Origin: Emticicia agri
GTDB taxonomy: Bacteria > Bacteroidota > Bacteroidia > Cytophagales > Spirosomataceae
Direction: 5' to 3'
Assembly: GCF_004168285.1 (NCBI RefSeq)
Contig: NZ_SEWF01000010.1
Span: forward strand, 1 to 64,000
Length of the DNA: 64,000 bases
Part shown: positions 1-64,000 of the stretch, in pieces
Layout: every line of letters begins with the position of its first letter
Position numbering within the stretch: the first letter of the stretch is position 1
The notes under the pieces: generated by a model
The model's database searches: none
The model's input: only the letters and a program-made list of their open reading frames with translations
Told to the model about the DNA's origin: nothing
Program-made: the position numbers and the translations under genes

Positions 1-157
1 TGGCCATAAATAAATCAAAAAATGTACGGCTTAGACGCTTATCTATTTGAGAATCAAGTTTTGTGAGAATACTTTGAAGATATTGACTGGATTGACTTAG
101 AAGAAAAGCACCTGTCTTATTGTGTGTTTGCTTAGTTTTTGATAATATTGTAAACAT
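1..157 (-). CDS. N-terminal fragment of a probable transposase (runs off window)
   Basis: An open frame starts with ATG at 157 and continues leftward through the window edge with no stop, giving 52 residues. The visible part is basic and ends in the stretch RLSRTFFDLFMA, which reminds me of the N-terminus of DDE-type transposases of Bacteroidota, but no catalytic residue is in view. The ATG is preceded by a full AGGAGG Shine-Dalgarno at 165-170 with 7 nt spacing. That is unusual among the other genes here, which lack such sites, and suggests foreign or mobile origin. The leader folds into a hairpin that would cover this site. Family assignment is an inference from general resemblance; another short conserved protein is possible. 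Confidence 0.45.
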   Translation of the reverse strand, partial: MFTILSKTKQTHNKTGAFLLSQSSQYLQSILTKLDSQIDKRLSRTFFDLFMA

Positions 158-160
158 AAA

Positions 161-227
161 AAGACCTCCTGATTGATTTGTGTTTGTAGTGATTCACAAA
201 TTTAACCAGAAGGTTCTTTTTTTTTAT
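161..227 (-). promoter_or_regulatory. Hairpin occluding the ribosome-binding site of the transposase-like gene
   Basis: Imperfect inverted repeat: arm 161-182 against arm 195-218, with perfect pairing at the loop-proximal CACAAAT/ATTTGTG and near the base. On the minus-strand transcript the inner arm contains the AGGAGG site (165-170), so the site is paired. On the plus strand the second arm runs into a T-tract (217-225), so the same element could act as a terminator. Insertion sequences commonly carry such structures at their ends to block translation from read-through transcripts; applying that here is inference. Confidence 0.45.
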
Positions 228-264
228 TTACCAGTCCCAAAATTCGGGATGACTCATGTTTGTT

Positions 265-927
265 TTATTCCAGTTCTCTGATTCTGATATTTCTGAATGA
301 AACCATATCGCCGTGGTCTTGTAAGGCTATTTTGCCTTTGGCGTGTGGCTTGGCGTAATCCCATGTCGGGAATTTACTTTTAGCCACCATCGAATGCCAG
401 TCGGTGCTACCATATTCATATTCCACTACTTTTTCGCCATTCAGCCAATGCTCAATGTGGCCATCTTTGATAATAATTTTCCCTTTGTTCCACTGCCCGG
501 CAGGTTTTACAATACTAAAATCCTTTGGCGGCTGCAAATCGTAATTAGAAGCTGTTTTCTGAGAATCTTTCAATTGTGCAGGGTAATTTTTATCATCGAT
601 AATCTGGTATTCAGGACCCGACATATAGCTGGCTTTTGCTTCAGGTGATTCAATTACTTTGTAAATCACTCCGCTATTACCTTTAGGTGCCGCCTTGAAA
701 TCAAACTCTAATTCGTAGTTTTCATATTCTTTATCAGTTACAAGGTCGCCACTACCGCCGTGTGTCATCAATACTCCATTCATTACGTGCCAGCCCTTTA
801 CCTCTTTTGCCTGCCAGGTATGCCAGCCATTAGTGGTTTTTCCATCAAACAATTTTACCCATTTTCCTGTCTGTGCCGAGGCATTGATGGCACAAATAGC
901 TAAAGCAGAAATCAATAATTTTTTCAT
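265..927 (-). CDS. Secreted DUF1080 / 3-keto-disaccharide hydrolase-like protein
   Basis: A 220-residue protein with a signal peptide (MKKLLISALAICAINASAQ) followed by one DUF1080 domain: WVKLFDGKTTNGWHTW at the start, NSGVIYKV, EYQIIDDKNYP and KGKIALQDHGD further on. The family has a concanavalin-like jelly-roll fold and is common in secreted Bacteroidota and Planctomycetota proteins acting on glycosides; some members hydrolyse 3-keto-disaccharides. No enzymatic residue can be singled out here. The ATG at 927 is preferred over a TTG two codons upstream because the signal peptide starts there. It follows the acyltransferase-like gene by about 70 nt and is probably co-transcribed with it. Confidence 0.85.
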   Translation of the reverse strand: MKKLLISALAICAINASAQTGKWVKLFDGKTTNGWHTWQAKEVKGWHVMNGVLMTHGGSGDLVTDKEYENYELEFDFKAAPKGNSGVIYKVIESPEAKASYMSGPEYQIIDDKNYPAQLKDSQKTASNYDLQPPKDFSIVKPAGQWNKGKIIIKDGHIEHWLNGEKVVEYEYGSTDWHSMVAKSKFPTWDYAKPHAKGKIALQDHGDMVSFRNIRIRELE

Positions 928-999
928 TGTCAAATACTTAGGTTGATATAGAACCGATTGAAGAGGTTCATGGTGAAAATTTGTACTAAGGAACGAAAT

Positions 1000-2268
1000 T
1001 TACACTTTAAAAATTAATTTTCTTCTGTAAAAAAACCATAAAATCACAAACCAGATAAGCACATATACCAAAGCACCCGCCAGAGAAGCATTTTTTGGCT
1101 CACTGAAAAACGGAGCAATGCCATATTCATACATCCATGCTATTAATCCCGGGCTTTCTTCAGGTGTTCTATCTACTACCGGAATTTTTATCATATTCAG
1201 TATCCGTGGAATAATGCCTGAAAAGAAAAATACAACCATCGGATTCACCCCGAAAATCACAAAAGGTTTGTTCCAGAAATCAAAGCGTATCACATCTATC
1301 ACAAAATACAGAATCCCTAATGCCAACAAGGCCCATCCGGCTGTGTATAGCACAAAAGAGCTTGTCCAGAGTGCCTTATTGATAGGAAAAACTATGCCCC
1401 ATAAGAAACCTATCATTACACTCACTACTCCGGCAGTAAGCAGATAAATAGCTTTTTTGTTTTTCTCAAAATTATTGCTCAGTAAGGTGCCTGTCAACAC
1501 CCCGGCTATCCCTGTTCCGATAGCAGGAATCGTGCTTAAAATCCCCTCAGGGTCCCATGTTTTTGAAGTAGCCCATAGATGCCCCGGCAATAAGAAGTTA
1601 TCTAACCAGGCTGCTAAATTAGTGCCTTTCTCAACATTAGCAGCACCAACTCCTGGCACAGATACCAATGTCATTAAAGCCCAATAGCCCAATAAGCATA
1701 CCAGACCAATAATAAGCTGGGTGATTGTGTTGGTAGTAGCATACAGAATAGACACAATCATATAAACAATAGCTATGCGTTGCAATACGCCCGGAATACG
1801 CACCTCTTTAAAATCTTCGGCTACAAAAGCTAAAACCATCATAACAATAAACAGCCCTACGGCTATAAAAAACTGTCTTTTTTTATCATAATCACCCAAT
1901 AAAGCCATTGTAACAAGGGCGGTAATACTTAAACGTACCAGTAGTAGTGGAATGCCTGTCAGTGAACCAATATTTATTTTGGAGAAGAAATTGAGAAACA
2001 AACCCAACAAGAAAAGCCTAAGTGTACGGGTAATGATGCGTTCAAAAGTTGAAGCATCGAACCTTTTGATAGGCATTGATAAAACCGTAGATATACCCAC
2101 AATGAACAAAAAGAAAGGAAATACGAGGTCGGTTAGTGTACATCCATGCCATTCGGCGTGTTCAAGCGGTGGATATAGATTACCCCAATCACCCGGGTTG
2201 TTCACAATGGTCATAAGCATGATGGTCATGCCTCTGAAAACGTCTAATGACGTCAGGCGTTGCTTCAT
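1000..2268 (-). CDS. DUF5009/HGSNAT-like membrane acyltransferase
   Basis: A 422-residue integral membrane protein with roughly ten hydrophobic segments. The N-terminus RLTSLDVFRGMTIMLMTIVNN and the following WHGCTLTDLVFPFFLFIVG are the hallmark motifs of the DUF5009/YeiB-type family related to heparan-alpha-glucosaminide N-acetyltransferase, which carries an acetyl group across the membrane to amino sugars. The substrate in this bacterium is unknown. It is followed by the secreted DUF1080 gene, which suggests a shared role in extracytoplasmic carbohydrate handling. It diverges from gnd, so the 170-nt gap should hold both promoters. Confidence 0.85.
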   Translation of the reverse strand: MKQRLTSLDVFRGMTIMLMTIVNNPGDWGNLYPPLEHAEWHGCTLTDLVFPFFLFIVGISTVLSMPIKRFDASTFERIITRTLRLFLLGLFLNFFSKINIGSLTGIPLLLVRLSITALVTMALLGDYDKKRQFFIAVGLFIVMMVLAFVAEDFKEVRIPGVLQRIAIVYMIVSILYATTNTITQLIIGLVCLLGYWALMTLVSVPGVGAANVEKGTNLAAWLDNFLLPGHLWATSKTWDPEGILSTIPAIGTGIAGVLTGTLLSNNFEKNKKAIYLLTAGVVSVMIGFLWGIVFPINKALWTSSFVLYTAGWALLALGILYFVIDVIRFDFWNKPFVIFGVNPMVVFFFSGIIPRILNMIKIPVVDRTPEESPGLIAWMYEYGIAPFFSEPKNASLAGALVYVLIWFVILWFFYRRKLIFKV

Positions 2269-2371
2269 TTCTGATTAGGTTTATTTTATGGCAAGTTAAT
2301 GAATATCTGCCTGAATTGTTGCAATTGCTACCTTTTATCAATTCAGATTCCTGTAAGCAAATAAATTTTTG

Positions 2372-2379
2372 TAGTTTTG
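2372..2379 (+). promoter_or_regulatory. Candidate -7 box for the gluconate operon
   Basis: TAGTTTTG matches the Bacteroidota -7 consensus TAnnTTTG and lies 60 nt before the gnd ATG at 2440. No clear TTTG -33 box is present, so this is tentative. Confidence 0.4.
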
Positions 2380-2439
2380 AATCAGCGAGTAAGCTATCAT
2401 TATTTATCATTCAAACCTACCCTGTTCAGGGATTTTACT

Positions 2440-3342
2440 ATGCAAATTGGAATTGTCGGTCTTGGTAAAATGGGTTATAATTTAGCCCTTAATTTACGTA
2501 ATCATCATTACGAAGTAGTAGCACAGGATGTAAATGCCGAATCGGTCAGGAAAATCGGAGAAGAAGGAGGTATTACTACTGCCAATACTTTGAAAGAAGT
2601 ATGTGAAAAACTGACTGGTAGAAGGGTAATCTGGCTGATGGTTCCGGCAGGGAGCATTGTTGATAGTGTAATTGAAGAGTTATTGAATTACCTATCTGCT
2701 GACGATATTGTTATTGATGGAGGAAACTCTCATTATAAAGAGTCTGTGAAGCGTTATAACTATTTAAAAAGTAAAGGCATCAGTTACCTTGATTGTGGCA
2801 CGAGTGGTGGCACCAGTGGGGCTTTGCACGGCGCCTGTACGATGATTGGCGGAGATAAAGAAACATTTGCGTATGTAGAGCGTGTATTTAAAGATATTTC
2901 GTTAGAAAACGGGTATCTATACACCGGAGCATCAGGCAGTGGGCATTTTGTGAAGATGGTACACAACGGTATTGAATATGGCATGATGCAGGCCATTGCC
3001 GAAGGTTTTGAGGTTTTTGAACGCTCGGAATATGACATTAATTTTGAGGCTGTAGCCAAACTATTTAATCATGGTTCGGTAGTACGAAGCTGGCTGATGG
3101 AACTGACTGAAAATGCTTTCAGAAAAGACCCGCATTTAGATGCCATCAAAGGAATTATGCACTCGTCGGGTGAAGGTAAATGGACACTTGAAACGGCGCT
3201 TGATTTGGGTGTGCCAACGCCTGTTATTGCTTTGTCTTTATTGATGCGTTATCGTTCACAGCAGGAAGACACTTTTTCGGGTAAAGTAGTAGCGGCCTTG
3301 AGAAATGAGTTTGGTGGACATGCAGTAGAAAAAGCGAATTAG
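2440..3342 (+). CDS. gnd: 6-phosphogluconate dehydrogenase, decarboxylating (short NAD-type)
   Basis: Oxidatively decarboxylates 6-phosphogluconate to ribulose 5-phosphate in the cytoplasm. From the ATG at 2440 the protein is 300 residues, the length of the short (GndA/YqeC-like, usually NAD-preferring) class rather than the ~470-residue NADP enzyme. It shows the nucleotide-binding GLGKMG at residues 7-12, the substrate motif DGGNSHYKES, CGTSGGTSGA, and the catalytic lysine region GHFVKMVHNG (K172, N176). The longer frame from 2377 adds 21 residues before the Rossmann motif and is less likely. It is followed after 9 nt by gluconokinase, together forming a gluconate-to-pentose-phosphate route. 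Confidence 0.93.
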   Translation: MQIGIVGLGKMGYNLALNLRNHHYEVVAQDVNAESVRKIGEEGGITTANTLKEVCEKLTGRRVIWLMVPAGSIVDSVIEELLNYLSADDIVIDGGNSHYKESVKRYNYLKSKGISYLDCGTSGGTSGALHGACTMIGGDKETFAYVERVFKDISLENGYLYTGASGSGHFVKMVHNGIEYGMMQAIAEGFEVFERSEYDINFEAVAKLFNHGSVVRSWLMELTENAFRKDPHLDAIKGIMHSSGEGKWTLETALDLGVPTPVIALSLLMRYRSQQEDTFSGKVVAALRNEFGGHAVEKAN

Positions 3343-3351
3343 GAAGATTGC

Positions 3352-4797
3352 ATGGCAGAAATAACTTTTGACTATTTTGTGGGTATTGATGTAGGAACTA
3401 CTACTACTAAAGCTGTTGCTTTTGATACAAAAGGGAACGTATTGAGCCAGTTCAGCAGTGGCTATGATATGACACACCCACACCCTAACTGGAGTGAGCA
3501 AGACCCTGAAGAAATCTACGAGGCTTTTCAGAAATCTTTGAGCATGATTGTGCTGCCCTCACTGGCTGATAAAAGTATTGTTTCTTTTTCATCGGCCATG
3601 CACGGATTAATAGTGATGGATAAAGATGGCAAGCCCCTTACCAGATTAATGATATGGGCTGACAACCGTGCTACTGAATTAGCCAATCAATTAAAAGCAA
3701 CAGACTTAGGGCAGGAATTGTATCATCGAACAGGTATCCCGATTCATCCTTTTTCGGTTTTCAGTAAAATATTATGGCTGAAAGAAAACGAGCCGGAGAT
3801 TTTCAGCCGGACACACAAATTTATAGGCATTAAAGAATACCTGTGGTTCAGGCTATTTGGTGAATATACTATCGATTACTCTTTGGCATCAGGTAGTGGA
3901 CTGTTTAATTTCAGCGAATCAGCCTGGGATACTTTAGCCTTAACTACTTTAGGTATTTCGGCAGAGCAGCTACCCCGGTTGGTTTCTACTACGCATATAC
4001 AGAAAAACGATACAAACCCTAATCTCCCTTTAGTAAATTATGTGATTGGCGCAGGTGACGGGCCTTTAGCTAATTTAGGGTCAGGAGCCATGAATCCCGG
4101 GCAAATGGCTTTTACGATGGGTACAAGCGGTGCTGTAAGAATGTGTGTAGCACAGCCGTACACCGATGCCAAAATGCGGACTTTCAATTTCTTCCTTTTT
4201 GAAAATCAATATATCATCGGTGGTGCTACTAATAATGGCGGAATAGTACTACAATGGCTGGAAGAACAGATATTAGGCTCAAAGAACTCTATTGCTAAAC
4301 TGATAGAAGAAGCACAGAAATTAGAAATAGGTAGCGAAAATCTTTTGTTTTTGCCCTACATTTTAGGCGAACGAGCCCCTGTGTGGAATGCTAAGGCAAA
4401 AGGGGTATTTTTTGGGTTAAGCATTACGCATACGCAAGCCCACCTTGTAAGGGCGGTTATGGAGGGGTTAATTCTGAATGTGTATTCGATTGGAAAGATA
4501 TTAATGGAACAACAGCAGATACATGAAATATGTGCCAGTGGAGGCTTTGCCAAAAGCGATTTCTGGTTACAGTTAGTTGCCGATATTTTTCAGAAAAAAG
4601 TAGTTATCTGCGAAACCGTTGAAGGCTCGGCATGGGGTGCGGCATTATTAGCCATGAAAGCCCTGAATATGAAAGAAGCAGCCAATACAGTAGCGAAAGG
4701 AAAAGAGTTTTTACCTAACCTTGCGGTTGCTGAAAAATATAGTCAGCTTCACCAGAAATTCGAACGGCTTTATGAGAAATTGAAAGATGAATTTTAA
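3352..4797 (+). CDS. gntK: Gluconokinase, FGGY family
   Basis: Phosphorylates gluconate to 6-phosphogluconate with ATP. The 481-residue length fits the FGGY kinase family. The N-terminal phosphate-binding motif GIDVGTTTTK is at residues 11-20, the substrate region has MIWADNRA, and the C-terminal FGGY domain has GERAPVWNAKAKGVFFGL and ASGGFAKSDFWLQ. Gluconate specificity rests mainly on position directly behind gnd (9-nt gap); xylulokinase is the main alternative on sequence alone. Downstream lies a Rid-family gene, probably in the same transcript. Confidence 0.9.
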   Translation: MAEITFDYFVGIDVGTTTTKAVAFDTKGNVLSQFSSGYDMTHPHPNWSEQDPEEIYEAFQKSLSMIVLPSLADKSIVSFSSAMHGLIVMDKDGKPLTRLMIWADNRATELANQLKATDLGQELYHRTGIPIHPFSVFSKILWLKENEPEIFSRTHKFIGIKEYLWFRLFGEYTIDYSLASGSGLFNFSESAWDTLALTTLGISAEQLPRLVSTTHIQKNDTNPNLPLVNYVIGAGDGPLANLGSGAMNPGQMAFTMGTSGAVRMCVAQPYTDAKMRTFNFFLFENQYIIGGATNNGGIVLQWLEEQILGSKNSIAKLIEEAQKLEIGSENLLFLPYILGERAPVWNAKAKGVFFGLSITHTQAHLVRAVMEGLILNVYSIGKILMEQQQIHEICASGGFAKSDFWLQLVADIFQKKVVICETVEGSAWGAALLAMKALNMKEAANTVAKGKEFLPNLAVAEKYSQLHQKFERLYEKLKDEF

Positions 4798-4819
4798 GAA
4801 GCTGTTTGAGTTAAAGATA

Positions 4820-5236
4820 ATGATAGAAAAAGACTTTATAAATCCGGAGGAGTTACCTAAATGGGAAAATGCCTTTTCTCAGGTAGTAGTGGTTGATAGT
4901 GGGTATTACCGAACTATTTATCTTTCAGGGCAGGTATCAATGGATAAAGACAATCAAATCATTGGCTTAAATAATTTATCAGTTCAGGCAAATCAGGCTT
5001 TTCAGAATGTTAAAACTGCACTATCTTCTGTAGGAGCAGTACCGGAAGATGTTGTTAAGCTAAATATTTATATAAAAGACTATCGCTTTAGTGATGCCGA
5101 ATGTATCAGTGAGGCCTTTCAAAAGATTTTTACACATAAGAAACTTCCTGTAAGTACATGGCTTGGCGTACAATCTTTAGCCTTAGACGGGTTATTGATT
5201 GAAATTGATGCTATTGCCATAGTATCATCTAACTAA
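4820..5236 (+). CDS. Rid (YjgF/YER057c/UK114) family protein lacking the canonical arginine
   Basis: A 138-residue single-domain Rid-family protein. RidA proteins hydrolyse reactive enamine/imine intermediates from PLP enzymes and act as trimers. The signature region reads LPVSTWLGV where RidA has PARS; the arginine that binds the substrate carboxylate is therefore replaced. This places it in a non-RidA subfamily, and deaminase activity cannot be assumed. Start choice: the frame opens at 4787, overlapping the gntK stop, but the ATG at 4820 gives a usual-length protein. It sits at the end of the gluconate operon; its job there is not evident. Confidence 0.8.
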   Translation: MIEKDFINPEELPKWENAFSQVVVVDSGYYRTIYLSGQVSMDKDNQIIGLNNLSVQANQAFQNVKTALSSVGAVPEDVVKLNIYIKDYRFSDAECISEAFQKIFTHKKLPVSTWLGVQSLALDGLLIEIDAIAIVSSN

Positions 5237-5286
5237 TTGAGTAGAGCATTTAATTGATAAAAATTCGCAAAATCGTCATACATCTA

Positions 5287-5784
5287 TCAACTCCGCTGAA
5301 AAAACAACCTGAAATTGTGGTAGATACCTGTAGTTCTAAAAGTAAAATGCTTGTGTGAAATGAAATTGACTACAAAGCTCATTCCCATCCCGAAGAAGTG
5401 AGAAATCAAGCCTGCTATATCTATACTTTTATTAAACATAAGTTGTTCTTTGCCAAAAACACCCCATTCGTCTAAAAAGTACTTGCAATAATAAGCACCT
5501 TTTACTGTAATAAAGCCTGAAATAAAAGAAACCAATAAGAACTTTATCCCTTCTCTGAAAGAGTTTTTGGAGTGCCGTTGATTAAAAGCGAAAATCTTGG
5601 TAAGAAAAAAACCGATAATAAAAGCCACTATATAGCCTGTGGCGATAGATAATTCAAAAGAAAACCCGAAGAAATTTTGTGTAAGAGAACTTACAATCAG
5701 CTGTATAACGACCCCCGAACAGGCAATGAGGAAATACGAAATCAGTTCTTTATATTTGGCAAGTCTGCCTTCTAATTTTATCAC
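5287..5784 (-). CDS. GtrA-like small membrane protein
   Basis: A 165-residue protein with four hydrophobic segments and the GtrA/DPMS pattern: ISYFLIACSGVVIQLIVSSL at the start, ATGYIVAFIIGFFLTKIFAF in the middle, and a C-terminal segment ending in NFISHKHFTF. GtrA-like proteins are thought to flip polyprenyl-linked sugars during surface polysaccharide glycosylation. No glycosyltransferase is adjacent, so the partner is unknown. It starts with GTG (5784-5782), and a TAnnTTTG-type box lies about 50 nt upstream. It converges with the Rid-family gene. Confidence 0.8.
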   Translation of the reverse strand: MIKLEGRLAKYKELISYFLIACSGVVIQLIVSSLTQNFFGFSFELSIATGYIVAFIIGFFLTKIFAFNQRHSKNSFREGIKFLLVSFISGFITVKGAYYCKYFLDEWGVFGKEQLMFNKSIDIAGLISHFFGMGMSFVVNFISHKHFTFRTTGIYHNFRLFFQRS

Positions 5785-5834
5785 AATATATTTTTACTTT
5801 TTGAATTTTTTAATCTTATTTATTCATAGAACGT

Positions 5835-5842
5835 CAAAAGTA
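5835..5842 (-). promoter_or_regulatory. Candidate -7 box for the GtrA-like gene
   Basis: On the minus strand this reads TACTTTTG, matching TAnnTTTG, 50 nt before the GTG start. No convincing -33 box. Confidence 0.35.
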
Positions 5843-5910
5843 AGAAAAATTTATGAGGTGGGTACATTAAATATTGTTAACTACTCTTTTGTGGCTCATG
5901 TGGCGCAAAC

Positions 5911-6030
5911 GTCCCGTTCGCAGTAATACTTCAAATAGTGAGAATATTGTCAGACACCAATTACTATTCAAAGTTTACTGCGAATTTAAGTAACCGCGAA
6001 CTGGAAGCGACCGTCGCTCGGTTCGCCCCG
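5911..6030. repeat. Compound palindromic intergenic element
   Basis: Two adjacent inverted repeats fill most of the gap between the divergent GtrA-like gene and the esterase terminus. The first pairs TTCGCAGTAA (5917-5926) with TTACTGCGAA (5975-5984), with further partial pairing inward. The second is nested: GCGAAC (5996-6001) with GTTCGC (6021-6026), and AGCGAC (6006-6011) with GTCGCT (6013-6018). It ends 6 nt before the esterase stop. It looks like a REP-type palindromic repeat; copy number elsewhere is unknown. Confidence 0.5.
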
Positions 6031-6036
6031 CAAGAA

Positions 6037-7746
6037 TTAATACCTCCAACTTTTTAAGTCAACGCCTTTAGGAGCCGTCTTCTTAACTTCTTCTGCCCAT
6101 TTGGGTATAAACATCCGGTGATAACGCAGTCTTGAAATAGCATTTGGCTGAGTATGGTCGCCATTCCAGCAATGTTCGGCTCTGTCGCCATAATCCACTT
6201 CTCCATCATACGAAGGGTTCGATAAGCCTTTCAGCATTTCTTCGGTCAGGTATACTGCATTATTCAGGTAATAGTTATCCATATCGCCGCAATAAATGTG
6301 TATTCTGCCCTTCCACTTCTCACCATTTTTAGCCCAGTCTCTTTTCAATATGTAAGCTAAATCATAGTTCTCTTTCCAGTAATTGGCAACCTCTTTATCT
6401 ATCACCCCGGTTTCTTTATCCCATATCCGTTTGGGATAGCCATCTTTGCCCACGGGCGAATAAACCGCTTCCCAGATGTCAAATTGCTGTCCGCTGCGGG
6501 TTTTAGTACCTAAGGCCAGTTCCCGCATATTCATTTCAGCTACTGTAGCCGATACCTGGCCAAGGTAATCTCTGTGTCCAGGTTTAGCTAATTTTTTAAA
6601 CTGACTTTCGTACCAGTAAGCGTTTTTATCTTCGTAGATATTCACAGTAGTAAAAGCTCTGAAATCTATCGGGTCAGGACAAGCCGCATAGCAACCATTG
6701 TATTGGTCAGGGTATTTCACCTGCACTGCCAATGCCTCCCAGCCACCTGTTGAGCCACCATAGGTAAACCTTGCCCAGCCTTCGCCAATACCTCTGAATC
6801 TTTTTTCAATTTCAGGAATCAGTTCATACGTAATGGCATCACCATAAGGCCCGATATTCTCTGAATTAACGGCATAAGAATCGTCATAAAACGGACAAGC
6901 GTGTTGAATCTCGATGGCTAATACCCGAGGGAAATCCTTACCTGTCCATATTTTGTAGAAATCATACGCTTCCTGCTGAACTATTTTGTTATAGCCATAG
7001 AGCTTAAAACGTGCATTGTAATCGTCAGTTTTCAGGTTCTCATCAGGCGGAATAGTACGGAAGCCATCAAAATCATCAGGGAAATGCCCGTGGAAAATTG
7101 CCAATGGATATTTTACATTCGGGTGTTCATCAAAACCTTCTGGTAATAATATATGTGCGCCCAGATACATAGGTCTACCCCAGAACTCTGTCAGCAATTT
7201 GCTCTGAATCTTGATGTGTTTGATATATTTGGTATCTTTAGGTTCTTCAATTGGCGGAATTACCTGGTCTAAACTTAGTTTTATTACTGAGGTGCCTTTA
7301 GGGTCAAATTTTATTTTGATGGGTTTTGAATACAAATTCCCCGGTGCCCTGTTCCATTGTTGTCCTTCTCCTCTATCCATAGGCATTTTTACCGTATGCC
7401 CGTCTTTCCGATGAAACGTTTCATATTTATGTAGCAATACCTGTACATAATATTCTCCGGCAGGCACTTCTTTCATGTATCTTTTCGGATAGCCAAACCC
7501 ATTGGCATTGTTGATTACTTTGGCCTGTGCGCCATTCCAGTTTTCGGCATCTATCCCAAATACCAATTGCGTATTCAGTGCATCGGTTATATCAAAGCGT
7601 GGCTCTCTATCGGCACTGGTTGAGAGCATTACTAATAACCGACCATCTAAAAGCCCTTGCTGATTAGGTGCTGTAATGGAAAACTGAGTTTGTGCAAAGC
7701 TACCTGCCGACAAAAGCAGAAAAGCCCAAAGGAGATTTTTTTTCAT
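6037..7746 (-). CDS. Secreted alpha/beta-hydrolase (putative esterase, PF00756-like)
   Basis: A 569-residue protein with a signal peptide (MKKNLLWAFLLLSAGSFAQT). An N-terminal beta-rich region (about 20-160) precedes an esterase-type alpha/beta hydrolase domain. The nucleophile elbow is TYGGSTGGWEA with Ser332; candidate acid and base are in YCGDMDNYY and AEHCWNGDH near the C-terminus. Related secreted esterases act on acylated carbohydrates, but the substrate here cannot be told. It is the last gene of a minus-strand operon (25 nt after the cupin-like gene). Confidence 0.8.
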   Translation of the reverse strand: MKKNLLWAFLLLSAGSFAQTQFSITAPNQQGLLDGRLLVMLSTSADREPRFDITDALNTQLVFGIDAENWNGAQAKVINNANGFGYPKRYMKEVPAGEYYVQVLLHKYETFHRKDGHTVKMPMDRGEGQQWNRAPGNLYSKPIKIKFDPKGTSVIKLSLDQVIPPIEEPKDTKYIKHIKIQSKLLTEFWGRPMYLGAHILLPEGFDEHPNVKYPLAIFHGHFPDDFDGFRTIPPDENLKTDDYNARFKLYGYNKIVQQEAYDFYKIWTGKDFPRVLAIEIQHACPFYDDSYAVNSENIGPYGDAITYELIPEIEKRFRGIGEGWARFTYGGSTGGWEALAVQVKYPDQYNGCYAACPDPIDFRAFTTVNIYEDKNAYWYESQFKKLAKPGHRDYLGQVSATVAEMNMRELALGTKTRSGQQFDIWEAVYSPVGKDGYPKRIWDKETGVIDKEVANYWKENYDLAYILKRDWAKNGEKWKGRIHIYCGDMDNYYLNNAVYLTEEMLKGLSNPSYDGEVDYGDRAEHCWNGDHTQPNAISRLRYHRMFIPKWAEEVKKTAPKGVDLKSWRY

Positions 7747-7770
7747 AAGGTTTAGTTTAGTATATGTTTG

Positions 7771-8532
7771 TTAATGATGTTGCTTTCCATACTTTTTCAA
7801 AGCCGTCTGCACATCCATTTTCGGGGCACGTATCAGTCCATTGCCTGTTTTTTCTCCGGCTTCAATATCAATGTTATGAATATCATATTCTTTTCCACCC
7901 AAATCGAGCATAATCACATCAAAAGTAAAGGCAGTTTCAGTATTAGCTATAAACCAGTGGATATTATTTTTATCGTCTGAAATAGAGGAGCTACTACCCA
8001 CTTTAGCCTTTTTTTCGATAGTTGGTTTGATGAATAGGTTCTTCTCATCTTCTTCTACTTTATCATAATGTTTCAAGGCAAATTCTCCTTTTAAAACTAA
8101 ATGTGCCGACGACATATTGGAATGTCCATGAGGGATAATCGCCCTGTCTTTTTTCATACCAAAAATTTTCTTGATGAAAACAGTCTTTTCAGGCAAGCCG
8201 TCCAGTTTCGGAAACGTAATCATTTTAGTATTTACGCCTAAATCAGGATAATCAAAGTTTTTGGTCAAGGTTTGAAAATCAATGAATTTCAATAACTCTT
8301 CTAATGCTATATGATTGAATAGCTTCTCTACCTGGGTTTGCCATAGCACCGGAGAAATCTTTTCCAGTTTCAAATCATTACAAATCTCACTCAATTGTTT
8401 TGCCCAGTGATTGGCTATAGGCAAGATAGGCCTGGCAAAAGCCTGTGAGCTGAAAAGACTTTCTAACAAAAAATAGTTAAGGGCTGTACCCAATAGTTGT
8501 TTACCAAAATCCCGTCTGTTTTGTATTTGCAT
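7771..8532 (-). CDS. Tat-exported cupin-like protein
   Basis: A 253-residue protein. From the ATG at 8532 it begins MQIQNRRDFGKQLLGTALNY and then LFSSQAFA, a twin-arginine signal with an A-x-A cleavage site, so a folded, possibly metal-containing periplasmic protein is expected. The body has IIPHGHSNMSSAHLVLKGEF and FDVIMLDLGGKEYDIHNIDI, which resemble the two beta motifs of a cupin barrel with a histidine-rich metal site. No specific function is recognised. The start at 8532 is preferred to one 12 codons upstream because it avoids overlap and lies 5 nt after the upstream stop, suggesting translational coupling. Confidence 0.65.
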   Translation of the reverse strand: MQIQNRRDFGKQLLGTALNYFLLESLFSSQAFARPILPIANHWAKQLSEICNDLKLEKISPVLWQTQVEKLFNHIALEELLKFIDFQTLTKNFDYPDLGVNTKMITFPKLDGLPEKTVFIKKIFGMKKDRAIIPHGHSNMSSAHLVLKGEFALKHYDKVEEDEKNLFIKPTIEKKAKVGSSSSISDDKNNIHWFIANTETAFTFDVIMLDLGGKEYDIHNIDIEAGEKTGNGLIRAPKMDVQTALKKYGKQHH

Positions 8533-8536
8533 TAAT

Positions 8537-9133
8537 TTACTTTTGCTTAGGTGTATATTGGTTTGCACGTATGTTTTTTTCTGCGAGTGTTACTATTTCT
8601 GTGATTCTCTTCTCACGGGTTGCTTCCTGTCTGGCATTAAGCAGCCACTCCAAAATACCTCTTTTTACCGAGCGGGGGAAAGCCTCAAAATAAGTCTTTG
8701 CTGTTGGATTATTGTCCAAAGCCGCTTGCAAATCAGCCGGGTTTATCAGGTTTTCTACATCATCAAGGGCTGTCCAATAACCGTTTTCTTTGGCAAAATC
8801 AATTACTTTCATGCCTGCTTCTGTCATTAGTCCATCAGCAAGTAGTTTATCAACTTTAGCTTTATTGACTCTACTCCAGTTACTTTTAGGATTACGTCTG
8901 GCAAAAAACTGATAGTAATAGTCTTCGTTTCCACTTTTGATTGAGCTATCAACCCAGGCAAAACAAAGTGCCTCATCTACGGCCTCGTCATAAGTAACAC
9001 TTGGTGTCTGACTCTGTTTTTTATAGATTTTAATCCAGATACTTTTTTCCTGGTTATGATTTTCCGATAGCCATTGCCTCCATGCCTGTCTGTTTTCAAA
9101 AGCAATTGCATGTGCAAAGTCATTTTTTGCCAT
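8537..9133 (-). CDS. YdeI/OmpD-associated (OmdA) family protein
   Basis: A 198-residue cytoplasmic protein. The motifs WLSENHNQEKSIWIKIYKK, YDEAVDEALCFAWVDS and FARRNPKSNWSRVNKAKVDKL are typical of the YdeI/OmdA family, and the C-terminal PRSVKRGILEWLLNARQEATREKRI is the bacteriocin-protection (YdeI) motif. The biochemical role of the family is unsettled. It is the first gene of the minus operon leading to the cupin-like and esterase genes. Confidence 0.85.
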   Translation of the reverse strand: MAKNDFAHAIAFENRQAWRQWLSENHNQEKSIWIKIYKKQSQTPSVTYDEAVDEALCFAWVDSSIKSGNEDYYYQFFARRNPKSNWSRVNKAKVDKLLADGLMTEAGMKVIDFAKENGYWTALDDVENLINPADLQAALDNNPTAKTYFEAFPRSVKRGILEWLLNARQEATREKRITEIVTLAEKNIRANQYTPKQK

Positions 9134-9516
9134 TTTCTTTACTATTTAACAACCAGAAGTTCCATAAGAGTAAGCATTTCAGGCAACCAATAAATCTTCG
9201 ATTTGCTTTTATAAAGTCAGAGTTTCCGGCTTCAAAAATATGCGAATATAACTCTATAGATTACAAACAAATATAATTATCCTTTGGTAAGGCTGAAAGG
9301 CTTGAGCCATTTTAATTTTTCAAGCTAAAACTGGTGTTTTAACTAGGAGTAACACCCTTATTCTATCTCTTTAAAATAAAGTTATGGTAGTAAATATAGA
9401 GTAAAAATCTGCTACTGAAAAAAGAATAAAATAATTTAAAAAAACTGAAACATTGCTGACATAGGGTTGTCAATAGGGGGTAGTACCTTTGTTAAGGAAA
9501 CAAAATAACCTTAATT
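9134..9516. other. 383-nt intergenic region between divergent genes
   Basis: Holds the promoters of the YdeI-like gene (minus) and the DoxX-like gene (plus). It includes a GGTGTT...AACACC inverted repeat (9333-9356) and an ATAGGGGG-type motif (9473-9493) resembling the 23-nt element found at 48.2 and 56.3 kb. No RNA gene or ORF is evident. Confidence 0.5.
9484..9491 (+). promoter_or_regulatory. Candidate -7 box for the DoxX-like gene
   Basis: TACCTTTG matches TAnnTTTG and lies 26 nt before the ATG. A TTG occurs 14 nt upstream, closer than the usual -33 spacing, so only the -7 element is supported. Confidence 0.45.
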
Positions 9517-9879
9517 ATGGAACTATTAACAACTCTTCAATGGATTTTAGTAGCACTTTTTGTAGGGCCTACTTTTTATTACGGTTATGTAAAAATGATT
9601 GCAGAACCGGCTAAAATCAGAAAATTTGCCGCCTGGGGCTATCCGATAAAAATGATGCAGGTACTTGGTGTGGTTGAGATTATCGGAGCGGTAGCTATCT
9701 TGTTCCCCGAACTTCGCTTGTTTGGAATTGCTATCTGGGGCATTATCTTAACAGGTACCTTTTTTAATAATATGATTCATCGTGAACCCAAAAAGGAATT
9801 ATTTGCCGTATTAACTGTACTGGCTCATCTCCTACTGATTCTGGTCTTGAATATGTGGCTAAATACTACCATCAAATAA
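9517..9879 (+). CDS. DoxX-like family membrane protein
   Basis: A 120-residue protein with four membrane segments: LQWILVALFVGPTFYYGYVK, MMQVLGVVEIIGAVAILF, LFGIAIWGIILTGTFFN and LFAVLTVLAHLLLILVLNMW. The pattern and the GVVEIIGA motif fit DoxX-like proteins (DoxX_2 type), small inner-membrane proteins linked in other bacteria to redox balance or oxidase complexes. Function here is unknown. It stands alone with its own promoter; downstream is the repeat region before convergent rlmN. Confidence 0.8.
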   Translation: MELLTTLQWILVALFVGPTFYYGYVKMIAEPAKIRKFAAWGYPIKMMQVLGVVEIIGAVAILFPELRLFGIAIWGIILTGTFFNNMIHREPKKELFAVLTVLAHLLLILVLNMWLNTTIK

Positions 9880-9904
9880 AACAATTAATCCACACAACTC
9901 AACG

Positions 9905-10112
9905 CTACCTTTTCTATACATCTTTTTAAAATGAGAAAGGAACATGGAGAGTGGAACAAGCAGAAGTAAATGCCTTTTCCATTCTTCTTTTCTCCACACA
10001 TCACTACCTTTTCTATACATCTTTATAAAAGCTATATTTTTAAAAGGAGAAAGGAACATGGAAAAAGTAAAATTTCTTTTTTCCATTCTTTTTTTCTCCG
10101 TGTTCCATTTTT
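9905..10112. repeat. Imperfect tandem duplication of a ~100-nt intergenic unit
   Basis: A 21-nt stretch beginning CTACCTTTTCTATACATC occurs identically at 9905-9925 and 10004-10024. In both copies it is followed by AAAnGAGAAAGGAACATGGA and then a TTTTCCATTCT...TTCTCC block (about 9973-9994 and 10078-10099). The GAGAAAGGAACATGGAAAAA block also has an inverted, degenerate counterpart just before the rlmN stop, so the right copy can fold. Short spurious ORFs cross the region; I see no real gene. Confidence 0.6.
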
Positions 10113-10124
10113 CCCTTCTCCCCT

Positions 10125-11177
10125 CTAAGCAGCAGCAACATTTGGTTCTTTAATGGCTAATTGCCCACAGGCTGCATCAATGTCTTTCCCTCTACTTCTC
10201 CTTACATTCACCACAACGCCTTTATCCTCCAAGAACTTAGCAAACTTGCTGAGTTTATCTTCTGATGTATTAATGAAATCGGCTTCGGCAATTGGGTTAT
10301 ATTCTATAATGTTTACTTTGGCAGGTACTTTCTTGGTAAACTCCCACAATTCTTTGGCATCTTGCAGAGAATCGTTGAAGTCGTTGAAAACAATGTACTC
10401 AAAGGTAATGCGGTTGCCTGTCTTTTTATAGAAATAATTGAGGGCAGTTGCCAGGTTCTTCAATGAGTTGGTTTCGTTGATAGGCATAATCTCATTGCGC
10501 TTTACATCATTGGCTGCATGGAGCGATAAGGCCAGGTTAAACTTTACGCCATCATCACCTAATTTCTGAATCATTTTAGCAATACCGGCAGTGCTTACGG
10601 TTATACGCTTGGGCGACCACCCCAATCCATCAGGTGAGGTAATGCGCTCGATAGACTCTAACATACTGGCATAATTGAGTAAGGGTTCTCCCATACCCAT
10701 ATAAACTATATTGGTAAGTGGCGCCTGATAGTGTTGCTCTGCCTGTTCTTTGATTAATACAACCTGGTCGTAAATTTCGGCCGCATCAAGGTTTCTTTTG
10801 CGAGGCATATAACCTGTTGCACAAAACTTACAGGTAAGCGAACAACCTACTTGTGAGGATACACAGGCCGTCATACGGTCATCTGCCGGAATCAATACAC
10901 CCTCTACCAGATTACCATCAAATAATCTGAAACCCGATTTGATGGTTTTATCGTTAGATACCTGTTTTCTGAGAACAGATACGGTTCTAATTTCAAAATT
11001 TTCTTTTAACAGCTCTCTTGTTTTTAACGAAAGGTTAGTCATTTCGTCAAAACTCCTTGCCGACTTTTTCCACAACCATTCCGAAATCTGTTTTGCCCGA
11101 AAACCCTGTTCGCCATTTGCTGAAAGCCACGTTTTCAATTGATCAACAGAAAGCTTTCGTATATCTTGTTTTTCCAT
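10125..11177 (-). CDS. rlmN: 23S rRNA (adenine2503-C2)-methyltransferase
   Basis: Radical-SAM enzyme that methylates C2 of A2503 in 23S rRNA (and A37 of some tRNAs). The [4Fe-4S] motif CxxxCxxC is CSLTCKFC, preceded by ACVSSQVG. Other family motifs include NIVYMGMGEPLLNY, ITVSTAGIA, LALSLHAANDVKR and the C-terminal cysteine in DIDAACGQL, which carries the catalytic Cys pair partner. Length from the ATG at 11177 is 350 residues, normal for RlmN; the TTG 17 codons upstream is less likely. It ends beside the tandem repeat region. Confidence 0.95.
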   Translation of the reverse strand: MEKQDIRKLSVDQLKTWLSANGEQGFRAKQISEWLWKKSARSFDEMTNLSLKTRELLKENFEIRTVSVLRKQVSNDKTIKSGFRLFDGNLVEGVLIPADDRMTACVSSQVGCSLTCKFCATGYMPRKRNLDAAEIYDQVVLIKEQAEQHYQAPLTNIVYMGMGEPLLNYASMLESIERITSPDGLGWSPKRITVSTAGIAKMIQKLGDDGVKFNLALSLHAANDVKRNEIMPINETNSLKNLATALNYFYKKTGNRITFEYIVFNDFNDSLQDAKELWEFTKKVPAKVNIIEYNPIAEADFINTSEDKLSKFAKFLEDKGVVVNVRRSRGKDIDAACGQLAIKEPNVAAA

Positions 11178-11317
11178 ATTTTCTTCAACTATTTTGCAAA
11201 GTTCTGAAATATTTAGGGTTTTTACCAAGATATACTGAATTATCCTATCAAAACCTTAGTTTATTTAAACAATAATTAAAGAATAGAAGTTTTGTCGCTT
11301 GAAAGAATTAACAAAAA

Positions 11318-12115
11318 ATGAAAAGATTTTTAAATAAGGTTGTCTGGATTACAGGTGCTTCCTCAGGTATTGGCGAAGCTACCGTTTATGAGTTTGCTAA
11401 AGAAGGTGCCAGACTGGTTATTTCGGCCAGAAGAGAAGATGAATTACAAAGGGTAAAGAAAAACACAAATTTGCCTGATACCGACGTATTAGTGTTACCC
11501 ATTGATGTAGAAAAACAAGATGAATTTCCGGCTAAAGTTAAAGAAGTGTTGAAGTACTTTGGTAGCATAGATGTACTGTTTAATAATGCTGGTATTTCGC
11601 AGAGAAGTTCGGTCATAGAAAGCGATATGGAGGTCTATCATAAAATTATGGACATTAATTTTTTTGGTGTGGTGGCTTTAACAAAAGCAGTATTGCCTGT
11701 GATGCTCAAACAAAAAAGCGGGAGCATAGCGGTTACCAGTAGTATATCAGGCAAATTAGGCACACCTATGCGCTCGGGTTACTGTGCTACCAAACATGCA
11801 CTACATGGTTTTTTTGATTCATTAAGAGCCGAGGTATGGAGAGAAAATATCCAGGTTACTATTATTTGCCCCGGCTATATACATACTAATATCTCTGTTA
11901 ATGCCATTTCAGGCGATGGCAGCAAGCACGGCCGGATGGATCAGAACCAGGCCAGAGGAATATCACCGGAAGATTGTGCTACAAGTATAGTTAATGCCAT
12001 TGCTATTGGTAAGCAGGAAGTATATATTGGTCGCAAAGAGGTATTAGGTGTTTATTTAAAACGATTTTTCCCGGGCTTACTTTCCAGGATTATGAGAAAC
12101 CAAATACCCAAATAA
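11318..12115 (+). CDS. Short-chain dehydrogenase/reductase (SDR)
   Basis: A classical 265-residue SDR. The NAD(P)-binding TGASSGIGE is at residues 12-20, NNAGIS at 89-94, and the catalytic set is Ser142, Tyr155 and Lys159 (YCATKHA). The basic residues after strand 2 (SARRED) suggest NADP. The overall pattern resembles DHRS7-like oxidoreductases, but the substrate is unknown. It is monocistronic, followed by a 249-nt AT-rich gap leading to the first susC. Confidence 0.88.
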   Translation: MKRFLNKVVWITGASSGIGEATVYEFAKEGARLVISARREDELQRVKKNTNLPDTDVLVLPIDVEKQDEFPAKVKEVLKYFGSIDVLFNNAGISQRSSVIESDMEVYHKIMDINFFGVVALTKAVLPVMLKQKSGSIAVTSSISGKLGTPMRSGYCATKHALHGFFDSLRAEVWRENIQVTIICPGYIHTNISVNAISGDGSKHGRMDQNQARGISPEDCATSIVNAIAIGKQEVYIGRKEVLGVYLKRFFPGLLSRIMRNQIPK

Positions 12116-12364
12116 TATTCTGCCAAAATCAGTTTCAGGAAAATACTTTAGACTTTATTTACTTTTCAATTTCTCCGTTTTTCTAAGAAAAATCCTATGT
12201 TATTGGCCAATTAGTTCATTTATTTGTAAAAAAAATTAAAAATTTATTTTTTTTTATTTGAATTTATTTTTTGAAAAAAAAAGTTATTAATTTAACGTTC
12301 GAATAAGTGGCCTAACACACCTATTTATAATAAATTAAACTAACAAACAAACTAAACAAACTGT

Positions 12365-15300
12365 ATGAGGAAACTTCTACTTGCCTGCATGATGCTGGTA
12401 TGGGGTAGCTATGCTTATGCCCAAAATGTCAATGTAACCGGAAAAGTTACGGCTGACGATGGTTCGGTTCTTCCCGGTGTGAGTGTCGTAGTAAAAGGCA
12501 CAAATCAAGGTGTACAAACAGACGCAAATGGTATCTACAAAGTTTCTGCAAAAAAAGGTGCGTCCCTTTTATTCAGTTTCATCGGTTTTGAAACACAAAC
12601 CGCCGTTGTCGGTAATGCTACTACTATTGACATCACTTTAAAAAGTGATGCAGCTCAATTAAATGAGGTGGTTGTAACTGCTCAGGGTATTCGTAAAAAC
12701 CTGAGAGAAGTAGGTTATGCTTATTCAAAAGTAAGTACTGAAGATGTAACAGTAGGTCGTTCTCCTCAATTAGCGCAGGCGCTTTCAGGAAAAGTAACCG
12801 GGCTGGCTGTTTACAACGTGAACAATAGCGTTGACCCATCTGTAAAAATCGTATTACGTGGTTTCCGTTCACTAACCGGTAATAATGAAGCCCTGATTGT
12901 TGTTGATGGTATGCAGACTACTTCTACTGTATTAGCCATGATTAACCCAAATGATATTGATAATATCTCTATCCTGAAAGGTGGTCAGGCCGCTACATTG
13001 TATGGTTCGGCAGGTATCAATGGTGCCTTGGTTATTACAACCAAAAGAGGTACTAAAGGTAAAATCAAAGTGGGTTACTCAAACAGTACTAACTTTGAGC
13101 AAATCAGTTTCTTGCCTGACTTTCAGGATAAATACGGTTCAGGTTCACACTACTACCCATCGTTTGGTTCAGCCGGTTATAGTGCCGACCCATTGGTGCG
13201 TATGAAAGGTAACTGGAGAGCTTATGAAAACCAACAATTTGGAGACCCATTCGATGGCTCAATGCGTCAGTTAGGTCGTAGTGCAGAAGATGGTACTACT
13301 AACATAGTAAAATATGCCGCTGTTGATGGGGCACGCTACAAGGCTTTTGATACTGGTGTTTCTATGAACAACCAGATTAACTTCTCGGGTGGTGATGATA
13401 ACAGTACTTTCTATATGTCATTAGAAAATCAGAAGATTCAAGGGATTGTACCTAACGATAAAAGTGAGAGAACAGGTGCCCGTGTTTCTTCAACCAGAGA
13501 ATTCAACAAATTATCAGTTGGTTTCAATGCAAGTTATACACAAGCACAGTATGACAGAACTTCTGCTGACTTCTATAACGACGTAATCAACCAGCCGGCC
13601 AACCTTCCGATTGATGAATACCGTGACTGGCAAACTGATAAATTTGCTAATCCGAACGCATTCTTTAACGATTATTATAATAACCCGTATTTCAATGCTG
13701 ATAACAACCGTCAGGTTTACAAAGATGCCAACATCAGCGGTAACCTGAACGCTACTTATAAAATTACGCCTTGGGCTACTATCAGCAACCGCTTAGGTAT
13801 CATGAACAACTCTCGTACTCAGAAAAACCGCACAGGTAAATTCTTATATTCTGATTACGCTAAAACAAAAGCCTTTATTGCTGAACCATTCTTCCGTGAT
13901 GGTGATGGTACAGGAGTGTATCGTGCTATTACTGATATCTTAGGTGGTGTTACCGACTTCACCAGAACTGAAAATGTTTTAAACAACGAGTTCCAGTTAT
14001 TATTAGAGAAAGACTTTGGTCCGTTTGCTAATAAATTAATCTTAGGCCATAGCTTATACCAACGTTATGTAAAAGAAGTAACGGTTAGTTCAAGCTCAAT
14101 TGTAGTACCTGATATCTACAACGTTTCAAATCGTCAGGGTGAGCTTGGTGGTGGCGAAGGCAATACTTTGCAACGTCGTGTGGGTTATTATGCTGACTTA
14201 ACCTCTAACTTCAAAAACTGGTTGATTCTGAACGGTACTTTCCGTTATGACCAGACTTCGTTGTTCTACAAACCAACTCGTCCGAACAATCTTTGGTCTT
14301 ATCCTTACTACGGTGTTGCTTTGTCGTTTATCCCAACAGATGCGTTCCCGTCTTTGAAAAGCAATGTGCTAAACTATGCCAAATTGCGTGTGAACTATAA
14401 CAAAAACGCCAATGACAATATTGATGTATATGGTTTAGATTTAACCTATCCGAATGGTCCTAACTTCCCTTATGGCAATACAGTAGGTTTAACGGTAGGT
14501 AACAGATTGCCTGATGCCAACCTGAAACCGGAAACTGTAACATCAGCCGAGATTGGTGGTGAATTCCAGTTGTTTGATAACAGAGTAAATATCGACGTAT
14601 CAGCGTATACGCAAAACTCAAAAGGACAGGTAATTACAGTTAAAGTTCCTAACTCAACAGGTTTCCCTAACTTGTTGATTAACGTAGGTGAAACCAAAAA
14701 CTTCGGATACGAGGGTGAGTTTAAATACTTAATTTCAAGAGGAAACAAATTCTCTTGGGATGCAAGTGTCAGATACTCTTATAACGATAACAAAGTATTG
14801 GAATTATATCCTGGTATCAACGAGTTCTTGCTAAGTGGTTATGCTTATGCGAGCACATACGTAATTAAAGGTTCACGCTTCCCGATGTTGAAAACTGACG
14901 GTTATCAATATGCACCAGATGGTTCAGGTTATCGTTTAGTAAGCCCTACAACGGGTTATCCTTTACGTCAGACAACCTTACAAACAAGAGGTGGTACATT
15001 ACCTCGCCACATTGTTGGTTTAGGTTCAAGAATGAGCTATGGTGATTTTGCCTTTACTTTCAACTTCGAGTATCGTGGTGGTAACTATATGTATAGCGAC
15101 TTAGGACGTCAGATGACTTTCACAGGTTCTGGTAAATGGACTGAAAACAGAACAGACCAAATCTTCCCTAACTCTGCTTATTTAGATGCTGATGGCAAAG
15201 TTGTTCCTAATACAACGGTTAAAGTTCGTGAGCCGGAATACGCACTATGGGTTGACCAGTATCGTTTGATTTCTGAAAACTTCGTAAACAGTGCCTGGTT

Positions 15301-15544
15301 TATCAAATTACGCGACATTAACCTGTCTTATAGCGTTCCGCAGAGCCTGCTTGCCAAAACAAAGATTTTCTCAAATGCAAGTATCGCTGTTTATGGTCGT
15401 AACCTGATTACTATCGTAGATAAAATGAACTTCTATACTGACCCTGAGTATAGCTTCACCACAGGAAACGGTTTGGGTATCAATAATACGAGCCAGACTC
15501 CTCCTGTACGTCAGTATGGTGTGAACCTTAACCTTACATTTTAA
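12365..15544 (+). CDS. SusC/RagA-type TonB-dependent outer-membrane transporter (pair 1)
   Basis: A 1059-residue SusC-like receptor. Signal peptide MRKLLLACMMLVWGSYAYAQ; a carboxypeptidase-regulatory-like domain (about 22-105, VTGKVTADDGSVLPGVSVVVKG); a plug domain with GLAVYNVNNSVDPSVKIVLRGFRS and the SusC signature ILKGGQAATLYGSAGINGALVITTK; then a 22-strand barrel ending in VRQYGVNLNLTF. It imports a nutrient with its SusD partner, energised by TonB. No degradative enzyme adjoins the pair, so the substrate cannot be inferred. The A/C-rich leader without Shine-Dalgarno is typical of the phylum. Its first ~105 residues are close to those of the second susC. Confidence 0.93.
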   Translation: MRKLLLACMMLVWGSYAYAQNVNVTGKVTADDGSVLPGVSVVVKGTNQGVQTDANGIYKVSAKKGASLLFSFIGFETQTAVVGNATTIDITLKSDAAQLNEVVVTAQGIRKNLREVGYAYSKVSTEDVTVGRSPQLAQALSGKVTGLAVYNVNNSVDPSVKIVLRGFRSLTGNNEALIVVDGMQTTSTVLAMINPNDIDNISILKGGQAATLYGSAGINGALVITTKRGTKGKIKVGYSNSTNFEQISFLPDFQDKYGSGSHYYPSFGSAGYSADPLVRMKGNWRAYENQQFGDPFDGSMRQLGRSAEDGTTNIVKYAAVDGARYKAFDTGVSMNNQINFSGGDDNSTFYMSLENQKIQGIVPNDKSERTGARVSSTREFNKLSVGFNASYTQAQYDRTSADFYNDVINQPANLPIDEYRDWQTDKFANPNAFFNDYYNNPYFNADNNRQVYKDANISGNLNATYKITPWATISNRLGIMNNSRTQKNRTGKFLYSDYAKTKAFIAEPFFRDGDGTGVYRAITDILGGVTDFTRTENVLNNEFQLLLEKDFGPFANKLILGHSLYQRYVKEVTVSSSSIVVPDIYNVSNRQGELGGGEGNTLQRRVGYYADLTSNFKNWLILNGTFRYDQTSLFYKPTRPNNLWSYPYYGVALSFIPTDAFPSLKSNVLNYAKLRVNYNKNANDNIDVYGLDLTYPNGPNFPYGNTVGLTVGNRLPDANLKPETVTSAEIGGEFQLFDNRVNIDVSAYTQNSKGQVITVKVPNSTGFPNLLINVGETKNFGYEGEFKYLISRGNKFSWDASVRYSYNDNKVLELYPGINEFLLSGYAYASTYVIKGSRFPMLKTDGYQYAPDGSGYRLVSPTTGYPLRQTTLQTRGGTLPRHIVGLGSRMSYGDFAFTFNFEYRGGNYMYSDLGRQMTFTGSGKWTENRTDQIFPNSAYLDADGKVVPNTTVKVREPEYALWVDQYRLISENFVNSAWFIKLRDINLSYSVPQSLLAKTKIFSNASIAVYGRNLITIVDKMNFYTDPEYSFTTGNGLGINNTSQTPPVRQYGVNLNLTF

Positions 15545-15565
15545 TCAACAATACAATTGAGAAAC

Positions 15566-17095
15566 ATGAAATTAAAATCAATAATCATATCTGCATTGGT
15601 TGTTTTGGTTGGTAGTAGCTGTAAAGAATCATATTTTGATATTAACACTAACCCTAACACCCTGCCTACTGCATCGCCAAGTTTTGTGTTTACTAATGCA
15701 GTAAACGTAACGTCAACCAATATGCTTGGTTACAATGAAATCGGTTCATACTGGGCCGGTCAATGGACACAAGGAAATGGTTATATCATTAATACTGCTC
15801 AATTTGCCTATAACTTTACCGATGGCGATTTTAACTATTGGGATGGTATTTACGATAACCTTTCGGATTACGAGTATGTGATTCAGAACGCTGATGCCAA
15901 CAATCAGAAATACTTCAAAGGCCCGGCTAAAATCATGAAAGCCATGGTGTATCAGCAATTGGTTGATATGTATGGTAATGTTCCTTTTTCAGATGCATTG
16001 AAAGGTACAGCATCGTTGGCTCCAAAATTTGATGACCAAAAAACTATCTATGACAACCTGGTTAAATTGATTGACGAAGCTCAGACAGATATGAAAGCAA
16101 ATCCTTTTGCAAGTGCCTTCGCTAATGCTGATCTCGTATTCAGAGGTAACCTTACTAAATGGGCGCAGTTTGGTAATTCATTGAAAATGAGAATCTTGAT
16201 TCGTCAGTCAAAAGTTCCTGGAAAAGAAGCATTTATCAAAAGTGAAATTGGCAAAATTATAGCTGAAGGTTCAGGTTTCATTACAGGAGAAGAAGTAGGT
16301 ATAGGTGGTTCAGGTTTCTATTTAGCTACAGCAGGTAAACTGAACCCTGTATATGACCGTTGGGGTTATGATGCAAACGGAGCAAAAAGAGCTTTAAATA
16401 ACTACCCACGTATTACTGAGTTTTTAATTAATAGCTTGAAAGCAACGGGAGATACCCTTCGTATGAAGAGAATTGCTTATGCTAATAGTGGTGAGAATGG
16501 TAATGCTCCGGGAACAAGTACACTTAAAGAAGTTTCTGCTAATTATAGAGGAACTCCATTTGGTGTGAGTTCTGGGTATTTACCGGCAAACACTGTACCG
16601 CTCGGCCCAAGCCTGATAGTTAAAGGTGAGTTTAATCGCCCATACATTATCATGACTGCGGCTGAGGTTCAGTTCTTATTAGCAGAAGCTAAACAAAGAT
16701 ATGCCGATGTAGCACTACCCAATACAGCGCAACAATATTTTGAAGAAGGTATCAAACAATCATTCCGTGTATTAGGTGCCGGAGCTGCCAATGCTGATGC
16801 TTACAAAGGCAGTGGTGTGGTTAATTATGATTGGGAAGCCTCTACTGATAAATTAGCGGCTATTGCTATTCAGAAATGGATTGCTCTGAATAACTTCAGT
16901 GGTTTTGAAGCATGGGCAGAATACAGAAGAACTAATCTTCCGGTTACTCCGCAAAGTATCCAGATCATTGGTGAAACCAAACGTCCGTTGCGTTTATTCT
17001 ATCCTAATACTGAAAATGGTTCAAACGGTGCTAACGTAAAAGCACAAGGTACGGTTGATGTATTTACAACAAGATTATTCTGGGATGTTGATTAA
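15566..17095 (+). CDS. SusD/RagB-family outer-membrane lipoprotein (pair 1)
   Basis: A 509-residue substrate-binding lipoprotein that caps the SusC barrel. The ATG at 15566 gives a signal ending VLVGSSCKES (lipobox cysteine); a TTG three codons earlier is less likely. It looks like the SusD-like_2 type (NTNPNTLPTASPSFVFTNAV, AKIMKAMVYQQLVDMYGNVPFSDA, FEAWAEYRRTNLPV), a class often found apart from glycoside hydrolases. It follows susC after 21 nt and ends 24 nt before a strong terminator. Confidence 0.9.
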   Translation: MKLKSIIISALVVLVGSSCKESYFDINTNPNTLPTASPSFVFTNAVNVTSTNMLGYNEIGSYWAGQWTQGNGYIINTAQFAYNFTDGDFNYWDGIYDNLSDYEYVIQNADANNQKYFKGPAKIMKAMVYQQLVDMYGNVPFSDALKGTASLAPKFDDQKTIYDNLVKLIDEAQTDMKANPFASAFANADLVFRGNLTKWAQFGNSLKMRILIRQSKVPGKEAFIKSEIGKIIAEGSGFITGEEVGIGGSGFYLATAGKLNPVYDRWGYDANGAKRALNNYPRITEFLINSLKATGDTLRMKRIAYANSGENGNAPGTSTLKEVSANYRGTPFGVSSGYLPANTVPLGPSLIVKGEFNRPYIIMTAAEVQFLLAEAKQRYADVALPNTAQQYFEEGIKQSFRVLGAGAANADAYKGSGVVNYDWEASTDKLAAIAIQKWIALNNFSGFEAWAEYRRTNLPVTPQSIQIIGETKRPLRLFYPNTENGSNGANVKAQGTVDVFTTRLFWDVD

Positions 17096-17118
17096 ACAAC
17101 ACACAGATATATTTTCAG

Positions 17119-17145
17119 AAAAGGGCCTCTTCGGGGGCCCTTTTT
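17119..17145 (+). terminator. Rho-independent terminator with UUCG tetraloop after SusCD pair 1
   Basis: Stem AAAAGGGCCTC closed by a C(UUCG)G loop, pairing with GGGGCCCTTTTT. The rest of the 308-nt gap up to 17403 is AT-rich and contains the leader of the second susC; a near match to the -7 consensus (TAACCTTG, around 17238) is the only promoter-like signal. Confidence 0.9.
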
Positions 17146-17403
17146 GGTTTCTACTCTTGAATAGTAGCTGTTGCATATGGCTCAATTATTTGCTTAAAGT
17201 ATTTCATAGAAGAGAATAACGACATTAATTTATCATAACCTTGTCGAATATTGTATGAATAGAGTCGCTACAATCTGCATATTCATCTCACACCTTATTT
17301 AAATTTTTTTAAAAAGTTTCCGAATTATCAGAAAAAGACTCTAACTTAGCATTAAAGTACAATAAGATTGTATAAAATTAATTAAAACAAACTAACGAAC
17401 TGT

Positions 17404-20400
17404 ATGAGGAAACTTCTACTCGCCTGCTTTATGCTGGCCTGGGCAAGCTGCGCTTTTGCCCAAGATGTAAATGTAACCGGAAAGGTTACTGCTGATGACG
17501 GATCTGCTCTCCCTGGTGTAAGTGTTGTGCTGCAAGGCACCAACAGAGGTACACAAACCGATGCTGATGGTAATTACAAAATTACAGCTACTAAAGGGTC
17601 AACACTCTTGTTTAGTTTTATTGGTTTTGAGACACAGACTATTCCGGTAGGCAATATGTCGGTAATTAACATTACCTTAAAGAGCGACGCCGCTCAATTG
17701 AATGAAGTAGTAGTAACTGCCTTGGGTATCTCACGTGAGAAAAAATCACTGACTTATACCGCTCAAAGCATTAATTCAGACAAATTAACTGTATCTCGTG
17801 ACGCCAACGTAGGTAATGCCTTGGCAGGTAAAATTGCTGGGGTACAGGTATTAGGGCAATCTGGTGCCAAATTTGGCTCGCCTAATATCCGTATCCGTGG
17901 GGTAAACTCATTGACAGGTGGAGACCCGCTTTACGTAGTAGATGGTACCCCTGTGGGTAACATTTCTGATGTAAACATGGATGATGTAGAAAACCTTACC
18001 GTATTGAAAGGACCATCGGCAACCGCTCTTTACGGTAACCGTGCTTCAGGTGGGGTAATTGTTATTACTACCAAACGTGCGAAGGCTGGTGAAACTACTT
18101 TTACTATCAACCATAGCACAACGATGGACAGAGTAGGTCTTCTACCAAAATATCAGAATGAATACGGTGGTGGTTATTCACAAGAATGGGAAACCTTCCA
18201 ATTCAACCCTGCTATTCATCCTGCGGCGTGGTCTTCATTTAACGGACAAAAAATCCTTGATTATTCAGCCGACGAAAGCTGGGGGCCACGTTTAGATGGT
18301 TCTCCTCACCGTTCGGCTTTCTCGTGGCAACAAGGCCCTGAGTTCGGACAACTGACTCCTTATGTAGCTTCTCCGAACAACGTCAGAGATTTCTTTGAAA
18401 AACCATTCAGCCACAATACCAACCTGGCCTTTTCAAGGGGTGGAGACAATTTCCAGAGCCGTGTATCCTATACACATTTAGATAACAAAGGTATCATCCC
18501 TAACAGTAAACAGACAAGAGATTATATCAGTGCTAAAAACACTTTCAACATCACCAAGAAATTCTCTGCCATGCTTGATGTTACCTATTCGGCTACCCGT
18601 GCTCAGAACGTGCCTGCCGATAACTATGGTTCGTCAGGTGGTACATTAGGTGGTGTAGGTCTTCCAACGGGTGTTCCGATAGCGGCAGTTGGTTATAATC
18701 AGACTGTTGGTTCTTTCAATCAGTGGTTCCAACGCCAGATCAAAATTGAAGATTTAAGAAACTATAAAAATCCTGACGGTACGTTCAGAAGCTGGAATAT
18801 CGGCGGCCCGCTTGATTCAAAACCAAAATACTGGGATAGCCCATACACACAGATGTATGAAAGTACTAACCTTAACAACAATGACCGTATTTATGGTAGT
18901 TTTGGTTTAAGCTACAAAATCTTTGATTTCCTGACTGCTTCGGTTACTACTCGCAGAGACTGGAGAAATTATTATGGAGAGGGCAGAATTGCTTCAGGTA
19001 CATTAAATGCTGGTGGGTTGGGTGCTTATGCCAACTATGCTACTACCGGATATGAAAATAACCATGAAGCCATATTGGCATTAGACAAAGCATTCGGAAA
19101 AATTTCGGTAGTAGCTACTGCCGGTGGTAACATCAGATATGCTAAAACAACTGTAGTTTCTCAGGCAACTGTGGGTGGCCTTACTACGCCTGGCTTCTAT
19201 AACATTGCTGCCTCAAAAGACCGGCCGTCTGTCTCAAATAGTATGTTTGAAAGACAGGTGAACAGTTTATTTGGTAGTGCCAGTTTAGGGTATGATAATA
19301 CTTATTTTATTGAAGGTACTATCCGTAATGACTGGTCATCAACACTTCCGGTAGCACATAATTCATACATTTATCCTTCAATTGGAGCGAGTGTAGTAAT
19401 ATCTGAATTGTTACCTAAAAACAGTATTCTATCGTTTGCAAAAATCAGAGGTAGCTATGCACAGGTAGGTACAGATGTAGGCCCTTACAACATTTATCAG
19501 GTGTATGGAACAGGTAACCCGTTTGGCTCTAACCCAACTCAGTATTTACCAACACAATTACCAAATGCTGATTTGAAACCGGGTCTTTCTTCAGCGTATG
19601 AAGGTGGTATTGACCTGAAATTCTTCAACAACCGTGTCAGTGTAGAATTTACTGCTTACAAAAACGATAACAAAAACCAGATTCTTCCTTTGTCAGTACC
19701 TGCTGCCAGTGGCTATAACTCGACACTTATCAACGCAGGTTTGATTCAGACACAAGGTTTTGAGCTACACATTGGTGCAACTCCTGTGAAAACTACTTCA
19801 GGCTTTACCTGGGATATGGATATTAACTTCGACCGCAGTACTTCAAAAATCGTTGAATTGGCTGCAGGTTTGAGTAACTATCAGTTAGGTGGCCCAACCT
19901 GGAGAACTCTGACAGTAAATGCACGTGTAGGAGAGCAATGGGGTCTTTTGCAAGGTAGAGGATATGTAACTAACGACAAAGGAGAGAAAGTAGTCGGCCC
20001 TGACGGACATTATTTAGGACAAGACAGCAAACTTTTAGGTTCAGTTCTGCCTAAATTCAAAGGTGGATTCCTGAACGTATTTACTTACAAAAACTTCTCA
20101 TTGCGTGCTAATATCGACTTCATTGTTGGTGGTAAATTCTTCTCTACTACCCGTATGTTTAATGCTTATGCTGGTTTAGCAGCAGAAACAGCAGGTCTGA
20201 ACGAATTAGGTAAGCCAAAACGTGACCCTGTATCAGAAGGTGGTGGTATTTTATTGCCAGGTGTAACAGCTGACGGTAAAACAAATACAGTTCGTGTTGA
20301 AACACAATCATTCTACGAAGACAAAATGTTTGCTTTCAACGAAGCCTGGATTTATGACCAGACTTACGTGAAATTGAGAGAGGTTGCATTAGGTTATAAT

Positions 20401-20592
20401 ATCCCTAAAACATTGTTTAATGGCAAAGTATTCAAATCGGCTAAAATTGCTTTACTGGTACGTAATCCGGTTTTGATTTATAGTGCAGCAGGTGGTGGTA
20501 TCGATATTTCAGAAGCTGAACTTTACTGGACAGAAGGTGGTCAGTTACCTCCGGTTCGGTCATACGGTATCAACCTTAATTTAGGATTCTAA
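17404..20592 (+). CDS. SusC/RagA-type TonB-dependent outer-membrane transporter (pair 2)
   Basis: A 1062-residue SusC-like receptor with signal peptide MRKLLLACFMLAWASCAFAQ, regulatory-like domain (about 22-105), plug (VNMDDVENLTVLKGPSATALYGNRASGGVIVITTK) and barrel ending in VRSYGINLNLGF. The N-terminal ~105 residues strongly resemble those of the first susC, while the plug and barrel differ clearly, so the two probably take up different substrates. Its partner susD lies 70 nt downstream. No hydrolase accompanies the pair. Confidence 0.93.
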   Translation: MRKLLLACFMLAWASCAFAQDVNVTGKVTADDGSALPGVSVVLQGTNRGTQTDADGNYKITATKGSTLLFSFIGFETQTIPVGNMSVINITLKSDAAQLNEVVVTALGISREKKSLTYTAQSINSDKLTVSRDANVGNALAGKIAGVQVLGQSGAKFGSPNIRIRGVNSLTGGDPLYVVDGTPVGNISDVNMDDVENLTVLKGPSATALYGNRASGGVIVITTKRAKAGETTFTINHSTTMDRVGLLPKYQNEYGGGYSQEWETFQFNPAIHPAAWSSFNGQKILDYSADESWGPRLDGSPHRSAFSWQQGPEFGQLTPYVASPNNVRDFFEKPFSHNTNLAFSRGGDNFQSRVSYTHLDNKGIIPNSKQTRDYISAKNTFNITKKFSAMLDVTYSATRAQNVPADNYGSSGGTLGGVGLPTGVPIAAVGYNQTVGSFNQWFQRQIKIEDLRNYKNPDGTFRSWNIGGPLDSKPKYWDSPYTQMYESTNLNNNDRIYGSFGLSYKIFDFLTASVTTRRDWRNYYGEGRIASGTLNAGGLGAYANYATTGYENNHEAILALDKAFGKISVVATAGGNIRYAKTTVVSQATVGGLTTPGFYNIAASKDRPSVSNSMFERQVNSLFGSASLGYDNTYFIEGTIRNDWSSTLPVAHNSYIYPSIGASVVISELLPKNSILSFAKIRGSYAQVGTDVGPYNIYQVYGTGNPFGSNPTQYLPTQLPNADLKPGLSSAYEGGIDLKFFNNRVSVEFTAYKNDNKNQILPLSVPAASGYNSTLINAGLIQTQGFELHIGATPVKTTSGFTWDMDINFDRSTSKIVELAAGLSNYQLGGPTWRTLTVNARVGEQWGLLQGRGYVTNDKGEKVVGPDGHYLGQDSKLLGSVLPKFKGGFLNVFTYKNFSLRANIDFIVGGKFFSTTRMFNAYAGLAAETAGLNELGKPKRDPVSEGGGILLPGVTADGKTNTVRVETQSFYEDKMFAFNEAWIYDQTYVKLREVALGYNIPKTLFNGKVFKSAKIALLVRNPVLIYSAAGGGIDISEAELYWTEGGQLPPVRSYGINLNLGF

Positions 20593-20662
20593 TTATTAGA
20601 AATTCGGCAATAACTTTTCCCATTCAGCGTTAAATACTACTGTCGTTAAATACTATTAAAAA

Positions 20663-22105
20663 ATGAAAAAAATAACAGCGTATAAATCATTAGCAGTGGC
20701 ATTAAGCTTAGCAATTGCCACTACCTCTTGCGACCCCGGTGATTTTGGCAACATGAACATCAGCCCAAATAACCCGGCGACACCTAATACCGCAGGATTT
20801 CTTACAGGCGCTTTGCGCAATATCGGTGGCATGACTACCGAAATGGTTCCGGCACTCTATACGCAGCAATTTGGTGATGTAACCTATATTGAGGATTCTC
20901 GTTATAAAACCATTAACTTCAATTTCAATGGTTTTTATACAGGGCCATTGGTTACCTATCAGGCCATTATTGACCTGAATACCAATCCTGACACCAAAAC
21001 TACCGCAGCAGCCAATGGGTCTAACAATAACCAGATTGCGATAGCACGTATTGCCAAAGCCTATACGTATATGTGGATGACTGACCGTTGGGGAGATATT
21101 CCTTACTCTCAGGCATTAAAAGGCAAAGAAAATTTCAGCCCTGCTTATGATACGCAACAAGCCATCTATACCGACTTGTTTAAAGAGTTAAAAGAAGCAC
21201 AGGCACAATTTGATGGTGGTGCAACCGTAAAAGGTGATATTCTGTTAGGTGGAAATGCTACTCGCTGGAAAAAATTTGCCAATACCTTACGTATGATTAT
21301 GGCACTTCGTCTATCGAAAGTAGATCCGGCTAAAGGTAAAACAGAATTTGCAGCTGCTATGGCAGATGGTCCGTTGGCTTCTAATGCCGATAACGTAAAA
21401 TACGGATACCTGGCAGAAGCAAACAATGAGCACCCGTTGTATAATAACTATATTACTTCAAACCGTAAGGATTTTGCGGTAAGTAGTACCTTCATGAACT
21501 ATCTGATTAAAACCAATGACCCTCGTATTCCGGGTATGGCAGACCAGAACATCTTGCAAAAATATGTAGGTGTGCCTTATGGTGTGTTCCCTCCTACCTG
21601 GAAAGCACAGGATGTATCGTTGGCAGCAACTGCCATACGTCAGCAAAATTCGCCTGCTAATGTGGTAACCTATGCACAAGTATTGTTTTCGCAGGCAGAA
21701 GCGGCAAAATTGGGCTGGATTTCAGGCGACCCTAAAGCATTCTACGAAAGTGCTATCAAAGCATCTATTGAGCAGTGGATTGGTGCAGGGGCTACAGAAG
21801 CAGTAGTAAATGCTTACCTGCAACAACCTGATGTAAAATATGACGATGCTAAGGCATTCGAGCAAATTGGTACACAAAAATGGATAGCACTTTTCTACCA
21901 GGGTAATGAAGCATGGGCTGAATGGCGTCGTACAGGATACCCTGTATTAACTCCGGCGGCAAATCCACTAAACCCAAGCGGACAGATTCCAAGTCGTTTA
22001 GCTTATCCGGTTACCGAGCAAACACTCAACAAAGTAAACTACGATAAAGCTGTAGCTACACAAGGCCCAGACACGCAGGATACCAAAGTCTGGTGGGATA
22101 AATAA
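20663..22105 (+). CDS. SusD/RagB-family outer-membrane lipoprotein (pair 2)
   Basis: A 480-residue lipoprotein: signal MKKITAYKSLAVALSLAIATTSC with cysteine 23 as the lipidation site. Motifs PALYTQQFGDVTYIEDSRYK, AKAYTYMWMTDRWGDIPYSQALKGKENF and GNEAWAEWRRTGYPVLTPAAN fit the SusD-like_2 class, the same class as pair 1. It forms the surface substrate-binding lid of the upstream SusC. It ends just before a rho-independent terminator, so the pair is one transcription unit. Confidence 0.9.
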   Translation: MKKITAYKSLAVALSLAIATTSCDPGDFGNMNISPNNPATPNTAGFLTGALRNIGGMTTEMVPALYTQQFGDVTYIEDSRYKTINFNFNGFYTGPLVTYQAIIDLNTNPDTKTTAAANGSNNNQIAIARIAKAYTYMWMTDRWGDIPYSQALKGKENFSPAYDTQQAIYTDLFKELKEAQAQFDGGATVKGDILLGGNATRWKKFANTLRMIMALRLSKVDPAKGKTEFAAAMADGPLASNADNVKYGYLAEANNEHPLYNNYITSNRKDFAVSSTFMNYLIKTNDPRIPGMADQNILQKYVGVPYGVFPPTWKAQDVSLAATAIRQQNSPANVVTYAQVLFSQAEAAKLGWISGDPKAFYESAIKASIEQWIGAGATEAVVNAYLQQPDVKYDDAKAFEQIGTQKWIALFYQGNEAWAEWRRTGYPVLTPAANPLNPSGQIPSRLAYPVTEQTLNKVNYDKAVATQGPDTQDTKVWWDK

Positions 22106-22137
22106 CAAAGCATAATTACCGAAACACATATATCGCA

Positions 22138-22166
22138 AAGAGGCGGCCAGTAGGCTGCCTTTTTTG
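22138..22166 (+). terminator. Rho-independent terminator after SusCD pair 2
   Basis: Stem AGGCGGCC, loop AGTA, GGCTGCCT (one G-T pair), followed by TTTTTG. Confidence 0.88.
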
Positions 22167-22260
22167 TTTCACGGCACTATTTATAAAAAATTAATCTTCT
22201 AATCAATCTAAATTACAACTAAAAAAAATACCAATTTAAAAAACATAAAGTACTTATAGT

Positions 22261-22296
22261 CAATAAAATACAAAAACATCTTTTTGTATTTTATTG
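22261..22296. other. Perfect 16-bp AT-rich hairpin upstream of the third susC
   Basis: CAATAAAATACAAAAA (22261-22276), loop CATC, and its exact reverse complement (22281-22296). It sits in the 330-nt gap between terminator and third susC, about 67 nt before the candidate -7 box. It is not GC-rich and lacks a clean T-tract, so it is not an ordinary terminator; a protein-binding palindrome or 3'-end structure is possible. The rest of the gap is AT-rich with no ORF. Confidence 0.55.
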
Positions 22297-22362
22297 AAAA
22301 TATTCAAACTTATTCTTCAATTTTTTTAAAAAAAACTGTTGTTTTTTGAATTTTCTCTCCAT

Positions 22363-22370
22363 TATTTTTG
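22363..22370 (+). promoter_or_regulatory. Candidate -7 box for the third susC
   Basis: TATTTTTG matches TAnnTTTG, 65 nt before the ATG; a TGTTG 21 nt upstream could serve as the -33 element. Confidence 0.45.
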
Positions 22371-22435
22371 TAAAATGATTACTCTGACAAGGGTATTTTT
22401 CCAGTAAAAACAAACTAAAAACCAAACAAACGATT

Positions 22436-25400
22436 ATGAGGAAATCTCTTCTACCAAGCCTTTTCTTGGTGTTGTTTTGGAGCGTGCAAGTGTTTGCACA
22501 AGACAAAACTGTATCAGGCAAGGTTACTTCATCTGATGATGGTTCTGTTCTTCCGGGTGTGAGTGTTACCGTAAAAGGCTCAACCAAAGGTACAACAACA
22601 AATGCAGAAGGTGTGTATAGCATCACAGTACCAAGCAATGCCACACTTACATTCAGTTTTATCGGCTTTGTTACACAACAAGTTCAGGTAAACAATCGTA
22701 CCGTTATTGATTTACAGTTAGCTTCTGACGCACAGGAATTGGCCGAGGCTATTGTAGTAGGTTATGGTACAACGTCTTCTATCAAAAAAACAGGAGCCGT
22801 GGGTGTTGTAAACTCAGACAAAATTGAGAATACACCTTTTACCTCTGTTGATAAAGCCATTCAGGGTCGTGTAGCAGGTTTGCAGTCAGCAGGTGGTTCA
22901 GGTCAACCTGGTTCAGTTCAGAATATCCGTATCCGTGGTATCGGTTCAATGACAGCAGGTTCTGACCCTCTTTATGTAGTAGATGGTGTACCTATCAACT
23001 CTGGTGACTTAACAAGAAATACAACTACTGCCAATGCTTTAGCAGGTATCAACCCTAACGATATTGAAAGTGTTTCGGTATTGAAAGATGCCGCTTCTGC
23101 GTCTATTTACGGTTCTCGTGCAGCCAATGGCGTTATCCTGATTACTACTAAAAAAGGTAAAGCAGGTAAAACCAAAGTGCGTTTTGATACTGAAATCGGG
23201 GTAGCAAATATTGCTTATCTGAGCGATGCTAACCGTCCGTTAACTTCAGCAGAATGGCGTGAATTAACCGCTGAAGGTATTGTAAACGCAGGTATTGCCC
23301 CTGATATTACCGCTGCCGGAGCTTTGGTTGACCAGAACTTCAGAACTAACAATGGCGTAAATACTAACTGGTTAGACGAAGTTACCCGTACAGGTACACA
23401 GCAACAATATAACCTTTCGGCAAGTGGTGGTAACGAAAAAACACAATTCTACTTTTCGGGTGGTTATTTCAAACAAGAAGGTACAGTTATCGAGTCGTTG
23501 TTCAACCGTTACACCGGTAATATGAACCTGACTAACAAAATAACTGATAAATTGACGTTGAAAGCCAACTTAATGCTTTCTTCTACAGGTCAGAAAGGCC
23601 CTGGTACTGGTGGTTTGTTTGCTAACCCTGTCTTGACAGCCTACTTCTTATTACCATCTTATTCTCCAAGAAATGCTGATGGTTCGCCAAACATTACCGG
23701 TCCTGATTTCCCTGCAGGTGCACTTTTCAATCCGCTTGCGATTGCGCAAATGGATAAAAGAAAAACATCTGGTATGAAAGGTATTTCTACAGTAGCTTTA
23801 GAGTATCAGGTATTGAAAGATTTGAAACTTTCGTCTAAAATTGGTTTAGATTATAACAACTACGAAGAAGACGTATATAACAACCCATTTCAGGGTGATG
23901 GTAGAAATGATGCCGGACGTGCGTCAAGATTATATACCCGTTATTTCAACTGGGTATGGACAAACTTAGCTGATTATACCTGGGATATTACCAAAAACGA
24001 TGATTATGTATTGAACGTAATTGCCGGATATGAAGCACAAAAATCACAACAATATTTCTCTAATGCTGTTGCTTATGGGCTTCCTGCCAACCTGAATATC
24101 ATCGTTCCATCTGCAGGTTCGGTTTATAACTCAGCCATTGGTTCAAACAGTGATTACTCTTTTGCCTCAGCTTTAGCAATGGCTAACTTCTCGGTACAAA
24201 ACAAATACGTTTTGTCTGGTAGTTTCCGTAGAGATGGTTCATCAAGATTTGGTAGCAATACCAGATATGGTAACTTCTGGTCTGTAGGTGGTGCATGGAA
24301 TATCCACAAAGAAGCATTTATGACTGATCTTACCTGGATTGACCAGTTGAAATTAAGAGCTTCTTATGGTGTGAATGGTAACGCTGCTATTGGCGATTAC
24401 GACTGGCAACCAACCTATGCTTATGGTGCCGGATTCAACTACTTAGGTGCAACCGGTAGTGGCCCTAACGCTGTAGGTAACGTAAACCTTACCTGGGAAG
24501 AAAACCGTCCGTTAGACATAGGTTTTGATGCGACTTTATTGAGAAAACGCTTAAACGTTACGGTTGAGTGGTACACCAGAAAAACAACAAACCTGTTGTT
24601 AGATGAGCCATTATCAAGAACAACCGGATTTACCAGCTTTAAAAACAACATTGGTTCATTACAAAACCAAGGTGTTGAGGTGGCTCTTTCAGGAACTCCA
24701 TTGATTATCGGTGATTTCACCTGGGATGCAAGTTTCAATATCTCAATGAACAAAAACAAAATTTTAACGCTTGTAAATAATACTGACCAGGTAGCTGGTG
24801 CGTTTATCAGAAGAGTGGGCGAAGACTTCCAGTCATTCTACGTAAGAGACTGGGCAGGTGTTGACCCTCAGACTGGTGCCCCACAATGGTGGATTGACGG
24901 CACTCGAGCTGAGAAAACCAGCACCTATAACAGTGCTAAACAATTTATTGTAGGTTCGGCTACGCCAAAAGCATTCGGTAGCTTGGGTTCTACTTTTTCG
25001 TTCAAAGGTTTAAGTCTTGATTTCTTGTTCTACTATAACTTCGGAAACCTGGTACGTGATAGCTGGGCTAACTACACGCAAAGTGATGGGTACAATGCAA
25101 CCTTTAACAGAGTGGCTGCTCAGTTGGAAAGATGGCAAAAACCTGGTGATATTACCAATGTTCCTAAATATGTATATGGTGGTTCAGGTGCATCAAACTC
25201 TTTATCGAGCAGATATTTATATGGTGGAGACTATATCCGTTTAAGAGACATTACTTTTGGTTATACTTTACCATCGAACATCATTTCAAAAGCGAAACTG
25301 AGCAACGTAAAATTGTACGTAAGAGGAAGCAACATCTGGACATGGGTGAAAGACAAAAACTTACCGTATGACCCAGAGACTTATATCAATAGTTCTACAA

Positions 25401-25456
25401 ACTTAGATATTTACCTTCCAAAAACGTTTACAGGTGGTTTACAAGTTGCGTTTTAA
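22436..25456 (+). CDS. SusC/RagA-type TonB-dependent outer-membrane transporter (pair 3)
   Basis: A 1006-residue SusC-like receptor: signal peptide MRKSLLPSLFLVLFWSVQVFAQ, regulatory-like domain (VSGKVTSSDDGSVLPGVSVTVKG), plug with AIVVGYGTTSSIKKTGAVG and VSVLKDAASASIYGSRAANGVILITTK, barrel ending in LPKTFTGGLQVAF. The plug signature and the RagB-type partner are those of the commonest SusC class and differ from pairs 1 and 2. The leader has no Shine-Dalgarno. Confidence 0.94.
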   Translation: MRKSLLPSLFLVLFWSVQVFAQDKTVSGKVTSSDDGSVLPGVSVTVKGSTKGTTTNAEGVYSITVPSNATLTFSFIGFVTQQVQVNNRTVIDLQLASDAQELAEAIVVGYGTTSSIKKTGAVGVVNSDKIENTPFTSVDKAIQGRVAGLQSAGGSGQPGSVQNIRIRGIGSMTAGSDPLYVVDGVPINSGDLTRNTTTANALAGINPNDIESVSVLKDAASASIYGSRAANGVILITTKKGKAGKTKVRFDTEIGVANIAYLSDANRPLTSAEWRELTAEGIVNAGIAPDITAAGALVDQNFRTNNGVNTNWLDEVTRTGTQQQYNLSASGGNEKTQFYFSGGYFKQEGTVIESLFNRYTGNMNLTNKITDKLTLKANLMLSSTGQKGPGTGGLFANPVLTAYFLLPSYSPRNADGSPNITGPDFPAGALFNPLAIAQMDKRKTSGMKGISTVALEYQVLKDLKLSSKIGLDYNNYEEDVYNNPFQGDGRNDAGRASRLYTRYFNWVWTNLADYTWDITKNDDYVLNVIAGYEAQKSQQYFSNAVAYGLPANLNIIVPSAGSVYNSAIGSNSDYSFASALAMANFSVQNKYVLSGSFRRDGSSRFGSNTRYGNFWSVGGAWNIHKEAFMTDLTWIDQLKLRASYGVNGNAAIGDYDWQPTYAYGAGFNYLGATGSGPNAVGNVNLTWEENRPLDIGFDATLLRKRLNVTVEWYTRKTTNLLLDEPLSRTTGFTSFKNNIGSLQNQGVEVALSGTPLIIGDFTWDASFNISMNKNKILTLVNNTDQVAGAFIRRVGEDFQSFYVRDWAGVDPQTGAPQWWIDGTRAEKTSTYNSAKQFIVGSATPKAFGSLGSTFSFKGLSLDFLFYYNFGNLVRDSWANYTQSDGYNATFNRVAAQLERWQKPGDITNVPKYVYGGSGASNSLSSRYLYGGDYIRLRDITFGYTLPSNIISKAKLSNVKLYVRGSNIWTWVKDKNLPYDPETYINSSTNLDIYLPKTFTGGLQVAF

Positions 25457-25478
25457 ACAAAAAATTTTAAGAATTATC

Positions 25479-26876
25479 ATGAAAAGATTCAATCATAAAA
25501 TAGTGGTTTTAGGAATGGTGGTTACAAGTTTTCTTTCTTCTTGTAGCGATTCTTTTCTGGAATTATCTCCATACACCCAGGTTCCGAACGAAGCAGCAGT
25601 AGCCACAGAAGCTGACTTATTGGTAGCTTTAAGAGGAACTTACGCACAGTTGAGAAGTGCCAACTTGTTTGGTCGTACTATTCCGGTTATCGGAGATTTA
25701 GGTGCCGACAACGTGTTTCTTTCTTCAAGAAACTCAGGTAGATATTTTGCATTCGACCAATACGTAGTTACTACAGCAAATGCAGACTATGAAGGTTACT
25801 GGAATAATGCTTATACAGCTATTTTAAGAGCTAATAACATTATTGATGCAAAATTGGCTGACAACGCTAACGTAAATCAGATTAAAGGCGAGGCTTATGC
25901 TTTAAGAGCTTTATTGTATTTCAATCTGGTTCGTAGCTTTGCTAAATCTGGCGATATGGCAGCAGAAGGAGTACCTATTGTATTGAAATATGACCCGACT
26001 TTAAAGCCAAAACGTAATACCGTTCAGGAAGTTTATACGCAAATTCAGGCTGACTTAGATAAAGCGTATGCTGGTATGACAACTTATACTGGTTCGGCCA
26101 GATTTTCTAAATTTGCGGCACGTGCTTTGGCAGCTAAAGTTAGCTTCTATCAAGGCGATTACGAAAAAGCCTATACTACAGCAACTGAAGTAATCAACAA
26201 TGGCGGGTTTTCTTTATTAACAGCAGATAAAGTATTAGCTTACTGGGCTTCTCCAACTTCTAATGCTGAAACCGTTAAAAGTGAAACTTTATTTGAAGTA
26301 TCGGCTGATGCTACACTGAACGCAGGTACTGACGAATTAGGGTATATCTACAACCAACAAGGTTACGGTGATTTATTAGCAAACGAAGAGTTGTATAAAT
26401 TATACTCAGAAACCGACATTAGAAAGAAACTAATCGTAATTGGTTCAAGAGCACAGGCTGAAAATCCTGCTTATATCGTCAACAAATACCAGAACGTAGC
26501 AGGCGACAGAGACGATAAAAAAGTACTTCGTATGTCAGAAGTGTACCTGATTGCAGCTGAATCTGCGGCTCGTACCAACAAGGAAGCAGATGCTTTAAAG
26601 TATCTGAATGCCTTGGTGGCTCAAAGAGACCCTTCATTAGTATATGCTTCTACCGGAGCTACACTGATAGAAGACATCATTACTGAGCGTAGAAAAGAAT
26701 TAGCTTTTGAAGGCGACAGATTCTATGATTTGAATCGTCTGAAAAGAGACATCGTTCGTGTGGGTGGCAGATACCAGCTAAGAAATGTACCATTCAGCAG
26801 TAATTTCAGAATAGGTCCAATCCCACAATCTGAAAGAAATGCGAATCCAAATATTTCGCAAAATCCTGGATATTAA
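25479..26876 (+). CDS. RagB/SusD-family outer-membrane lipoprotein (pair 3)
   Basis: A 465-residue lipoprotein from the ATG at 25479, with signal MKRFNHKIVVLGMVVTSFLSSC. Canonical RagB/SusD features are DSFLELSPYTQVPNEAAVATEADL, AILRANNIIDA, KGEAYALRALLYFNLVRSFA and the C-terminal ITERRKELAFEGDRFYDLNRLKRD. The earlier frame start (25434) lies inside susC and is rejected. It binds substrate at the surface for the preceding SusC. A strong terminator follows 15 nt after the stop. Confidence 0.92.
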   Translation: MKRFNHKIVVLGMVVTSFLSSCSDSFLELSPYTQVPNEAAVATEADLLVALRGTYAQLRSANLFGRTIPVIGDLGADNVFLSSRNSGRYFAFDQYVVTTANADYEGYWNNAYTAILRANNIIDAKLADNANVNQIKGEAYALRALLYFNLVRSFAKSGDMAAEGVPIVLKYDPTLKPKRNTVQEVYTQIQADLDKAYAGMTTYTGSARFSKFAARALAAKVSFYQGDYEKAYTTATEVINNGGFSLLTADKVLAYWASPTSNAETVKSETLFEVSADATLNAGTDELGYIYNQQGYGDLLANEELYKLYSETDIRKKLIVIGSRAQAENPAYIVNKYQNVAGDRDDKKVLRMSEVYLIAAESAARTNKEADALKYLNALVAQRDPSLVYASTGATLIEDIITERRKELAFEGDRFYDLNRLKRDIVRVGGRYQLRNVPFSSNFRIGPIPQSERNANPNISQNPGY

Positions 26877-26891
26877 TTCTGTTTTTTCTTT

Positions 26892-26926
26892 AAAAGCCCG
26901 ACTTAGCTTTAAGTCGGGCTTTTTTA
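26892..26926 (+). terminator. Rho-independent terminator after SusCD pair 3
   Basis: Stem AAAAGCCCGACTT, loop AGCTTT, AAGTCGGGCTTTTTT. Confidence 0.92.
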
Positions 26927-26985
26927 TACCTTTATTTCTCAACCTATCGTTATATCAACAATGTGATTTAAAAATTATTCTGATT

Positions 26986-27639
26986 ATGAGAAAAACTATT
27001 TTGTGCATGACCCTTTTTCTGGGTGCTATAACTACCCGAGCCCAATATATGCAAGATGTAAATGGTAGGCCTTTACTGGCGGGTAAATATGTAGATTTAG
27101 TGGGTACACCTTATCTTTTTGAAGACTGGACTAAAGGCGAAGTAACCTTAGAGAATGGAAAAAACCACAAAGACCTTGACCTGAAATATGACCAGATAGA
27201 GGGGATTGTGTTCTTCAAAGGGAAAAATGGTGCTGATATGGGTTTTACCTCAATGGTAAAATCTTTTATACTCTACCCTAATAATGTAGCTATGAGTTTT
27301 GTTCAGATTCCTGAAATAAAAGAAACTGAAAGAGACCCCTATTTTGAAGTATTAAGCGACGGCAAGAAAGTAAAATTGCTAAAGAAAACAAAGAAGGTAA
27401 TCAGAGAAGGAAAAGCCTATGGTTCGGCAAGCGGAACCAGAACATTTTCTGAAAACACCATTTATTATCTTCTTAAAGCGGATGGTACTTATACTAAAGT
27501 AAAAAAAGATAAAAAAGCCATTATCAATGCTTTAAGCGATAAATCAGTAGAAGTAGAACAGTATATAAAAGATAACAAAACGAATTTTAAAGAAGACGCC
27601 TCTGTTGCTGCAGTGGTTAATTATTATAATACTCTATAA
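26986..27639 (+). CDS. Secreted hypothetical protein
   Basis: A 217-residue protein with a clear signal peptide (MRKTILCMTLFLGAITTRAQ). The mature part is rich in Lys and Asp/Glu, with GKYVDLVGTPYLFEDWTKGEVTLENGKNHKDLDLKYDQIEGIVFFK, resembling unassigned Bacteroidota periplasmic or outer-membrane-associated proteins. No domain is recognised. The frame extends 49 codons upstream through the terminator, but the ATG at 26986 with its TGATTATGAG context and signal peptide is the sensible start. It is separated from pair 3 by a terminator, so it is probably independently expressed. Confidence 0.75.
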   Translation: MRKTILCMTLFLGAITTRAQYMQDVNGRPLLAGKYVDLVGTPYLFEDWTKGEVTLENGKNHKDLDLKYDQIEGIVFFKGKNGADMGFTSMVKSFILYPNNVAMSFVQIPEIKETERDPYFEVLSDGKKVKLLKKTKKVIREGKAYGSASGTRTFSENTIYYLLKADGTYTKVKKDKKAIINALSDKSVEVEQYIKDNKTNFKEDASVAAVVNYYNTL

Positions 27640-27645
27640 ATGAAT

Positions 27646-27668
27646 AAGGGGCTTTTGAGCCCCTTTTC
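27646..27668 (+). terminator. Rho-independent terminator after the secreted hypothetical gene
   Basis: AAGGGGCT, loop TTTG, AGCCCCTTTTC. A second C/G-rich palindrome (27687-27710) follows before the convergent cysteine desulfurase stop. Confidence 0.75.
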
Positions 27669-27712
27669 AGCATACATGTCTTTTATCCCCCTTTAGGGGT
27701 TAGGGGCTTTTT

Positions 27713-28861
27713 TCACGCCAGTATCTTTTTGGCATATATTTCTGTCAGTACCTCTACTACTTTATCTATTTCTTCTTCTGTATTGTATTTGCCGAAAGAG
27801 AAACGAACATTGGCTCTGTCAGGTTGTACATGTAAAGCACCTAATACATGAGACCCCACATCTGTACCGCTTGAACAGGCACTTCCGCCTGAACAGGAAA
27901 TCTGAGATATATCTAAATTAAACAATAACATATCACTATCGGCACTTGGCGGGAAACTCACACTCAATACCGTATAAAGGCTGTTTTCTACATCAGCCGA
28001 GTCTCCGTTGAAAGTAATTCCCGGAATATTTTCTGTCAGTTTTTCAATCATCCGGGTTTTTAAGCCTTTGATATGCTGCTGGTGTGCCTGCATATCCCGG
28101 TAGGCTATTTCAAGGGCTTTTGCCATGCCTACAATACCATATACATTTTCAGTTCCGCCACGCATATTACGCTCCTGCGAGCCTCCATGAATAAACGGGT
28201 GAATTTTATTAGTAGCATTGATATACAAGAAACCAACCCCTTTGGGCCCATGAAATTTATGTGCCGCTCCTACAAGAAAATCTATGTTTAAATCCTGTAA
28301 ATTATGCGTATAATGTCCCATAGTCTGCACCGTATCAGAGTGGAAAATGGCCTTATACTTCTTACATATTTCGCTCACCTGCTTCAAATCCAGTAAATTG
28401 CCGATTTCATTGTTACCGTGCATCAAAGAAACGAGTGTACGTGGTTTTGTGCTTAATAGCTCTTCTAAGTGAGCCATATCAACATGGCCTTTTGCGTCAA
28501 GTTTTACATAACTTAACTCAATAATGCCTTGCTTTGCCAGATGCTCTAATGTATGCAATACGGCATGATGCTCGGTTGGCGAAGTAATGGCATGTTTTAG
28601 CTGATAAGTATCAATACTACAGGTAATAGCCGTATTATCTGCCTCGGTTCCACCCGATGTAAAGAAGATTTCTGAAGGCGATGCACCCAATAAAGTAGCG
28701 ATACTTTTTCGGGCTCTTTCTATGGCCGAACGCACCTGACGACCATGCGCATGAATAGAAGACGGGTTCCCGAAATTTTCTGTCATCAGAGGTAACATGG
28801 CCTGCAAAACTTCATCGTCAAGACGAGTAGTAGCGGCATTATCAAGATATATACGTGACAT
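27713..28861 (-). CDS. Cysteine desulfurase (NifS/IscS class)
   Basis: A 382-residue PLP enzyme that removes sulfur from cysteine for Fe-S clusters or tRNA thiolation. Family motifs: YLDNAATTRLDDEVLQAM, FTSGGTEADNTAI, HSDTVQ (H174, D176, Q179), the PLP lysine in GAAHKFHGPKG (K202), and the catalytic-loop cysteine C329 in CSGGSACSSG. The cysteine-containing loop places it in group I (NifS/IscS). No isc or suf partner genes adjoin it, so the acceptor pathway is undetermined. Confidence 0.92.
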   Translation of the reverse strand: MSRIYLDNAATTRLDDEVLQAMLPLMTENFGNPSSIHAHGRQVRSAIERARKSIATLLGASPSEIFFTSGGTEADNTAITCSIDTYQLKHAITSPTEHHAVLHTLEHLAKQGIIELSYVKLDAKGHVDMAHLEELLSTKPRTLVSLMHGNNEIGNLLDLKQVSEICKKYKAIFHSDTVQTMGHYTHNLQDLNIDFLVGAAHKFHGPKGVGFLYINATNKIHPFIHGGSQERNMRGGTENVYGIVGMAKALEIAYRDMQAHQQHIKGLKTRMIEKLTENIPGITFNGDSADVENSLYTVLSVSFPPSADSDMLLFNLDISQISCSGGSACSSGTDVGSHVLGALHVQPDRANVRFSFGKYNTEEEIDKVVEVLTEIYAKKILA

Positions 28862-28878
28862 TTTTTATTTGGTTTCTG

Positions 28879-28909
28879 CAAAATTAATATTTGTTTTTGT
28901 ATTGTACAA
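28879..28909 (-). promoter_or_regulatory. Candidate promoter of the cysteine desulfurase gene
   Basis: On the minus strand, a TTG (28909-28907), 20 nt, then TAATTTTG (28886-28879), matching TAnnTTTG; 17 nt before the start codon. Confidence 0.45.
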
Positions 28910-28965
28910 CCCACACAATCAATAGACTAAGCAAATTTTATTTGGCAAATCCTGAGTAATGAGCC

Positions 28966-29433
28966 TTATAGCTCTACACTTGCATTTCTTTTGAATGCTG
29001 CCCCGAAATCAATCATTGATTCTGTTTTGAGCACGCCGTTGATATTATCTATTTTATCATACAATACCTTTCGCATATGTTCGCTCGATTTAGCAACAAT
29101 GCGGGTATAGAGCGTATATTGGCCTGTGATATAATAACATTCGGTTACTTCGGGTATTTTTCTCAGTTCTTCTATAATCAGTTTCGAATCTGAATCTTCT
29201 TTCAGGATAATACCTGTAAAAGCACTCCATTCATAACCTAACTTACGTTCGTCCAGAATAATTCCTGCACCTTTCAGAATACCCACTTTCTTCATACGGG
29301 CGATACGTTGGTGTACCATCGTATTAGAAATATTCAGATTTTTAGCAATTTCAGAGTAGGGCTTTCGGCCATCTTTTTCTAATTGTATCAGAATCTGTTT
29401 ATCAAAATTATCCAAAAATTCTTCGTTCAGCAT
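28966..29433 (-). CDS. Lrp/AsnC-family transcriptional regulator
   Basis: A 155-residue regulator: N-terminal winged HTH (about 8-60: LDNFDKQILIQLEKDGRKPYSEIAKNL..., VHQRIARMKKVGIL) and C-terminal RAM ligand-binding domain (FTGIILKEDSD..., VTECYYITGQYTLYTRIVAKS). Lrp-type proteins form octamers that sense amino acids. It diverges from ornithine aminotransferase with 148 nt between, so it probably controls that gene and itself in response to an amino acid such as ornithine, arginine or proline (inference from position). Confidence 0.92.
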   Translation of the reverse strand: MLNEEFLDNFDKQILIQLEKDGRKPYSEIAKNLNISNTMVHQRIARMKKVGILKGAGIILDERKLGYEWSAFTGIILKEDSDSKLIIEELRKIPEVTECYYITGQYTLYTRIVAKSSEHMRKVLYDKIDNINGVLKTESMIDFGAAFKRNASVEL

Positions 29434-29581
29434 AAGTCAAAATATATTTTATTAGCACATTATCTATTAATATTTTTTAATTTATTCCATGATAGGGTAA
29501 ATATAACTTAATTATTGTTTATTATAAGTCATTTTAACATTTTTGTCGTATATATCAGAGAAAAGTTAAATATCTGAAGTT

Positions 29582-30820
29582 ATGGTAGTAGATACTCATT
29601 TAAGCGAACAACTCATAGAGTTAGAAGAACGCTACGGCGCCCATAATTATCACCCGCTATCAGTTGTTTTAGATAAAGGTAATGGGGTGTATGTATGGGA
29701 CGTTGAAGGTAAACGTTATTATGATTTTCTATCGGCTTATTCTGCGGTTAATCAGGGGCATTGTCATCCACGGATTATCAATGCTTTAATTGAGCAATCT
29801 CAAAAACTGACACTTACCTCAAGGGCTTTTTATAATTCAATGCTTGGCCGTTTTGAAGAATACATTACCCAATACTTTGGCTACGACAGAGTATTGCCAA
29901 TGAATACAGGCGTAGAAGCGGTTGAAACAGCCATGAAATTGTGCCGTAAATGGGGTTATCAGGTAAAAGGTATTCCTGAAAACAAAGCAAAAATAATTTT
30001 TGCAGGTGGTAATTTTCATGGCCGCACACTATCAGTCATTTCAGCCTCTACCGACCCGACAGCCCGTAAAGATTTTGGTCCTTACATGAAAGGCATAGAA
30101 ATAGTGCCTTATAACAATATAGAAGCCTTAGAAGAGGCATTAATCAATGACCCCTATATTGCAGGTTTTATTGTAGAACCTATTCAGGGAGAAGCGGGTG
30201 TAGTAGTGCCAGACGACAACTACTTGCCGGAAGCCTTTCGTTTATGTAAAGCGAGCAATGTGCTTTTTATTGCTGATGAAATTCAGACAGGTATTGCCCG
30301 GACAGGTAAATTGCTGGCAACCGACCACTATAATATCCGTCCTGATATGATTATCTTAGGCAAAGCCCTTTCGGGTGGTGTATTGCCTGTTTCGGCAGTA
30401 TTGGCAGATGATGAAATTATGCTCACACTGAAACCGGGCGAACACGGTTCTACTTATGGAGGCAATCCGCTTGCCTGTGCTGTAGCTATGGAAGCATTGA
30501 AAGTAGTGAAAGATGAAAACTTAGCCCAGAATGCCGATTATTTAGGAAATATTTTCCGCCGTGAAATGCAGAAGTTAGTTGATGAAACAGCTATTGTTAC
30601 CCATGTACGTGGAAAAGGTTTATTAAATGCCATTTTAATTGACACTACCGAAGATTCTGACCTCGCGTGGGATATATGCAACCAACTGAAAGAGAACGGG
30701 CTACTTGCCAAACCTACGCATGGCAATAAAATACGTCTGGCTCCTCCTTTGGTGATGACCGAAACCCAGTTGTGGGATTGTATAGAGATTATCTCAAATA
30801 CTATCAGAAGTTTTGAGTAA
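29582..30820 (+). CDS. rocD: Ornithine aminotransferase
   Basis: Class-III PLP aminotransferase of 412 residues converting ornithine and 2-oxoglutarate to glutamate semialdehyde and glutamate. Diagnostic features: [47 protein letters not shown], the PLP-contacting [13 protein letters not shown] (D232, Q235), and the Schiff-base lysine K261 in [17 protein letters not shown]. The tyrosine-rich substrate entrance (YSAVNQGH) is typical of OAT rather than acetylornithine aminotransferase. It diverges from the Lrp-type regulator. Confidence 0.94.
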
Positions 30821-30836
30821 CCAGGGTTACCTATTA

Positions 30837-31391
30837 TTAATACTCCCAGTCTTTAGGTAAGTCCATTTGTCGGGCATAATAAGAAGGTGCATATTTGTGC
30901 ACTCGTTCCAAGAGCTTATTTACATCACGCTCAAACTCTATGTAGTAATCTTCATGGAGTTTGGGCAATTTTTTTAGAATAAATTCTGTTCGCTTGGCTA
31001 TATAGAGTGCCACTGTATCTGACTTACTGTTATATTTCTCTAATAAGCTGAACTGGTTATCGAAGAAACTATTCAACAGATAAAGCGTCAGTTCAATCTC
31101 GCCATATTTGTCTTTAGTTATTTTTACATGATTCGTGATTCTGCTATTCAAATCACGCATATCCATCATCATCCAGCCGGGTGTACTATGCGTCATTTTT
31201 GAAACCCTCAAAATACTTTTCTTAATTTCTTCCCTTCTCTCATTCAAAAAAGATTCATTTTCGAGCAATTGGTATTGCAATTGCTCTATTAATAATTCAC
31301 TCTTCCCAATCAGGCGTAAAAGCATTTTGTCTTTCTCCTTAACAGGCAGGCTCACAATTGCTTTTTCAAGTTCTTTAGGTATTTTCGACAT
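30837..31391 (-). CDS. Conserved-looking hypothetical protein
   Basis: A 184-residue soluble, highly charged, mostly helical protein without signal peptide or membrane segment. The N-terminus (PKELEKAIVSLPVKEKDKMLLRLIGKSELLIEQLQYQLLENE) looks like a helical, partly coiled-coil region. I cannot assign it to a named family or function. It lies between the rocD stop (16 nt away, convergent) and a terminator that separates it from the FKBP operon, so it is transcribed on its own. Confidence 0.7.
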   Translation of the reverse strand: MSKIPKELEKAIVSLPVKEKDKMLLRLIGKSELLIEQLQYQLLENESFLNERREEIKKSILRVSKMTHSTPGWMMMDMRDLNSRITNHVKITKDKYGEIELTLYLLNSFFDNQFSLLEKYNSKSDTVALYIAKRTEFILKKLPKLHEDYYIEFERDVNKLLERVHKYAPSYYARQMDLPKDWEY

Positions 31392-31420
31392 AGTAATTAA
31401 TCCAATCCTGAATAAACGAT

Positions 31421-31447
31421 AAAGCCCCTGAAAAGTTCAGGGGCTTT
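31421..31447 (-). terminator. Terminator of the nrnA-FKBP operon (near-symmetrical)
   Basis: AAAGCCCCTGAA, loop AAG, TTCAGGGGCTTT; lies 24 nt beyond the stop of the last FKBP gene in the direction of transcription. Confidence 0.8.
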
Positions 31448-31470
31448 AAAATTACAAAAAATAATGATTT

Positions 31471-32358
31471 TTATTTAGTACTCTTAATCTCAACCACAAA
31501 TATTAAAGGCGAATAAGGTGGAATGGCGTATGCACCAGTATTATCTTGCCGACCTTGTGGCCCGTAGCCAAGTGCCGACTTAAAGACCAATACGGCTTTT
31601 TCTCCTACCCGCAGTTTTTGCAAGCCTTCTTCAAAACCTTTAACTACTCCGCCACCACCTAAGTACACATCTATTTGTCCGGTATCAAACTGCTTGATAG
31701 TACTTGCCAGATAGCCTGTATATTTTACAGTAGTCGTCTGGCCTGCGGCCAGTTGTGTTCCGGTAGTTTGTGTCATTTTAAGCACCTTTACACCAGACTC
31801 CGTTGTATCTGTTGAAACGAAAGTTGTATTCGTACCATTCTGAATATACTCGTCTATTTGCTGTGCTTCACTACGGTATCTGACTGCCTCCAAATCAAAC
31901 ACGATAACCGATTTACCTGGAATTTTATCACGTGCCTGCTCACCAAAAGCCAAATAAGAAGGAACTAAAAAAGTACCTCTTTCGCCTTCTTTCAATATAC
32001 TGAGGGCATCTAATAGTCCTTGCAAATATATTGTACCACCAAAAATAGCCGAATAAGGCGCATTTTTTAATCTTTCAGTACTGTCAATTCTTGTACCATC
32101 TAATAAAGACATCACAAAGTGTATCTTTACTTCATCACCTAAATTCGCATTTTTCCCCGCAGCATTGGGCTTTGTAATCTGGTAATACATTCCATTGTCT
32201 GCTTTAGTCATCTGCAGGTTTTTGGTGTTGATATAATTCAACATTTGCTGGTCGTTCAGCTTAACGGTTTCTTCGAGGTCGTTAGTAAGAAAACCACTAC
32301 AAGCATTTAATAAAACCGAACAACCTACTACAACTAATCCAAGTACTATCTTTTTCAT
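31471..32358 (-). CDS. FKBP-type peptidyl-prolyl isomerase lipoprotein with two domains
   Basis: A 295-residue lipoprotein (signal MKKIVLGLVVVGCSVLLNAC, lipobox LNAC). Two FKBP-like domains: residues about 70-165 (GDEVKIHFVMSLLDGTRIDST, LKEGERGTFLVPSYLAFGEQ) and about 205-294 (TTTVKYTGYLASTIKQFDTG, GFEEGLQKLRVGEKAVLVFKSALGYG, IPPYSPLIFVVEI). It would assist folding of exported proteins in the periplasm. It is co-transcribed with another FKBP lipoprotein (14-nt gap). Lipid-anchored FKBPs in this phylum include gliding-motility GldI; I see no basis to call it that here. Confidence 0.9.
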   Translation of the reverse strand: MKKIVLGLVVVGCSVLLNACSGFLTNDLEETVKLNDQQMLNYINTKNLQMTKADNGMYYQITKPNAAGKNANLGDEVKIHFVMSLLDGTRIDSTERLKNAPYSAIFGGTIYLQGLLDALSILKEGERGTFLVPSYLAFGEQARDKIPGKSVIVFDLEAVRYRSEAQQIDEYIQNGTNTTFVSTDTTESGVKVLKMTQTTGTQLAAGQTTTVKYTGYLASTIKQFDTGQIDVYLGGGGVVKGFEEGLQKLRVGEKAVLVFKSALGYGPQGRQDNTGAYAIPPYSPLIFVVEIKSTK

Positions 32359-32372
32359 TACAATTAAATTAT

Positions 32373-33215
32373 TTATTTCACATCTATAACTTCCATTTCA
32401 AAAATCAATGGGCTGAATGGAGGAATAGGGCCACTACCCTGCTCGCCATAAGCTAAGTTTGATGGAATAAAAACGATATTTTTTTCGCCCTTTTTCATCA
32501 TCATCAATGCTTGTTCCCAACCCGGAATTACAGCACCTTGCCCAACAGGAAATTCAATGGGTTGTTTACCAACAGAACTATCAAATATGGTTCCGTTCAT
32601 CAATTTTCCCGTATATGCTACTTTGACGGTATTTCCTGCTATAATGGTTGCACCAGTTCCTTCTTTCACAACGACACGATAAATGCCATATTGTGTCTTA
32701 GTAGCATTAGGAAAATTTTTCTTGGCAAAATTATCCATCAATTGCAACTCATTATTTTTCTTTTCTTCCTGTGCTTTCTGGAATTGTGCCATCGTCTGAA
32801 TGTTTCTTACTTTTACAATAAATCTCATATCAGAGCCTTTAGATACACCTGGAGGCAATGGTTGCTGAGCACGCATAAACAACGAATCGGCGCTTACATA
32901 AATCGTAGCACTATCGCCTACTGACAAGTGAGTAATGGTATTGATAAAATCACCTTTAAACTGACCTTTCTGAACAGGCATGGTTATAGGCTCTTTTCTT
33001 TTATAAGTGTCTGTAAATACAGTATCGTTGGGTGCTTTTATTACTAAATCAAAAGTTACCAGATCTCCTTCTTTTGGTTTTACTTTACCATCTCCGCCTT
33101 CGTGAATCTGGTATTTTGAGCCATCAGACTCTTGGGTTACTTTAAAGTTATCGCAAGAAAAAAGCAAACTTGTTGCTAACGCAAGGCCTAATGTAGGTTT
33201 CAAAAATTTTGTCAT
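32373..33215 (-). CDS. FKBP-type peptidyl-prolyl isomerase lipoprotein
   Basis: A 280-residue lipoprotein (MTKFLKPTLGLALATSLLFSC). A degenerate N-terminal FKBP-like domain (about 45-145, GDLVTFDLVIKAPNDTVFTDT) precedes a complete C-terminal one (about 185-279: VKVAYTGKLMNGTIFDSS, FPVGQGAVIPGWEQALMMMKKGEKNIVFIPSNLAYG, IPPFSPLIFEMEV). The tryptophan in VIPGWEQAL is the usual pocket residue. It probably acts as a periplasmic folding factor with its neighbour; both follow nrnA in one operon. Confidence 0.9.
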   Translation of the reverse strand: MTKFLKPTLGLALATSLLFSCDNFKVTQESDGSKYQIHEGGDGKVKPKEGDLVTFDLVIKAPNDTVFTDTYKRKEPITMPVQKGQFKGDFINTITHLSVGDSATIYVSADSLFMRAQQPLPPGVSKGSDMRFIVKVRNIQTMAQFQKAQEEKKNNELQLMDNFAKKNFPNATKTQYGIYRVVVKEGTGATIIAGNTVKVAYTGKLMNGTIFDSSVGKQPIEFPVGQGAVIPGWEQALMMMKKGEKNIVFIPSNLAYGEQGSGPIPPFSPLIFEMEVIDVK

Positions 33216-33253
33216 GAAATTTATTAATTATAATATAGTACGTAATAAAATAT

Positions 33254-34294
33254 TTATTCGCTGTTTAATAATTGTTCTTTATATCGGGGCAGAAGACTCA
33301 GAAATTTTTCAAGCGTTTTTTCCAGACTCACATAAGAACGCCCGCCTGCTGCATTTTTATGCCCACCGCCATCAAAATGATTTCTCGCAAATTCACTTAC
33401 CGAAAAATCTTTTACCGAGCGGAACGAAATACGTATCATGTCGTCTCGCTCTACAAACATGGCTGCCATTTCCACACCTTTAATCGATAAGCCATAATTT
33501 ACAATTCCCTCAGTATCTCCGTTTTTAGACCCATATCTGGCTAATTCTTCTTTAGAAATAGCCATGTAAGACACCTTGTATTCAGGCAGAAATACCAGTT
33601 TCTGACTTATGGCAAACCCTAAAAACTGAATACGGTCTAATGAATTATTATCAAAAATTTTCCGCTGTACACTATTGCTCGCCACCCCTATTTCTATCAG
33701 CTCACCGGCTACTCTGTGCAAATCTTTGGTAGTACTATCAAACCTGAAAGACCCCGTATCTGTTACCAAACCTGCATATAGGCACTCTGCACAGGCAATA
33801 TCAATCAGGGCTTTATCGCCAAGGATTTCAATCAGCTGATAAATTAACTCACAGGTAGCTGCTGCCTTCTCATTCCAGAATACAAAATCAGCAAATCTTT
33901 CAGGTTGCTGATGGTGGTCTATCAATACTTTTTTTGCAGAAGCTTTTCTCACATACTCTTCCATGCCCTTGATACGGTTGATAGCCGAAAAATCAAGGCA
34001 AAAAATAATTTCTGCATCAGCTATCAGTTGCCTGGCTATCTCCTGTTTCTCACTTTCAAAATTAATTACTTCCTTCTCACCCGACATCCATTGTAAAAAC
34101 TCAGGGTAATCGGTAGGTGTAATAACCGTAACAGTGTGATTTTTTTTCTTTAAATAGGAGGCCAAACCCAACGATGAACCAAGCGCATCGGCGTCTGGAT
34201 TTTGATGAGTAGTAATAACAATTTTTCGGGGTGATGCCAATAAATCGTTGAATTCTTGTAATTTTTGTACCGAATCTGTGAAAAACTCTTGCAT
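33254..34294 (-). CDS. nrnA: DHH-family phosphoesterase (NrnA-like oligoribonuclease/pAp phosphatase)
   Basis: Degrades short RNA oligonucleotides and dephosphorylates 3'-phosphoadenosine 5'-phosphate in homologues. From the ATG at 34294 it is 346 residues. Metal-binding motifs: THQNPDADALGSSLGLA, CLDFSAINRIKG, and DHH in LIDHHQQPERFADF; the DHHA1 domain ends in FDGGGHKNAAGGR. The longer frame to 34339 runs through a well-formed promoter (34302-34332), so the shorter start is preferred and the mRNA may be almost leaderless. First gene of an operon with two FKBP lipoproteins. Confidence 0.9.
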   Translation of the reverse strand: MQEFFTDSVQKLQEFNDLLASPRKIVITTHQNPDADALGSSLGLASYLKKKNHTVTVITPTDYPEFLQWMSGEKEVINFESEKQEIARQLIADAEIIFCLDFSAINRIKGMEEYVRKASAKKVLIDHHQQPERFADFVFWNEKAAATCELIYQLIEILGDKALIDIACAECLYAGLVTDTGSFRFDSTTKDLHRVAGELIEIGVASNSVQRKIFDNNSLDRIQFLGFAISQKLVFLPEYKVSYMAISKEELARYGSKNGDTEGIVNYGLSIKGVEMAAMFVERDDMIRISFRSVKDFSVSEFARNHFDGGGHKNAAGGRSYVSLEKTLEKFLSLLPRYKEQLLNSE

Positions 34295-34301
34295 AGCGCC
34301 G

Positions 34302-34332
34302 CAAAGGTACAAAGTAATGATGGGAAAACAAA
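34302..34332 (-). promoter_or_regulatory. Promoter of the nrnA-FKBP operon
   Basis: On the minus strand: TTTG (34332-34329), 19 nt, TACCTTTG (34309-34302), an exact consensus match. Transcription should begin only a few nucleotides before the ATG at 34294. Confidence 0.6.
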
Positions 34333-34462
34333 CATGCAAAAACCAATGCTAAAGCATTGATTAAATATTTTTTATAAAACATTCAGTATATTTTCAATAA
34401 ATTGAATATTCTGAATTTTCAATAAAATATGAAAAATTAGATAATTAGTGACGATAAAGTTA

Positions 34463-34490
34463 TTTGAATTGATATTTTCTTTTATGTTTG
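34463..34490 (+). promoter_or_regulatory. Promoter of the GH32 gene
   Basis: TTTG (34463-34466), 16 nt, TATGTTTG (34483-34490), matching the Bacteroidota consensus; 28 nt before the ATG. Confidence 0.55.
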
Positions 34491-34518
34491 TGTAATAGAC
34501 CTCTATAATCTTTCTCCT

Positions 34519-36021
34519 ATGAAAAACCTTATTCTTGCCTTATGCCTTTTTGTCTCTTATGTAGGATATGCCCAACAGGCATCTACCGAACAATGGAGGC
34601 CCAATTTTCATTTTTCGCCTGCAAAAAACTGGACAAATGACCCTAACGGGCTTGTCTATCATGAGGGAGAATGGCATATTTTCTATCAGTATAATCCGTT
34701 TGAAAACAAATGGGGACACATGAGTTGGGGGCACGCCGTAAGCAAAGATTTAGTAAATTGGGAACACTTGCCCGTAGCTATTCCTGAAGATTCGGTATGG
34801 ATTTTTTCAGGCGGTGTGGTCATAGATAAAAACAATACAAGCGGCTTTGGTGCCAATAGCATGGTGGCTATTTATACAGCCGATTATCATGGCAAGAAAG
34901 AAAACCAGCATCTGGCCTATTCAACCGATAAAGGGCGTACCTGGACAAAATATAAGGGCAACCCTATTATTCCTGCGCCTATGCCGGGTGGAAAAGCCAT
35001 GAAAGATTTCCGTGACCCTAATATGTTCTGGCATGAACCAAGTAAACAATGGGTGATGGTAGTGGTATTGCCGCTTGAATTTAAAGCACAATTTTATGGC
35101 TCAAAAAATCTGACAAACTGGACTTTGTTAAGTGAGTTCAGCAAGCAAGGAGATTTAAGAAAAATGTGGGAATGTCCTTCGTTAATAGAATTGCCTATTG
35201 AAGGAGAACAAGGCACCAGGTGGGTATTGATGCTGTCTTCTAATGGCCCTCATCAGGACTTTATAGGTATGCAGTATTTTGTTGGCACCTTTGACGGCAA
35301 AACCTTTACTAATGATAATCCTGCTGATACTAAACTTTATGTTGATTACGGAAAAGATTTTTATGCGGCAATTCCTTTCTATAATGCCCCTAAAAAAAGT
35401 ATGTTAGGCTGGATGGCAAGCTGGAATTATACTGATGCCCTGCCTACTTTTCCGTGGAAAGGACAAATGAGCATACCCCGTGAAATTTCATTAAAGAGAA
35501 CCAAAGAAGGAGTAAGGCTTTTACAAAAACCTGCCGAAGAAGTATTAAAAGCCAAAAACTGGCGTGGACTTGTACAAATGGAAGAAATGGGGATAGAAGA
35601 AGATAACGGCATGATGTGGCAGAATCAGGCCGGGTCTTATATGATTGATGTAGAGTTTGAGTTAAATGGTGCCAGAGAAGTAGGTGTAAAAGTGATGAAA
35701 AACCCGACTAATAATCAGGAGACATTGATTGGGTATCAGAAAGACAGCGAACAACTCTACATTAACCGTATTAATTCAGGTAAAGTGATTGCCCCTAATT
35801 TTGCCTCAATGGATGCAAGCCCTATGAAAGAAGAAAGAGGTACTGTAAGATTATTGGTTTTTGTTGACCAGTCGTCAATTGAAGTATTTGGCAATGAAGG
35901 CGAAGCAGTAATAACCAGTCTTATTTTTCCTGAGGGTAATAGCGGAAACTGGCAGTTATTCAGCCGGGGAGGCAGAGCCAAAGTTACGAAACTGAAAGTG
36001 TGGGAATGGCAGAAAGATTAA
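34519..36021 (+). CDS. Secreted GH32 fructan hydrolase (levanase/inulinase type)
   Basis: A 500-residue glycoside hydrolase with signal peptide MKNLILALCLFVSYVGYAQ. The five-blade propeller shows the nucleophile motif WTNDPNG (D41), transition-state stabiliser FRDP (D166) and acid/base in WECP (E218); the C-terminal beta-sandwich includes VDQSSIEVFGNEGEAVITSLIFPEG. These define family GH32, which cleaves beta-fructosides such as levan, inulin and sucrose. Exo- versus endo-action cannot be decided here. No fructokinase or SusCD pair is adjacent; it has its own promoter and terminator. Confidence 0.93.
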   Translation: MKNLILALCLFVSYVGYAQQASTEQWRPNFHFSPAKNWTNDPNGLVYHEGEWHIFYQYNPFENKWGHMSWGHAVSKDLVNWEHLPVAIPEDSVWIFSGGVVIDKNNTSGFGANSMVAIYTADYHGKKENQHLAYSTDKGRTWTKYKGNPIIPAPMPGGKAMKDFRDPNMFWHEPSKQWVMVVVLPLEFKAQFYGSKNLTNWTLLSEFSKQGDLRKMWECPSLIELPIEGEQGTRWVLMLSSNGPHQDFIGMQYFVGTFDGKTFTNDNPADTKLYVDYGKDFYAAIPFYNAPKKSMLGWMASWNYTDALPTFPWKGQMSIPREISLKRTKEGVRLLQKPAEEVLKAKNWRGLVQMEEMGIEEDNGMMWQNQAGSYMIDVEFELNGAREVGVKVMKNPTNNQETLIGYQKDSEQLYINRINSGKVIAPNFASMDASPMKEERGTVRLLVFVDQSSIEVFGNEGEAVITSLIFPEGNSGNWQLFSRGGRAKVTKLKVWEWQKD

Positions 36022-36036
36022 TCTGTCTGAAAACAG

Positions 36037-36074
36037 AAGCTGAATAAATGGTAAAAATTTATTCAGCTTTTTTA
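36037..36074 (+). terminator. Terminator after the GH32 gene
   Basis: Perfect 12-bp stem AAGCTGAATAAA / TTTATTCAGCTT followed by TTTTATTTT. The stop of the convergent small membrane-protein gene lies inside the stem. Confidence 0.85.
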
Positions 36075-36268
36075 TTTTGCCAACGTTGCTTAAAAAACAA
36101 GAACAGGCTTATAATAGCCCCTACTGCAATTACGTAAAAATGAATTTTCTGGGTAAGCAATGCTAATTCCTGATTGCCCGAGTAATAGGCTACCAACACC
36201 GCTGCCGTAATAATTATCATGACAGCAAGCATGATTACAGGCAGTTTCTTCACTAATTTTCCTTGCAT
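36059..36268 (-). CDS. Small membrane protein of unknown function
   Basis: A 69-residue protein with two membrane segments (LPVIMLAVMIIITAAVLVAYYSG and IHFYVIAVGAIISLFLFF) and a basic tail (KQRWQNKKAE). Arrangement with a short loop between helices suggests a hairpin in the inner membrane. No family is recognised. It diverges from the Gfo/Idh gene and converges on the GH32 terminator. Coding is supported by composition and membrane pattern only. Confidence 0.6.
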   Translation of the reverse strand: MQGKLVKKLPVIMLAVMIIITAAVLVAYYSGNQELALLTQKIHFYVIAVGAIISLFLFFKQRWQNKKAE

Positions 36269-36292
36269 CAGTTTACATATTTGGGTTTATAC

Positions 36293-36300
36293 TATATTTG
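36293..36300 (+). promoter_or_regulatory. Candidate -7 box for the Gfo/Idh/MocA gene
   Basis: TATATTTG matches TAnnTTTG; a GTTTA 18 nt upstream may be a weak -33 element. Start codon is 35 nt downstream. Confidence 0.45.
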
Positions 36301-36334
36301 CAAATGTAATCAATTTCAATGATTCTACCCTACT

Positions 36335-37732
36335 ATGGACAGTTTTTCAAGACGTGATATACTTAAAACATTCGGCTTAACTGCAGGTGGTTTATCTTTT
36401 TTAAACACTGATACTTTTGCCGGAGATTCTATTGATGAACCCATCGAATTACCTCATGATGACCGGTATATCCCGCTCGAAAAACCGGTTACGGCCATTG
36501 TTTTAGGAGCAGGTAACCGGGGCAATGTATATGGGCGTTTTGCACTAGCATTTCCCAATGAATTAGATATAGTGGGTGTAGCAGAACCAATTCCGTTCAG
36601 AAATGATAAGTATGCCAGTGCGCATCAGATAGCAGATAAAAACCGCTTCAAAACCTGGGAAGATGTTTTTAAGGTACCCAAATTTGCCGATGCCATTATT
36701 ATCTCAACACCCGATGACCTGCACTATGGCCCTGCCATGAAAGCCCTCGAAATGGGGTATCATGTATTGCTCGAAAAACCCATTTCACCTTCATATCAGG
36801 AATGTCTGGATATTCTGGCAATGGCAAAGAAAACCAAAAGAATCATAGCCGTTTGCCATGTATTGCGTTATACGCCGTATTTCAGAAAACTGAAAGAAAT
36901 TGCTCAGAGCGGTCAGTTCGGGCAATTGATTAGCGTTAACCATTTAGAGGGAATCGAATATCAGCACATGGCACATTCTTATGTGCGAGGCAACTGGCAC
37001 GTAGCCAAAGATACGAATCCGATTATTCTGGCAAAATCTTGCCACGACCTGGATATTTTACGATGGATTATCGGAAAACCCTGTAAAAGTATAGCCGCCT
37101 ATGGCTCTTTAAGCTGGTTCAGAAAAGAAAATGCACCCGAAGGCAGTACCGAGCGTTGCACCGACGGCTGTAAAGTAGAGCCCGAATGTCCTTTCTCGGC
37201 TTTAAGCATCTATCATAAACAACGCTTACGTATAAGAGTATTGGATGTAACCGATGACCCTGCCAAGCAGGGCGATGAGATTTTAGCAAAACTAAAAACT
37301 TCTCCGTATGGTCGTTGTGTGTATCGAATGAATAACGACCAACCCGACCATTATACGACTTCAATGGAGTTTGAAGGCGGTATTACCGTTAATTTTGCGA
37401 TGGAAGCCTTTACGTCTTTTGAAGCCCGTAAAACCCGTCTGATGTTTTCGCACGGAGAAGTGTGGGGAGACATGGACGAAATCCAGACCTACGATTTCCG
37501 TACCAAACAAAATACCAAATGGCGAGCCAGTAAACTGCCCGAATATAAAACTCAGGCATCAGGCCATGCCGGAGGAGACTATGGCTTAGCCCGCAATTTT
37601 GTACAGGCAGTAGCCCAGAATAAACCCGAATTATTAACATCAACCATTGAAGCCTCCATTGAAAGCCATGTGATGGGTTTTATGGCAGATAAGAGTCGGT
37701 TAGGCAAACAAATGGTAGAAGTAAAAATATAA
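36335..37732 (+). CDS. Tat-exported Gfo/Idh/MocA-family oxidoreductase
   Basis: A 465-residue NAD(P)-dependent sugar/inositol-type dehydrogenase. The N-terminus MDSFSRRDILKTFGLTAGG is a twin-arginine signal, so the enzyme is probably exported with bound cofactor. The Rossmann motif is ITAIV-type (TAIVLGAGNRGNVYG), with the family signature EKPISPSYQECLDIL and the CHVLRYTPYF / SCHDLDILRWI segments containing candidate catalytic His/Asp. Secreted members of this family in Bacteroidota act on glycosides by redox chemistry; the substrate is unknown. It is followed by a lipoprotein gene after 4 nt. Confidence 0.88.
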   Translation: MDSFSRRDILKTFGLTAGGLSFLNTDTFAGDSIDEPIELPHDDRYIPLEKPVTAIVLGAGNRGNVYGRFALAFPNELDIVGVAEPIPFRNDKYASAHQIADKNRFKTWEDVFKVPKFADAIIISTPDDLHYGPAMKALEMGYHVLLEKPISPSYQECLDILAMAKKTKRIIAVCHVLRYTPYFRKLKEIAQSGQFGQLISVNHLEGIEYQHMAHSYVRGNWHVAKDTNPIILAKSCHDLDILRWIIGKPCKSIAAYGSLSWFRKENAPEGSTERCTDGCKVEPECPFSALSIYHKQRLRIRVLDVTDDPAKQGDEILAKLKTSPYGRCVYRMNNDQPDHYTTSMEFEGGITVNFAMEAFTSFEARKTRLMFSHGEVWGDMDEIQTYDFRTKQNTKWRASKLPEYKTQASGHAGGDYGLARNFVQAVAQNKPELLTSTIEASIESHVMGFMADKSRLGKQMVEVKI

Positions 37733-37736
37733 CATA

Positions 37737-38129
37737 ATGCGTAAATTAGTAATTATTGCTTTGCTGGCCTTAGGTGCCTGTAAAAATAAAGAAGCAGATT
37801 TAGGAGATTTTGACTTACAGAGTTTCAAGACCGACAGAGGTGGTTGCGAAGATAAAAGGGTAAAACTGATTGACCCTCTGAAAGCACTCCGACCTAAAAT
37901 ATTAGGTTTAACCGAAAATCAGATTATTGAAAACTTAGGTCGGTACGATTATCAGATTCTGAGTCGTCGGAACGAAAAGGTGTTTGTCTATTTTTTAGAA
38001 AAAGGACCTCAATGCGAGCAGATTCAGAACCCGACCAATGCACGTTCTATGTTACTATATTTCAATGCAGCCAGTTTGGTAAAAGAAGTATCTTTTCAGA
38101 ACGGAGGGATTATTGATACATATAAGTAA
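37737..38129 (+). CDS. Putative lipoprotein of unknown function
   Basis: A 130-residue protein with a short lipoprotein signal (MRKLVIIALLALGAC, lipobox LGAC). Two further cysteines (GGCEDK and GPQCEQ) could form a disulfide. The body includes LGLTENQIIENLGRYDYQILSRRNEKVFVYFLEKG, vaguely like SmpA/OmlA-type (BamE) small outer-membrane folds, but I would not assign it. Starting 4 nt after the oxidoreductase stop, it is probably co-translated with it. The trp promoter follows. Confidence 0.75.
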   Translation: MRKLVIIALLALGACKNKEADLGDFDLQSFKTDRGGCEDKRVKLIDPLKALRPKILGLTENQIIENLGRYDYQILSRRNEKVFVYFLEKGPQCEQIQNPTNARSMLLYFNAASLVKEVSFQNGGIIDTYK

Positions 38130-38195
38130 AATTAATTTTTGTTCAGGGGCTTTTTTTATTCCTTAATCCACCAAATAAAAAAAAACTGAGAAAAT

Positions 38196-38225
38196 TTTGT
38201 TTTTAAAAATTACTCAATACTTTTG
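38196..38225 (+). promoter_or_regulatory. Promoter of the trp operon
   Basis: TTTG (38196-38199), 18 nt, TACTTTTG (38218-38225): an exact Bacteroidota consensus. The expected start near 38230 leaves about 18 nt before the leader-peptide ATG. Confidence 0.75.
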
Positions 38226-38248
38226 TACCAAGATTTTAAACATAGACA

Positions 38249-38308
38249 ATGACTCAACAAAATATCATAGCTAACATCTGGTGGTGGCGTTCTTCCGACA
38301 AAGGATGA
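38249..38308 (+). CDS. trpL: trp operon leader peptide (attenuation peptide)
   Basis: A 19-residue ORF, MTQQNIIANIWWWRSSDKG, with three consecutive Trp codons at 38279-38287 and stop at 38306-38308. It lies between a consensus promoter and a terminator ahead of the trp genes. Trp is a rare residue, so three in a row in a tiny leader ORF is the classic signature of ribosome-mediated attenuation: scarce charged tRNA-Trp stalls the ribosome here and lets the operon be read. No Shine-Dalgarno is visible, as for other genes in the window. Confidence 0.88.
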   Translation: MTQQNIIANIWWWRSSDKG

Positions 38309-38378
38309 ACAGCATAGCTATGTATTGAGTAAAAGATATATTCAGCGGCTTACAGTTCATCCTGTAAGCCGTTTTTTT
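38289..38378 (+). promoter_or_regulatory. trp attenuator: protector, antiterminator and terminator
   Basis: Four segments: 38289-38296 (GTTCTTCC) pairs with 38303-38310 (GGATGAAC, one mismatch) as protector; 38302-38310 pairs perfectly (9 bp) with 38355-38363 as antiterminator; 38346-38355 pairs with 38362-38371 (CGGCTTACAG/CTGTAAGCCG), followed by seven T's, as terminator. The antiterminator takes bases from the terminator loop and both arms, so the two exclude each other. A ribosome stalled on the Trp codons would cover the protector strand and free the antiterminator; one that reaches the stop covers 38302-38310 and permits termination. Confidence 0.88.
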
Positions 38379-38383
38379 GTGCC

Positions 38384-38794
38384 ATGTATTCAAGATTCAT
38401 CTCAAAAATAAGTTACTGGCTCTTTGCTCCTTTACTATCTTTTCTGGTAGTACTGATGGTCATGACAGCCTTACAAGAACTCTGGATTGGGACAATAATC
38501 CTTTTAGCCACAGCTGCGCTGATTCTGAGTTTCTTATTGAGAACTTATTATCAGATTGAGGGCAACATGCTGAGAATTGTATGCGGATTTCTGATTAATC
38601 AGGAAATTGACATAAAAAAGATACGAAAAATAGTAAAAACAGATAATCCGGTCAGTTCTCCGGCTTTATCGGTAAAAGATAGAATTGAGATTTATTACGA
38701 CAAATATGATTCTGTGATTATTTCGCCCGAACGGCAGGCAGAATTCATCCAATCACTGAAACTGATAAATGCAAATATTAGCACAAACCTCTGA
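38384..38794 (+). CDS. PH-domain-like membrane protein, first gene of the trp operon
   Basis: A 136-residue protein with two N-terminal membrane helices (YWLFAPLLSFLVVLMVMTALQ and LWIGTIILLATAALILSFLL) and a C-terminal bacterial PH-like domain (YQIEGNMLRIVCGFLINQEIDIKKIRKIVKT..., KDRIEIYYDKYDSVIISPERQAEFIQSL), the arrangement of the YyaB-like family. It starts 5 nt after the attenuator's T-tract and ends 4 nt before trpE, so it is under the trp attenuator. No link of this family to tryptophan is known to me. Confidence 0.75.
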   Translation: MYSRFISKISYWLFAPLLSFLVVLMVMTALQELWIGTIILLATAALILSFLLRTYYQIEGNMLRIVCGFLINQEIDIKKIRKIVKTDNPVSSPALSVKDRIEIYYDKYDSVIISPERQAEFIQSLKLINANISTNL

Positions 38795-38798
38795 CACA

Positions 38799-40223
38799 AT
38801 GCAAAAGTTTGGTATAACAACCCGATACAAACGTTTACTGGCCGATATGCTTACGCCTGTCGGTATTTTTCAAAGAATCCGTAATCAATACCCTCATTCG
38901 GTTATTCTCGAAAGTGCCGATTACCACGCCATGCACAATAGTTTCAGCTATATCGCCTGCGACGAAGTAGCCAGTTTTCAATTAGACAACGATGTTGTTA
39001 CCCAGAGATTCCCTAACGGCACTAAAAGCGAGTTTCCATTAGCTAAGCGTAAAGATGCCGTAGGTATATTGCAGGATTTTGCTGCCAAATTTGAAATGCC
39101 TAAAAGCGAGTTTTCTTTTATCACTAATGGTCTGTTCGGGCATATTACTTACGATTCGGTTGAATATTTTGAAGACATAGAAATTCAGGAAAAAAGTGCT
39201 GAAACTACTATTCCGCAAATTCTGTACAGGGTATATCGGTATGTAATTGCTATCAACCATTTCAAAGACGAGTTATATATTTTTGAACATACTTATACGC
39301 CTGAAGGCCAAGAACCTCAACCGGATAAAGAAGGCCTGGAAAAGTTAGAGTTTTTTGTCAAAAACCCTAAAGTAACCACGTCAAAATTCAAAGCTGACGA
39401 CGATGAATCGACCAATATCAATGATGATGATATGCGTGAAATTATCAGGAAATGTATTGGGCATTGTTTACGTGGCGATGTATTCCAGATAGTACCTTCA
39501 AGACGCTTTTCAAGAAAATATGAGGGCGACGATTTCAACGTTTATCGTGCGCTCCGCTCAATTAATCCTTCCCCTTATTTGTTTTATTTTGATGGAGGTA
39601 ATTACCATATTTTCGGAAGTTCGCCTGAAAAGCAGATTTATATTAAAGATGGTCAGGCTGAAATTCATCCGATTGCGGGTACTTTCAGACGTACCGGCGA
39701 TGATGAAAGCGATGCCGAATTAGCACGCCAGTTACATGCCGACCCTAAAGAATCAGCCGAACACGTCATGCTGGTCGATTTAGCCCGTAACGATTTATCC
39801 AGAAGTTCAGACGCTGTAAAAGTAGATATTTTTAAAGAAGTACAATTTTATAGCCACGTGATTCATCTGGTATCGAAAGTAACCGGACAAATGCACAAAG
39901 GTACAAACCCTTTACAGTTAGTAGCAGATACTTTTCCGGCAGGAACACTCTCGGGAGCACCCAAGCACAATGCTATGACAATTATTAACCGATTTGAACC
40001 AACCAACCGGAGTATCTATGGCGGTGCCATTGGTTTTATGGATTTCAAAGGTAATTTCAATCATGCCATTGCTATCCGTACATTTTTAAGCAAAAACAAT
40101 ACGCTTTATTATCAGGCAGGTATGGGCATTGTAGCAAAATCAGACATAGAATTAGAAATGAAAGAAATTCATCTGAAATTAGCTGCCCTAAGAAAAGCAA
40201 TTGAAATGGCGAGCGAGATATAG
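38799..40223 (+). CDS. trpE: Anthranilate synthase component I
   Basis: Converts chorismate to anthranilate using ammonia from TrpG. 474 residues from the ATG at 38799 (an alternative ATG at 38769 overlaps the PH-domain gene). The Trp feedback motif is VILESADYH near residue 30. The chorismate-binding domain shows QIVPSRRFSRKY, PSPYLFYFDGGNYHIFGSSPE, HPIAGTFRRTGDDESDAEL, DLARNDLSRSS and TFPAGTLSGAPKHNA. Long-range regulation is by the upstream attenuator, and by direct Trp inhibition as inferred from the motif. Confidence 0.96.
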   Translation: MQKFGITTRYKRLLADMLTPVGIFQRIRNQYPHSVILESADYHAMHNSFSYIACDEVASFQLDNDVVTQRFPNGTKSEFPLAKRKDAVGILQDFAAKFEMPKSEFSFITNGLFGHITYDSVEYFEDIEIQEKSAETTIPQILYRVYRYVIAINHFKDELYIFEHTYTPEGQEPQPDKEGLEKLEFFVKNPKVTTSKFKADDDESTNINDDDMREIIRKCIGHCLRGDVFQIVPSRRFSRKYEGDDFNVYRALRSINPSPYLFYFDGGNYHIFGSSPEKQIYIKDGQAEIHPIAGTFRRTGDDESDAELARQLHADPKESAEHVMLVDLARNDLSRSSDAVKVDIFKEVQFYSHVIHLVSKVTGQMHKGTNPLQLVADTFPAGTLSGAPKHNAMTIINRFEPTNRSIYGGAIGFMDFKGNFNHAIAIRTFLSKNNTLYYQAGMGIVAKSDIELEMKEIHLKLAALRKAIEMASEI

Positions 40224-40318
40224 AGTATGGGAAAAGGGGGAACGGAAAATGGAAAAATTAATCACTCATTCACACAATCACTCATTCACTCAATAGTCAA
40301 TTAGTTATTAATAAAAAT
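40224..40318 (+). repeat. Low-complexity trpE-trpG spacer with short repeats
   Basis: The 95-nt gap holds GGGAAAAGGGGGAACGGAAA and a purine tract, then CACTCATTCA at 40264 and again at 40280, with ACTCATTCACTCAAT following. The purine-rich part resembles the GAGAAAGGAACATGGAAAA block at 10.0 kb. No ORF or terminator-like stem is seen. Confidence 0.45.
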
Positions 40319-40885
40319 ATGAAAATTCTGGTTCTTGATAATTATGATTCATTCGTTTATAACCTGGTCTATATTCTGAAAGACCTGGGTGGGAACGTAG
40401 ATGTATTCAGAAACGATAAAATAACTTTAGATGAAGTAGCCCAATACGATAAAATCCTGCTTTCGCCCGGGCCTGGTATTCCTGAGGAAGCGGGAATCAT
40501 GATTGACCTGATTAAAGAATATGCCCCTACGAAAAGTATTTTTGGGGTGTGTTTAGGCCATCAGGCCATCGGCGAAGCATTTGGGGCTAAACTACACAAT
40601 ATGGGCGATGTGCTACATGGAGTTACCACTTCTTGTATCATTACGGATAAAGAAGAAAAACTTTTTCAGGGTGTACCCGAAAAAATAGAGGTTTGCCGCT
40701 ACCATTCATGGACGGTTGTTCCTGAAACCATGCCCGAAGAACTAAAAGTAACCGCCATTGACGAAAAAGGGTTTGTGATGGCAGAAGCGCATAGTAAATA
40801 TGATGTAAGGGGGGTACAGTTTCATCCAGAGGCTTATCTCACCCAACATGGCGTAAAAATGGTTGAAAACTGGTTAAAAAATTAA
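40319..40885 (+). CDS. trpG: Anthranilate synthase component II (glutamine amidotransferase)
   Basis: A 188-residue class-I glutamine amidotransferase supplying ammonia to TrpE. Triad: Cys78 in FGVCLGHQAIGEAFGA, His169 and Glu171 in VQFHPEAYLTQHG. The oxyanion region LLSPGPGIPEEAG is present. Homologues can also serve as PabA for folate, but the operon position argues for TrpG. It is 14 nt before trpD. Confidence 0.95.
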   Translation: MKILVLDNYDSFVYNLVYILKDLGGNVDVFRNDKITLDEVAQYDKILLSPGPGIPEEAGIMIDLIKEYAPTKSIFGVCLGHQAIGEAFGAKLHNMGDVLHGVTTSCIITDKEEKLFQGVPEKIEVCRYHSWTVVPETMPEELKVTAIDEKGFVMAEAHSKYDVRGVQFHPEAYLTQHGVKMVENWLKN

Positions 40886-40899
40886 TTTGTCCAAATCCC

Positions 40900-41886
40900 A
40901 TGAAACAGTATTTGCAGATTTTATTGCAGGGTCAACCCTTATCAACTCAGGAAGCTAAAGAAGCCCTGTTGACTATAGGCAAAGGAGAAAGCAATCACTC
41001 ACAGATTGCCGCTTTTCTGATGGGGATTCAGATGAGAGGCGTTACGGTAGAAGAGTTAGAGGGTTTTCAACAAGCCATGCTTGAACTGGCAGTGCCTATT
41101 GATTTATCTGATTTTGACCCGATGGACGTATGCGGTACAGGTGGCGACGGGAAAGATACATTCAATATTTCTACTACTTCGGCATTTGTAGTAGCCGGAG
41201 CAGGGCAAGCCATTGCCAAGCATGGGAATCATGGGGTATCTTCTGCGGTGGGTTCAAGTACTGTTTTAGAGTATTTAGGCGTTCAGTTTACCAACGATAT
41301 TGATTTTCTGAAACGCAGGATTGAAACGGCAGGTATTTGTTATATGCACGCCCCCCTATTTCATCCGGCTATGAAATATGTAGCACCTATCCGTAAAGAA
41401 TTAGCCTTGAAAACCTTTTTCAATATGTTAGGACCCTTGTTGAATCCGGCTAAAGTGCAGAAACAATTAACTGGAGTATATGATATGAAAGTGTTTGATT
41501 TATATACACAATTATTCAACCGGACAGCCTCACAGTTTGGTATCATACACGATTTAGGCGGATACGACGAAATTTCTTTTACGAACGATTTTAATATAGG
41601 TACCCGTTACGGCGTATTTGTTCATTCTCCTTCGCATTTTAGTTTTGATTTAACCGAGCAATCTGACTTACACGGAGGCAATACCCTTGAAGATTCAGCT
41701 AATATTCTGATAAATATCCTCGAAAACAAAGGTACACCCGCACAAACCAATGTGGTATTAGCCAATGCCGGAGTAGCTTTGAGTGTAGCCAGAGGTATCA
41801 GTATTTTAGAGGGCATTGCGCAGGCTAAAGAATCTTTGGAAAGTAAAAAAGCCTTAAATTGCTTAAAAAAACTCGTTGAGCCATGA
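40900..41886 (+). CDS. trpD: Anthranilate phosphoribosyltransferase
   Basis: Transfers phosphoribose from PRPP to anthranilate. 328 residues. PRPP-binding motif VCGTGGDGKDTFNISTTSAFV near residue 77, KHGNHGVSSAVGSSTVLEYLG, and FFNMLGPLLNPAKVQKQLTGVY are characteristic. Its stop overlaps the next start by 4 nt (ATGA), so the Uma2 gene is translationally coupled to it. Confidence 0.95.
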   Translation: MKQYLQILLQGQPLSTQEAKEALLTIGKGESNHSQIAAFLMGIQMRGVTVEELEGFQQAMLELAVPIDLSDFDPMDVCGTGGDGKDTFNISTTSAFVVAGAGQAIAKHGNHGVSSAVGSSTVLEYLGVQFTNDIDFLKRRIETAGICYMHAPLFHPAMKYVAPIRKELALKTFFNMLGPLLNPAKVQKQLTGVYDMKVFDLYTQLFNRTASQFGIIHDLGGYDEISFTNDFNIGTRYGVFVHSPSHFSFDLTEQSDLHGGNTLEDSANILINILENKGTPAQTNVVLANAGVALSVARGISILEGIAQAKESLESKKALNCLKKLVEP

Positions 41887-42470
41887 ACAAGATAGAGGAC
41901 TTAGACCTGAATGGTGTTTATACCTATGCCGATTATCTGAAATGGGCATTTGATGAAACCGTAGAAATTATCAAAGGGCGCGTATTTAAGATGTCTCCTG
42001 CACCAAATTTAAAACATCAGAGAGTTTCTTTAAATCTTACGCTCGAATTTGGCAATTTCTTTAAGAAAACGCCTTGCCATTTGTTTGCTGCTCCTTTTGA
42101 TGTGCGACTTACCCGCTCGAAAAAGAGTAATTCAGATAAAATTTACACGGTTGTTCAGCCTGATTTATGTGTGATTTGTGATGATGAAAAATTAGATGAA
42201 CAGGGCTGTGTGGGCGCTCCTGATTTGATTATCGAAATTCTTTCACCGGGTAATACCCAAAAAGAAATGAAAGACAAATTTGAAGTGTATCAGGAAAACG
42301 GAGTGAAAGAATACTGGTTAGTAGAACCTAACGATAAGGCAGTATTTGTCTATGTATTAAACGATAAAGGAAAATACATTGGCCTACAACCATTTACAGA
42401 AGATGATTTTATCAGTTCAACAATATTTCCTGAATTGTCCATAAGTTTAAAAGAAGTTTTTGCAGAATAG
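41883..42470 (+). CDS. Uma2-family (DUF820) putative nuclease embedded in the trp operon
   Basis: A 195-residue PD-(D/E)XK-fold protein: MSPAPNLKHQRVSLNLTLEFGNFF, then VVQPDLCVICDDEKLDEQGCVGAPDLIIEILSPGN and DKFEVYQENGVKEYWLVEP, the usual acidic/Lys active-site positions of the Uma2 family. Such proteins are abundant in cyanobacteria and some Bacteroidota; function is unproven, though nuclease activity is predicted. It starts within the trpD stop (ATGA) and ends 12 nt before trpC, so it is fully integrated in the trp transcript. It may have been acquired recently. Confidence 0.85.
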   Translation: MNKIEDLDLNGVYTYADYLKWAFDETVEIIKGRVFKMSPAPNLKHQRVSLNLTLEFGNFFKKTPCHLFAAPFDVRLTRSKKSNSDKIYTVVQPDLCVICDDEKLDEQGCVGAPDLIIEILSPGNTQKEMKDKFEVYQENGVKEYWLVEPNDKAVFVYVLNDKGKYIGLQPFTEDDFISSTIFPELSISLKEVFAE

Positions 42471-42482
42471 CAATTATATACC

Positions 42483-43271
42483 ATGACCATTTTAGATAAA
42501 ATAGTTGCCCGTAAAGCCATTGAAGTAGCAGAAGCCAAATCGACTATTTCGATAGAAGATTTAGCAAAAGAGCCGCTTTTTTCAAGAAAAACCGTTTCAC
42601 TTAGTACAAGATTATCTACTGTGGGGTCTTCGGGTATCGTAGCTGAACATAAGCGTAAATCTCCCTCAAAAGGAATTATCAATGACCAACTAACCGTTGA
42701 ATTTGTTACGAATGGCTATGCCACAGCAGGGGCAGCAGGGCTATCGGTACTGACTGATGCGGATTTTTTTGGTGGCACCAAAGAAGATTTACATAAAGCC
42801 CGGGTAGCCAACCCGGATACCCCAATCCTGAGAAAAGACTTCATGATTGATACCTATCAAATCTATGAAGCCAAAGCCTGGGGTGCCGATGTTATCTTAT
42901 TAATTGCGGCTTGTCTTAGCCCTGCACAGATAGAAGAACTTAGCCGGAAAGCCCATGAAATAGGCTTAGAGGTATTATTAGAGATTCATGATGAAGAAGA
43001 ATTACAAAGAAGCCCTTTAGAGAATGTAGATATTATTGGGGTAAACAATAGAAATCTGAAAAACTTTGCCGAGAACAACGTGAACGCCTCTTTAGCACTG
43101 GCCGACAAAATTCCTGCAAGGATTGTGAAGATTTCTGAAAGTTGTATTAGTCAGCCCGAAACAATCAATCAATTAAAAGCTGTCGGATATAAAGGTTTTC
43201 TGATTGGTGAGACCTTTATGAAAGATGAGAATCCGGGCGCAAAACTCGCTGAATTTATTGCTAAAATCTAA
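42483..43271 (+). CDS. trpC: Indole-3-glycerol phosphate synthase
   Basis: A 262-residue TIM-barrel enzyme that closes the indole ring from CdRP. Motifs: IVAEHKRKSPSKGII (catalytic Glu and Lys), LSVLTDADFFGGTKEDL, PILRKDFMIDTYQIYEAKAWGADVILLI, VLLEIHDEEEL, IIGVNNRNLKNF, and ISESCIS near the end. It is a monofunctional TrpC, with TrpF encoded separately after an unusually long 108-nt gap. Confidence 0.95.
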   Translation: MTILDKIVARKAIEVAEAKSTISIEDLAKEPLFSRKTVSLSTRLSTVGSSGIVAEHKRKSPSKGIINDQLTVEFVTNGYATAGAAGLSVLTDADFFGGTKEDLHKARVANPDTPILRKDFMIDTYQIYEAKAWGADVILLIAACLSPAQIEELSRKAHEIGLEVLLEIHDEEELQRSPLENVDIIGVNNRNLKNFAENNVNASLALADKIPARIVKISESCISQPETINQLKAVGYKGFLIGETFMKDENPGAKLAEFIAKI

Positions 43272-43277
43272 GAAAAA

Positions 43278-43343
43278 ATGTTAATTTTGACGTCTTTTTA
43301 TAGGTTTTTCTACAATTCATGCTTTTGTCCCGAGTATGAGTAA
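43278..43343 (+). CDS. Possible aromatic-rich short ORF before trpF
   Basis: A 21-codon ORF, MLILTSFYRFFYNSCFCPEYE (written in parts: MLILTSFYRF, FYNSCFCPEYE), starts 6 nt after the trpC stop and ends 6 nt before a terminator-like hairpin. Seven of 21 residues are Phe or Tyr and none is Trp. Position recalls leader peptides, but the T-rich DNA alone would give many Phe codons, so coding is unproven. Confidence 0.25.
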   Translation: MLILTSFYRFFYNSCFCPEYE

Positions 43344-43349
43344 AATTAA

Positions 43350-43379
43350 ATTTCCTTTGGGGGCAAGGAAATATTTTTT
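43350..43379 (+). terminator. Terminator-like hairpin abutting the trpF start codon
   Basis: Stem ATTTCCTT / AAGGAAAT (43350-43357 with 43365-43372), loop TGGGGGC, then ATTTTTT and directly the trpF ATG at 43380. An internal attenuation or processing site between trpC and trpF is possible. Confidence 0.5.
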
Positions 43380-44018
43380 ATGAAACTGAAAGTATGTGGC
43401 ATGCGTGATGCCGAAAACATTAAAGCACTTGCTGAGCTGAAACCAGATTTTATCGGCTTTATTTTTTATGATAAATCACCAAGATTTGCAGGGAATCAGT
43501 TAGACGTTGAAGTAGTTCAGTCTATACCCAGAGAAATCAGAAAAGTAGGTGTGTTTGTAAATGCAACTGTAGATTATATTTTGCAAAGTGTAAAAAAGTA
43601 TAATCTTCAGTACGTACAGCTTCATGGCAACGAAACACCAGATTTTTGTAAAAGTTTACGATTAAAAGGTGTAAACATCATTAAGGCATTCCGGTTAGAT
43701 GAATCATTCATTTTCAGTCAGCTAAACAACTACAAGCCGCACGTCGATTTCTTTTTGTTTGATGCCAAAGGAGATGGCTACGGTGGCAATGGCGTAACAT
43801 TTGACTGGAACATTCTGAAAAAATACGATAACCAGAAGCCTTATTTTTTGGCCGGAGGTATCAGCCTTGAGAATTTAGATGAACTGTCAACCATTACGCC
43901 AAAACCTTATGCCTTTGATGTAAACAGCAAATTTGAGCTTGAACCCGGTGTAAAAGACATCGAAAAAATAGCAGAACTGATTGCCAAAATGCGTGAACGG
44001 AAAAGTGTACAGGTATGA
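43380..44018 (+). CDS. trpF: Phosphoribosylanthranilate isomerase
   Basis: A 212-residue TIM-barrel enzyme converting PRA to CdRP. Motifs: LKVCGMRDAENI with the catalytic cysteine (Cys6), DFIGFIFYDKSPRF, VQLHGNETPDFC, FDAKGDGYGGNGVTFDW (catalytic Asp and phosphate loop), FLAGGISLENL and VNSKFELEPGVKD. The last motif is usually VSSGVE..PGVKD, so the phosphate-binding loop is slightly divergent. It starts right after a terminator-like hairpin and is 30 nt from trpB. Confidence 0.94.
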   Translation: MKLKVCGMRDAENIKALAELKPDFIGFIFYDKSPRFAGNQLDVEVVQSIPREIRKVGVFVNATVDYILQSVKKYNLQYVQLHGNETPDFCKSLRLKGVNIIKAFRLDESFIFSQLNNYKPHVDFFLFDAKGDGYGGNGVTFDWNILKKYDNQKPYFLAGGISLENLDELSTITPKPYAFDVNSKFELEPGVKDIEKIAELIAKMRERKSVQV

Positions 44019-44048
44019 TAAAAGAATTACGATAGAAAACTTAATACA

Positions 44049-45257
44049 ATGACAAGCATAGAACAGTATAAAGGACAAGAAACAGCCTTTGGAGTAAATG
44101 ATAAAGGCTATTATGGAAAATTTGGTGGTGCCTACATTCCTGAAATGTTATACCCTAATGTAGAAGAGCTACAACAAAACTACTTACAGATTATCCATCA
44201 AACCGATTTTCAGGAAGAATTTCAGGATTTGTTGAAAAATTATGTAGGTCGTCCTACTCCTTTATATTATGCCACTCGCCTGTCAGAAAAATATAAAACC
44301 AATGTTTATCTGAAGCGTGAAGACCTGTGCCATACAGGCGCACACAAGGTGAATAATACCATCGGGCAGATATTATTAGCCAAACGATTAGGCAAACACA
44401 AGATAGTAGCCGAAACAGGCGCAGGTCAGCATGGAGTAGCTACAGCTACTGTTTGTGCATTAATGGGTCTGGAATGTATTGTATATATGGGCGAAATTGA
44501 CATTCAGCGTCAAGCACCGAATGTAGCCCGTATGAAAATGTTAGGCGCAGAAGTACGCCCGGCTACCAGTGGGTCAAAGACGCTGAAAGATGCTACCAAT
44601 GAAGCCCTGAGACACTGGATTAATAATCCGGTAGATACACATTACATTATCGGAAGCGTAGTAGGGCCTCATCCATACCCGGATATGGTGGCCCGATTTC
44701 AGTCGGTTATTTCAGAAGAAATCCGCTCTCAACTTCTGGAGAAAATCGGCAAAGAAAATCCTGATTATGTAATTGCCTGTGTAGGGGGTGGCTCTAATGC
44801 TGCCGGAGCATTTTATCATTTCTTAGACGAACCGGAGGTAAAACTGATAGCTGCCGAAGCAGGTGGGCATGGGATTCATTCTGGTTTGTCTGCCGCCACT
44901 ACCTTTTTAGGAAAACCGGGTGTTCTGCATGGGAGCAAGAGTATTCTGATGCAAACCGAAGACGGACAGGTAGTAGAACCACACAGTATCTCAGCCGGAT
45001 TAGATTATCCGGGCATTGGACCCTTACACGCACATTTATGGGATTCGGGCAGAGCAAAGTTCTATGCTATTACCGACGATGAATCTATTGAAGCAGGCTT
45101 TGAATTAACCAAATTAGAAGGCATTATTCCTGCTATAGAATCGGCTCATGCGCTTAGTGTTTTGAAGTACCTGAATGCCGGAGTAAATGAAACAGTAGTT
45201 GTCAATCTCTCGGGGCGTGGAGATAAAGATTTGGCTACTTATATGAAGTATCTATAA
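44049..45257 (+). CDS. trpB: Tryptophan synthase beta chain
   Basis: A 402-residue PLP enzyme joining indole and serine. Motifs: [55 protein letters not shown] with the Schiff-base lysine, [13 protein letters not shown] and [14 protein letters not shown]. It is of the TrpB1 type that pairs with TrpA. It is separated from trpA by a palindromic element and the Dabb gene. Confidence 0.96.
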
Positions 45258-45266
45258 TTATTTCTC

Positions 45267-45382
45267 ATTGCCACAATGTGCACAAAATACACGAGGACAC
45301 CTTGTCTATTTATCACAATTTCAATTAGGTGATTCTTTACTCAATAGTGTAACATTGTGCCTTTTGTGTACATTGTGGCAAA
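45267..45382. repeat. Small inverted-repeat element (MITE-like) inside the trp operon
   Basis: TTGCCACAATGTGCACAAAA (45268-45287) and TTTTGTGTACATTGTGGCAA (45362-45381) are reverse complements at 19 of 20 positions, with a 74-nt spacer that contains another ACATTGTG (45352-45359). No ORF spans it. The layout is that of a miniature inverted-repeat or palindromic element inserted between trpB and the Dabb gene. Confidence 0.65.
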
Positions 45383-45412
45383 AATAAATCAAACAACAAT
45401 CCAAAATAAACA

Positions 45413-45793
45413 ATGAAAACCCTTCTATTAACCATCGCTTTATTTTCATTTACTTACATGGCAAATGCACAAAAAAATGAGCCGGCGAAACTCCTTCGTC
45501 ATGCTGTTTTATTCAAATTTAAAGATTCAAGTAGCCCGGCTGACGTTAAAAAAGTAGAAGAGGCTTTCAAGGCACTACCAGGCCAGATTAAAGAAATCGC
45601 TGATTTTGAATGGGGAACCAACAACAGCCCCGAAAATCTGAATCAAGGATTTACTCATTTGTTTTTTGTGAGTTTTAAAACAGAAAAAGACCGTGAGGTT
45701 TATCTGCCGCATCCGGCACACAAAGCTTTTGTGAGTGTATTAGGGCCACATTTAGATAAAGTATTGGTACTTGATTACTGGGCAAGCAAATAA
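45413..45793 (+). CDS. Secreted Dabb (stress-responsive A/B barrel) domain protein
   Basis: A 126-residue protein: signal peptide MKTLLLTIALFSFTYMANAQ, then a Dabb domain (LLRHAVLFKFKDSSSPADVKKVEEAFKALPGQIKEIADFEWGTNNSP, THLFFVSFKTEKDREVYLPHPAHKAFVSVLGPHLDKVLVLDYW). Dabb proteins are small ferredoxin-like-fold dimers of mixed function. Its place between trpB and trpA looks incidental, and a hairpin follows it. Confidence 0.85.
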   Translation: MKTLLLTIALFSFTYMANAQKNEPAKLLRHAVLFKFKDSSSPADVKKVEEAFKALPGQIKEIADFEWGTNNSPENLNQGFTHLFFVSFKTEKDREVYLPHPAHKAFVSVLGPHLDKVLVLDYWASK

Positions 45794-45804
45794 TTATCTT
45801 CTTT

Positions 45805-45852
45805 CAGGCGAACAGCATTTTATCAATCAGGTTGCGTTCGCCTGTTCTTTTC
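45805..45852 (+). terminator. Hairpin between the Dabb gene and trpA
   Basis: CAGGCGAAC (45805-45813) pairs with GTTCGCCTG (45836-45844), 22-nt loop, followed by TTCTTTTCTTC. It could be a weak terminator of the Dabb gene or an mRNA 3'-end stabiliser; the long loop lowers confidence. Confidence 0.45.
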
Positions 45853-45880
45853 TTCTTCGCTTATTTTTATCTCTATATTT

Positions 45881-46657
45881 ATGAATCGTATTACAAAGCT
45901 TTTTCAAACCAAGCTTCATAGCGTATTGAATCTCTATTTTACGGCAGGTTATCCTACGCTGAACGATACCATGCCTATTTTAGAAGCATTGCAGGAAGCA
46001 GGCGCTGATATTGCCGAAATAGGCATGCCCTACTCTGACCCTGTAGCTGATGGTGAAACCATTCAACAATCAAATCAGGTTGCTTTAGATAATGGCATGA
46101 GCCTGAAAGTACTTTTTGAACAGTTAGCAGGTATGCGTCAGAAAGTACAGATTCCGGTGATACTGATGGGTTATATCAATCCGGTGATACAGTTTGGTAT
46201 CGAAAATTTTTGCCAGAAATGCCAGGAAGTAGGCGTAGACGGCTTGATTCTGCCCGACCTGCCGATGGAGGAATATTATGAAGAATACAAGCCCGTTTTT
46301 GAGAAATATGGTTTGCTGAATATATTTCTGATAACTCCTCAAACCACAGAGGCTCGTATACGCCGCATCGACGAAATTTCCGACGGGTTTATTTACATGG
46401 TAAGCAGTGCCAGCGTAACAGGCAAAACTTCGGGTATTTCTCCTGAGATGGAAGCCTATTTCAACCGGGTAAATGCCATGAATCTGAAAAATCCGAGATT
46501 GATTGGTTTTGGGATAAAAGACCATGAAACCTTTACAAAAGCATCAGAATATGCCGCTGGGGCCATCATCGGAAGCCAATTTATTCGGGTTTTACAATCA
46601 GCCTCAGATATTAAAACTGATGTGGTGGAATATATCAAATCTGTAAAAATAGGTTAG
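45881..46657 (+). CDS. trpA: Tryptophan synthase alpha chain
   Basis: A 258-residue TIM-barrel enzyme cleaving indole-3-glycerol phosphate to indole for TrpB. Motifs: YFTAGYPTLNDTMPILEALQEAGADIAEIGMPYSDPVADGETIQQSN with the catalytic Glu, VDGLILPDLPMEEY with the catalytic Asp, FIYMVSSASVTGKTSG, and IGFGIKDHETF in the phosphate site. It completes the pathway and closes the operon. Confidence 0.96.
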   Translation: MNRITKLFQTKLHSVLNLYFTAGYPTLNDTMPILEALQEAGADIAEIGMPYSDPVADGETIQQSNQVALDNGMSLKVLFEQLAGMRQKVQIPVILMGYINPVIQFGIENFCQKCQEVGVDGLILPDLPMEEYYEEYKPVFEKYGLLNIFLITPQTTEARIRRIDEISDGFIYMVSSASVTGKTSGISPEMEAYFNRVNAMNLKNPRLIGFGIKDHETFTKASEYAAGAIIGSQFIRVLQSASDIKTDVVEYIKSVKIG

Positions 46658-46828
46658 GTTTTAAGGAAGTTTGGCATAGATTTTTTCTTTTTAGTCATTT
46701 TTTTTTAAAAAGCATGAAAAATAGGCTTAAAAGGTAAAACTCTTTTGAAAAAACTTTTGTTTATCTAAAAAATATTCTAAATTTCCTTAGAATTGTAATA
46801 CCTATATTTATTAGAAAAGGCTATAGCT

Positions 46829-48100
46829 ATGGAAAAGTTTTACAAACTCTGCATAATAGCTATCTTATTGATTACAAGCCAATTGGCTTTTGCTCAAAAA
46901 GACAGGAAGAAAGATACCAGATACGGGTATCATTTTAAAGGGAAAAAACAGAAATTCGCAAAATTCCCGTTTGACCTACATGCTAATCTTATTGTTTTAA
47001 AAGCTGCCCTTGACGACTCTGATACCCTACGTTTCATTCTTGATACGGGGGTAACTTCAACCATCGTAACCGACCCCAAACGAGCACTGACCTTAGACGT
47101 AAAATATGTACGTCGGGTGAAAATAACAGGCGCAGGTGAAGGCGGAGACTTAATGGCCAATGTGTCGGTAGGGCATACTATTAGAATGGGAGATATAGTG
47201 GCAACCCAACAGAATATTGTTGTGTTAGATGAAGATGTACTGAAACTATCTGAGTTTTTAGGAGTACCTATTCATGGTATTTTCGGGCATGACATTTTTA
47301 GCAATTTTGTGGTTACTATTGACTTCGAGCATAAAATGCTCTCCTTAACAGACCCTAACAAGTTTAAGTATAAGCGGTCAATGGGTACCATTTATCCGAT
47401 TGTATTGACGCAATCGAAACCTTATACCGATGCCATTGCTATGGTAAGCAACGATAATAAGGAAATTCCGATGCGGTTGGTCATTGATACGGGGGCAGGA
47501 CACGCCCTTCTGTTAAACGCCAGCGAAAAAGAACCTATCCAGTTACCCGGTAAGGTAATGAGAGCAAATCTGGGCAGAGGTTTGAATGGCGAAATTAACG
47601 GGCATATTGGTAGAGTGGACAAAATACGTATGGGCACGCTCGAAATGAAAGATATTTTAGCTTCCTTTCCTGATAGTCTTTCATTCAGTATGAAGTTTCC
47701 GCCCACCACTCAGGGGCGCCAGGGGAGCATTGGTTGCGAATTATTAAGACGTTTTACCGTAACCCTCAATTACAAAGACGGATACATGATTCTGAAACCT
47801 ATCAAAAACCGTCTTAAAGAAACTTTTGAACACGACATGAGTGGCATGGATGTTCGGGCAAGAGGCGATAATTTTAACCAGTATTTTGTCAATAAGGTTA
47901 TTGAAAACTCTCCGGCATACGATGCGGGTCTTAGAGAAGGCGACGAAATTATTTTCGTCAATAACCAGAATGTAAAAGACATGGCTATCAGCGAAATTTA
48001 CAAAATCTTATCAAGAAAAGAGGGTAAAGATGTTGAATTATTTATCAGACGAAAGGGAGAATTAAAATTTACCAGCTTCAAACTGAGAAGAATGATTTAA
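46829..48100 (+). CDS. Secreted retropepsin-like aspartyl protease with PDZ domain
   Basis: A 423-residue protein with signal peptide MEKFYKLCIIAILLITSQLAFAQ. Two aspartyl-protease half-domains carry FILDTGVTS (D72) and LVIDTGAGH (D220), so one chain can supply both catalytic aspartates. A C-terminal PDZ domain (about 345-420: NKVIENSPAYDAGLREGDEIIFVNNQNVKDM) probably recognises C-termini or regulates activity. Exported aspartyl proteases of this layout are common in Bacteroidota and mostly uncharacterised. It has its own strong terminator. Confidence 0.88.
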   Translation: MEKFYKLCIIAILLITSQLAFAQKDRKKDTRYGYHFKGKKQKFAKFPFDLHANLIVLKAALDDSDTLRFILDTGVTSTIVTDPKRALTLDVKYVRRVKITGAGEGGDLMANVSVGHTIRMGDIVATQQNIVVLDEDVLKLSEFLGVPIHGIFGHDIFSNFVVTIDFEHKMLSLTDPNKFKYKRSMGTIYPIVLTQSKPYTDAIAMVSNDNKEIPMRLVIDTGAGHALLLNASEKEPIQLPGKVMRANLGRGLNGEINGHIGRVDKIRMGTLEMKDILASFPDSLSFSMKFPPTTQGRQGSIGCELLRRFTVTLNYKDGYMILKPIKNRLKETFEHDMSGMDVRARGDNFNQYFVNKVIENSPAYDAGLREGDEIIFVNNQNVKDMAISEIYKILSRKEGKDVELFIRRKGELKFTSFKLRRMI

Positions 48101-48124
48101 ACGTATTGATAAAAGAACTTGTAG

Positions 48125-48159
48125 AAACGGGATAATTGCCACACAATTATCCCGTTTTT
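48125..48159 (+). terminator. Terminator after the aspartyl protease gene
   Basis: Perfect 14-bp stem AAACGGGATAATTG / CAATTATCCCGTTT, 5-nt loop, then TTC. Confidence 0.92.
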
Positions 48160-48234
48160 CTTGGTATATATCAGTATTCAATTCAGATATATTGAAGCGA
48201 ATAGTCATCAGCAGATTAACCAGAGTAAAGCTAT

Positions 48235-48257
48235 ATAGGGGGAAACCCCTGTTTTAG
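48235..48257 (+). promoter_or_regulatory. 23-nt shared element upstream of the histidine-kinase operon
   Basis: Begins ATAGGGGGAAACCCC and ends GTTTTAG; identical at 22 of 23 positions to 56334-56356. The core GGGG(G)AAACCCC is palindromic, as for an operator. It lies about 32 nt upstream of the candidate -7 box. Confidence 0.5.
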
Positions 48258-48289
48258 CTTATGTAATAAGTAGTTATGAATTTTTAGCC

Positions 48290-48297
48290 TAATTTTG
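48290..48297 (+). promoter_or_regulatory. Candidate -7 box for the histidine-kinase operon
   Basis: TAATTTTG matches TAnnTTTG, 58 nt before the ATG at 48355. No TTTG at -33, which would fit an activator-dependent promoter. Confidence 0.4.
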
Positions 48298-48354
48298 ATT
48301 GAAGAGTTCCCGGAAGATACCTATATATATGCACTGACCTATTACACTAACCCG

Positions 48355-50337
48355 ATGCTGAGATTATTTATCATTCTATTCATAGCTGTTCTAAGTTTGG
48401 TATCGTGTTCTGAAAAAAAATCGGATAATCAAATCTATCAGAAACCTTTAAAGGAAGAATTAGATGCTTACTGCACTTATCTGAATGCCGACAGCAGTCT
48501 TCATGACAGCACCTATCTACCTGTTTTCTATCAGCGATTTAACAGATTAGTGGATGAAAACAAAATTGACTCTGCCTCACAGATTTTATTCTGGGCTGGC
48601 AGAAATATGGCGAGCAATTTTAAATACGATACTGCTTTCCTTCGGGTATCAATTAATTTCGTTGCCAGACATGGTTCCAGGATTCAGGGTCGGTATTTTT
48701 CAGGTATTTATCATAATATAGGAGTGACCTATTGTGATAATGGCGAATACGATAGATGTTCTTACTATCTGAATAAAGGAGTCATTGAGCCCAAAGATTT
48801 TTATACTTATCAGAATGTGGCTGATATAAACTATGGTTTAATCTTTGGACACCTGAATAACGGTAAACTTGAGCAATCGCTTAAATCTGCGTACAAAGCT
48901 GCCGAAATGTTTGAAGAACAGAAAGATACCACTTTTCTGGCAGCTTGCTATTCTGGTATTGCCTGTATTTTTCGTTATCAGGACGATTATGTTGCCGCCG
49001 AAAACTATGAAAATCAAGGGCTTAAAATTGTAAGAAAAGCTAAAGACACCACCGGTATCCTCACGGTTTCATTAAACAGAATCGATTTATATAACCAGAT
49101 GCAACACCCGAATCTGTTTCCGTTTATAGATTCAACCGTAAATATATTCAGACAATGGACAGGAAAAATAGAAGATGATAAATTAGCTGTCAATAGCTGG
49201 TATGCATTCAAATTAATTCATGATAATAAATTAGCTGAAGCGAAGAAGGTACTTGAAGAAATAAAACCGATAAGCCTCAAAAGGAGTTACGGTTCTTCTT
49301 TAGACTATTATTACAATGCTTCTTCAGCGTACGATGTAAAAGTGGGAAAAGGCTCTGAGAACATTGGCTTTTACCTAAAAAAAATCCCTCAGCTAAAAGA
49401 GAATGAAGATTATTTACGGCTAGCACTCTATAACCAGATATTACATGATGATGCCTTCATGAAAGGCAATCATAAAGCTGCCCTACAATACCTCGAAGCT
49501 GCCCAGATAGCACAGGATAGCCTCAACAACAGAGCCCTCAGGATAAAAGTAAAAGAATTTGACAGAAAGTATCAGAGCGAAAAGAAAGAGCAACAAATAG
49601 CATTACAGAATAAGGAACTGACTCAGAAAAATACGTTTATTGCTCTTCTGATCGCTTCTATTATCGGCTTGATAGCTGCCGCATTAGCCTACTATTTATG
49701 GCAAAGGCAAAAAACCCTGAAACAGGAAAAAGAGAGTAGTACCAACTTTACCAAGCAATTATTAGAGAATACAGAAGAAGAACGTAAACGTATTGCCGGA
49801 GATTTGCACGATAGTATCAGCCACGAGCTACTGAATCTCAAATCAAACTTGACTCAGGACACTAAAATTGTCAGTAAAAAAATTGATACCATTATCAATG
49901 ATATCAGAGGTATCAGCCGTAACTTACATCCGGTTATGTTTGATAAGATTGGTTTAATCCCTAATATTGAACAATTAGTTGAGCGGATTCAAAATCAGCA
50001 TAATTTCTTTATCAGTACTGAAATCAACTATTCAGGCTCGTTGAATTCTGCCAATGAATTACAAATTTATCGGGTTATTCAGGAGAGTTTAAGTAATATC
50101 ATTAAATATGCTAATGCACATGCTGCCAAAATTACTATCGATGAGCAGCCAACCCATATTATGATAGAAATAAAAGATAATGGAAACGGTTTTAGCGTAA
50201 AAGAAACACTTAACAGTGGCAAAGCTTTCGGCTTACACAACATTATTGAAAGAAGCCGTGTGATTGGTGGTGAAGCGCAAATCCATTCATCGGCTGATGG
50301 TACCATCATTACGATCCATATTCCTAAAACATTATGA
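48355..50337 (+). CDS. TPR-containing sensor histidine kinase (NarL/DesK-type)
   Basis: A 660-residue sensor. The ATG at 48355 gives a lipoprotein-like signal (MLRLFIILFIAVLSLVSC). A periplasmic helical region with TPR-like repeats (about 40-410) is followed by a coiled coil, one membrane helix (FIALLIASIIGLIAAALAYYLW), the HisKA_3 box EERKRIAGDLHDSISHELL with His485, and a HATPase_c domain (IYRVIQESLSNIIKYANAHA, KDNGNGFSV, GLHNIIERSRVIGG). The track-style upstream TTG start has no support. It overlaps the response-regulator gene by 4 nt, so the two form one signalling pair. Confidence 0.92.
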   Translation: MLRLFIILFIAVLSLVSCSEKKSDNQIYQKPLKEELDAYCTYLNADSSLHDSTYLPVFYQRFNRLVDENKIDSASQILFWAGRNMASNFKYDTAFLRVSINFVARHGSRIQGRYFSGIYHNIGVTYCDNGEYDRCSYYLNKGVIEPKDFYTYQNVADINYGLIFGHLNNGKLEQSLKSAYKAAEMFEEQKDTTFLAACYSGIACIFRYQDDYVAAENYENQGLKIVRKAKDTTGILTVSLNRIDLYNQMQHPNLFPFIDSTVNIFRQWTGKIEDDKLAVNSWYAFKLIHDNKLAEAKKVLEEIKPISLKRSYGSSLDYYYNASSAYDVKVGKGSENIGFYLKKIPQLKENEDYLRLALYNQILHDDAFMKGNHKAALQYLEAAQIAQDSLNNRALRIKVKEFDRKYQSEKKEQQIALQNKELTQKNTFIALLIASIIGLIAAALAYYLWQRQKTLKQEKESSTNFTKQLLENTEEERKRIAGDLHDSISHELLNLKSNLTQDTKIVSKKIDTIINDIRGISRNLHPVMFDKIGLIPNIEQLVERIQNQHNFFISTEINYSGSLNSANELQIYRVIQESLSNIIKYANAHAAKITIDEQPTHIMIEIKDNGNGFSVKETLNSGKAFGLHNIIERSRVIGGEAQIHSSADGTIITIHIPKTL

Positions 50338-50957
50338 GAATACTCATTGCCGACGACCACCCTTTCACCCTGATGGGTACCAAAGCCTTTGTTGAGTCTT
50401 TGGGCTATACTATAGAAGATGTATGCTCAAATGGCATAACGGCTTTTAACCTGATTCTGACTCATCAGCCTATTATGGCTATTTTAGATATAAATATGCC
50501 GGGAATGGACGGACTCGAAGTTTTAGAAAAAGTGCATCGGCAGCGGTTAGCCACCCGAATTATTTTACTTACCATGCACAAAGAAATGACTATCTTCAAA
50601 AAAGCTAATCAATGGGGAATAGCAGGGTATATTTTAAAAGAAAATGCACAGGATGAATTACAGAAATGCCTGGAAATAGTAAAAAAAGGAGGCCAGTATA
50701 TAAGCAAAAATCTCGAAAATGATTTGGTGATTGATACCCATTCAGCCGGACAGAGCTATGCTATTGAAAAACTTACTTTTACCGAGAAAAAAGTGCTGGA
50801 ATTGATAGCCCAACAAAAGACCTCAAAACAGATAGCTGATATGCTTTTTATTTCAGAAAAAACAGTAGAGGGCCATCGCAGTAATATTATTCAGAAACTT
50901 GAACTACCTAAAGAAAAAAATATTCTTCTGATATGGGCTACCAAGCATTTTAAATGA
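50334..50957 (+). CDS. LuxR/NarL-type response regulator
   Basis: A 207-residue regulator. Receiver domain: acidic pair IADDHP and phospho-acceptor Asp52 in ILDINMPGMDG; a lysine in GYILKENAQDE. The C-terminal LuxR-type HTH is LTFTEKKVLELIAQQKTSKQIADMLFISEKTVEGHRSNIIQKL. Its start overlaps the kinase stop (ATGA). The palindromic 23-nt element upstream of the pair is a candidate binding site for it. Confidence 0.94.
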   Translation: MRILIADDHPFTLMGTKAFVESLGYTIEDVCSNGITAFNLILTHQPIMAILDINMPGMDGLEVLEKVHRQRLATRIILLTMHKEMTIFKKANQWGIAGYILKENAQDELQKCLEIVKKGGQYISKNLENDLVIDTHSAGQSYAIEKLTFTEKKVLELIAQQKTSKQIADMLFISEKTVEGHRSNIIQKLELPKEKNILLIWATKHFK

Positions 50958-51001
50958 TAAACATTGGCTATCACCCTATCTGGATAATAGCTAATGTTTA
51001 T
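50957..51001. terminator. Convergent hairpin between response regulator and aminotransferase
   Basis: ATAAACATTGGCTAT pairs with ATAGCTAATGTTTAT over 15 bp (one G-T). It overlaps both stop codons. T-tracts are short on both sides. Confidence 0.5.
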
Positions 51002-52143
51002 TCTACTACCTGCTGTTCCGAAGCTATAAGCTCTTTGATAGAACACTTATACTGATTCAATGTATTTTTAATAATTCTTACTACTTTGTTCATTTCTATT
51101 TCAGTACCAATTGTCAGACGAAGGCATTGAGCTATCGGATAGCTAACCATAATGTTTCTGGCTTGCAATGCACTTTTAATTTGCGTTAATAACGCTGCAT
51201 CATAAAAACGAAGCATTAAAAAGTTGGCCGAAGAAGGTAATACTTTAAAAGAAGTTTCATCTGACATTTCGAGAAGCAGATAAAAAATAAAGTCTCTGAG
51301 GTTTTTAATTCGTGCCTGATTTACTTTTAAAACATTCTTATACGATGGATTAGTCAGAAACTCGGTTACTACCGCTTCTGTAAAAATGTTGATTGTAAAC
51401 GGAATTGTATATTTTTTTATCAGGCTAATTAATGAGGCACTTCCGACAGCATATCCGAATCTGATGCCCGGTAAACCATAGCCTTTTGAAAGCGTTTTAA
51501 GCACCAAAAGATTGGCATACTTATTTACCAGCGGTAAAGCAGACTCTCCTCCAAATTCTCCATAAGCCTCATCTACTATAAAAATGCAGTTTACATAGCG
51601 TTTCAATAAAGTTTCTAAGGTTGCCAATGGCAAACTGGCTCCTGTTGGGTTGTTAGGCGATGTAAGAATAATTAAAGAGGGCTCGCTTACCTGAGGGAAA
51701 TGAGTCAGGTCAGAATAATCTTCTTCACTTATATTCCATTGTCTGTAAGGTATTCGCTCATTCTGACAAACCTGATGATAAAATGTAAACGTAGGATTCT
51801 CAATAATTGCTTCTGAAAGAAATTTTGAACAGCAACTGATAATTTGCTGGATAAGCTGAGAAGAACCATTACCCAATACAATATTCTCAGGAGCTAAACC
51901 TGCCTCTTTGGCTATTAAAGTATGTAGTTGAGTCTGATTAAAATCCGGGTAACGATTCCAGGCTAAATCTATCATCTTCTGTGCCAGTTGTTGTTTCAGA
52001 TTCTGCGGAATATCAAAAGGCGTTTCGTTGCAATGTAATCTCATTACTTCTTTTGATTCCAACTCTGCCCAAAGTGTCTGCTCTATTTGTGTATATCCTG
52101 ACTTCTGATTATTAACTGATAATATTTGTTCTGCTGAGTTCAT
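50998..52143 (-). CDS. HisC-like class I/II aminotransferase, partner of the GRAS protein
   Basis: A 381-residue PLP enzyme of the histidinol-phosphate aminotransferase/CobD-like branch: LHCNETPFDIP, RYPDFNQTQLHTLIAKEAGL, GNGSSQLIQQI, LTSPNNPTGASLPL, FIVDEAYGEF, and the Schiff-base lysine in LKTLSKGYGLPGIRFGYAVG. No other his gene is near; it follows the GRAS gene by 44 nt on the same strand. A role in making or modifying a specialised amino-acid-derived small molecule fits better than histidine synthesis (inference). Confidence 0.85.
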   Translation of the reverse strand: MNSAEQILSVNNQKSGYTQIEQTLWAELESKEVMRLHCNETPFDIPQNLKQQLAQKMIDLAWNRYPDFNQTQLHTLIAKEAGLAPENIVLGNGSSQLIQQIISCCSKFLSEAIIENPTFTFYHQVCQNERIPYRQWNISEEDYSDLTHFPQVSEPSLIILTSPNNPTGASLPLATLETLLKRYVNCIFIVDEAYGEFGGESALPLVNKYANLLVLKTLSKGYGLPGIRFGYAVGSASLISLIKKYTIPFTINIFTEAVVTEFLTNPSYKNVLKVNQARIKNLRDFIFYLLLEMSDETSFKVLPSSANFLMLRFYDAALLTQIKSALQARNIMVSYPIAQCLRLTIGTEIEMNKVVRIIKNTLNQYKCSIKELIASEQQVVE

Positions 52144-52187
52144 TTCAATGTTTTTAAATAGGTTTTCAATAAATAGTGTGTAATGTA

Positions 52188-53273
52188 TTAATTTGCCCAG
52201 AACAGGCTCGTTATTTCTTCTCCCTCAAATTCGGTGGCATATCTGTCAGGCAAATCAGTTTTGATATTTGTGCCGTTTAGCTCCAGGTATTCAAATGATG
52301 CCACACGTTTTTGCAGCAGAAACCCGGTTTCTTCAAATAATTGTACCCATTGTTCTGTAGCAAAGTGTTTTTCAACCCTTACTTTTTCTGTATTACCCAA
52401 TACGTCGTCAATTTCACGGCTAAAAAAGAGTTTCAATGCTGCTTTTTCAGTAGTATTAATCGGCAGTGTATCTATAATTTGAAATAGAACCCCGTAGTGA
52501 TTGATACAATTCTGGAAACGCTTCGGGTAAGATGGCTCAAAATGATTAGAATTAGGCTCACTCAACACAAAGGCCTTTACATTCAGATTTTTCAGGATTT
52601 CAAAAACTGCTTTTCGCTGGCTCATCTGCTGAATGTGATGCAAGGCGAAAGACGCATTTACATAGATTCCATCGTTCTCGGCAGGTAACATCTGAGACAG
52701 TTCTCCTTGTGTCATTTGCTCTATAAATGCTTCTTTTATGATTAATTTTACCTCAAAAGAGGCATTTTTACTGGCACGTCTGATATTTTCTTCAGTTAAT
52801 CTTAAAGCATCTGCAAAAGGCTCTATTCCGATAATGGTCAGACATTTAATTTGATTGGCTGATTTATTTTTGAGACCTTCAATCATATTGCTTACCTGAA
52901 AACCTGTGCCAATACCTATATCCATCAGTACCGGATTGGTATGGTTTACTAAAGCATCTATCAGTAATGTATTGATACAATGCTGGCTGAGATTTGCCAG
53001 AGGAAACTGCTGAATCAACAACTCGAACAAGCGAATCTGAGTAATTTCGAAACGTTGTAAATAAATATGTTCCTCCGACTGCCCCACCATCAGGTGTTTT
53101 CTCATGGCTTTGGCAAGCGTGTAAGTAAACATGGCTTCGGGGTCGTCAAGGTCTTCTAAAGATTCATAATAAATATCATTCAATAGGGCTTTGTCAACCT
53201 CGGTTAAGGCATGAGGCATTCTGTTTGCTAAATCTTTCAGAATCATCCGGGTATTTTCTAACATAGTTTTCAT
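52188..53273 (-). CDS. Bacterial GRAS-domain protein (SAM-methyltransferase-like Rossmann fold)
   Basis: A 361-residue soluble protein. Its order of motifs matches GRAS domains: a helical N-terminus with IRLFELLIQQFPLANLSQHCINTLLIDAL, VLMDIGIGTGFQVSNMIEGL (VHIID-like, SAM-binding-type loop), LTIIGIEPF, YVNASFALHHI, FVLSEPNSNH, then FFSREIDDVLGN..EKVRVEKHFATEQWVQLFEETGF, which parallels the plant REI..V..CEG..R.ERHE...W......GF signature, and a C-terminal aromatic segment. Plant GRAS proteins are transcriptional regulators; bacterial ones are predicted small-molecule methyltransferases or binders. It is followed by a HisC-like aminotransferase. Confidence 0.8.
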   Translation of the reverse strand: MKTMLENTRMILKDLANRMPHALTEVDKALLNDIYYESLEDLDDPEAMFTYTLAKAMRKHLMVGQSEEHIYLQRFEITQIRLFELLIQQFPLANLSQHCINTLLIDALVNHTNPVLMDIGIGTGFQVSNMIEGLKNKSANQIKCLTIIGIEPFADALRLTEENIRRASKNASFEVKLIIKEAFIEQMTQGELSQMLPAENDGIYVNASFALHHIQQMSQRKAVFEILKNLNVKAFVLSEPNSNHFEPSYPKRFQNCINHYGVLFQIIDTLPINTTEKAALKLFFSREIDDVLGNTEKVRVEKHFATEQWVQLFEETGFLLQKRVASFEYLELNGTNIKTDLPDRYATEFEGEEITSLFWAN

Positions 53274-53301
53274 AGAATATTTTTCGTTTAGATTGATGCC
53301 T

Positions 53302-53332
53302 CAAAACTATTCTATGAAACCCGCTCGGTAAA
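53302..53332 (-). promoter_or_regulatory. Candidate promoter of the GRAS-aminotransferase operon
   Basis: On the minus strand: TTTA (53332-53329), 19 nt, TAGTTTTG (53309-53302), 28 nt before the ATG. Confidence 0.45.
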
Positions 53333-53491
53333 TTTTTTTTAGACAAAGGGCAGGAAATGAATATTGAATGACTTTCAATTAGAAATGAGTCGAAAAGCAG
53401 AAATCCTGATAAACAGGGAGTTTGAGGATTCTCCTGATGTAGAAAGTAGAAATAATAAGCCTTTTTACGAAAGAGATGTATTAACATAGAA

Positions 53492-53587
53492 TAGAGTTCT
53501 GCAAGTTTCTACCGTTTCATGCAGGCGTTTAATAGTATAACTATCAAATCTACCTGCATTTCTAACGGCAACCCTCATAGAACTCTA
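53492..53587. repeat. Long imperfect hairpin in the GRAS-subtilase gap
   Basis: TAGAGTTCT (53492-53500 region) pairs with AGAACTCTA (53579-53587), then inward CCGTT with AACGG and TGCAGG with CCTGCA, around an AT-rich core. It occupies the middle of the 360-nt gap between the subtilase stop and the GRAS promoter. It may be a structured 3' element of the subtilase mRNA or a palindromic repeat. The rest of the gap has no ORF that I trust. Confidence 0.5.
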
Positions 53588-53633
53588 ATCGAATGATTAA
53601 ATTTAACCTTATAATAGCTGAATTTTTACACAA

Positions 53634-55880
53634 TCAATTTTCACATCCACCGATAGTAGCCTGAAACACTGCACCTGTGGCTACTTCAAAAGTATTTCCA
53701 CCGCCATTGGCACTTGGTTTCAATTCAATTTTATTTCCGGCTCTTAAAGTTAATTTGGCAGTACCCGAAAGCCTATTGCTGGCTTCAATAGAATTACTTG
53801 CTTTAAGAGAAAGGGTACCTGTAACCATATTATCAGTCGGGTTTACCAATGTAAGCGTAGCAGGGCAAGGAGCACCACCGCCTTCTAAGATAACTGTAAC
53901 ACCGAATCTTGCACTCTCGCATCCGTTGACCGTTTGTGAAGCATAATAAATAGTACCATCAACCAATGGTGTAGTGCTATTAAGCTGTGTACCACCTGTA
54001 GGTGCACTATACCATTTAATTCCGGTTCCTGTAATTACTATATCTGCAATAGTAGAGCCATCTGCCAATGTCTGGTTTGCAGTACCCGTTGGCGCAGCCA
54101 TCATAGTACCTGTTACTATTAGCGAAACCATTCTTGCATCTTCAGGAGATGTAGTTTTCTTTCTGATAGCAATGCGGTATTCCTGATTAGGGGTTGGGTT
54201 ATTAATTTTCACTTGTTTGTAGTTATTGCCATTTCCATCAAACCAGGTAGCAGAAATGGTAGCAGTTCCGGCTCTGTTAGCCATCGTAACCGGTTTCCAT
54301 GTACGGGTATCTGCATTGGTACTCATGTTTCTTACCAACATATCAAAATCATATACCATTCTGCTTGTGGTTGCGTCAATAGGCTCTTCATCCGTTTGTT
54401 CAGCACCTTCATCATCCGTCCAGGCTATTGATACAATCAGAGGTTCACAACCACTGGCTCTCACCGTACGATATAATTCTGCTGTTGAATTATTAGTAGG
54501 GTTAGCCGTAATTTCTTCAATGTAAGCACCCTTACTTGTAGCATCAGTATGAGCCTGATTTGCAGGATTTACAGAGCCACTTCTGTACTTAATAGCATTG
54601 GCGGCTTTTTCTATGTTTACCAATCCCCAGCCAAATTTAGAGTCCGGGCCTATATTACCTAAATCTTCTGCCGTACCTAACAAAAGAGCTTTCAACGTTG
54701 AGGCTTTCATGTAAGAACCATTAAGCTGGTTATAATACTGTTGTAACAACAAACCCGAAGCTGCCACGGCAGGCGTAGCATAAGAAGTTCCGCTTGATTC
54801 ATCGCCACTACCACTATAAGCAGTATTAGACGGAGTACTGGTACCTTCAATAGCAAAAAGCGACGAATTAATACCTGTTCCTTTGGCAACTACATCAGGT
54901 TTTACACGTCCATCATCAGTCGGCCCCCAGTTACTATACGATGACATGGATTTATCTCCATTCACTGCCCCTACTGTAACCACATTTTTAGAGGCCGATG
55001 TACCTGTAACCATATCATAACCAAGTTTAGTCCAGTTACCATTGATATGCTTATTCTGGTCATCTGTAGCATTAGGGTCCTGCTCATTACCTACCGCTAC
55101 AAATGGTAAATAATTAGGTGCATTTTTAACCACCACGTCCATAGCTACAGATGAGGCATCATAAGCACCAAATCGCCAGAGTGGGTCTCCCTCGCCATTA
55201 GTATAACCATAAGAATGGTTAGAAATCAGGAAACCTTGCCCTGCAAAGGCTGTCATTTCTGTATAATCATTGTCCCAGTCGTAATTTCTGGCAGTTGCTC
55301 CATAGGCAATTCCACGTGCCGATGGTTGATTGGCAATGTCTTTCCCTACTATAGTACCCGAAACGTGTGTCTGGTGATTATTCCCTTTATAATTGTCTGC
55401 ACTCCCATCCATCGTTTGTCCGGCTTGCATAGCTACTTTACCTGAGAGTAATTCATGGGTAGCTCTTACTTGTCCACCATCCCATATACCTGCTACCATG
55501 TTAGTCCCTGTAATATTCACTCCTACAGAACCACCGCTATAGAGCTGATTGGCTTTAATCAATTCGCCTGATGCCCGGTTTTTAGTATTAATATATACGG
55601 GATTACCCTTGGCATCAATGTATTTCAGGTAGTATAAAGAACCGTTTTTTACAAAACTTCTTTTTAATTGTGAATTTTTAGCTAAAAATTCCTGTATTTT
55701 TTTTTCGTCCTGCTCAAACCTTCTTTGAGATTGTTGTATCAAAGCATTGAAATTGACACGGGCATTGCCGTTAGTATAAGACTGAACTATTTTTTGTCTT
55801 TCTTCTTCAGTTTGTGCCTGCACAGAAAGAACACAACCCCAGAGCAGGGCTATTAATAAACGGGTATAGATGATTTTCAT
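53634..55880 (-). CDS. Secreted S8 subtilisin-like peptidase with C-terminal 3-coathanger-type domain
   Basis: A 748-residue extracellular protease: signal peptide MKIIYTRLLIALLWGCVLSVQAQ, propeptide (about 24-115), catalytic domain with Asp134 (GIWDGG), His169 (NHQTHVSG) and Ser366 (SGTSYATP), a beta-sandwich region with a proprotein-convertase-like P domain character, and a C-terminal cysteine-flanked domain (APCPATLTLVNPT... to IGGCEN) of the 3-coathanger stack type (TAKLTLRAGNKIELKPSANGGGNTFEVATGA). Preceded by a LytTR regulator gene 20 nt upstream, with which it forms an operon. Confidence 0.9.
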   Translation of the reverse strand: MKIIYTRLLIALLWGCVLSVQAQTEEERQKIVQSYTNGNARVNFNALIQQSQRRFEQDEKKIQEFLAKNSQLKRSFVKNGSLYYLKYIDAKGNPVYINTKNRASGELIKANQLYSGGSVGVNITGTNMVAGIWDGGQVRATHELLSGKVAMQAGQTMDGSADNYKGNNHQTHVSGTIVGKDIANQPSARGIAYGATARNYDWDNDYTEMTAFAGQGFLISNHSYGYTNGEGDPLWRFGAYDASSVAMDVVVKNAPNYLPFVAVGNEQDPNATDDQNKHINGNWTKLGYDMVTGTSASKNVVTVGAVNGDKSMSSYSNWGPTDDGRVKPDVVAKGTGINSSLFAIEGTSTPSNTAYSGSGDESSGTSYATPAVAASGLLLQQYYNQLNGSYMKASTLKALLLGTAEDLGNIGPDSKFGWGLVNIEKAANAIKYRSGSVNPANQAHTDATSKGAYIEEITANPTNNSTAELYRTVRASGCEPLIVSIAWTDDEGAEQTDEEPIDATTSRMVYDFDMLVRNMSTNADTRTWKPVTMANRAGTATISATWFDGNGNNYKQVKINNPTPNQEYRIAIRKKTTSPEDARMVSLIVTGTMMAAPTGTANQTLADGSTIADIVITGTGIKWYSAPTGGTQLNSTTPLVDGTIYYASQTVNGCESARFGVTVILEGGGAPCPATLTLVNPTDNMVTGTLSLKASNSIEASNRLSGTAKLTLRAGNKIELKPSANGGGNTFEVATGAVFQATIGGCEN

Positions 55881-55900
55881 GATTAAAGAGGGACTAAGAT

Positions 55901-56203
55901 TTATGAGAGAGTTTTAAATTTACGACGGGAATAGGTAAACCGTGAATTATCAATAAGTTCAACCACAAAACTTGTATCTGGGCTAATGACTTTCTGAGGA
56001 TTTATGAGAACACCTTTATTGATGCGCTTAAAATCCTGAAAAACACTTTGCCAGTAATTAAGGCTATAACTTACAATTACTTTTTTGCCACAGTCAAATT
56101 TTACTTCATTATAAGGCTGGCTACCTAAGTGCTTGATATAGATAATGGCACTTTCTTCATTAAGATTGAGAACTCTTGAATTTCTGCTAAGAGGAGCGAG
56201 CAT
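55901..56203 (-). CDS. Stand-alone LytTR DNA-binding regulator
   Basis: A ~100-residue protein consisting of one LytTR domain: NLNEESAIIYIKHLGSQPYNEVKFDCGKKVIVSYSLNYW..., then the signature FKRINKGVLINPQKVISP and FVVELIDNSRFTYSRRKFKTL. No receiver domain is present, so it is a minimal regulator. The ATG at 56203 covers the domain; a TTG at 56272 would add 23 residues. It lies 20 nt upstream of the subtilase and probably controls it, and possibly itself. Confidence 0.75.
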   Translation of the reverse strand: MLAPLSRNSRVLNLNEESAIIYIKHLGSQPYNEVKFDCGKKVIVSYSLNYWQSVFQDFKRINKGVLINPQKVISPDTSFVVELIDNSRFTYSRRKFKTLS

Positions 56204-56303
56204 ACAGTTTAAAACTTTTTGGGTTAAATGATAGGTTAGTTTATACTTCAGCAACTCATATGCCCATGACAAGAGAATACCAGTTGAGATAGTATCAACA
56301 TTA

Positions 56304-56311
56304 CAAATGTA
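56304..56311 (-). promoter_or_regulatory. Candidate -7 box for the LytTR-subtilase operon
   Basis: On the minus strand TACATTTG, matching TAnnTTTG; no -33 TTTG, but the 23-nt shared element (56334-56356) begins about 22 nt upstream. Confidence 0.4.
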
Positions 56312-56333
56312 AAATAAGTATGTATGGTGGAAA

Positions 56334-56356
56334 ATAGGGGGAAACCCTTGTTTTAG
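56334..56356. promoter_or_regulatory. 23-nt shared element, second copy (LytTR/dihydroorotase gap)
   Basis: Begins ATAGGGGGAAACCCT and ends GTTTTAG; differs at one position from 48235-48257. It lies between divergent genes, next to the LytTR -7 box. Confidence 0.5.
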
Positions 56357-56504
56357 TCAGATTACAGCGAAGTATATAATAGGTATTACAATAATAAGAG
56401 ATTATATCCAATATTCTATCATGCTTTTACTTATATCTTTATTGATAAAGGCTTTACTCGTTTTATTTTTATTAATTTCGTGCCGGACATTATTATTGCA
56501 TACC

Positions 56505-57833
56505 ATGACTATTCTTATATTAAATGCCCTTGTGGTAAACGAAGGGAAAATTGAACCACGTGATGTATTTATTAAAGAGGGCATTATTGAGCAAATAGGT
56601 GCTGACTTATCGGGTCTGAAAGCTAACCGTATTATTGATGCCACAGGTAAATATCTGCTTCCGGGCGTGATAGACGATCAGGTACATTTCCGTGAGCCGG
56701 GTCTTACTCACAAAGCCACTATTTATACAGAAGCCAAAGCAGCAGTGGCAGGTGGTACCACCAGTTTTATGGAAATGCCCAATACGGTTCCGAATGCGTT
56801 AACTCAGGAATTATTAGCTGACAAATACCAGATAGGTGCTGAGACCTCATTAGCCAATTATTCGTTTTATATGGGAACATCGAACGATAATTACGACGAA
56901 GTAATGCGTACCGATATTCAGCAAGTTTGTGGATTGAAGATATTTATGGGGAGCTCGACAGGTAATATGTTGGTAGACGATGAACACGTGCTATCAAAAG
57001 TATTTGCCAATTTTCCGGCTTTAATAGCCACTCATTGTGAAGATGAAGCGACTGTAAAAGCCAGATTGGAAAAATATAAAACTATGTATAGCGATAATCC
57101 TCCTTATGATATACATGCCATTATCAGAAACGAAGAGGCCTGCTATAAATCTTCTTCTATGGCCGTTGAGTTGGCTAAAAAGCATAAAACTCGCCTGCAT
57201 ATTCTACATATTTCGAGTAGTGAAGAAATACCTCTGTTTGCCAAAGGAGCTATTGCCGATAAACATATCACTTCAGAGGTATGTGTGCATCACCTCTGGT
57301 TTGATGCCGAAGATTACAAACGATTAGGAAATCAGATAAAATGTAATCCTGCTATTAAGCATGGACACAGAGAAAAACTCCTGCAAGCTTTGCTCGACGA
57401 CCATTTTGATGTAATTGCCACTGACCATGCCCCACATACCTGGGAGGAGAAACAACAATCTTACTGGCAGGCTCCCTCGGGTTTGCCATTGGTACAACAT
57501 TCGTTAAATGTGATGCTTGAGTTTTACAAACAAGGCAAAATATCGCTTGAAAAGATTGTTGAGAAAATGTCGCACGCCGTAGCTGATTGCTTTCAGATTG
57601 AGCGCCGTGGCTATATCAGAGAGGGTTACTGGGCTGATTTAACTTTAGTTGACCTGAATCAGACAACACTGGTTGACAAAAACAGTCTGTATAGCAAATG
57701 TGGCTGGTCGCCATTTGAAGGCACAGAATTTCAATCAAAAGTTACGCATACCATTGTTTCAGGTAATATCATATTTGCCAATGGCAAGTTTGATGAAAGC
57801 AAAAAAGGGCAGCGACTAAGATTTACAAGGTAG
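56505..57833 (+). CDS. pyrC: Dihydroorotase
   Basis: A 442-residue zinc amidohydrolase of pyrimidine synthesis (carbamoyl-aspartate to dihydroorotate). Motifs: the metal-binding VHFREPGLTHKATIYTEAKAAVAGGTTSFMEMPNT, THCEDEAT, LHILHISS, and the catalytic aspartate in VIATDHAPHTWEEK. The longer frame from 56421 adds a hydrophobic stretch not found in the family, so the ATG at 56505 is chosen. No other pyr gene adjoins. Related amidohydrolases (allantoinase) are the alternative but fit less well. Confidence 0.92.
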   Translation: MTILILNALVVNEGKIEPRDVFIKEGIIEQIGADLSGLKANRIIDATGKYLLPGVIDDQVHFREPGLTHKATIYTEAKAAVAGGTTSFMEMPNTVPNALTQELLADKYQIGAETSLANYSFYMGTSNDNYDEVMRTDIQQVCGLKIFMGSSTGNMLVDDEHVLSKVFANFPALIATHCEDEATVKARLEKYKTMYSDNPPYDIHAIIRNEEACYKSSSMAVELAKKHKTRLHILHISSSEEIPLFAKGAIADKHITSEVCVHHLWFDAEDYKRLGNQIKCNPAIKHGHREKLLQALLDDHFDVIATDHAPHTWEEKQQSYWQAPSGLPLVQHSLNVMLEFYKQGKISLEKIVEKMSHAVADCFQIERRGYIREGYWADLTLVDLNQTTLVDKNSLYSKCGWSPFEGTEFQSKVTHTIVSGNIIFANGKFDESKKGQRLRFTR

Positions 57834-57944
57834 AACATTAACCTATCATTAACAGTTTTATGAAGAGGCGGTTGTAACAATCGGAAGAAGTATAGCGTTA
57901 TGCTTGCAAAACACAACATTTTCTCAACATAAAATTTACCAACG

Positions 57945-58664
57945 ATGAAAAGATTATTGTTTGCCTTCCTCTTAGCAGGCTACACATTCACAATTAATGC
58001 ACAAGACAATATGGCAAAAGACCCTGTGAAGAAAATTGAGGTAACAGGTTCGGCAGAAATGGAAATTGTTCCTGACGAAATTTACTTTTCGATTTCTCTG
58101 AAAGAATATTTCAAAGACGAGAAAAATCAGAAAGATAAAGTTACGATTGATGTGCTGGAGAAACAATTGATTGCCGCAGTCATAAAAGCCGGATTTCCGA
58201 GAGATAACCTGACTATCAAAGCCATTACAGGCTATAGAAACTGGACGGGTAAGAAAAAGCCTTTGTATTTTTTAGAAAGCAAGCGCTATGTGCTGAAAAT
58301 GAATAACCTCTATAAATCTGATGTGATTTTAGATGAAGTAGATGATAAAGGTATTGAATTTGTGAATATCGACCATGTTGACCATTCGCAAATCAAAGAT
58401 TATAGAAAAGAAATCAAGATAAAAGCCTTGCAAGCCGCCAAAGAAAAAGCGACTTATCTATTGGAATCTATCAACGAAAAAGTAGGTGATATATTGATGA
58501 TAGAAGAGTTGGACGACCAGTTTTATGCGCCTCAGCCTATGATGATGTCTAATGTGCGAATGATGAAAGCAGGTGGTGATGCCGCACCAATGGAAGACAG
58601 TAGCCTGGAGTATCAGAAGATAAAACTAAGCTATAAAATGAAAGCGGCTTTTAAGATTAAGTAA
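57945..58664 (+). CDS. SIMPL-domain (DUF541) exported protein
   Basis: A 239-residue protein with signal peptide MKRLLFAFLLAGYTFTINAQ and a SIMPL domain: KKIEVTGSAEMEIVPDEIYFSISLKEYFKD, NLTIKAITGYRNW, KRYVLKMNNLYKSDVILDEVDDKGIEFVNIDHVDHSQIKDYRKEIKIKALQAAKEKATYLLESINEKVGDIL. Bacterial SIMPL proteins are periplasmic and sometimes linked to stress or outer-membrane integrity. A strong terminator follows. Confidence 0.88.
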   Translation: MKRLLFAFLLAGYTFTINAQDNMAKDPVKKIEVTGSAEMEIVPDEIYFSISLKEYFKDEKNQKDKVTIDVLEKQLIAAVIKAGFPRDNLTIKAITGYRNWTGKKKPLYFLESKRYVLKMNNLYKSDVILDEVDDKGIEFVNIDHVDHSQIKDYRKEIKIKALQAAKEKATYLLESINEKVGDILMIEELDDQFYAPQPMMMSNVRMMKAGGDAAPMEDSSLEYQKIKLSYKMKAAFKIK

Positions 58665-58683
58665 TTTTATTATCTTAGATAGC

Positions 58684-58725
58684 AAAACTGCCTGTTTTTG
58701 GATAAAACAGGCAGTTTTATTTTTA
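58684..58725 (+). terminator. Terminator after the SIMPL-domain gene
   Basis: Perfect 14-bp stem AAAACTGCCTGTTT / AAACAGGCAGTTTT with 7-nt loop, then ATTTTTAT. Confidence 0.92.
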
Positions 58726-58726
58726 T

Positions 58727-58810
58727 GTACCACGATTTCCGTATCGACGGACCGTCAAATCGTTTATCGTGAAAATGAAATTAAATAGACGATTTAAAAA
58801 ATCGTGATAC
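58727..58810. repeat. 84-nt nested palindromic element
   Basis: Outer arms GTACCACGATTT (58727-58738) and AAATCGTGATAC (58799-58810) match at 11 of 12. Inside are AAATCGT (58757-58763) against ACGATTT (58789-58795), and a CCGT-ATCG-ACGG hairpin (58739-58750). It lies between the SIMPL terminator and the stop of the convergent S9 peptidase, and looks like a small repeat element. Confidence 0.55.
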
Positions 58811-58815
58811 ATATT

Positions 58816-61767
58816 TTACTCTTCCGCACTCATCGCACGCTTATCAAGATGCTCATCTAAAGTCAGTCGGTCAACGCCTTTTTCTAACCACTCCGGTGCA
58901 GGCTTGCCTTTCAGGTGGTAATCGAAGAACTCCATCATACGCACAGCATAGTCTTTACGATTTGGTAATTTAGCTAATCCATGATTTTCTCCTTTGTACT
59001 GGATTAATACTACCGGCTTTTTCAGACGACGAAGCGCATTATAGTATTCAATACCCTGGGTAAAATCTACGGCACCATCGGCATCATTGTGCAACATCAA
59101 TAAAGGTGTATTTACTTTCTTTACATGATACAAAGGCGAGTTACGGTTATAGGCTTCCCAGTTTTCCCAAGGTGGGAGTAAACGTCCTTGCGATGCCTCA
59201 AAGATAGCTCCGTTAGACGTACCACTGTTTTTGTAAATCAGGTTATACATCGAAATCATGTCTGTCAGTGGAGCACCTGCCGCTGCTGCTTTGAACATAT
59301 TTGTTTGCGTAATCAGGAAACTGGTCTGATAACCACCCCAGCTATGGCCATGAATACCAATTTTGGTTTCGTCAATAACACCTGTTTTAAGAGCGGCTTT
59401 TACTCCCGGAATTACACACCATACGGCAGACATACCGGGGTCATTGAGTTTATAGACAATATCCGGAATAAATACAGCATATCCATTAGAAGTATATACA
59501 CTCGGACTCCAGCCTGTACCCGAATAGCCCGGATTAGCAAAGCTGTGCAGGGTTTGCGAAAGTTTTTCGTAATAATACACTATGGTTGGGTATTTTTTAC
59601 CTTCTTCATACCCGGCAGGTAAAAACAAGGCTCCTTGTAATTTATCTCCTTTATCGCCCTTATAATCTATCAGTCTTACAGACGGAGACCAGGCATATTT
59701 TTCAAAAGACGGCGTGTTCTGAGTAATTTTCTGACCGTTTTCCAGACTGGTTGAAGTACTTAAATAGTATTCAGGCGAAGTTTTAAATGTCTGGCGGGTA
59801 TAAACAAAAGCATCGGCTTTTTTGGCTTTGTTCAGGCTACCAACCGAGGTATCTTCCCATAACAGATTTTTTACCTGTCCATTCTCTAAAGCTACAAAAC
59901 CGCTCTTTTTAGTCCATTCGCCATAGGTTTTAAAGTACTGGGTTTTAGACAGGTCGATGCCTTTTTCTTCGGGATCAAGCACATAGCGGTTCTGGTAACG
60001 GAGTTGTTCGGCTTTACCATTCTTCGTTAAATTCTTTGCCGAAGCCGAACCATCTACTGATAATTGCCAGATGTCCCAGCCATCACTGACTAATATCAGG
60101 CGACTGTCGTTTGTCCAGCCTATCACAGGGTATGGCGGTTTACGTACGTTGTGGTCGTCTTCTATATCAATAAACGAAGTACCTGCTTTATCTGAGATAT
60201 TGCGAGAGGTCTGGGTAGTTAAATCGAATACTATCCAGTTACCATCTTTCCAGTACAAAAATTTAGTACCATCAGGCGAAGGGCTTGGGTTGGCATAAAA
60301 ATCAGGAATGTAATGCTTTTCCATTACCTTACTGCGCTTCCCGGTTTTCAAATCAACTACATATATATCGCTGTAATTTTGTCCGTCAAGGTTATTGTCT
60401 AATTCATAATTGGCAATATCCTGCCCGATACCATATAATTGCTTGGGAGCAATGCTCAGGTTTTTAAGACTGCTGTCTGCCAGTCGCAAGAATTTCTTGT
60501 TGTTTACATCATAATTTGCAATAAAACTGAAATTCTTATCCTGTGTTTCCTGCACCTGTTGGCGTGATTGCAGGCGTTTATCCTGCCAGTGCCAGATAGT
60601 CATATCAGGTTTTTCCTTGTCGGCATCTGGTGTAGCTGCTACTTTCTTAGTCGAGTCAGTCTTAACTTTAGCAATGGCTTTAGTTAAATCATCAATTGTT
60701 TTGATACTTGTATCAGCCTTTATTTTTGCCAGTTTTTCAGCATCTGAACTTTCCTTTTTAGTAGTGTCTTTTTTAGCATCGGCTTTAGTTGTTTCTTTTT
60801 TAGCTAATTCGGTTTTTGTAATACCAAAAAATAACCGACCTAAGTCTTCTGACCAGTAAGGTGTTCTGTTTGCACTGATTGTCATACCCTTCGGAAAAGC
60901 GGTTGAGTCTTTCTTAGGTTCATAAATACTCAATTCGGGCATAGTGCTAAAGTTCTTTACCCCTACTACACTGTTCAATTCAGTTTTATACTTTTCATCT
61001 TTTGTGCCTTTCAATAAAGCCAAGCCATCACCTTTTTCTGTCCAGTTCAATGATTTGTATGAGGCTTTATCATTGTCCAGAATCATTACTACATTCGTAT
61101 TCATATTACGCACCCACAAGCCGTTACCTGCCTTTTCAGCCGCATCTACTGTCAATGCTAACCAATCACCTTGTTTGTTAAACGAATACTCCGAAATATT
61201 ACCAATGTTCTGGGTTTTGCCCCCTGCTAAATCATACAATAGTAAATCTGAGCCTTTTGGTCCATCAGCATTTGGCCCGGTTGGTGTTGTGGCAGGCGTC
61301 AGATGCAAGGCTAATACGGAAGACTTTTCGCCATTAAAGGCAAAAGTCCGTACCCTTTCAAATTCTGTTTTCTTTTTGTTTGATAGATTAATCAGAAAAA
61401 CTTTATCAGGCACAGGCTTACCCCCCGGTTTGGCGGCTGCTTTTTTATCCTTATCTTTTGCATATACTTTAAAAGCAAACCATTTGGCGTCTTCAGAAAA
61501 GCTCATCGAAAAAGAGGTACTTGAGCCAATAGGATATTTGATTTTAGTTGTATCACTCGTTTTTCTGATAATGATTTCCGCATCGCCCTCATTGGGGTTT
61601 AGCACATAGGCAAACCAGGCACCGTCAGATGAGAGTTGTGTGCCTCCAAAAGCAGGAATAGCCTTCCACGAAGCCACCTCTTTCCAGGTAAGTGCGGGTT
61701 TGGGTTTATCCTGCGCCCATACTAAAGCAGAGCAGAGTAGTAAATAGGTGATGAAGTATTTTTTCAT
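58816..61767 (-). CDS. Secreted S9-family (prolyl oligopeptidase-type) peptidase
   Basis: A 983-residue exported serine peptidase: signal peptide MKKYFITYLLLCSALVWAQ, an N-terminal beta-propeller interrupted by a Lys/Asp/Thr/Ser-rich low-complexity insert (about 330-385), and a C-terminal alpha/beta hydrolase domain. Triad: Ser809 in GIHGHSWGGYQTS, Asp around 897 in LLMLHNDADGAV, and His929 in KGENHGL. The family trims oligopeptides, often after proline; the charged insert is an unusual extra. It stands alone with a 277-nt AT-rich gap to the divergent mutase. Confidence 0.9.
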   Translation of the reverse strand: MKKYFITYLLLCSALVWAQDKPKPALTWKEVASWKAIPAFGGTQLSSDGAWFAYVLNPNEGDAEIIIRKTSDTTKIKYPIGSSTSFSMSFSEDAKWFAFKVYAKDKDKKAAAKPGGKPVPDKVFLINLSNKKKTEFERVRTFAFNGEKSSVLALHLTPATTPTGPNADGPKGSDLLLYDLAGGKTQNIGNISEYSFNKQGDWLALTVDAAEKAGNGLWVRNMNTNVVMILDNDKASYKSLNWTEKGDGLALLKGTKDEKYKTELNSVVGVKNFSTMPELSIYEPKKDSTAFPKGMTISANRTPYWSEDLGRLFFGITKTELAKKETTKADAKKDTTKKESSDAEKLAKIKADTSIKTIDDLTKAIAKVKTDSTKKVAATPDADKEKPDMTIWHWQDKRLQSRQQVQETQDKNFSFIANYDVNNKKFLRLADSSLKNLSIAPKQLYGIGQDIANYELDNNLDGQNYSDIYVVDLKTGKRSKVMEKHYIPDFYANPSPSPDGTKFLYWKDGNWIVFDLTTQTSRNISDKAGTSFIDIEDDHNVRKPPYPVIGWTNDSRLILVSDGWDIWQLSVDGSASAKNLTKNGKAEQLRYQNRYVLDPEEKGIDLSKTQYFKTYGEWTKKSGFVALENGQVKNLLWEDTSVGSLNKAKKADAFVYTRQTFKTSPEYYLSTSTSLENGQKITQNTPSFEKYAWSPSVRLIDYKGDKGDKLQGALFLPAGYEEGKKYPTIVYYYEKLSQTLHSFANPGYSGTGWSPSVYTSNGYAVFIPDIVYKLNDPGMSAVWCVIPGVKAALKTGVIDETKIGIHGHSWGGYQTSFLITQTNMFKAAAAGAPLTDMISMYNLIYKNSGTSNGAIFEASQGRLLPPWENWEAYNRNSPLYHVKKVNTPLLMLHNDADGAVDFTQGIEYYNALRRLKKPVVLIQYKGENHGLAKLPNRKDYAVRMMEFFDYHLKGKPAPEWLEKGVDRLTLDEHLDKRAMSAEE

Positions 61768-62044
61768 TGTTAAAGAGGTATTGATATGAATTGATAAAAT
61801 TATAACAAATTTTTAAAACAGAAAAACCGGGTAACCAATTGCATATTATACACGCATATTATGGCTTTGGCAAGACTCTATTCTGTCTTATTTTGATAGA
61901 AAATAGCTTAAAAAATGGCCTTTAAACAGGTTTTTTGCTTTCTTTTAAAGAAATATTAGTAAAATCTAAATCATTCTTGAAAAACATCAAAAACTTGTTT
62001 TAATTTGCCCAAAATCTTTTACAATTAAAATCATTCGGATAGTC

Positions 62045-63808
62045 ATGCTACAAAATCTTAAATTAGATACAACAGCAGAGAAAAACGTCAAAACCTGGTT
62101 GAAAGGCAAGTATGACGAAGAAACCAAAACTGCCATTCAGAAACTTATTGCTGATAATAATGCTACGCAACTGACAGATTCTTTCTACAAAAATCTGGAG
62201 TTCGGCACAGGTGGTATGCGGGGAGAAATTGGTGTGGGTTCTAATCGTATGAATAAATACACTGTTGGGGCAGCTACCCAGGGTTTAGCCAACTATCTGA
62301 ACAAGGCTTTTCCGGGACAGGAAATAAAAGTAGCTATCGCCCACGACAGCCGTAATTTTTCTCCTGAGTTTGCCCGTGTAGCTGCCGATATTCTTTCGGC
62401 CAATGGTATTACGGTTTATTTATATAAAGAACTTCGTCCTACGCCGCAGTTATCTTTTACAGTGCGTCAGTTAGGTTGCCAGAGTGGTATTGTAATCACA
62501 GCTTCGCATAACCCGAGAGAATACAATGGCTATAAAGTGTATTGGGTAGATGGGTCGCAGGTAGTGGCCCCGCATGATAAAAATATTGTAGCAGAAGTAA
62601 ATGCGATTACGAATGTAAAAGACATCAAGTTTAAAGGGGTAAAGAAACGCATAAAAATGATTGGCGAGGTGCTTGACAAAGCCTATCTGAAAGCAGTAAA
62701 AAGCATTTCGGTGAACCCTCGTATGATTAAGCGCCAGTCTGATTTGAATATTGTTTTCTCTTCTATACATGGTACAGGTATTACAATGGTACCAAAAGCA
62801 TTAGCGCAATTAGGTTTTACCAATGTAAATATTGTGGAAGAACAGGCAACTCCTGATGGCAACTTCCCGACTGTGGTTTATCCGAACCCGGAAGAACAAG
62901 AAGCCATGAGTTTAGCTTTGAAAAAAGCCCAGGCAACCAATGCTGATTTGGTAATTGCGACTGACCCTGATGCCGACCGTGTGGGTATGGCTGTAAAAGA
63001 CCCGAAAGGCGAATGGCAGCTACTAAATGGGAATCAGGCAGCAAGTCTGATTATCTATTACTTGTTGAAAGCATGGAAAAAAGCTAAAAAACTGACAGGC
63101 AAAGAGTTTGTAGCCAAAACCATTGTAACAACCGATTTAATTGATGAAATGGCTGCCAAAGCAGGTGTTAATTGCTACAATACCCTGACAGGCTTCAAAT
63201 ACATTGCGCAGGTTATCAGAGAATTAGAAAGACAACAAACTTTTATAGGCGGTGGAGAAGAAAGCTATGGGTACCTGATTGGTGATAAAGTAAGGGACAA
63301 AGATGCCATTGCCAGTTGCGCCATGATTGCCGAATTAACCGCTTTTGCTAAAGATCAGGGCATCAGCTTATTCGATTTTTTAGCTGAAATGTATCAGAAA
63401 AATGGTTTCTATTACGAAGGTTTGATTTCGCTGACCAAAAAAGGTAAAACGGGCGCAGAAGAAATTCAGCAAATGATGGTTGATTTCAGAGCGAAACCGC
63501 CGAAGAGTCTGGCAGGGTCAAAAGTAATTCGTATGGATGATTATAAGGCTCTAACAACCACCGATTTAAAAACAGGCCAGACGACTGATATTCCATCGGG
63601 CAAAATGGGGATTGAATCATCAAACGTATTACAGTTCTTTACGGCTGATGGCACCAAGTTTACTTGTCGTCCGTCAGGTACTGAACCTAAAATCAAGTTT
63701 TATGTAGGTGTAAGAGCCAAACTGAAAAAGAAAGATGAATTTGATGCCACATTGGCCTCTTTGAAAGAAAAAGTAAAAACCATTCAGACAGAGTTGAATC
63801 TGGTTTAA
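62045..63808 (+). CDS. Phosphoglucomutase/phosphomannomutase family enzyme
   Basis: A 587-residue alpha-D-phosphohexomutase interconverting sugar 1- and 6-phosphates. Four-domain signature: the phospho-serine loop TASHNPREYNGYKVYW (Ser154), metal loop ATDPDADRVGMAV, sugar loop GGGEESYGYLIGD, and phosphate-binding loop CRPSGTEPKIKFYVGV. The length and EFGTGGMRGEIGVGSNRMNKYTV start match the PGM2/phospho-sugar mutase branch (PgcA-like), which often prefers glucose or pentose phosphates. A terminator-like hairpin follows. Confidence 0.92.
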   Translation: MLQNLKLDTTAEKNVKTWLKGKYDEETKTAIQKLIADNNATQLTDSFYKNLEFGTGGMRGEIGVGSNRMNKYTVGAATQGLANYLNKAFPGQEIKVAIAHDSRNFSPEFARVAADILSANGITVYLYKELRPTPQLSFTVRQLGCQSGIVITASHNPREYNGYKVYWVDGSQVVAPHDKNIVAEVNAITNVKDIKFKGVKKRIKMIGEVLDKAYLKAVKSISVNPRMIKRQSDLNIVFSSIHGTGITMVPKALAQLGFTNVNIVEEQATPDGNFPTVVYPNPEEQEAMSLALKKAQATNADLVIATDPDADRVGMAVKDPKGEWQLLNGNQAASLIIYYLLKAWKKAKKLTGKEFVAKTIVTTDLIDEMAAKAGVNCYNTLTGFKYIAQVIRELERQQTFIGGGEESYGYLIGDKVRDKDAIASCAMIAELTAFAKDQGISLFDFLAEMYQKNGFYYEGLISLTKKGKTGAEEIQQMMVDFRAKPPKSLAGSKVIRMDDYKALTTTDLKTGQTTDIPSGKMGIESSNVLQFFTADGTKFTCRPSGTEPKIKFYVGVRAKLKKKDEFDATLASLKEKVKTIQTELNLV

Positions 63809-63815
63809 CTGATAT

Positions 63816-63855
63816 AAATGTCCGGTTTAAACAATAAGCCGGATATTTATCTTTT
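63816..63855 (+). terminator. Terminator after the sugar-phosphate mutase gene
   Basis: AAATGTCCGG pairs with CCGGATATTT (one G-T) around a 13-nt A/T-rich loop, followed by ATCTTTT. The remaining ~145 nt to the window end show no clear gene. Confidence 0.6.
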
Positions 63856-64000
63856 ATAAGCCTTTTATTCATTTTTTCTATTTGTATTTCCACATTTCTT
63901 TACTTAAACTACCTCATTTTGGTACGCAAATTGCTTCGTCAAGAGGGTAAACGATTAACAAATAATAGGTACTACTTTTAGATTCCCATTTTAAAATGTA

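Follow-up and report, generated by a model that had tools for sequence, protein, structure and literature searches.

A GRAS-domain protein and an aminotransferase of the HisC superfamily were found together in bacteria in two formats, as neighbouring genes and as natural fusions, and may work together as a small unit of metabolism. In this unit the GRAS protein would act as a SAM-dependent small-molecule methyltransferase that methylates a keto acid, with the acidic beta carbon as the plausible site. The aminotransferase would convert an aromatic or hydrophobic amino acid to the corresponding alpha-keto acid or the reverse; it would either supply the keto acid or turn the methylated keto acid into a beta-methyl amino acid, and the pair would serve the synthesis or the breakdown of a hydrophobic or aromatic amino acid that carries a methyl group. 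We infer the catalysis, the substrate, the methylation site and the direction, and we give this reading a probability of roughly 0.48. The original prediction for this locus was that the pair makes or modifies an amino-acid-derived small molecule, possibly a signal. The conserved pairing and the score of the GRAS protein supported this in substance, with the chemistry as a matter of interpretation, and a role of the product as a signal received no direct support.

Both genes lie in the window, by which we mean the whole stretch of 64,000 nt from Emticicia agri that was analysed, and both open reading frames were confirmed at 50998-53273, where they had been predicted (Table 1). They are located on the minus strand, with the GRAS frame first and a gap of 44 bases before the aminotransferase frame. 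A profile search of the 6.65 Mb genome gave no PF03514 match besides the window GRAS protein, and it was positive in 0/14 control genomes. The GRAS protein is present in two Emticicia genomes at 83-84% identity.

Table 1. Predicted genes, candidate functional residues and possible expression signals of the GRAS-aminotransferase pair.
Feature	Position	Strand	Remarks
TANNTTTG -7-like box tagttttg, possible operon promoter	53302..53309	-	before the GRAS start; present in 3/3 aligned Emticicia-type leaders
GRAS-domain protein	52188..53273	-	361 aa, ATG start, first gene of the pair; predicted SAM-dependent methyltransferase
Predicted SAM-binding glycine-rich loop DIGIGTGFQ	52896..52922	-	GRAS residues 118-126
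H212-H213 of GRAS, candidate active-site or metal residues	52635..52640	-	each in 53/53 bacterial GRAS; putative role
E239-P-x-x-x-H244 of GRAS, candidate active-site residues	52542..52559	-	putative role
HisC-superfamily PLP aminotransferase	50998..52143	-	381 aa, ATG start, second gene; predicted aromatic-type substrate pocket
PLP-binding lysine K220 of the aminotransferase	51484..51486	-	fixed in 33/33 GRAS-linked aminotransferases
Terminator-like stem	50967..50991	-	directly after the aminotransferase stop; 1 found, mean of shuffles 1.6; weak alone

The -7-like box was judged by the consensus for such elements, and a -33 partner was not found for the box before the GRAS gene. The pattern TTTG-N18-22-TANNTTTG occurred six times in the window, with 3.5 expected, and none of these occurrences was at the GRAS gene. 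Promoters of the sigma-70 type were found eight times, with 10 expected. A search of Rfam with positions 50500-54200 gave no match. A possible leader element, the hairpin at 53475-53600, was rejected, since it had a single copy in the genome and no blastn match in the sequences of the relatives compared.

The window GRAS protein matched PF03514 with 92.3 bits (E 3.8e-26, residues 52-319) at a cut-off of 27, which confirmed the family assignment that had been made from motifs. The same family was matched by 34/34 members of our alignment A1. The possibility that an ordinary methyltransferase family would outscore GRAS failed, as the best models of this kind were Methyltransf_12 in Pfam (14.4 bits) and CbiT in NCBIfam (19.3 bits). 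The top matches of phmmer among the PDB chains were the DELLA protein RGA (7e-10) and rice SCL7 (5hyz, 1.5e-6), and an aminotransferase-GRAS fusion aligned with RGA, SCL7 and SCL3 across the GRAS motifs. All motifs named in the original prediction were present, and many of their residues were invariant over the 34 rows, namely three glycines, HH, EP...H, FF.RE, R.E and W. The order of the VHIID-, PFYRE- and SAW-like motifs was kept (DIGIGTG, EPxxxH, FFxREI, RxE(K/R)H, W309). The residues G120, G122, G124, H212, H213 and E239 were each conserved in 53/53 bacterial GRAS proteins and H244 in 51/53, with Phe in the other two, L096 among them. An AlphaFold2 model from three proteins at 83-84% identity reached a pLDDT of 39 and a pTM of 0.32, too low to be of use.

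Judged by its sequence, the bacterial GRAS protein has the appearance of a functional METHYLTRANSFERASE. The two features by which we would recognise a class I SAM methyltransferase, a GxGxG loop and profile similarity, were both found in the bacterial sequences. A comparison by hhalign of 53 bacterial GRAS rows, taken as a profile, with a profile of assorted class I methyltransferases gave a probability of 97% (E 5.8e-11). It brought into register the SAM loop, the LHH region and the acidic position that follows strand 2. Phosphotriesterase, lactonase and dehydrogenase controls stayed below 1%, in small sets of near-identical rows. The comparison with COMT-like proteins gave 0.5% with two rows only (L149 and L151), which were taken as COMT-like because of their coverage of the N-terminal part of TIGR04543. 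Methyltransf_12 matched 26/34 members of A1 at E values up to 1, with a best value of 5.2e-6. An hmmsearch with A1 against the PDB chains retrieved 15 plant GRAS sequences first and then an arsenite methyltransferase (0.0057), followed by flagellin (0.011, a chance match) and further methyltransferases including AprA MT1 (0.11).

Two further hhalign scores, 53% for all GRAS rows against aminotransferases and 91% for the fusions against aminotransferases, were read as artefacts, because fused rows in both sets have a common linker; the identity was 0% over 32-38 columns. The window-type and PTE-type GRAS rows alone gave 0.23% against aminotransferases. A lead to 2-ketoarginine methyltransferase (TIGR04543) was also rejected, with 17.4 bits for the window GRAS protein (E 0.0019) at a cut-off of 425. 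Weak matches to this model were obtained for 11/34 GRAS members and in 162/247 genomes, none of them above the cut-off, and therefore the model marks the methyltransferase fold generally and provides no specific clue. We take TIGR04543 to be MrsA, and MrsA/MrsB to be the 3-methylarginine pathway. The likeness of MrsA/MrsB to the GRAS pair is the combination of a methyltransferase with an aminotransferase, and the score of the window protein is unspecific.

Bacterial GRAS proteins were reportedly predicted to be small-molecule methylases by Zhang, Iyer and Aravind in 2012. The placement of GRAS among the Rossmann methyltransferases goes back to the same study (Zhang, Iyer and Aravind 2012, Bioinformatics 28:2407), as cited in PMC4279901 and PMC4609302. 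The description of bacterial members as uncharacterised held in so far as the literature covered contained no biochemical test, and did not hold for the Rossmann methyltransferase placement, which had already been made in 2012. The proteins of that study and those described here have the GRAS domain and a bacterial host in common; the aminotransferase partner, the two formats and the pocket set out here go beyond it as it is cited there. The link between GRAS and an aminotransferase was not named in the covered portions of the literature on bacterial GRAS, a scope outside which the 2012 paper itself lies.

To describe the distribution of the pair, genomes were searched with PF03514. Matches were present in 19/222 genomes of the window's family and in 4/395 genomes of a draw from the phylum (two new), each count including the window's own genome. 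A draw from the order yielded 13/291 (nine new), the family of the fusion-bearing genome G749 22/204 (20 new), and the class of G356 1/244 (none new). These sets overlap, and the number of distinct loci was 20 + 2 + 9 + 20 = 51. Bacterial GRAS proteins are rare, as had been stated, if the frequency in the phylum draw is considered.

An aminotransferase was linked to GRAS at 33/51 loci, as a neighbour at 11 and in a natural fusion at 22. The pairing was thus conserved beyond the window, at 9/20 loci of the family, at 2/2 further distant loci and at 22/22 loci of the fusion genus. The nine family loci had an adjoining aminotransferase on the same strand, seven others had a neighbour of 331 aa and four a neighbour of 374-375 aa. 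One example of each was identified by Pfam, the neighbour in L035 as a phosphotriesterase (PF02126) and that in L034 as a 7-bladed lactonase (PF10282); the remaining phosphotriesterase-like and lactonase-like neighbours were assigned by size and position. Both distant loci, L060 and L061, had an aminotransferase partner. All 22 loci of genus g267 encode a single protein of 713-764 aa, with the aminotransferase first and GRAS second (domain make-up by Pfam for L062). The seven other non-fused loci of the order had no aminotransferase of this kind within stretches of 10-17 kb. Two GRAS genes on Skermanella plasmids, counted outside the 51, had no annotated aminotransferase in the stretch examined. 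The aminotransferase is not obligatory, since another partner gene or none was present at 18/51 loci, with a phosphotriesterase- or lactonase-like gene instead at 11 of these.

The flanks of ten aminotransferase-paired neighbourhoods were compared using frames from a simple in-house caller. Matches at E 1e-20 were confined to the near-identical trio L048/L050/L052, except for two weak matches (L046 with L051, 36%; L043 with L061, 28%). Of the window frames that end past position 33000, none but the pair had a match at E 1e-10 in the 30 neighbourhoods compared. Since the flanks have hardly anything in common, it is the two-gene unit and not its surroundings that is kept. Nearby trp genes were considered as context and dropped, as they had no match in the same 30 neighbourhoods at E 1e-10. 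Two scans of viral contigs revealed no relatives.

Keto acids are good substrates for C-methylation. We ranked methylation of a keto acid as most likely, and other methylations next; MppJ and TyrB are a precedent. By comparison with the metal ligands of MppJ, the residues H212, H213, E239 and H244 may be a metal or acid-base site for C-methylation. MppJ methylates phenylpyruvate, and TyrB subsequently transaminates the product to beta-methylphenylalanine (PMC11496134). If our best explanation is right, the GRAS pair would resemble MppJ and TyrB in joining a keto-acid C-methyltransferase to an aromatic aminotransferase. MppJ, however, is of the COMT-type family and has an iron site (PMC10784701), whereas GRAS is another family and its metal site is a candidate.

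The same two enzymes might place the methyl group elsewhere, on a nitrogen, oxygen or sulphur atom of an amino acid or of a compound derived from it. The aminotransferase would then precede or follow this step, and the route may serve breakdown instead of synthesis. The fold that was matched by hhalign is common to class I methyltransferases for each of these reactions, and the lactonase- and phosphotriesterase-like partners in relatives suggest ester or lactone products. The invariant H212, H213 and E239 and the near-invariant H244 would nevertheless suit a site for C-methylation, and we consider this alternative somewhat unlikely. The swaps to lactonase- and phosphotriesterase-like partners also suggest that the substrates of GRAS proteins vary between clades, and weigh against one fixed pathway for all bacterial GRAS proteins. 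Under the preferred reading, methylation of a keto acid, a partner whose class of substrate can be predicted provides a concrete list of assays, aromatic keto acids together with SAM.

Plant GRAS proteins (RGA, SCL7, SCL3, SCR, SHR) are homologous to the bacterial proteins over most or all of the domain, and are different in that they have no aminotransferase and that RGA and SCL7 lack the intact glycine loop. The bacterial GRAS protein could, as in plants, be a non-catalytic binding or regulatory protein, which would sense the product of the aminotransferase. The plant relatives are regulators, and the combination with an aminotransferase could be a form of feedback control. The SAM loop was, however, intact in 53/53 bacterial proteins and altered in both plant proteins, at two of the three glycine positions in RGA (S/N/G) and at one in SCL7 (G/V/G). 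Moreover, no DNA-binding family was among the Pfam matches of the window GRAS protein at E values up to 0.1. A purely regulatory role is therefore very unlikely in our view.

The window aminotransferase belongs to Aminotran_1_2 (PF00155, E 9.5e-50). Its residues N165, D191, Y194, K220, R228 and R342 were fixed in 33/33 GRAS-linked aminotransferases; from knowledge of the family we assume that these are PLP residues and that K220 is the PLP-binding lysine. The window enzyme is active-looking in sequence and does not look like a true HisC. The best NCBIfam model for the window enzyme was HisC (TIGR01141), with 240 bits below the cut-off of 276.55. The HisC ortholog of the genome, with 349 bits, is encoded on contig C6 and HisD and HisG on contig C18, while the pair is on contig C10, in agreement with the earlier statement that the aminotransferase has no histidine-biosynthesis context. 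This ortholog type formed a clade of 15 with a support of 100/100, which included the HisC encoded beside hisD and hisG in G749. Three fused aminotransferases (297-308 bits) and the L061 aminotransferase (290 bits) scored above the TIGR01141 cut-off. HisD, HisG and a HisC above the cut-off were all not detected in genome G432, which carries the pair. The absence of HisD and HisG is likely, not proven, because the control searches were positive in 13/14 genomes and missed Bacillus subtilis both times.

The aromatic aminotransferase ArAT of Mycobacterium tuberculosis (Rv3772, 4R2N) and HspAT belong to the same aminotransferase subfamily, I-beta. Their pocket residues are V86, F110, L112 and F246 in ArAT and N103, Y127, M129 and Y261 in HspAT (PMC4703992). 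The corresponding residues of the window enzyme by alignment were S95, F119, F121 and F249. This pocket resembles that of ArAT more than that of HspAT, as three of the four positions are alike in kind and Ser replaces Val. The clade of the window enzyme had S in 9/9, F in 9/9, F in 7/9 and F in 9/9 rows. The pockets of L060 and L061 were A/Y/L/F and T/F/A/F, and the fusions had A in 21/22, Y in 21/22, L in 22/22 and Y in 16/22, so that most of them keep Tyr at two positions. The Bacteroidota HisC proteins had D, Y, M and Y in 15/15, a set that omits two HisC-labelled rows (L100, on a plasmid, and L115); with these two included, the first position was D in 16/17 and N in one. The D and the M were absent from all 33 GRAS-linked aminotransferases. 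The HisC pocket was also altered in 13 HisC-like rows that are unlinked to GRAS, and the altered pocket is therefore not peculiar to the GRAS-linked enzymes. ArAT is not the nearest relative of the window enzyme, whose best PDB match was HisC2 (3euc, 115 bits versus 87 bits for 4r2n). For the fused aminotransferase L062, the top PDB match was 4r2n.

A tree of aminotransferases was calculated from 49 rows including 8/22 fusions, with duplicates and loci without a match to the window enzyme at 1e-8 omitted. The window type (9 rows) grouped with L060, and the fusions formed a separate clade. The second HisC of G356 (L115) branched as sister to the group of the window type and L060 (97/83). One clade for all GRAS-linked aminotransferases was rejected (p-AU 0.003), whereas a clade of the fusions and L061 was not (p-AU 0.258), both with the longest row removed. 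This AU test was run after the tree had been seen, with rows grouped by linkage and several long rows that caused a program warning. In the window type and in L060, GRAS precedes the aminotransferase; in L061 and the fusions the order is reversed. Because of the different aminotransferase lineages and the opposite gene orders, the link probably arose twice. We regard the repeated joining as the strongest sign of a common pathway, and the union of both activities in one chain also points to a single pathway. The least likely reading is that the aminotransferase is a mere second histidinol-phosphate aminotransferase with a meaningless adjacency to GRAS, for which TIGR01141 as best NCBIfam family (240 bits), its cut-off exceeded by three fused enzymes and L061, and the position of L115 (97/83) can be quoted, but which conflicts with the clear HisC ortholog elsewhere (349 bits; clade 100/100), the lack of the HisC pocket residues D and M in 33/33 linked enzymes, the pair in a genome where HisD and HisG were not found, and the probable double origin of the link, once as a fusion.

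GRAS proteins are developmental regulators of land plants. The pairing and the fusion hint at a role of GRAS before this regulatory use, and a substrate, if found, would show what the pocket of plant GRAS proteins was built to hold. One bacterial GRAS subgroup was reported to form a clade with plants (PMC12448838, citing Fang et al. 2017), and soil bacteria were given as the donor (PMC9942845, PMC12448838). Our GRAS tree contained 36 bacterial rows (6/22 fusions) and two plant rows. The fusions were sister to the plants (95/90) and were joined by L061 (100/99), in a sample of one phylum and two plasmids and with long plant branches. The grouping of RGA with the fusions persisted (100/99) after removal of SCL7, L061 and the two Skermanella rows. 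That the plant-like bacterial GRAS proteins found here are linked to an aminotransferase is, as far as can be told, new. It is conceivable, though unlikely, that plant GRAS proteins (DELLAs, SCARECROW, SHORT-ROOT) go back to a bacterial alpha-keto-acid or amino-acid methyltransferase that was partnered with or fused to an aromatic-type aminotransferase, with a donor near the clade of the fusions; in some of them the former active site might still accommodate a small amino-acid-derived ligand. The PF03514 scores were 279-322 bits for the fusions, 238 for L061 and 78-121 for the rest, with a model that is presumably built mainly on plant sequences. The aminotransferase-GRAS fusion was the best bacterial match to the plant proteins in this sample.

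In several loci of the family to which Emticicia agri belongs, the place of the aminotransferase beside the GRAS gene was taken by another protein. This was a 7-bladed lactonase (PF10282) at L034, L037, L038 and L041, the assignment being tested with the L034 protein, and a phosphotriesterase-family protein (PF02126) at L035, L036, L039, L040, L042, L044 and L045, with the L035 protein tested; the remaining neighbors of both types were judged by size and place. As judged from sequence, the N-termini of both proteins examined (n = 2) look like export signals. Genome G164 harbored two GRAS copies, one linked to an aminotransferase and one to a phosphotriesterase-family gene. Since short ORFs directly precede the 309 aa GRAS frame of L045, its N-terminus is perhaps shortened.

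The GRAS gene of the distant locus L061 was the only one found among 244 genomes of its class and was preceded by an aminotransferase gene. The two genes therefore look like a unit that was gained horizontally.

In other families of the order (L053–L058), a small protein of about 130–160 aa was encoded close to GRAS. The proteins of L053, L054 and L056 had no Pfam match at E 0.001 (three sequences), and those of the other loci were assigned by size.

GRAS genes were also present on plasmids of the alphaproteobacterium Skermanella (L096, L097), where the adjacent genes encode a response regulator together with a PAS sensor. The plasmid GRAS proteins showed 27–29% identity to the GRAS protein of the window, covering 66% of the latter. 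The L096 protein has Phe at the position of the candidate active-site residue H244.

A long, almost perfect hairpin precedes the GRAS gene of the window. It was present as one copy in the host genome, had no Rfam match, and blastn against the fetched relatives gave no match. A different stable hairpin was located 5' of the GRAS gene in Emticicia sp. C21 (L021).

Coordinates of the hairpins and of the L045 GRAS frame
Feature	Sequence	Coordinates	Folding energy	Placement
Long hairpin	Window	53475-53600	-45.5 kcal/mol, z -7.5	Between S8 peptidase gene and GRAS gene
Other hairpin	L021	5551-5660	~-44 kcal/mol (110-base window)	
GRAS frame	L045	7827-8756
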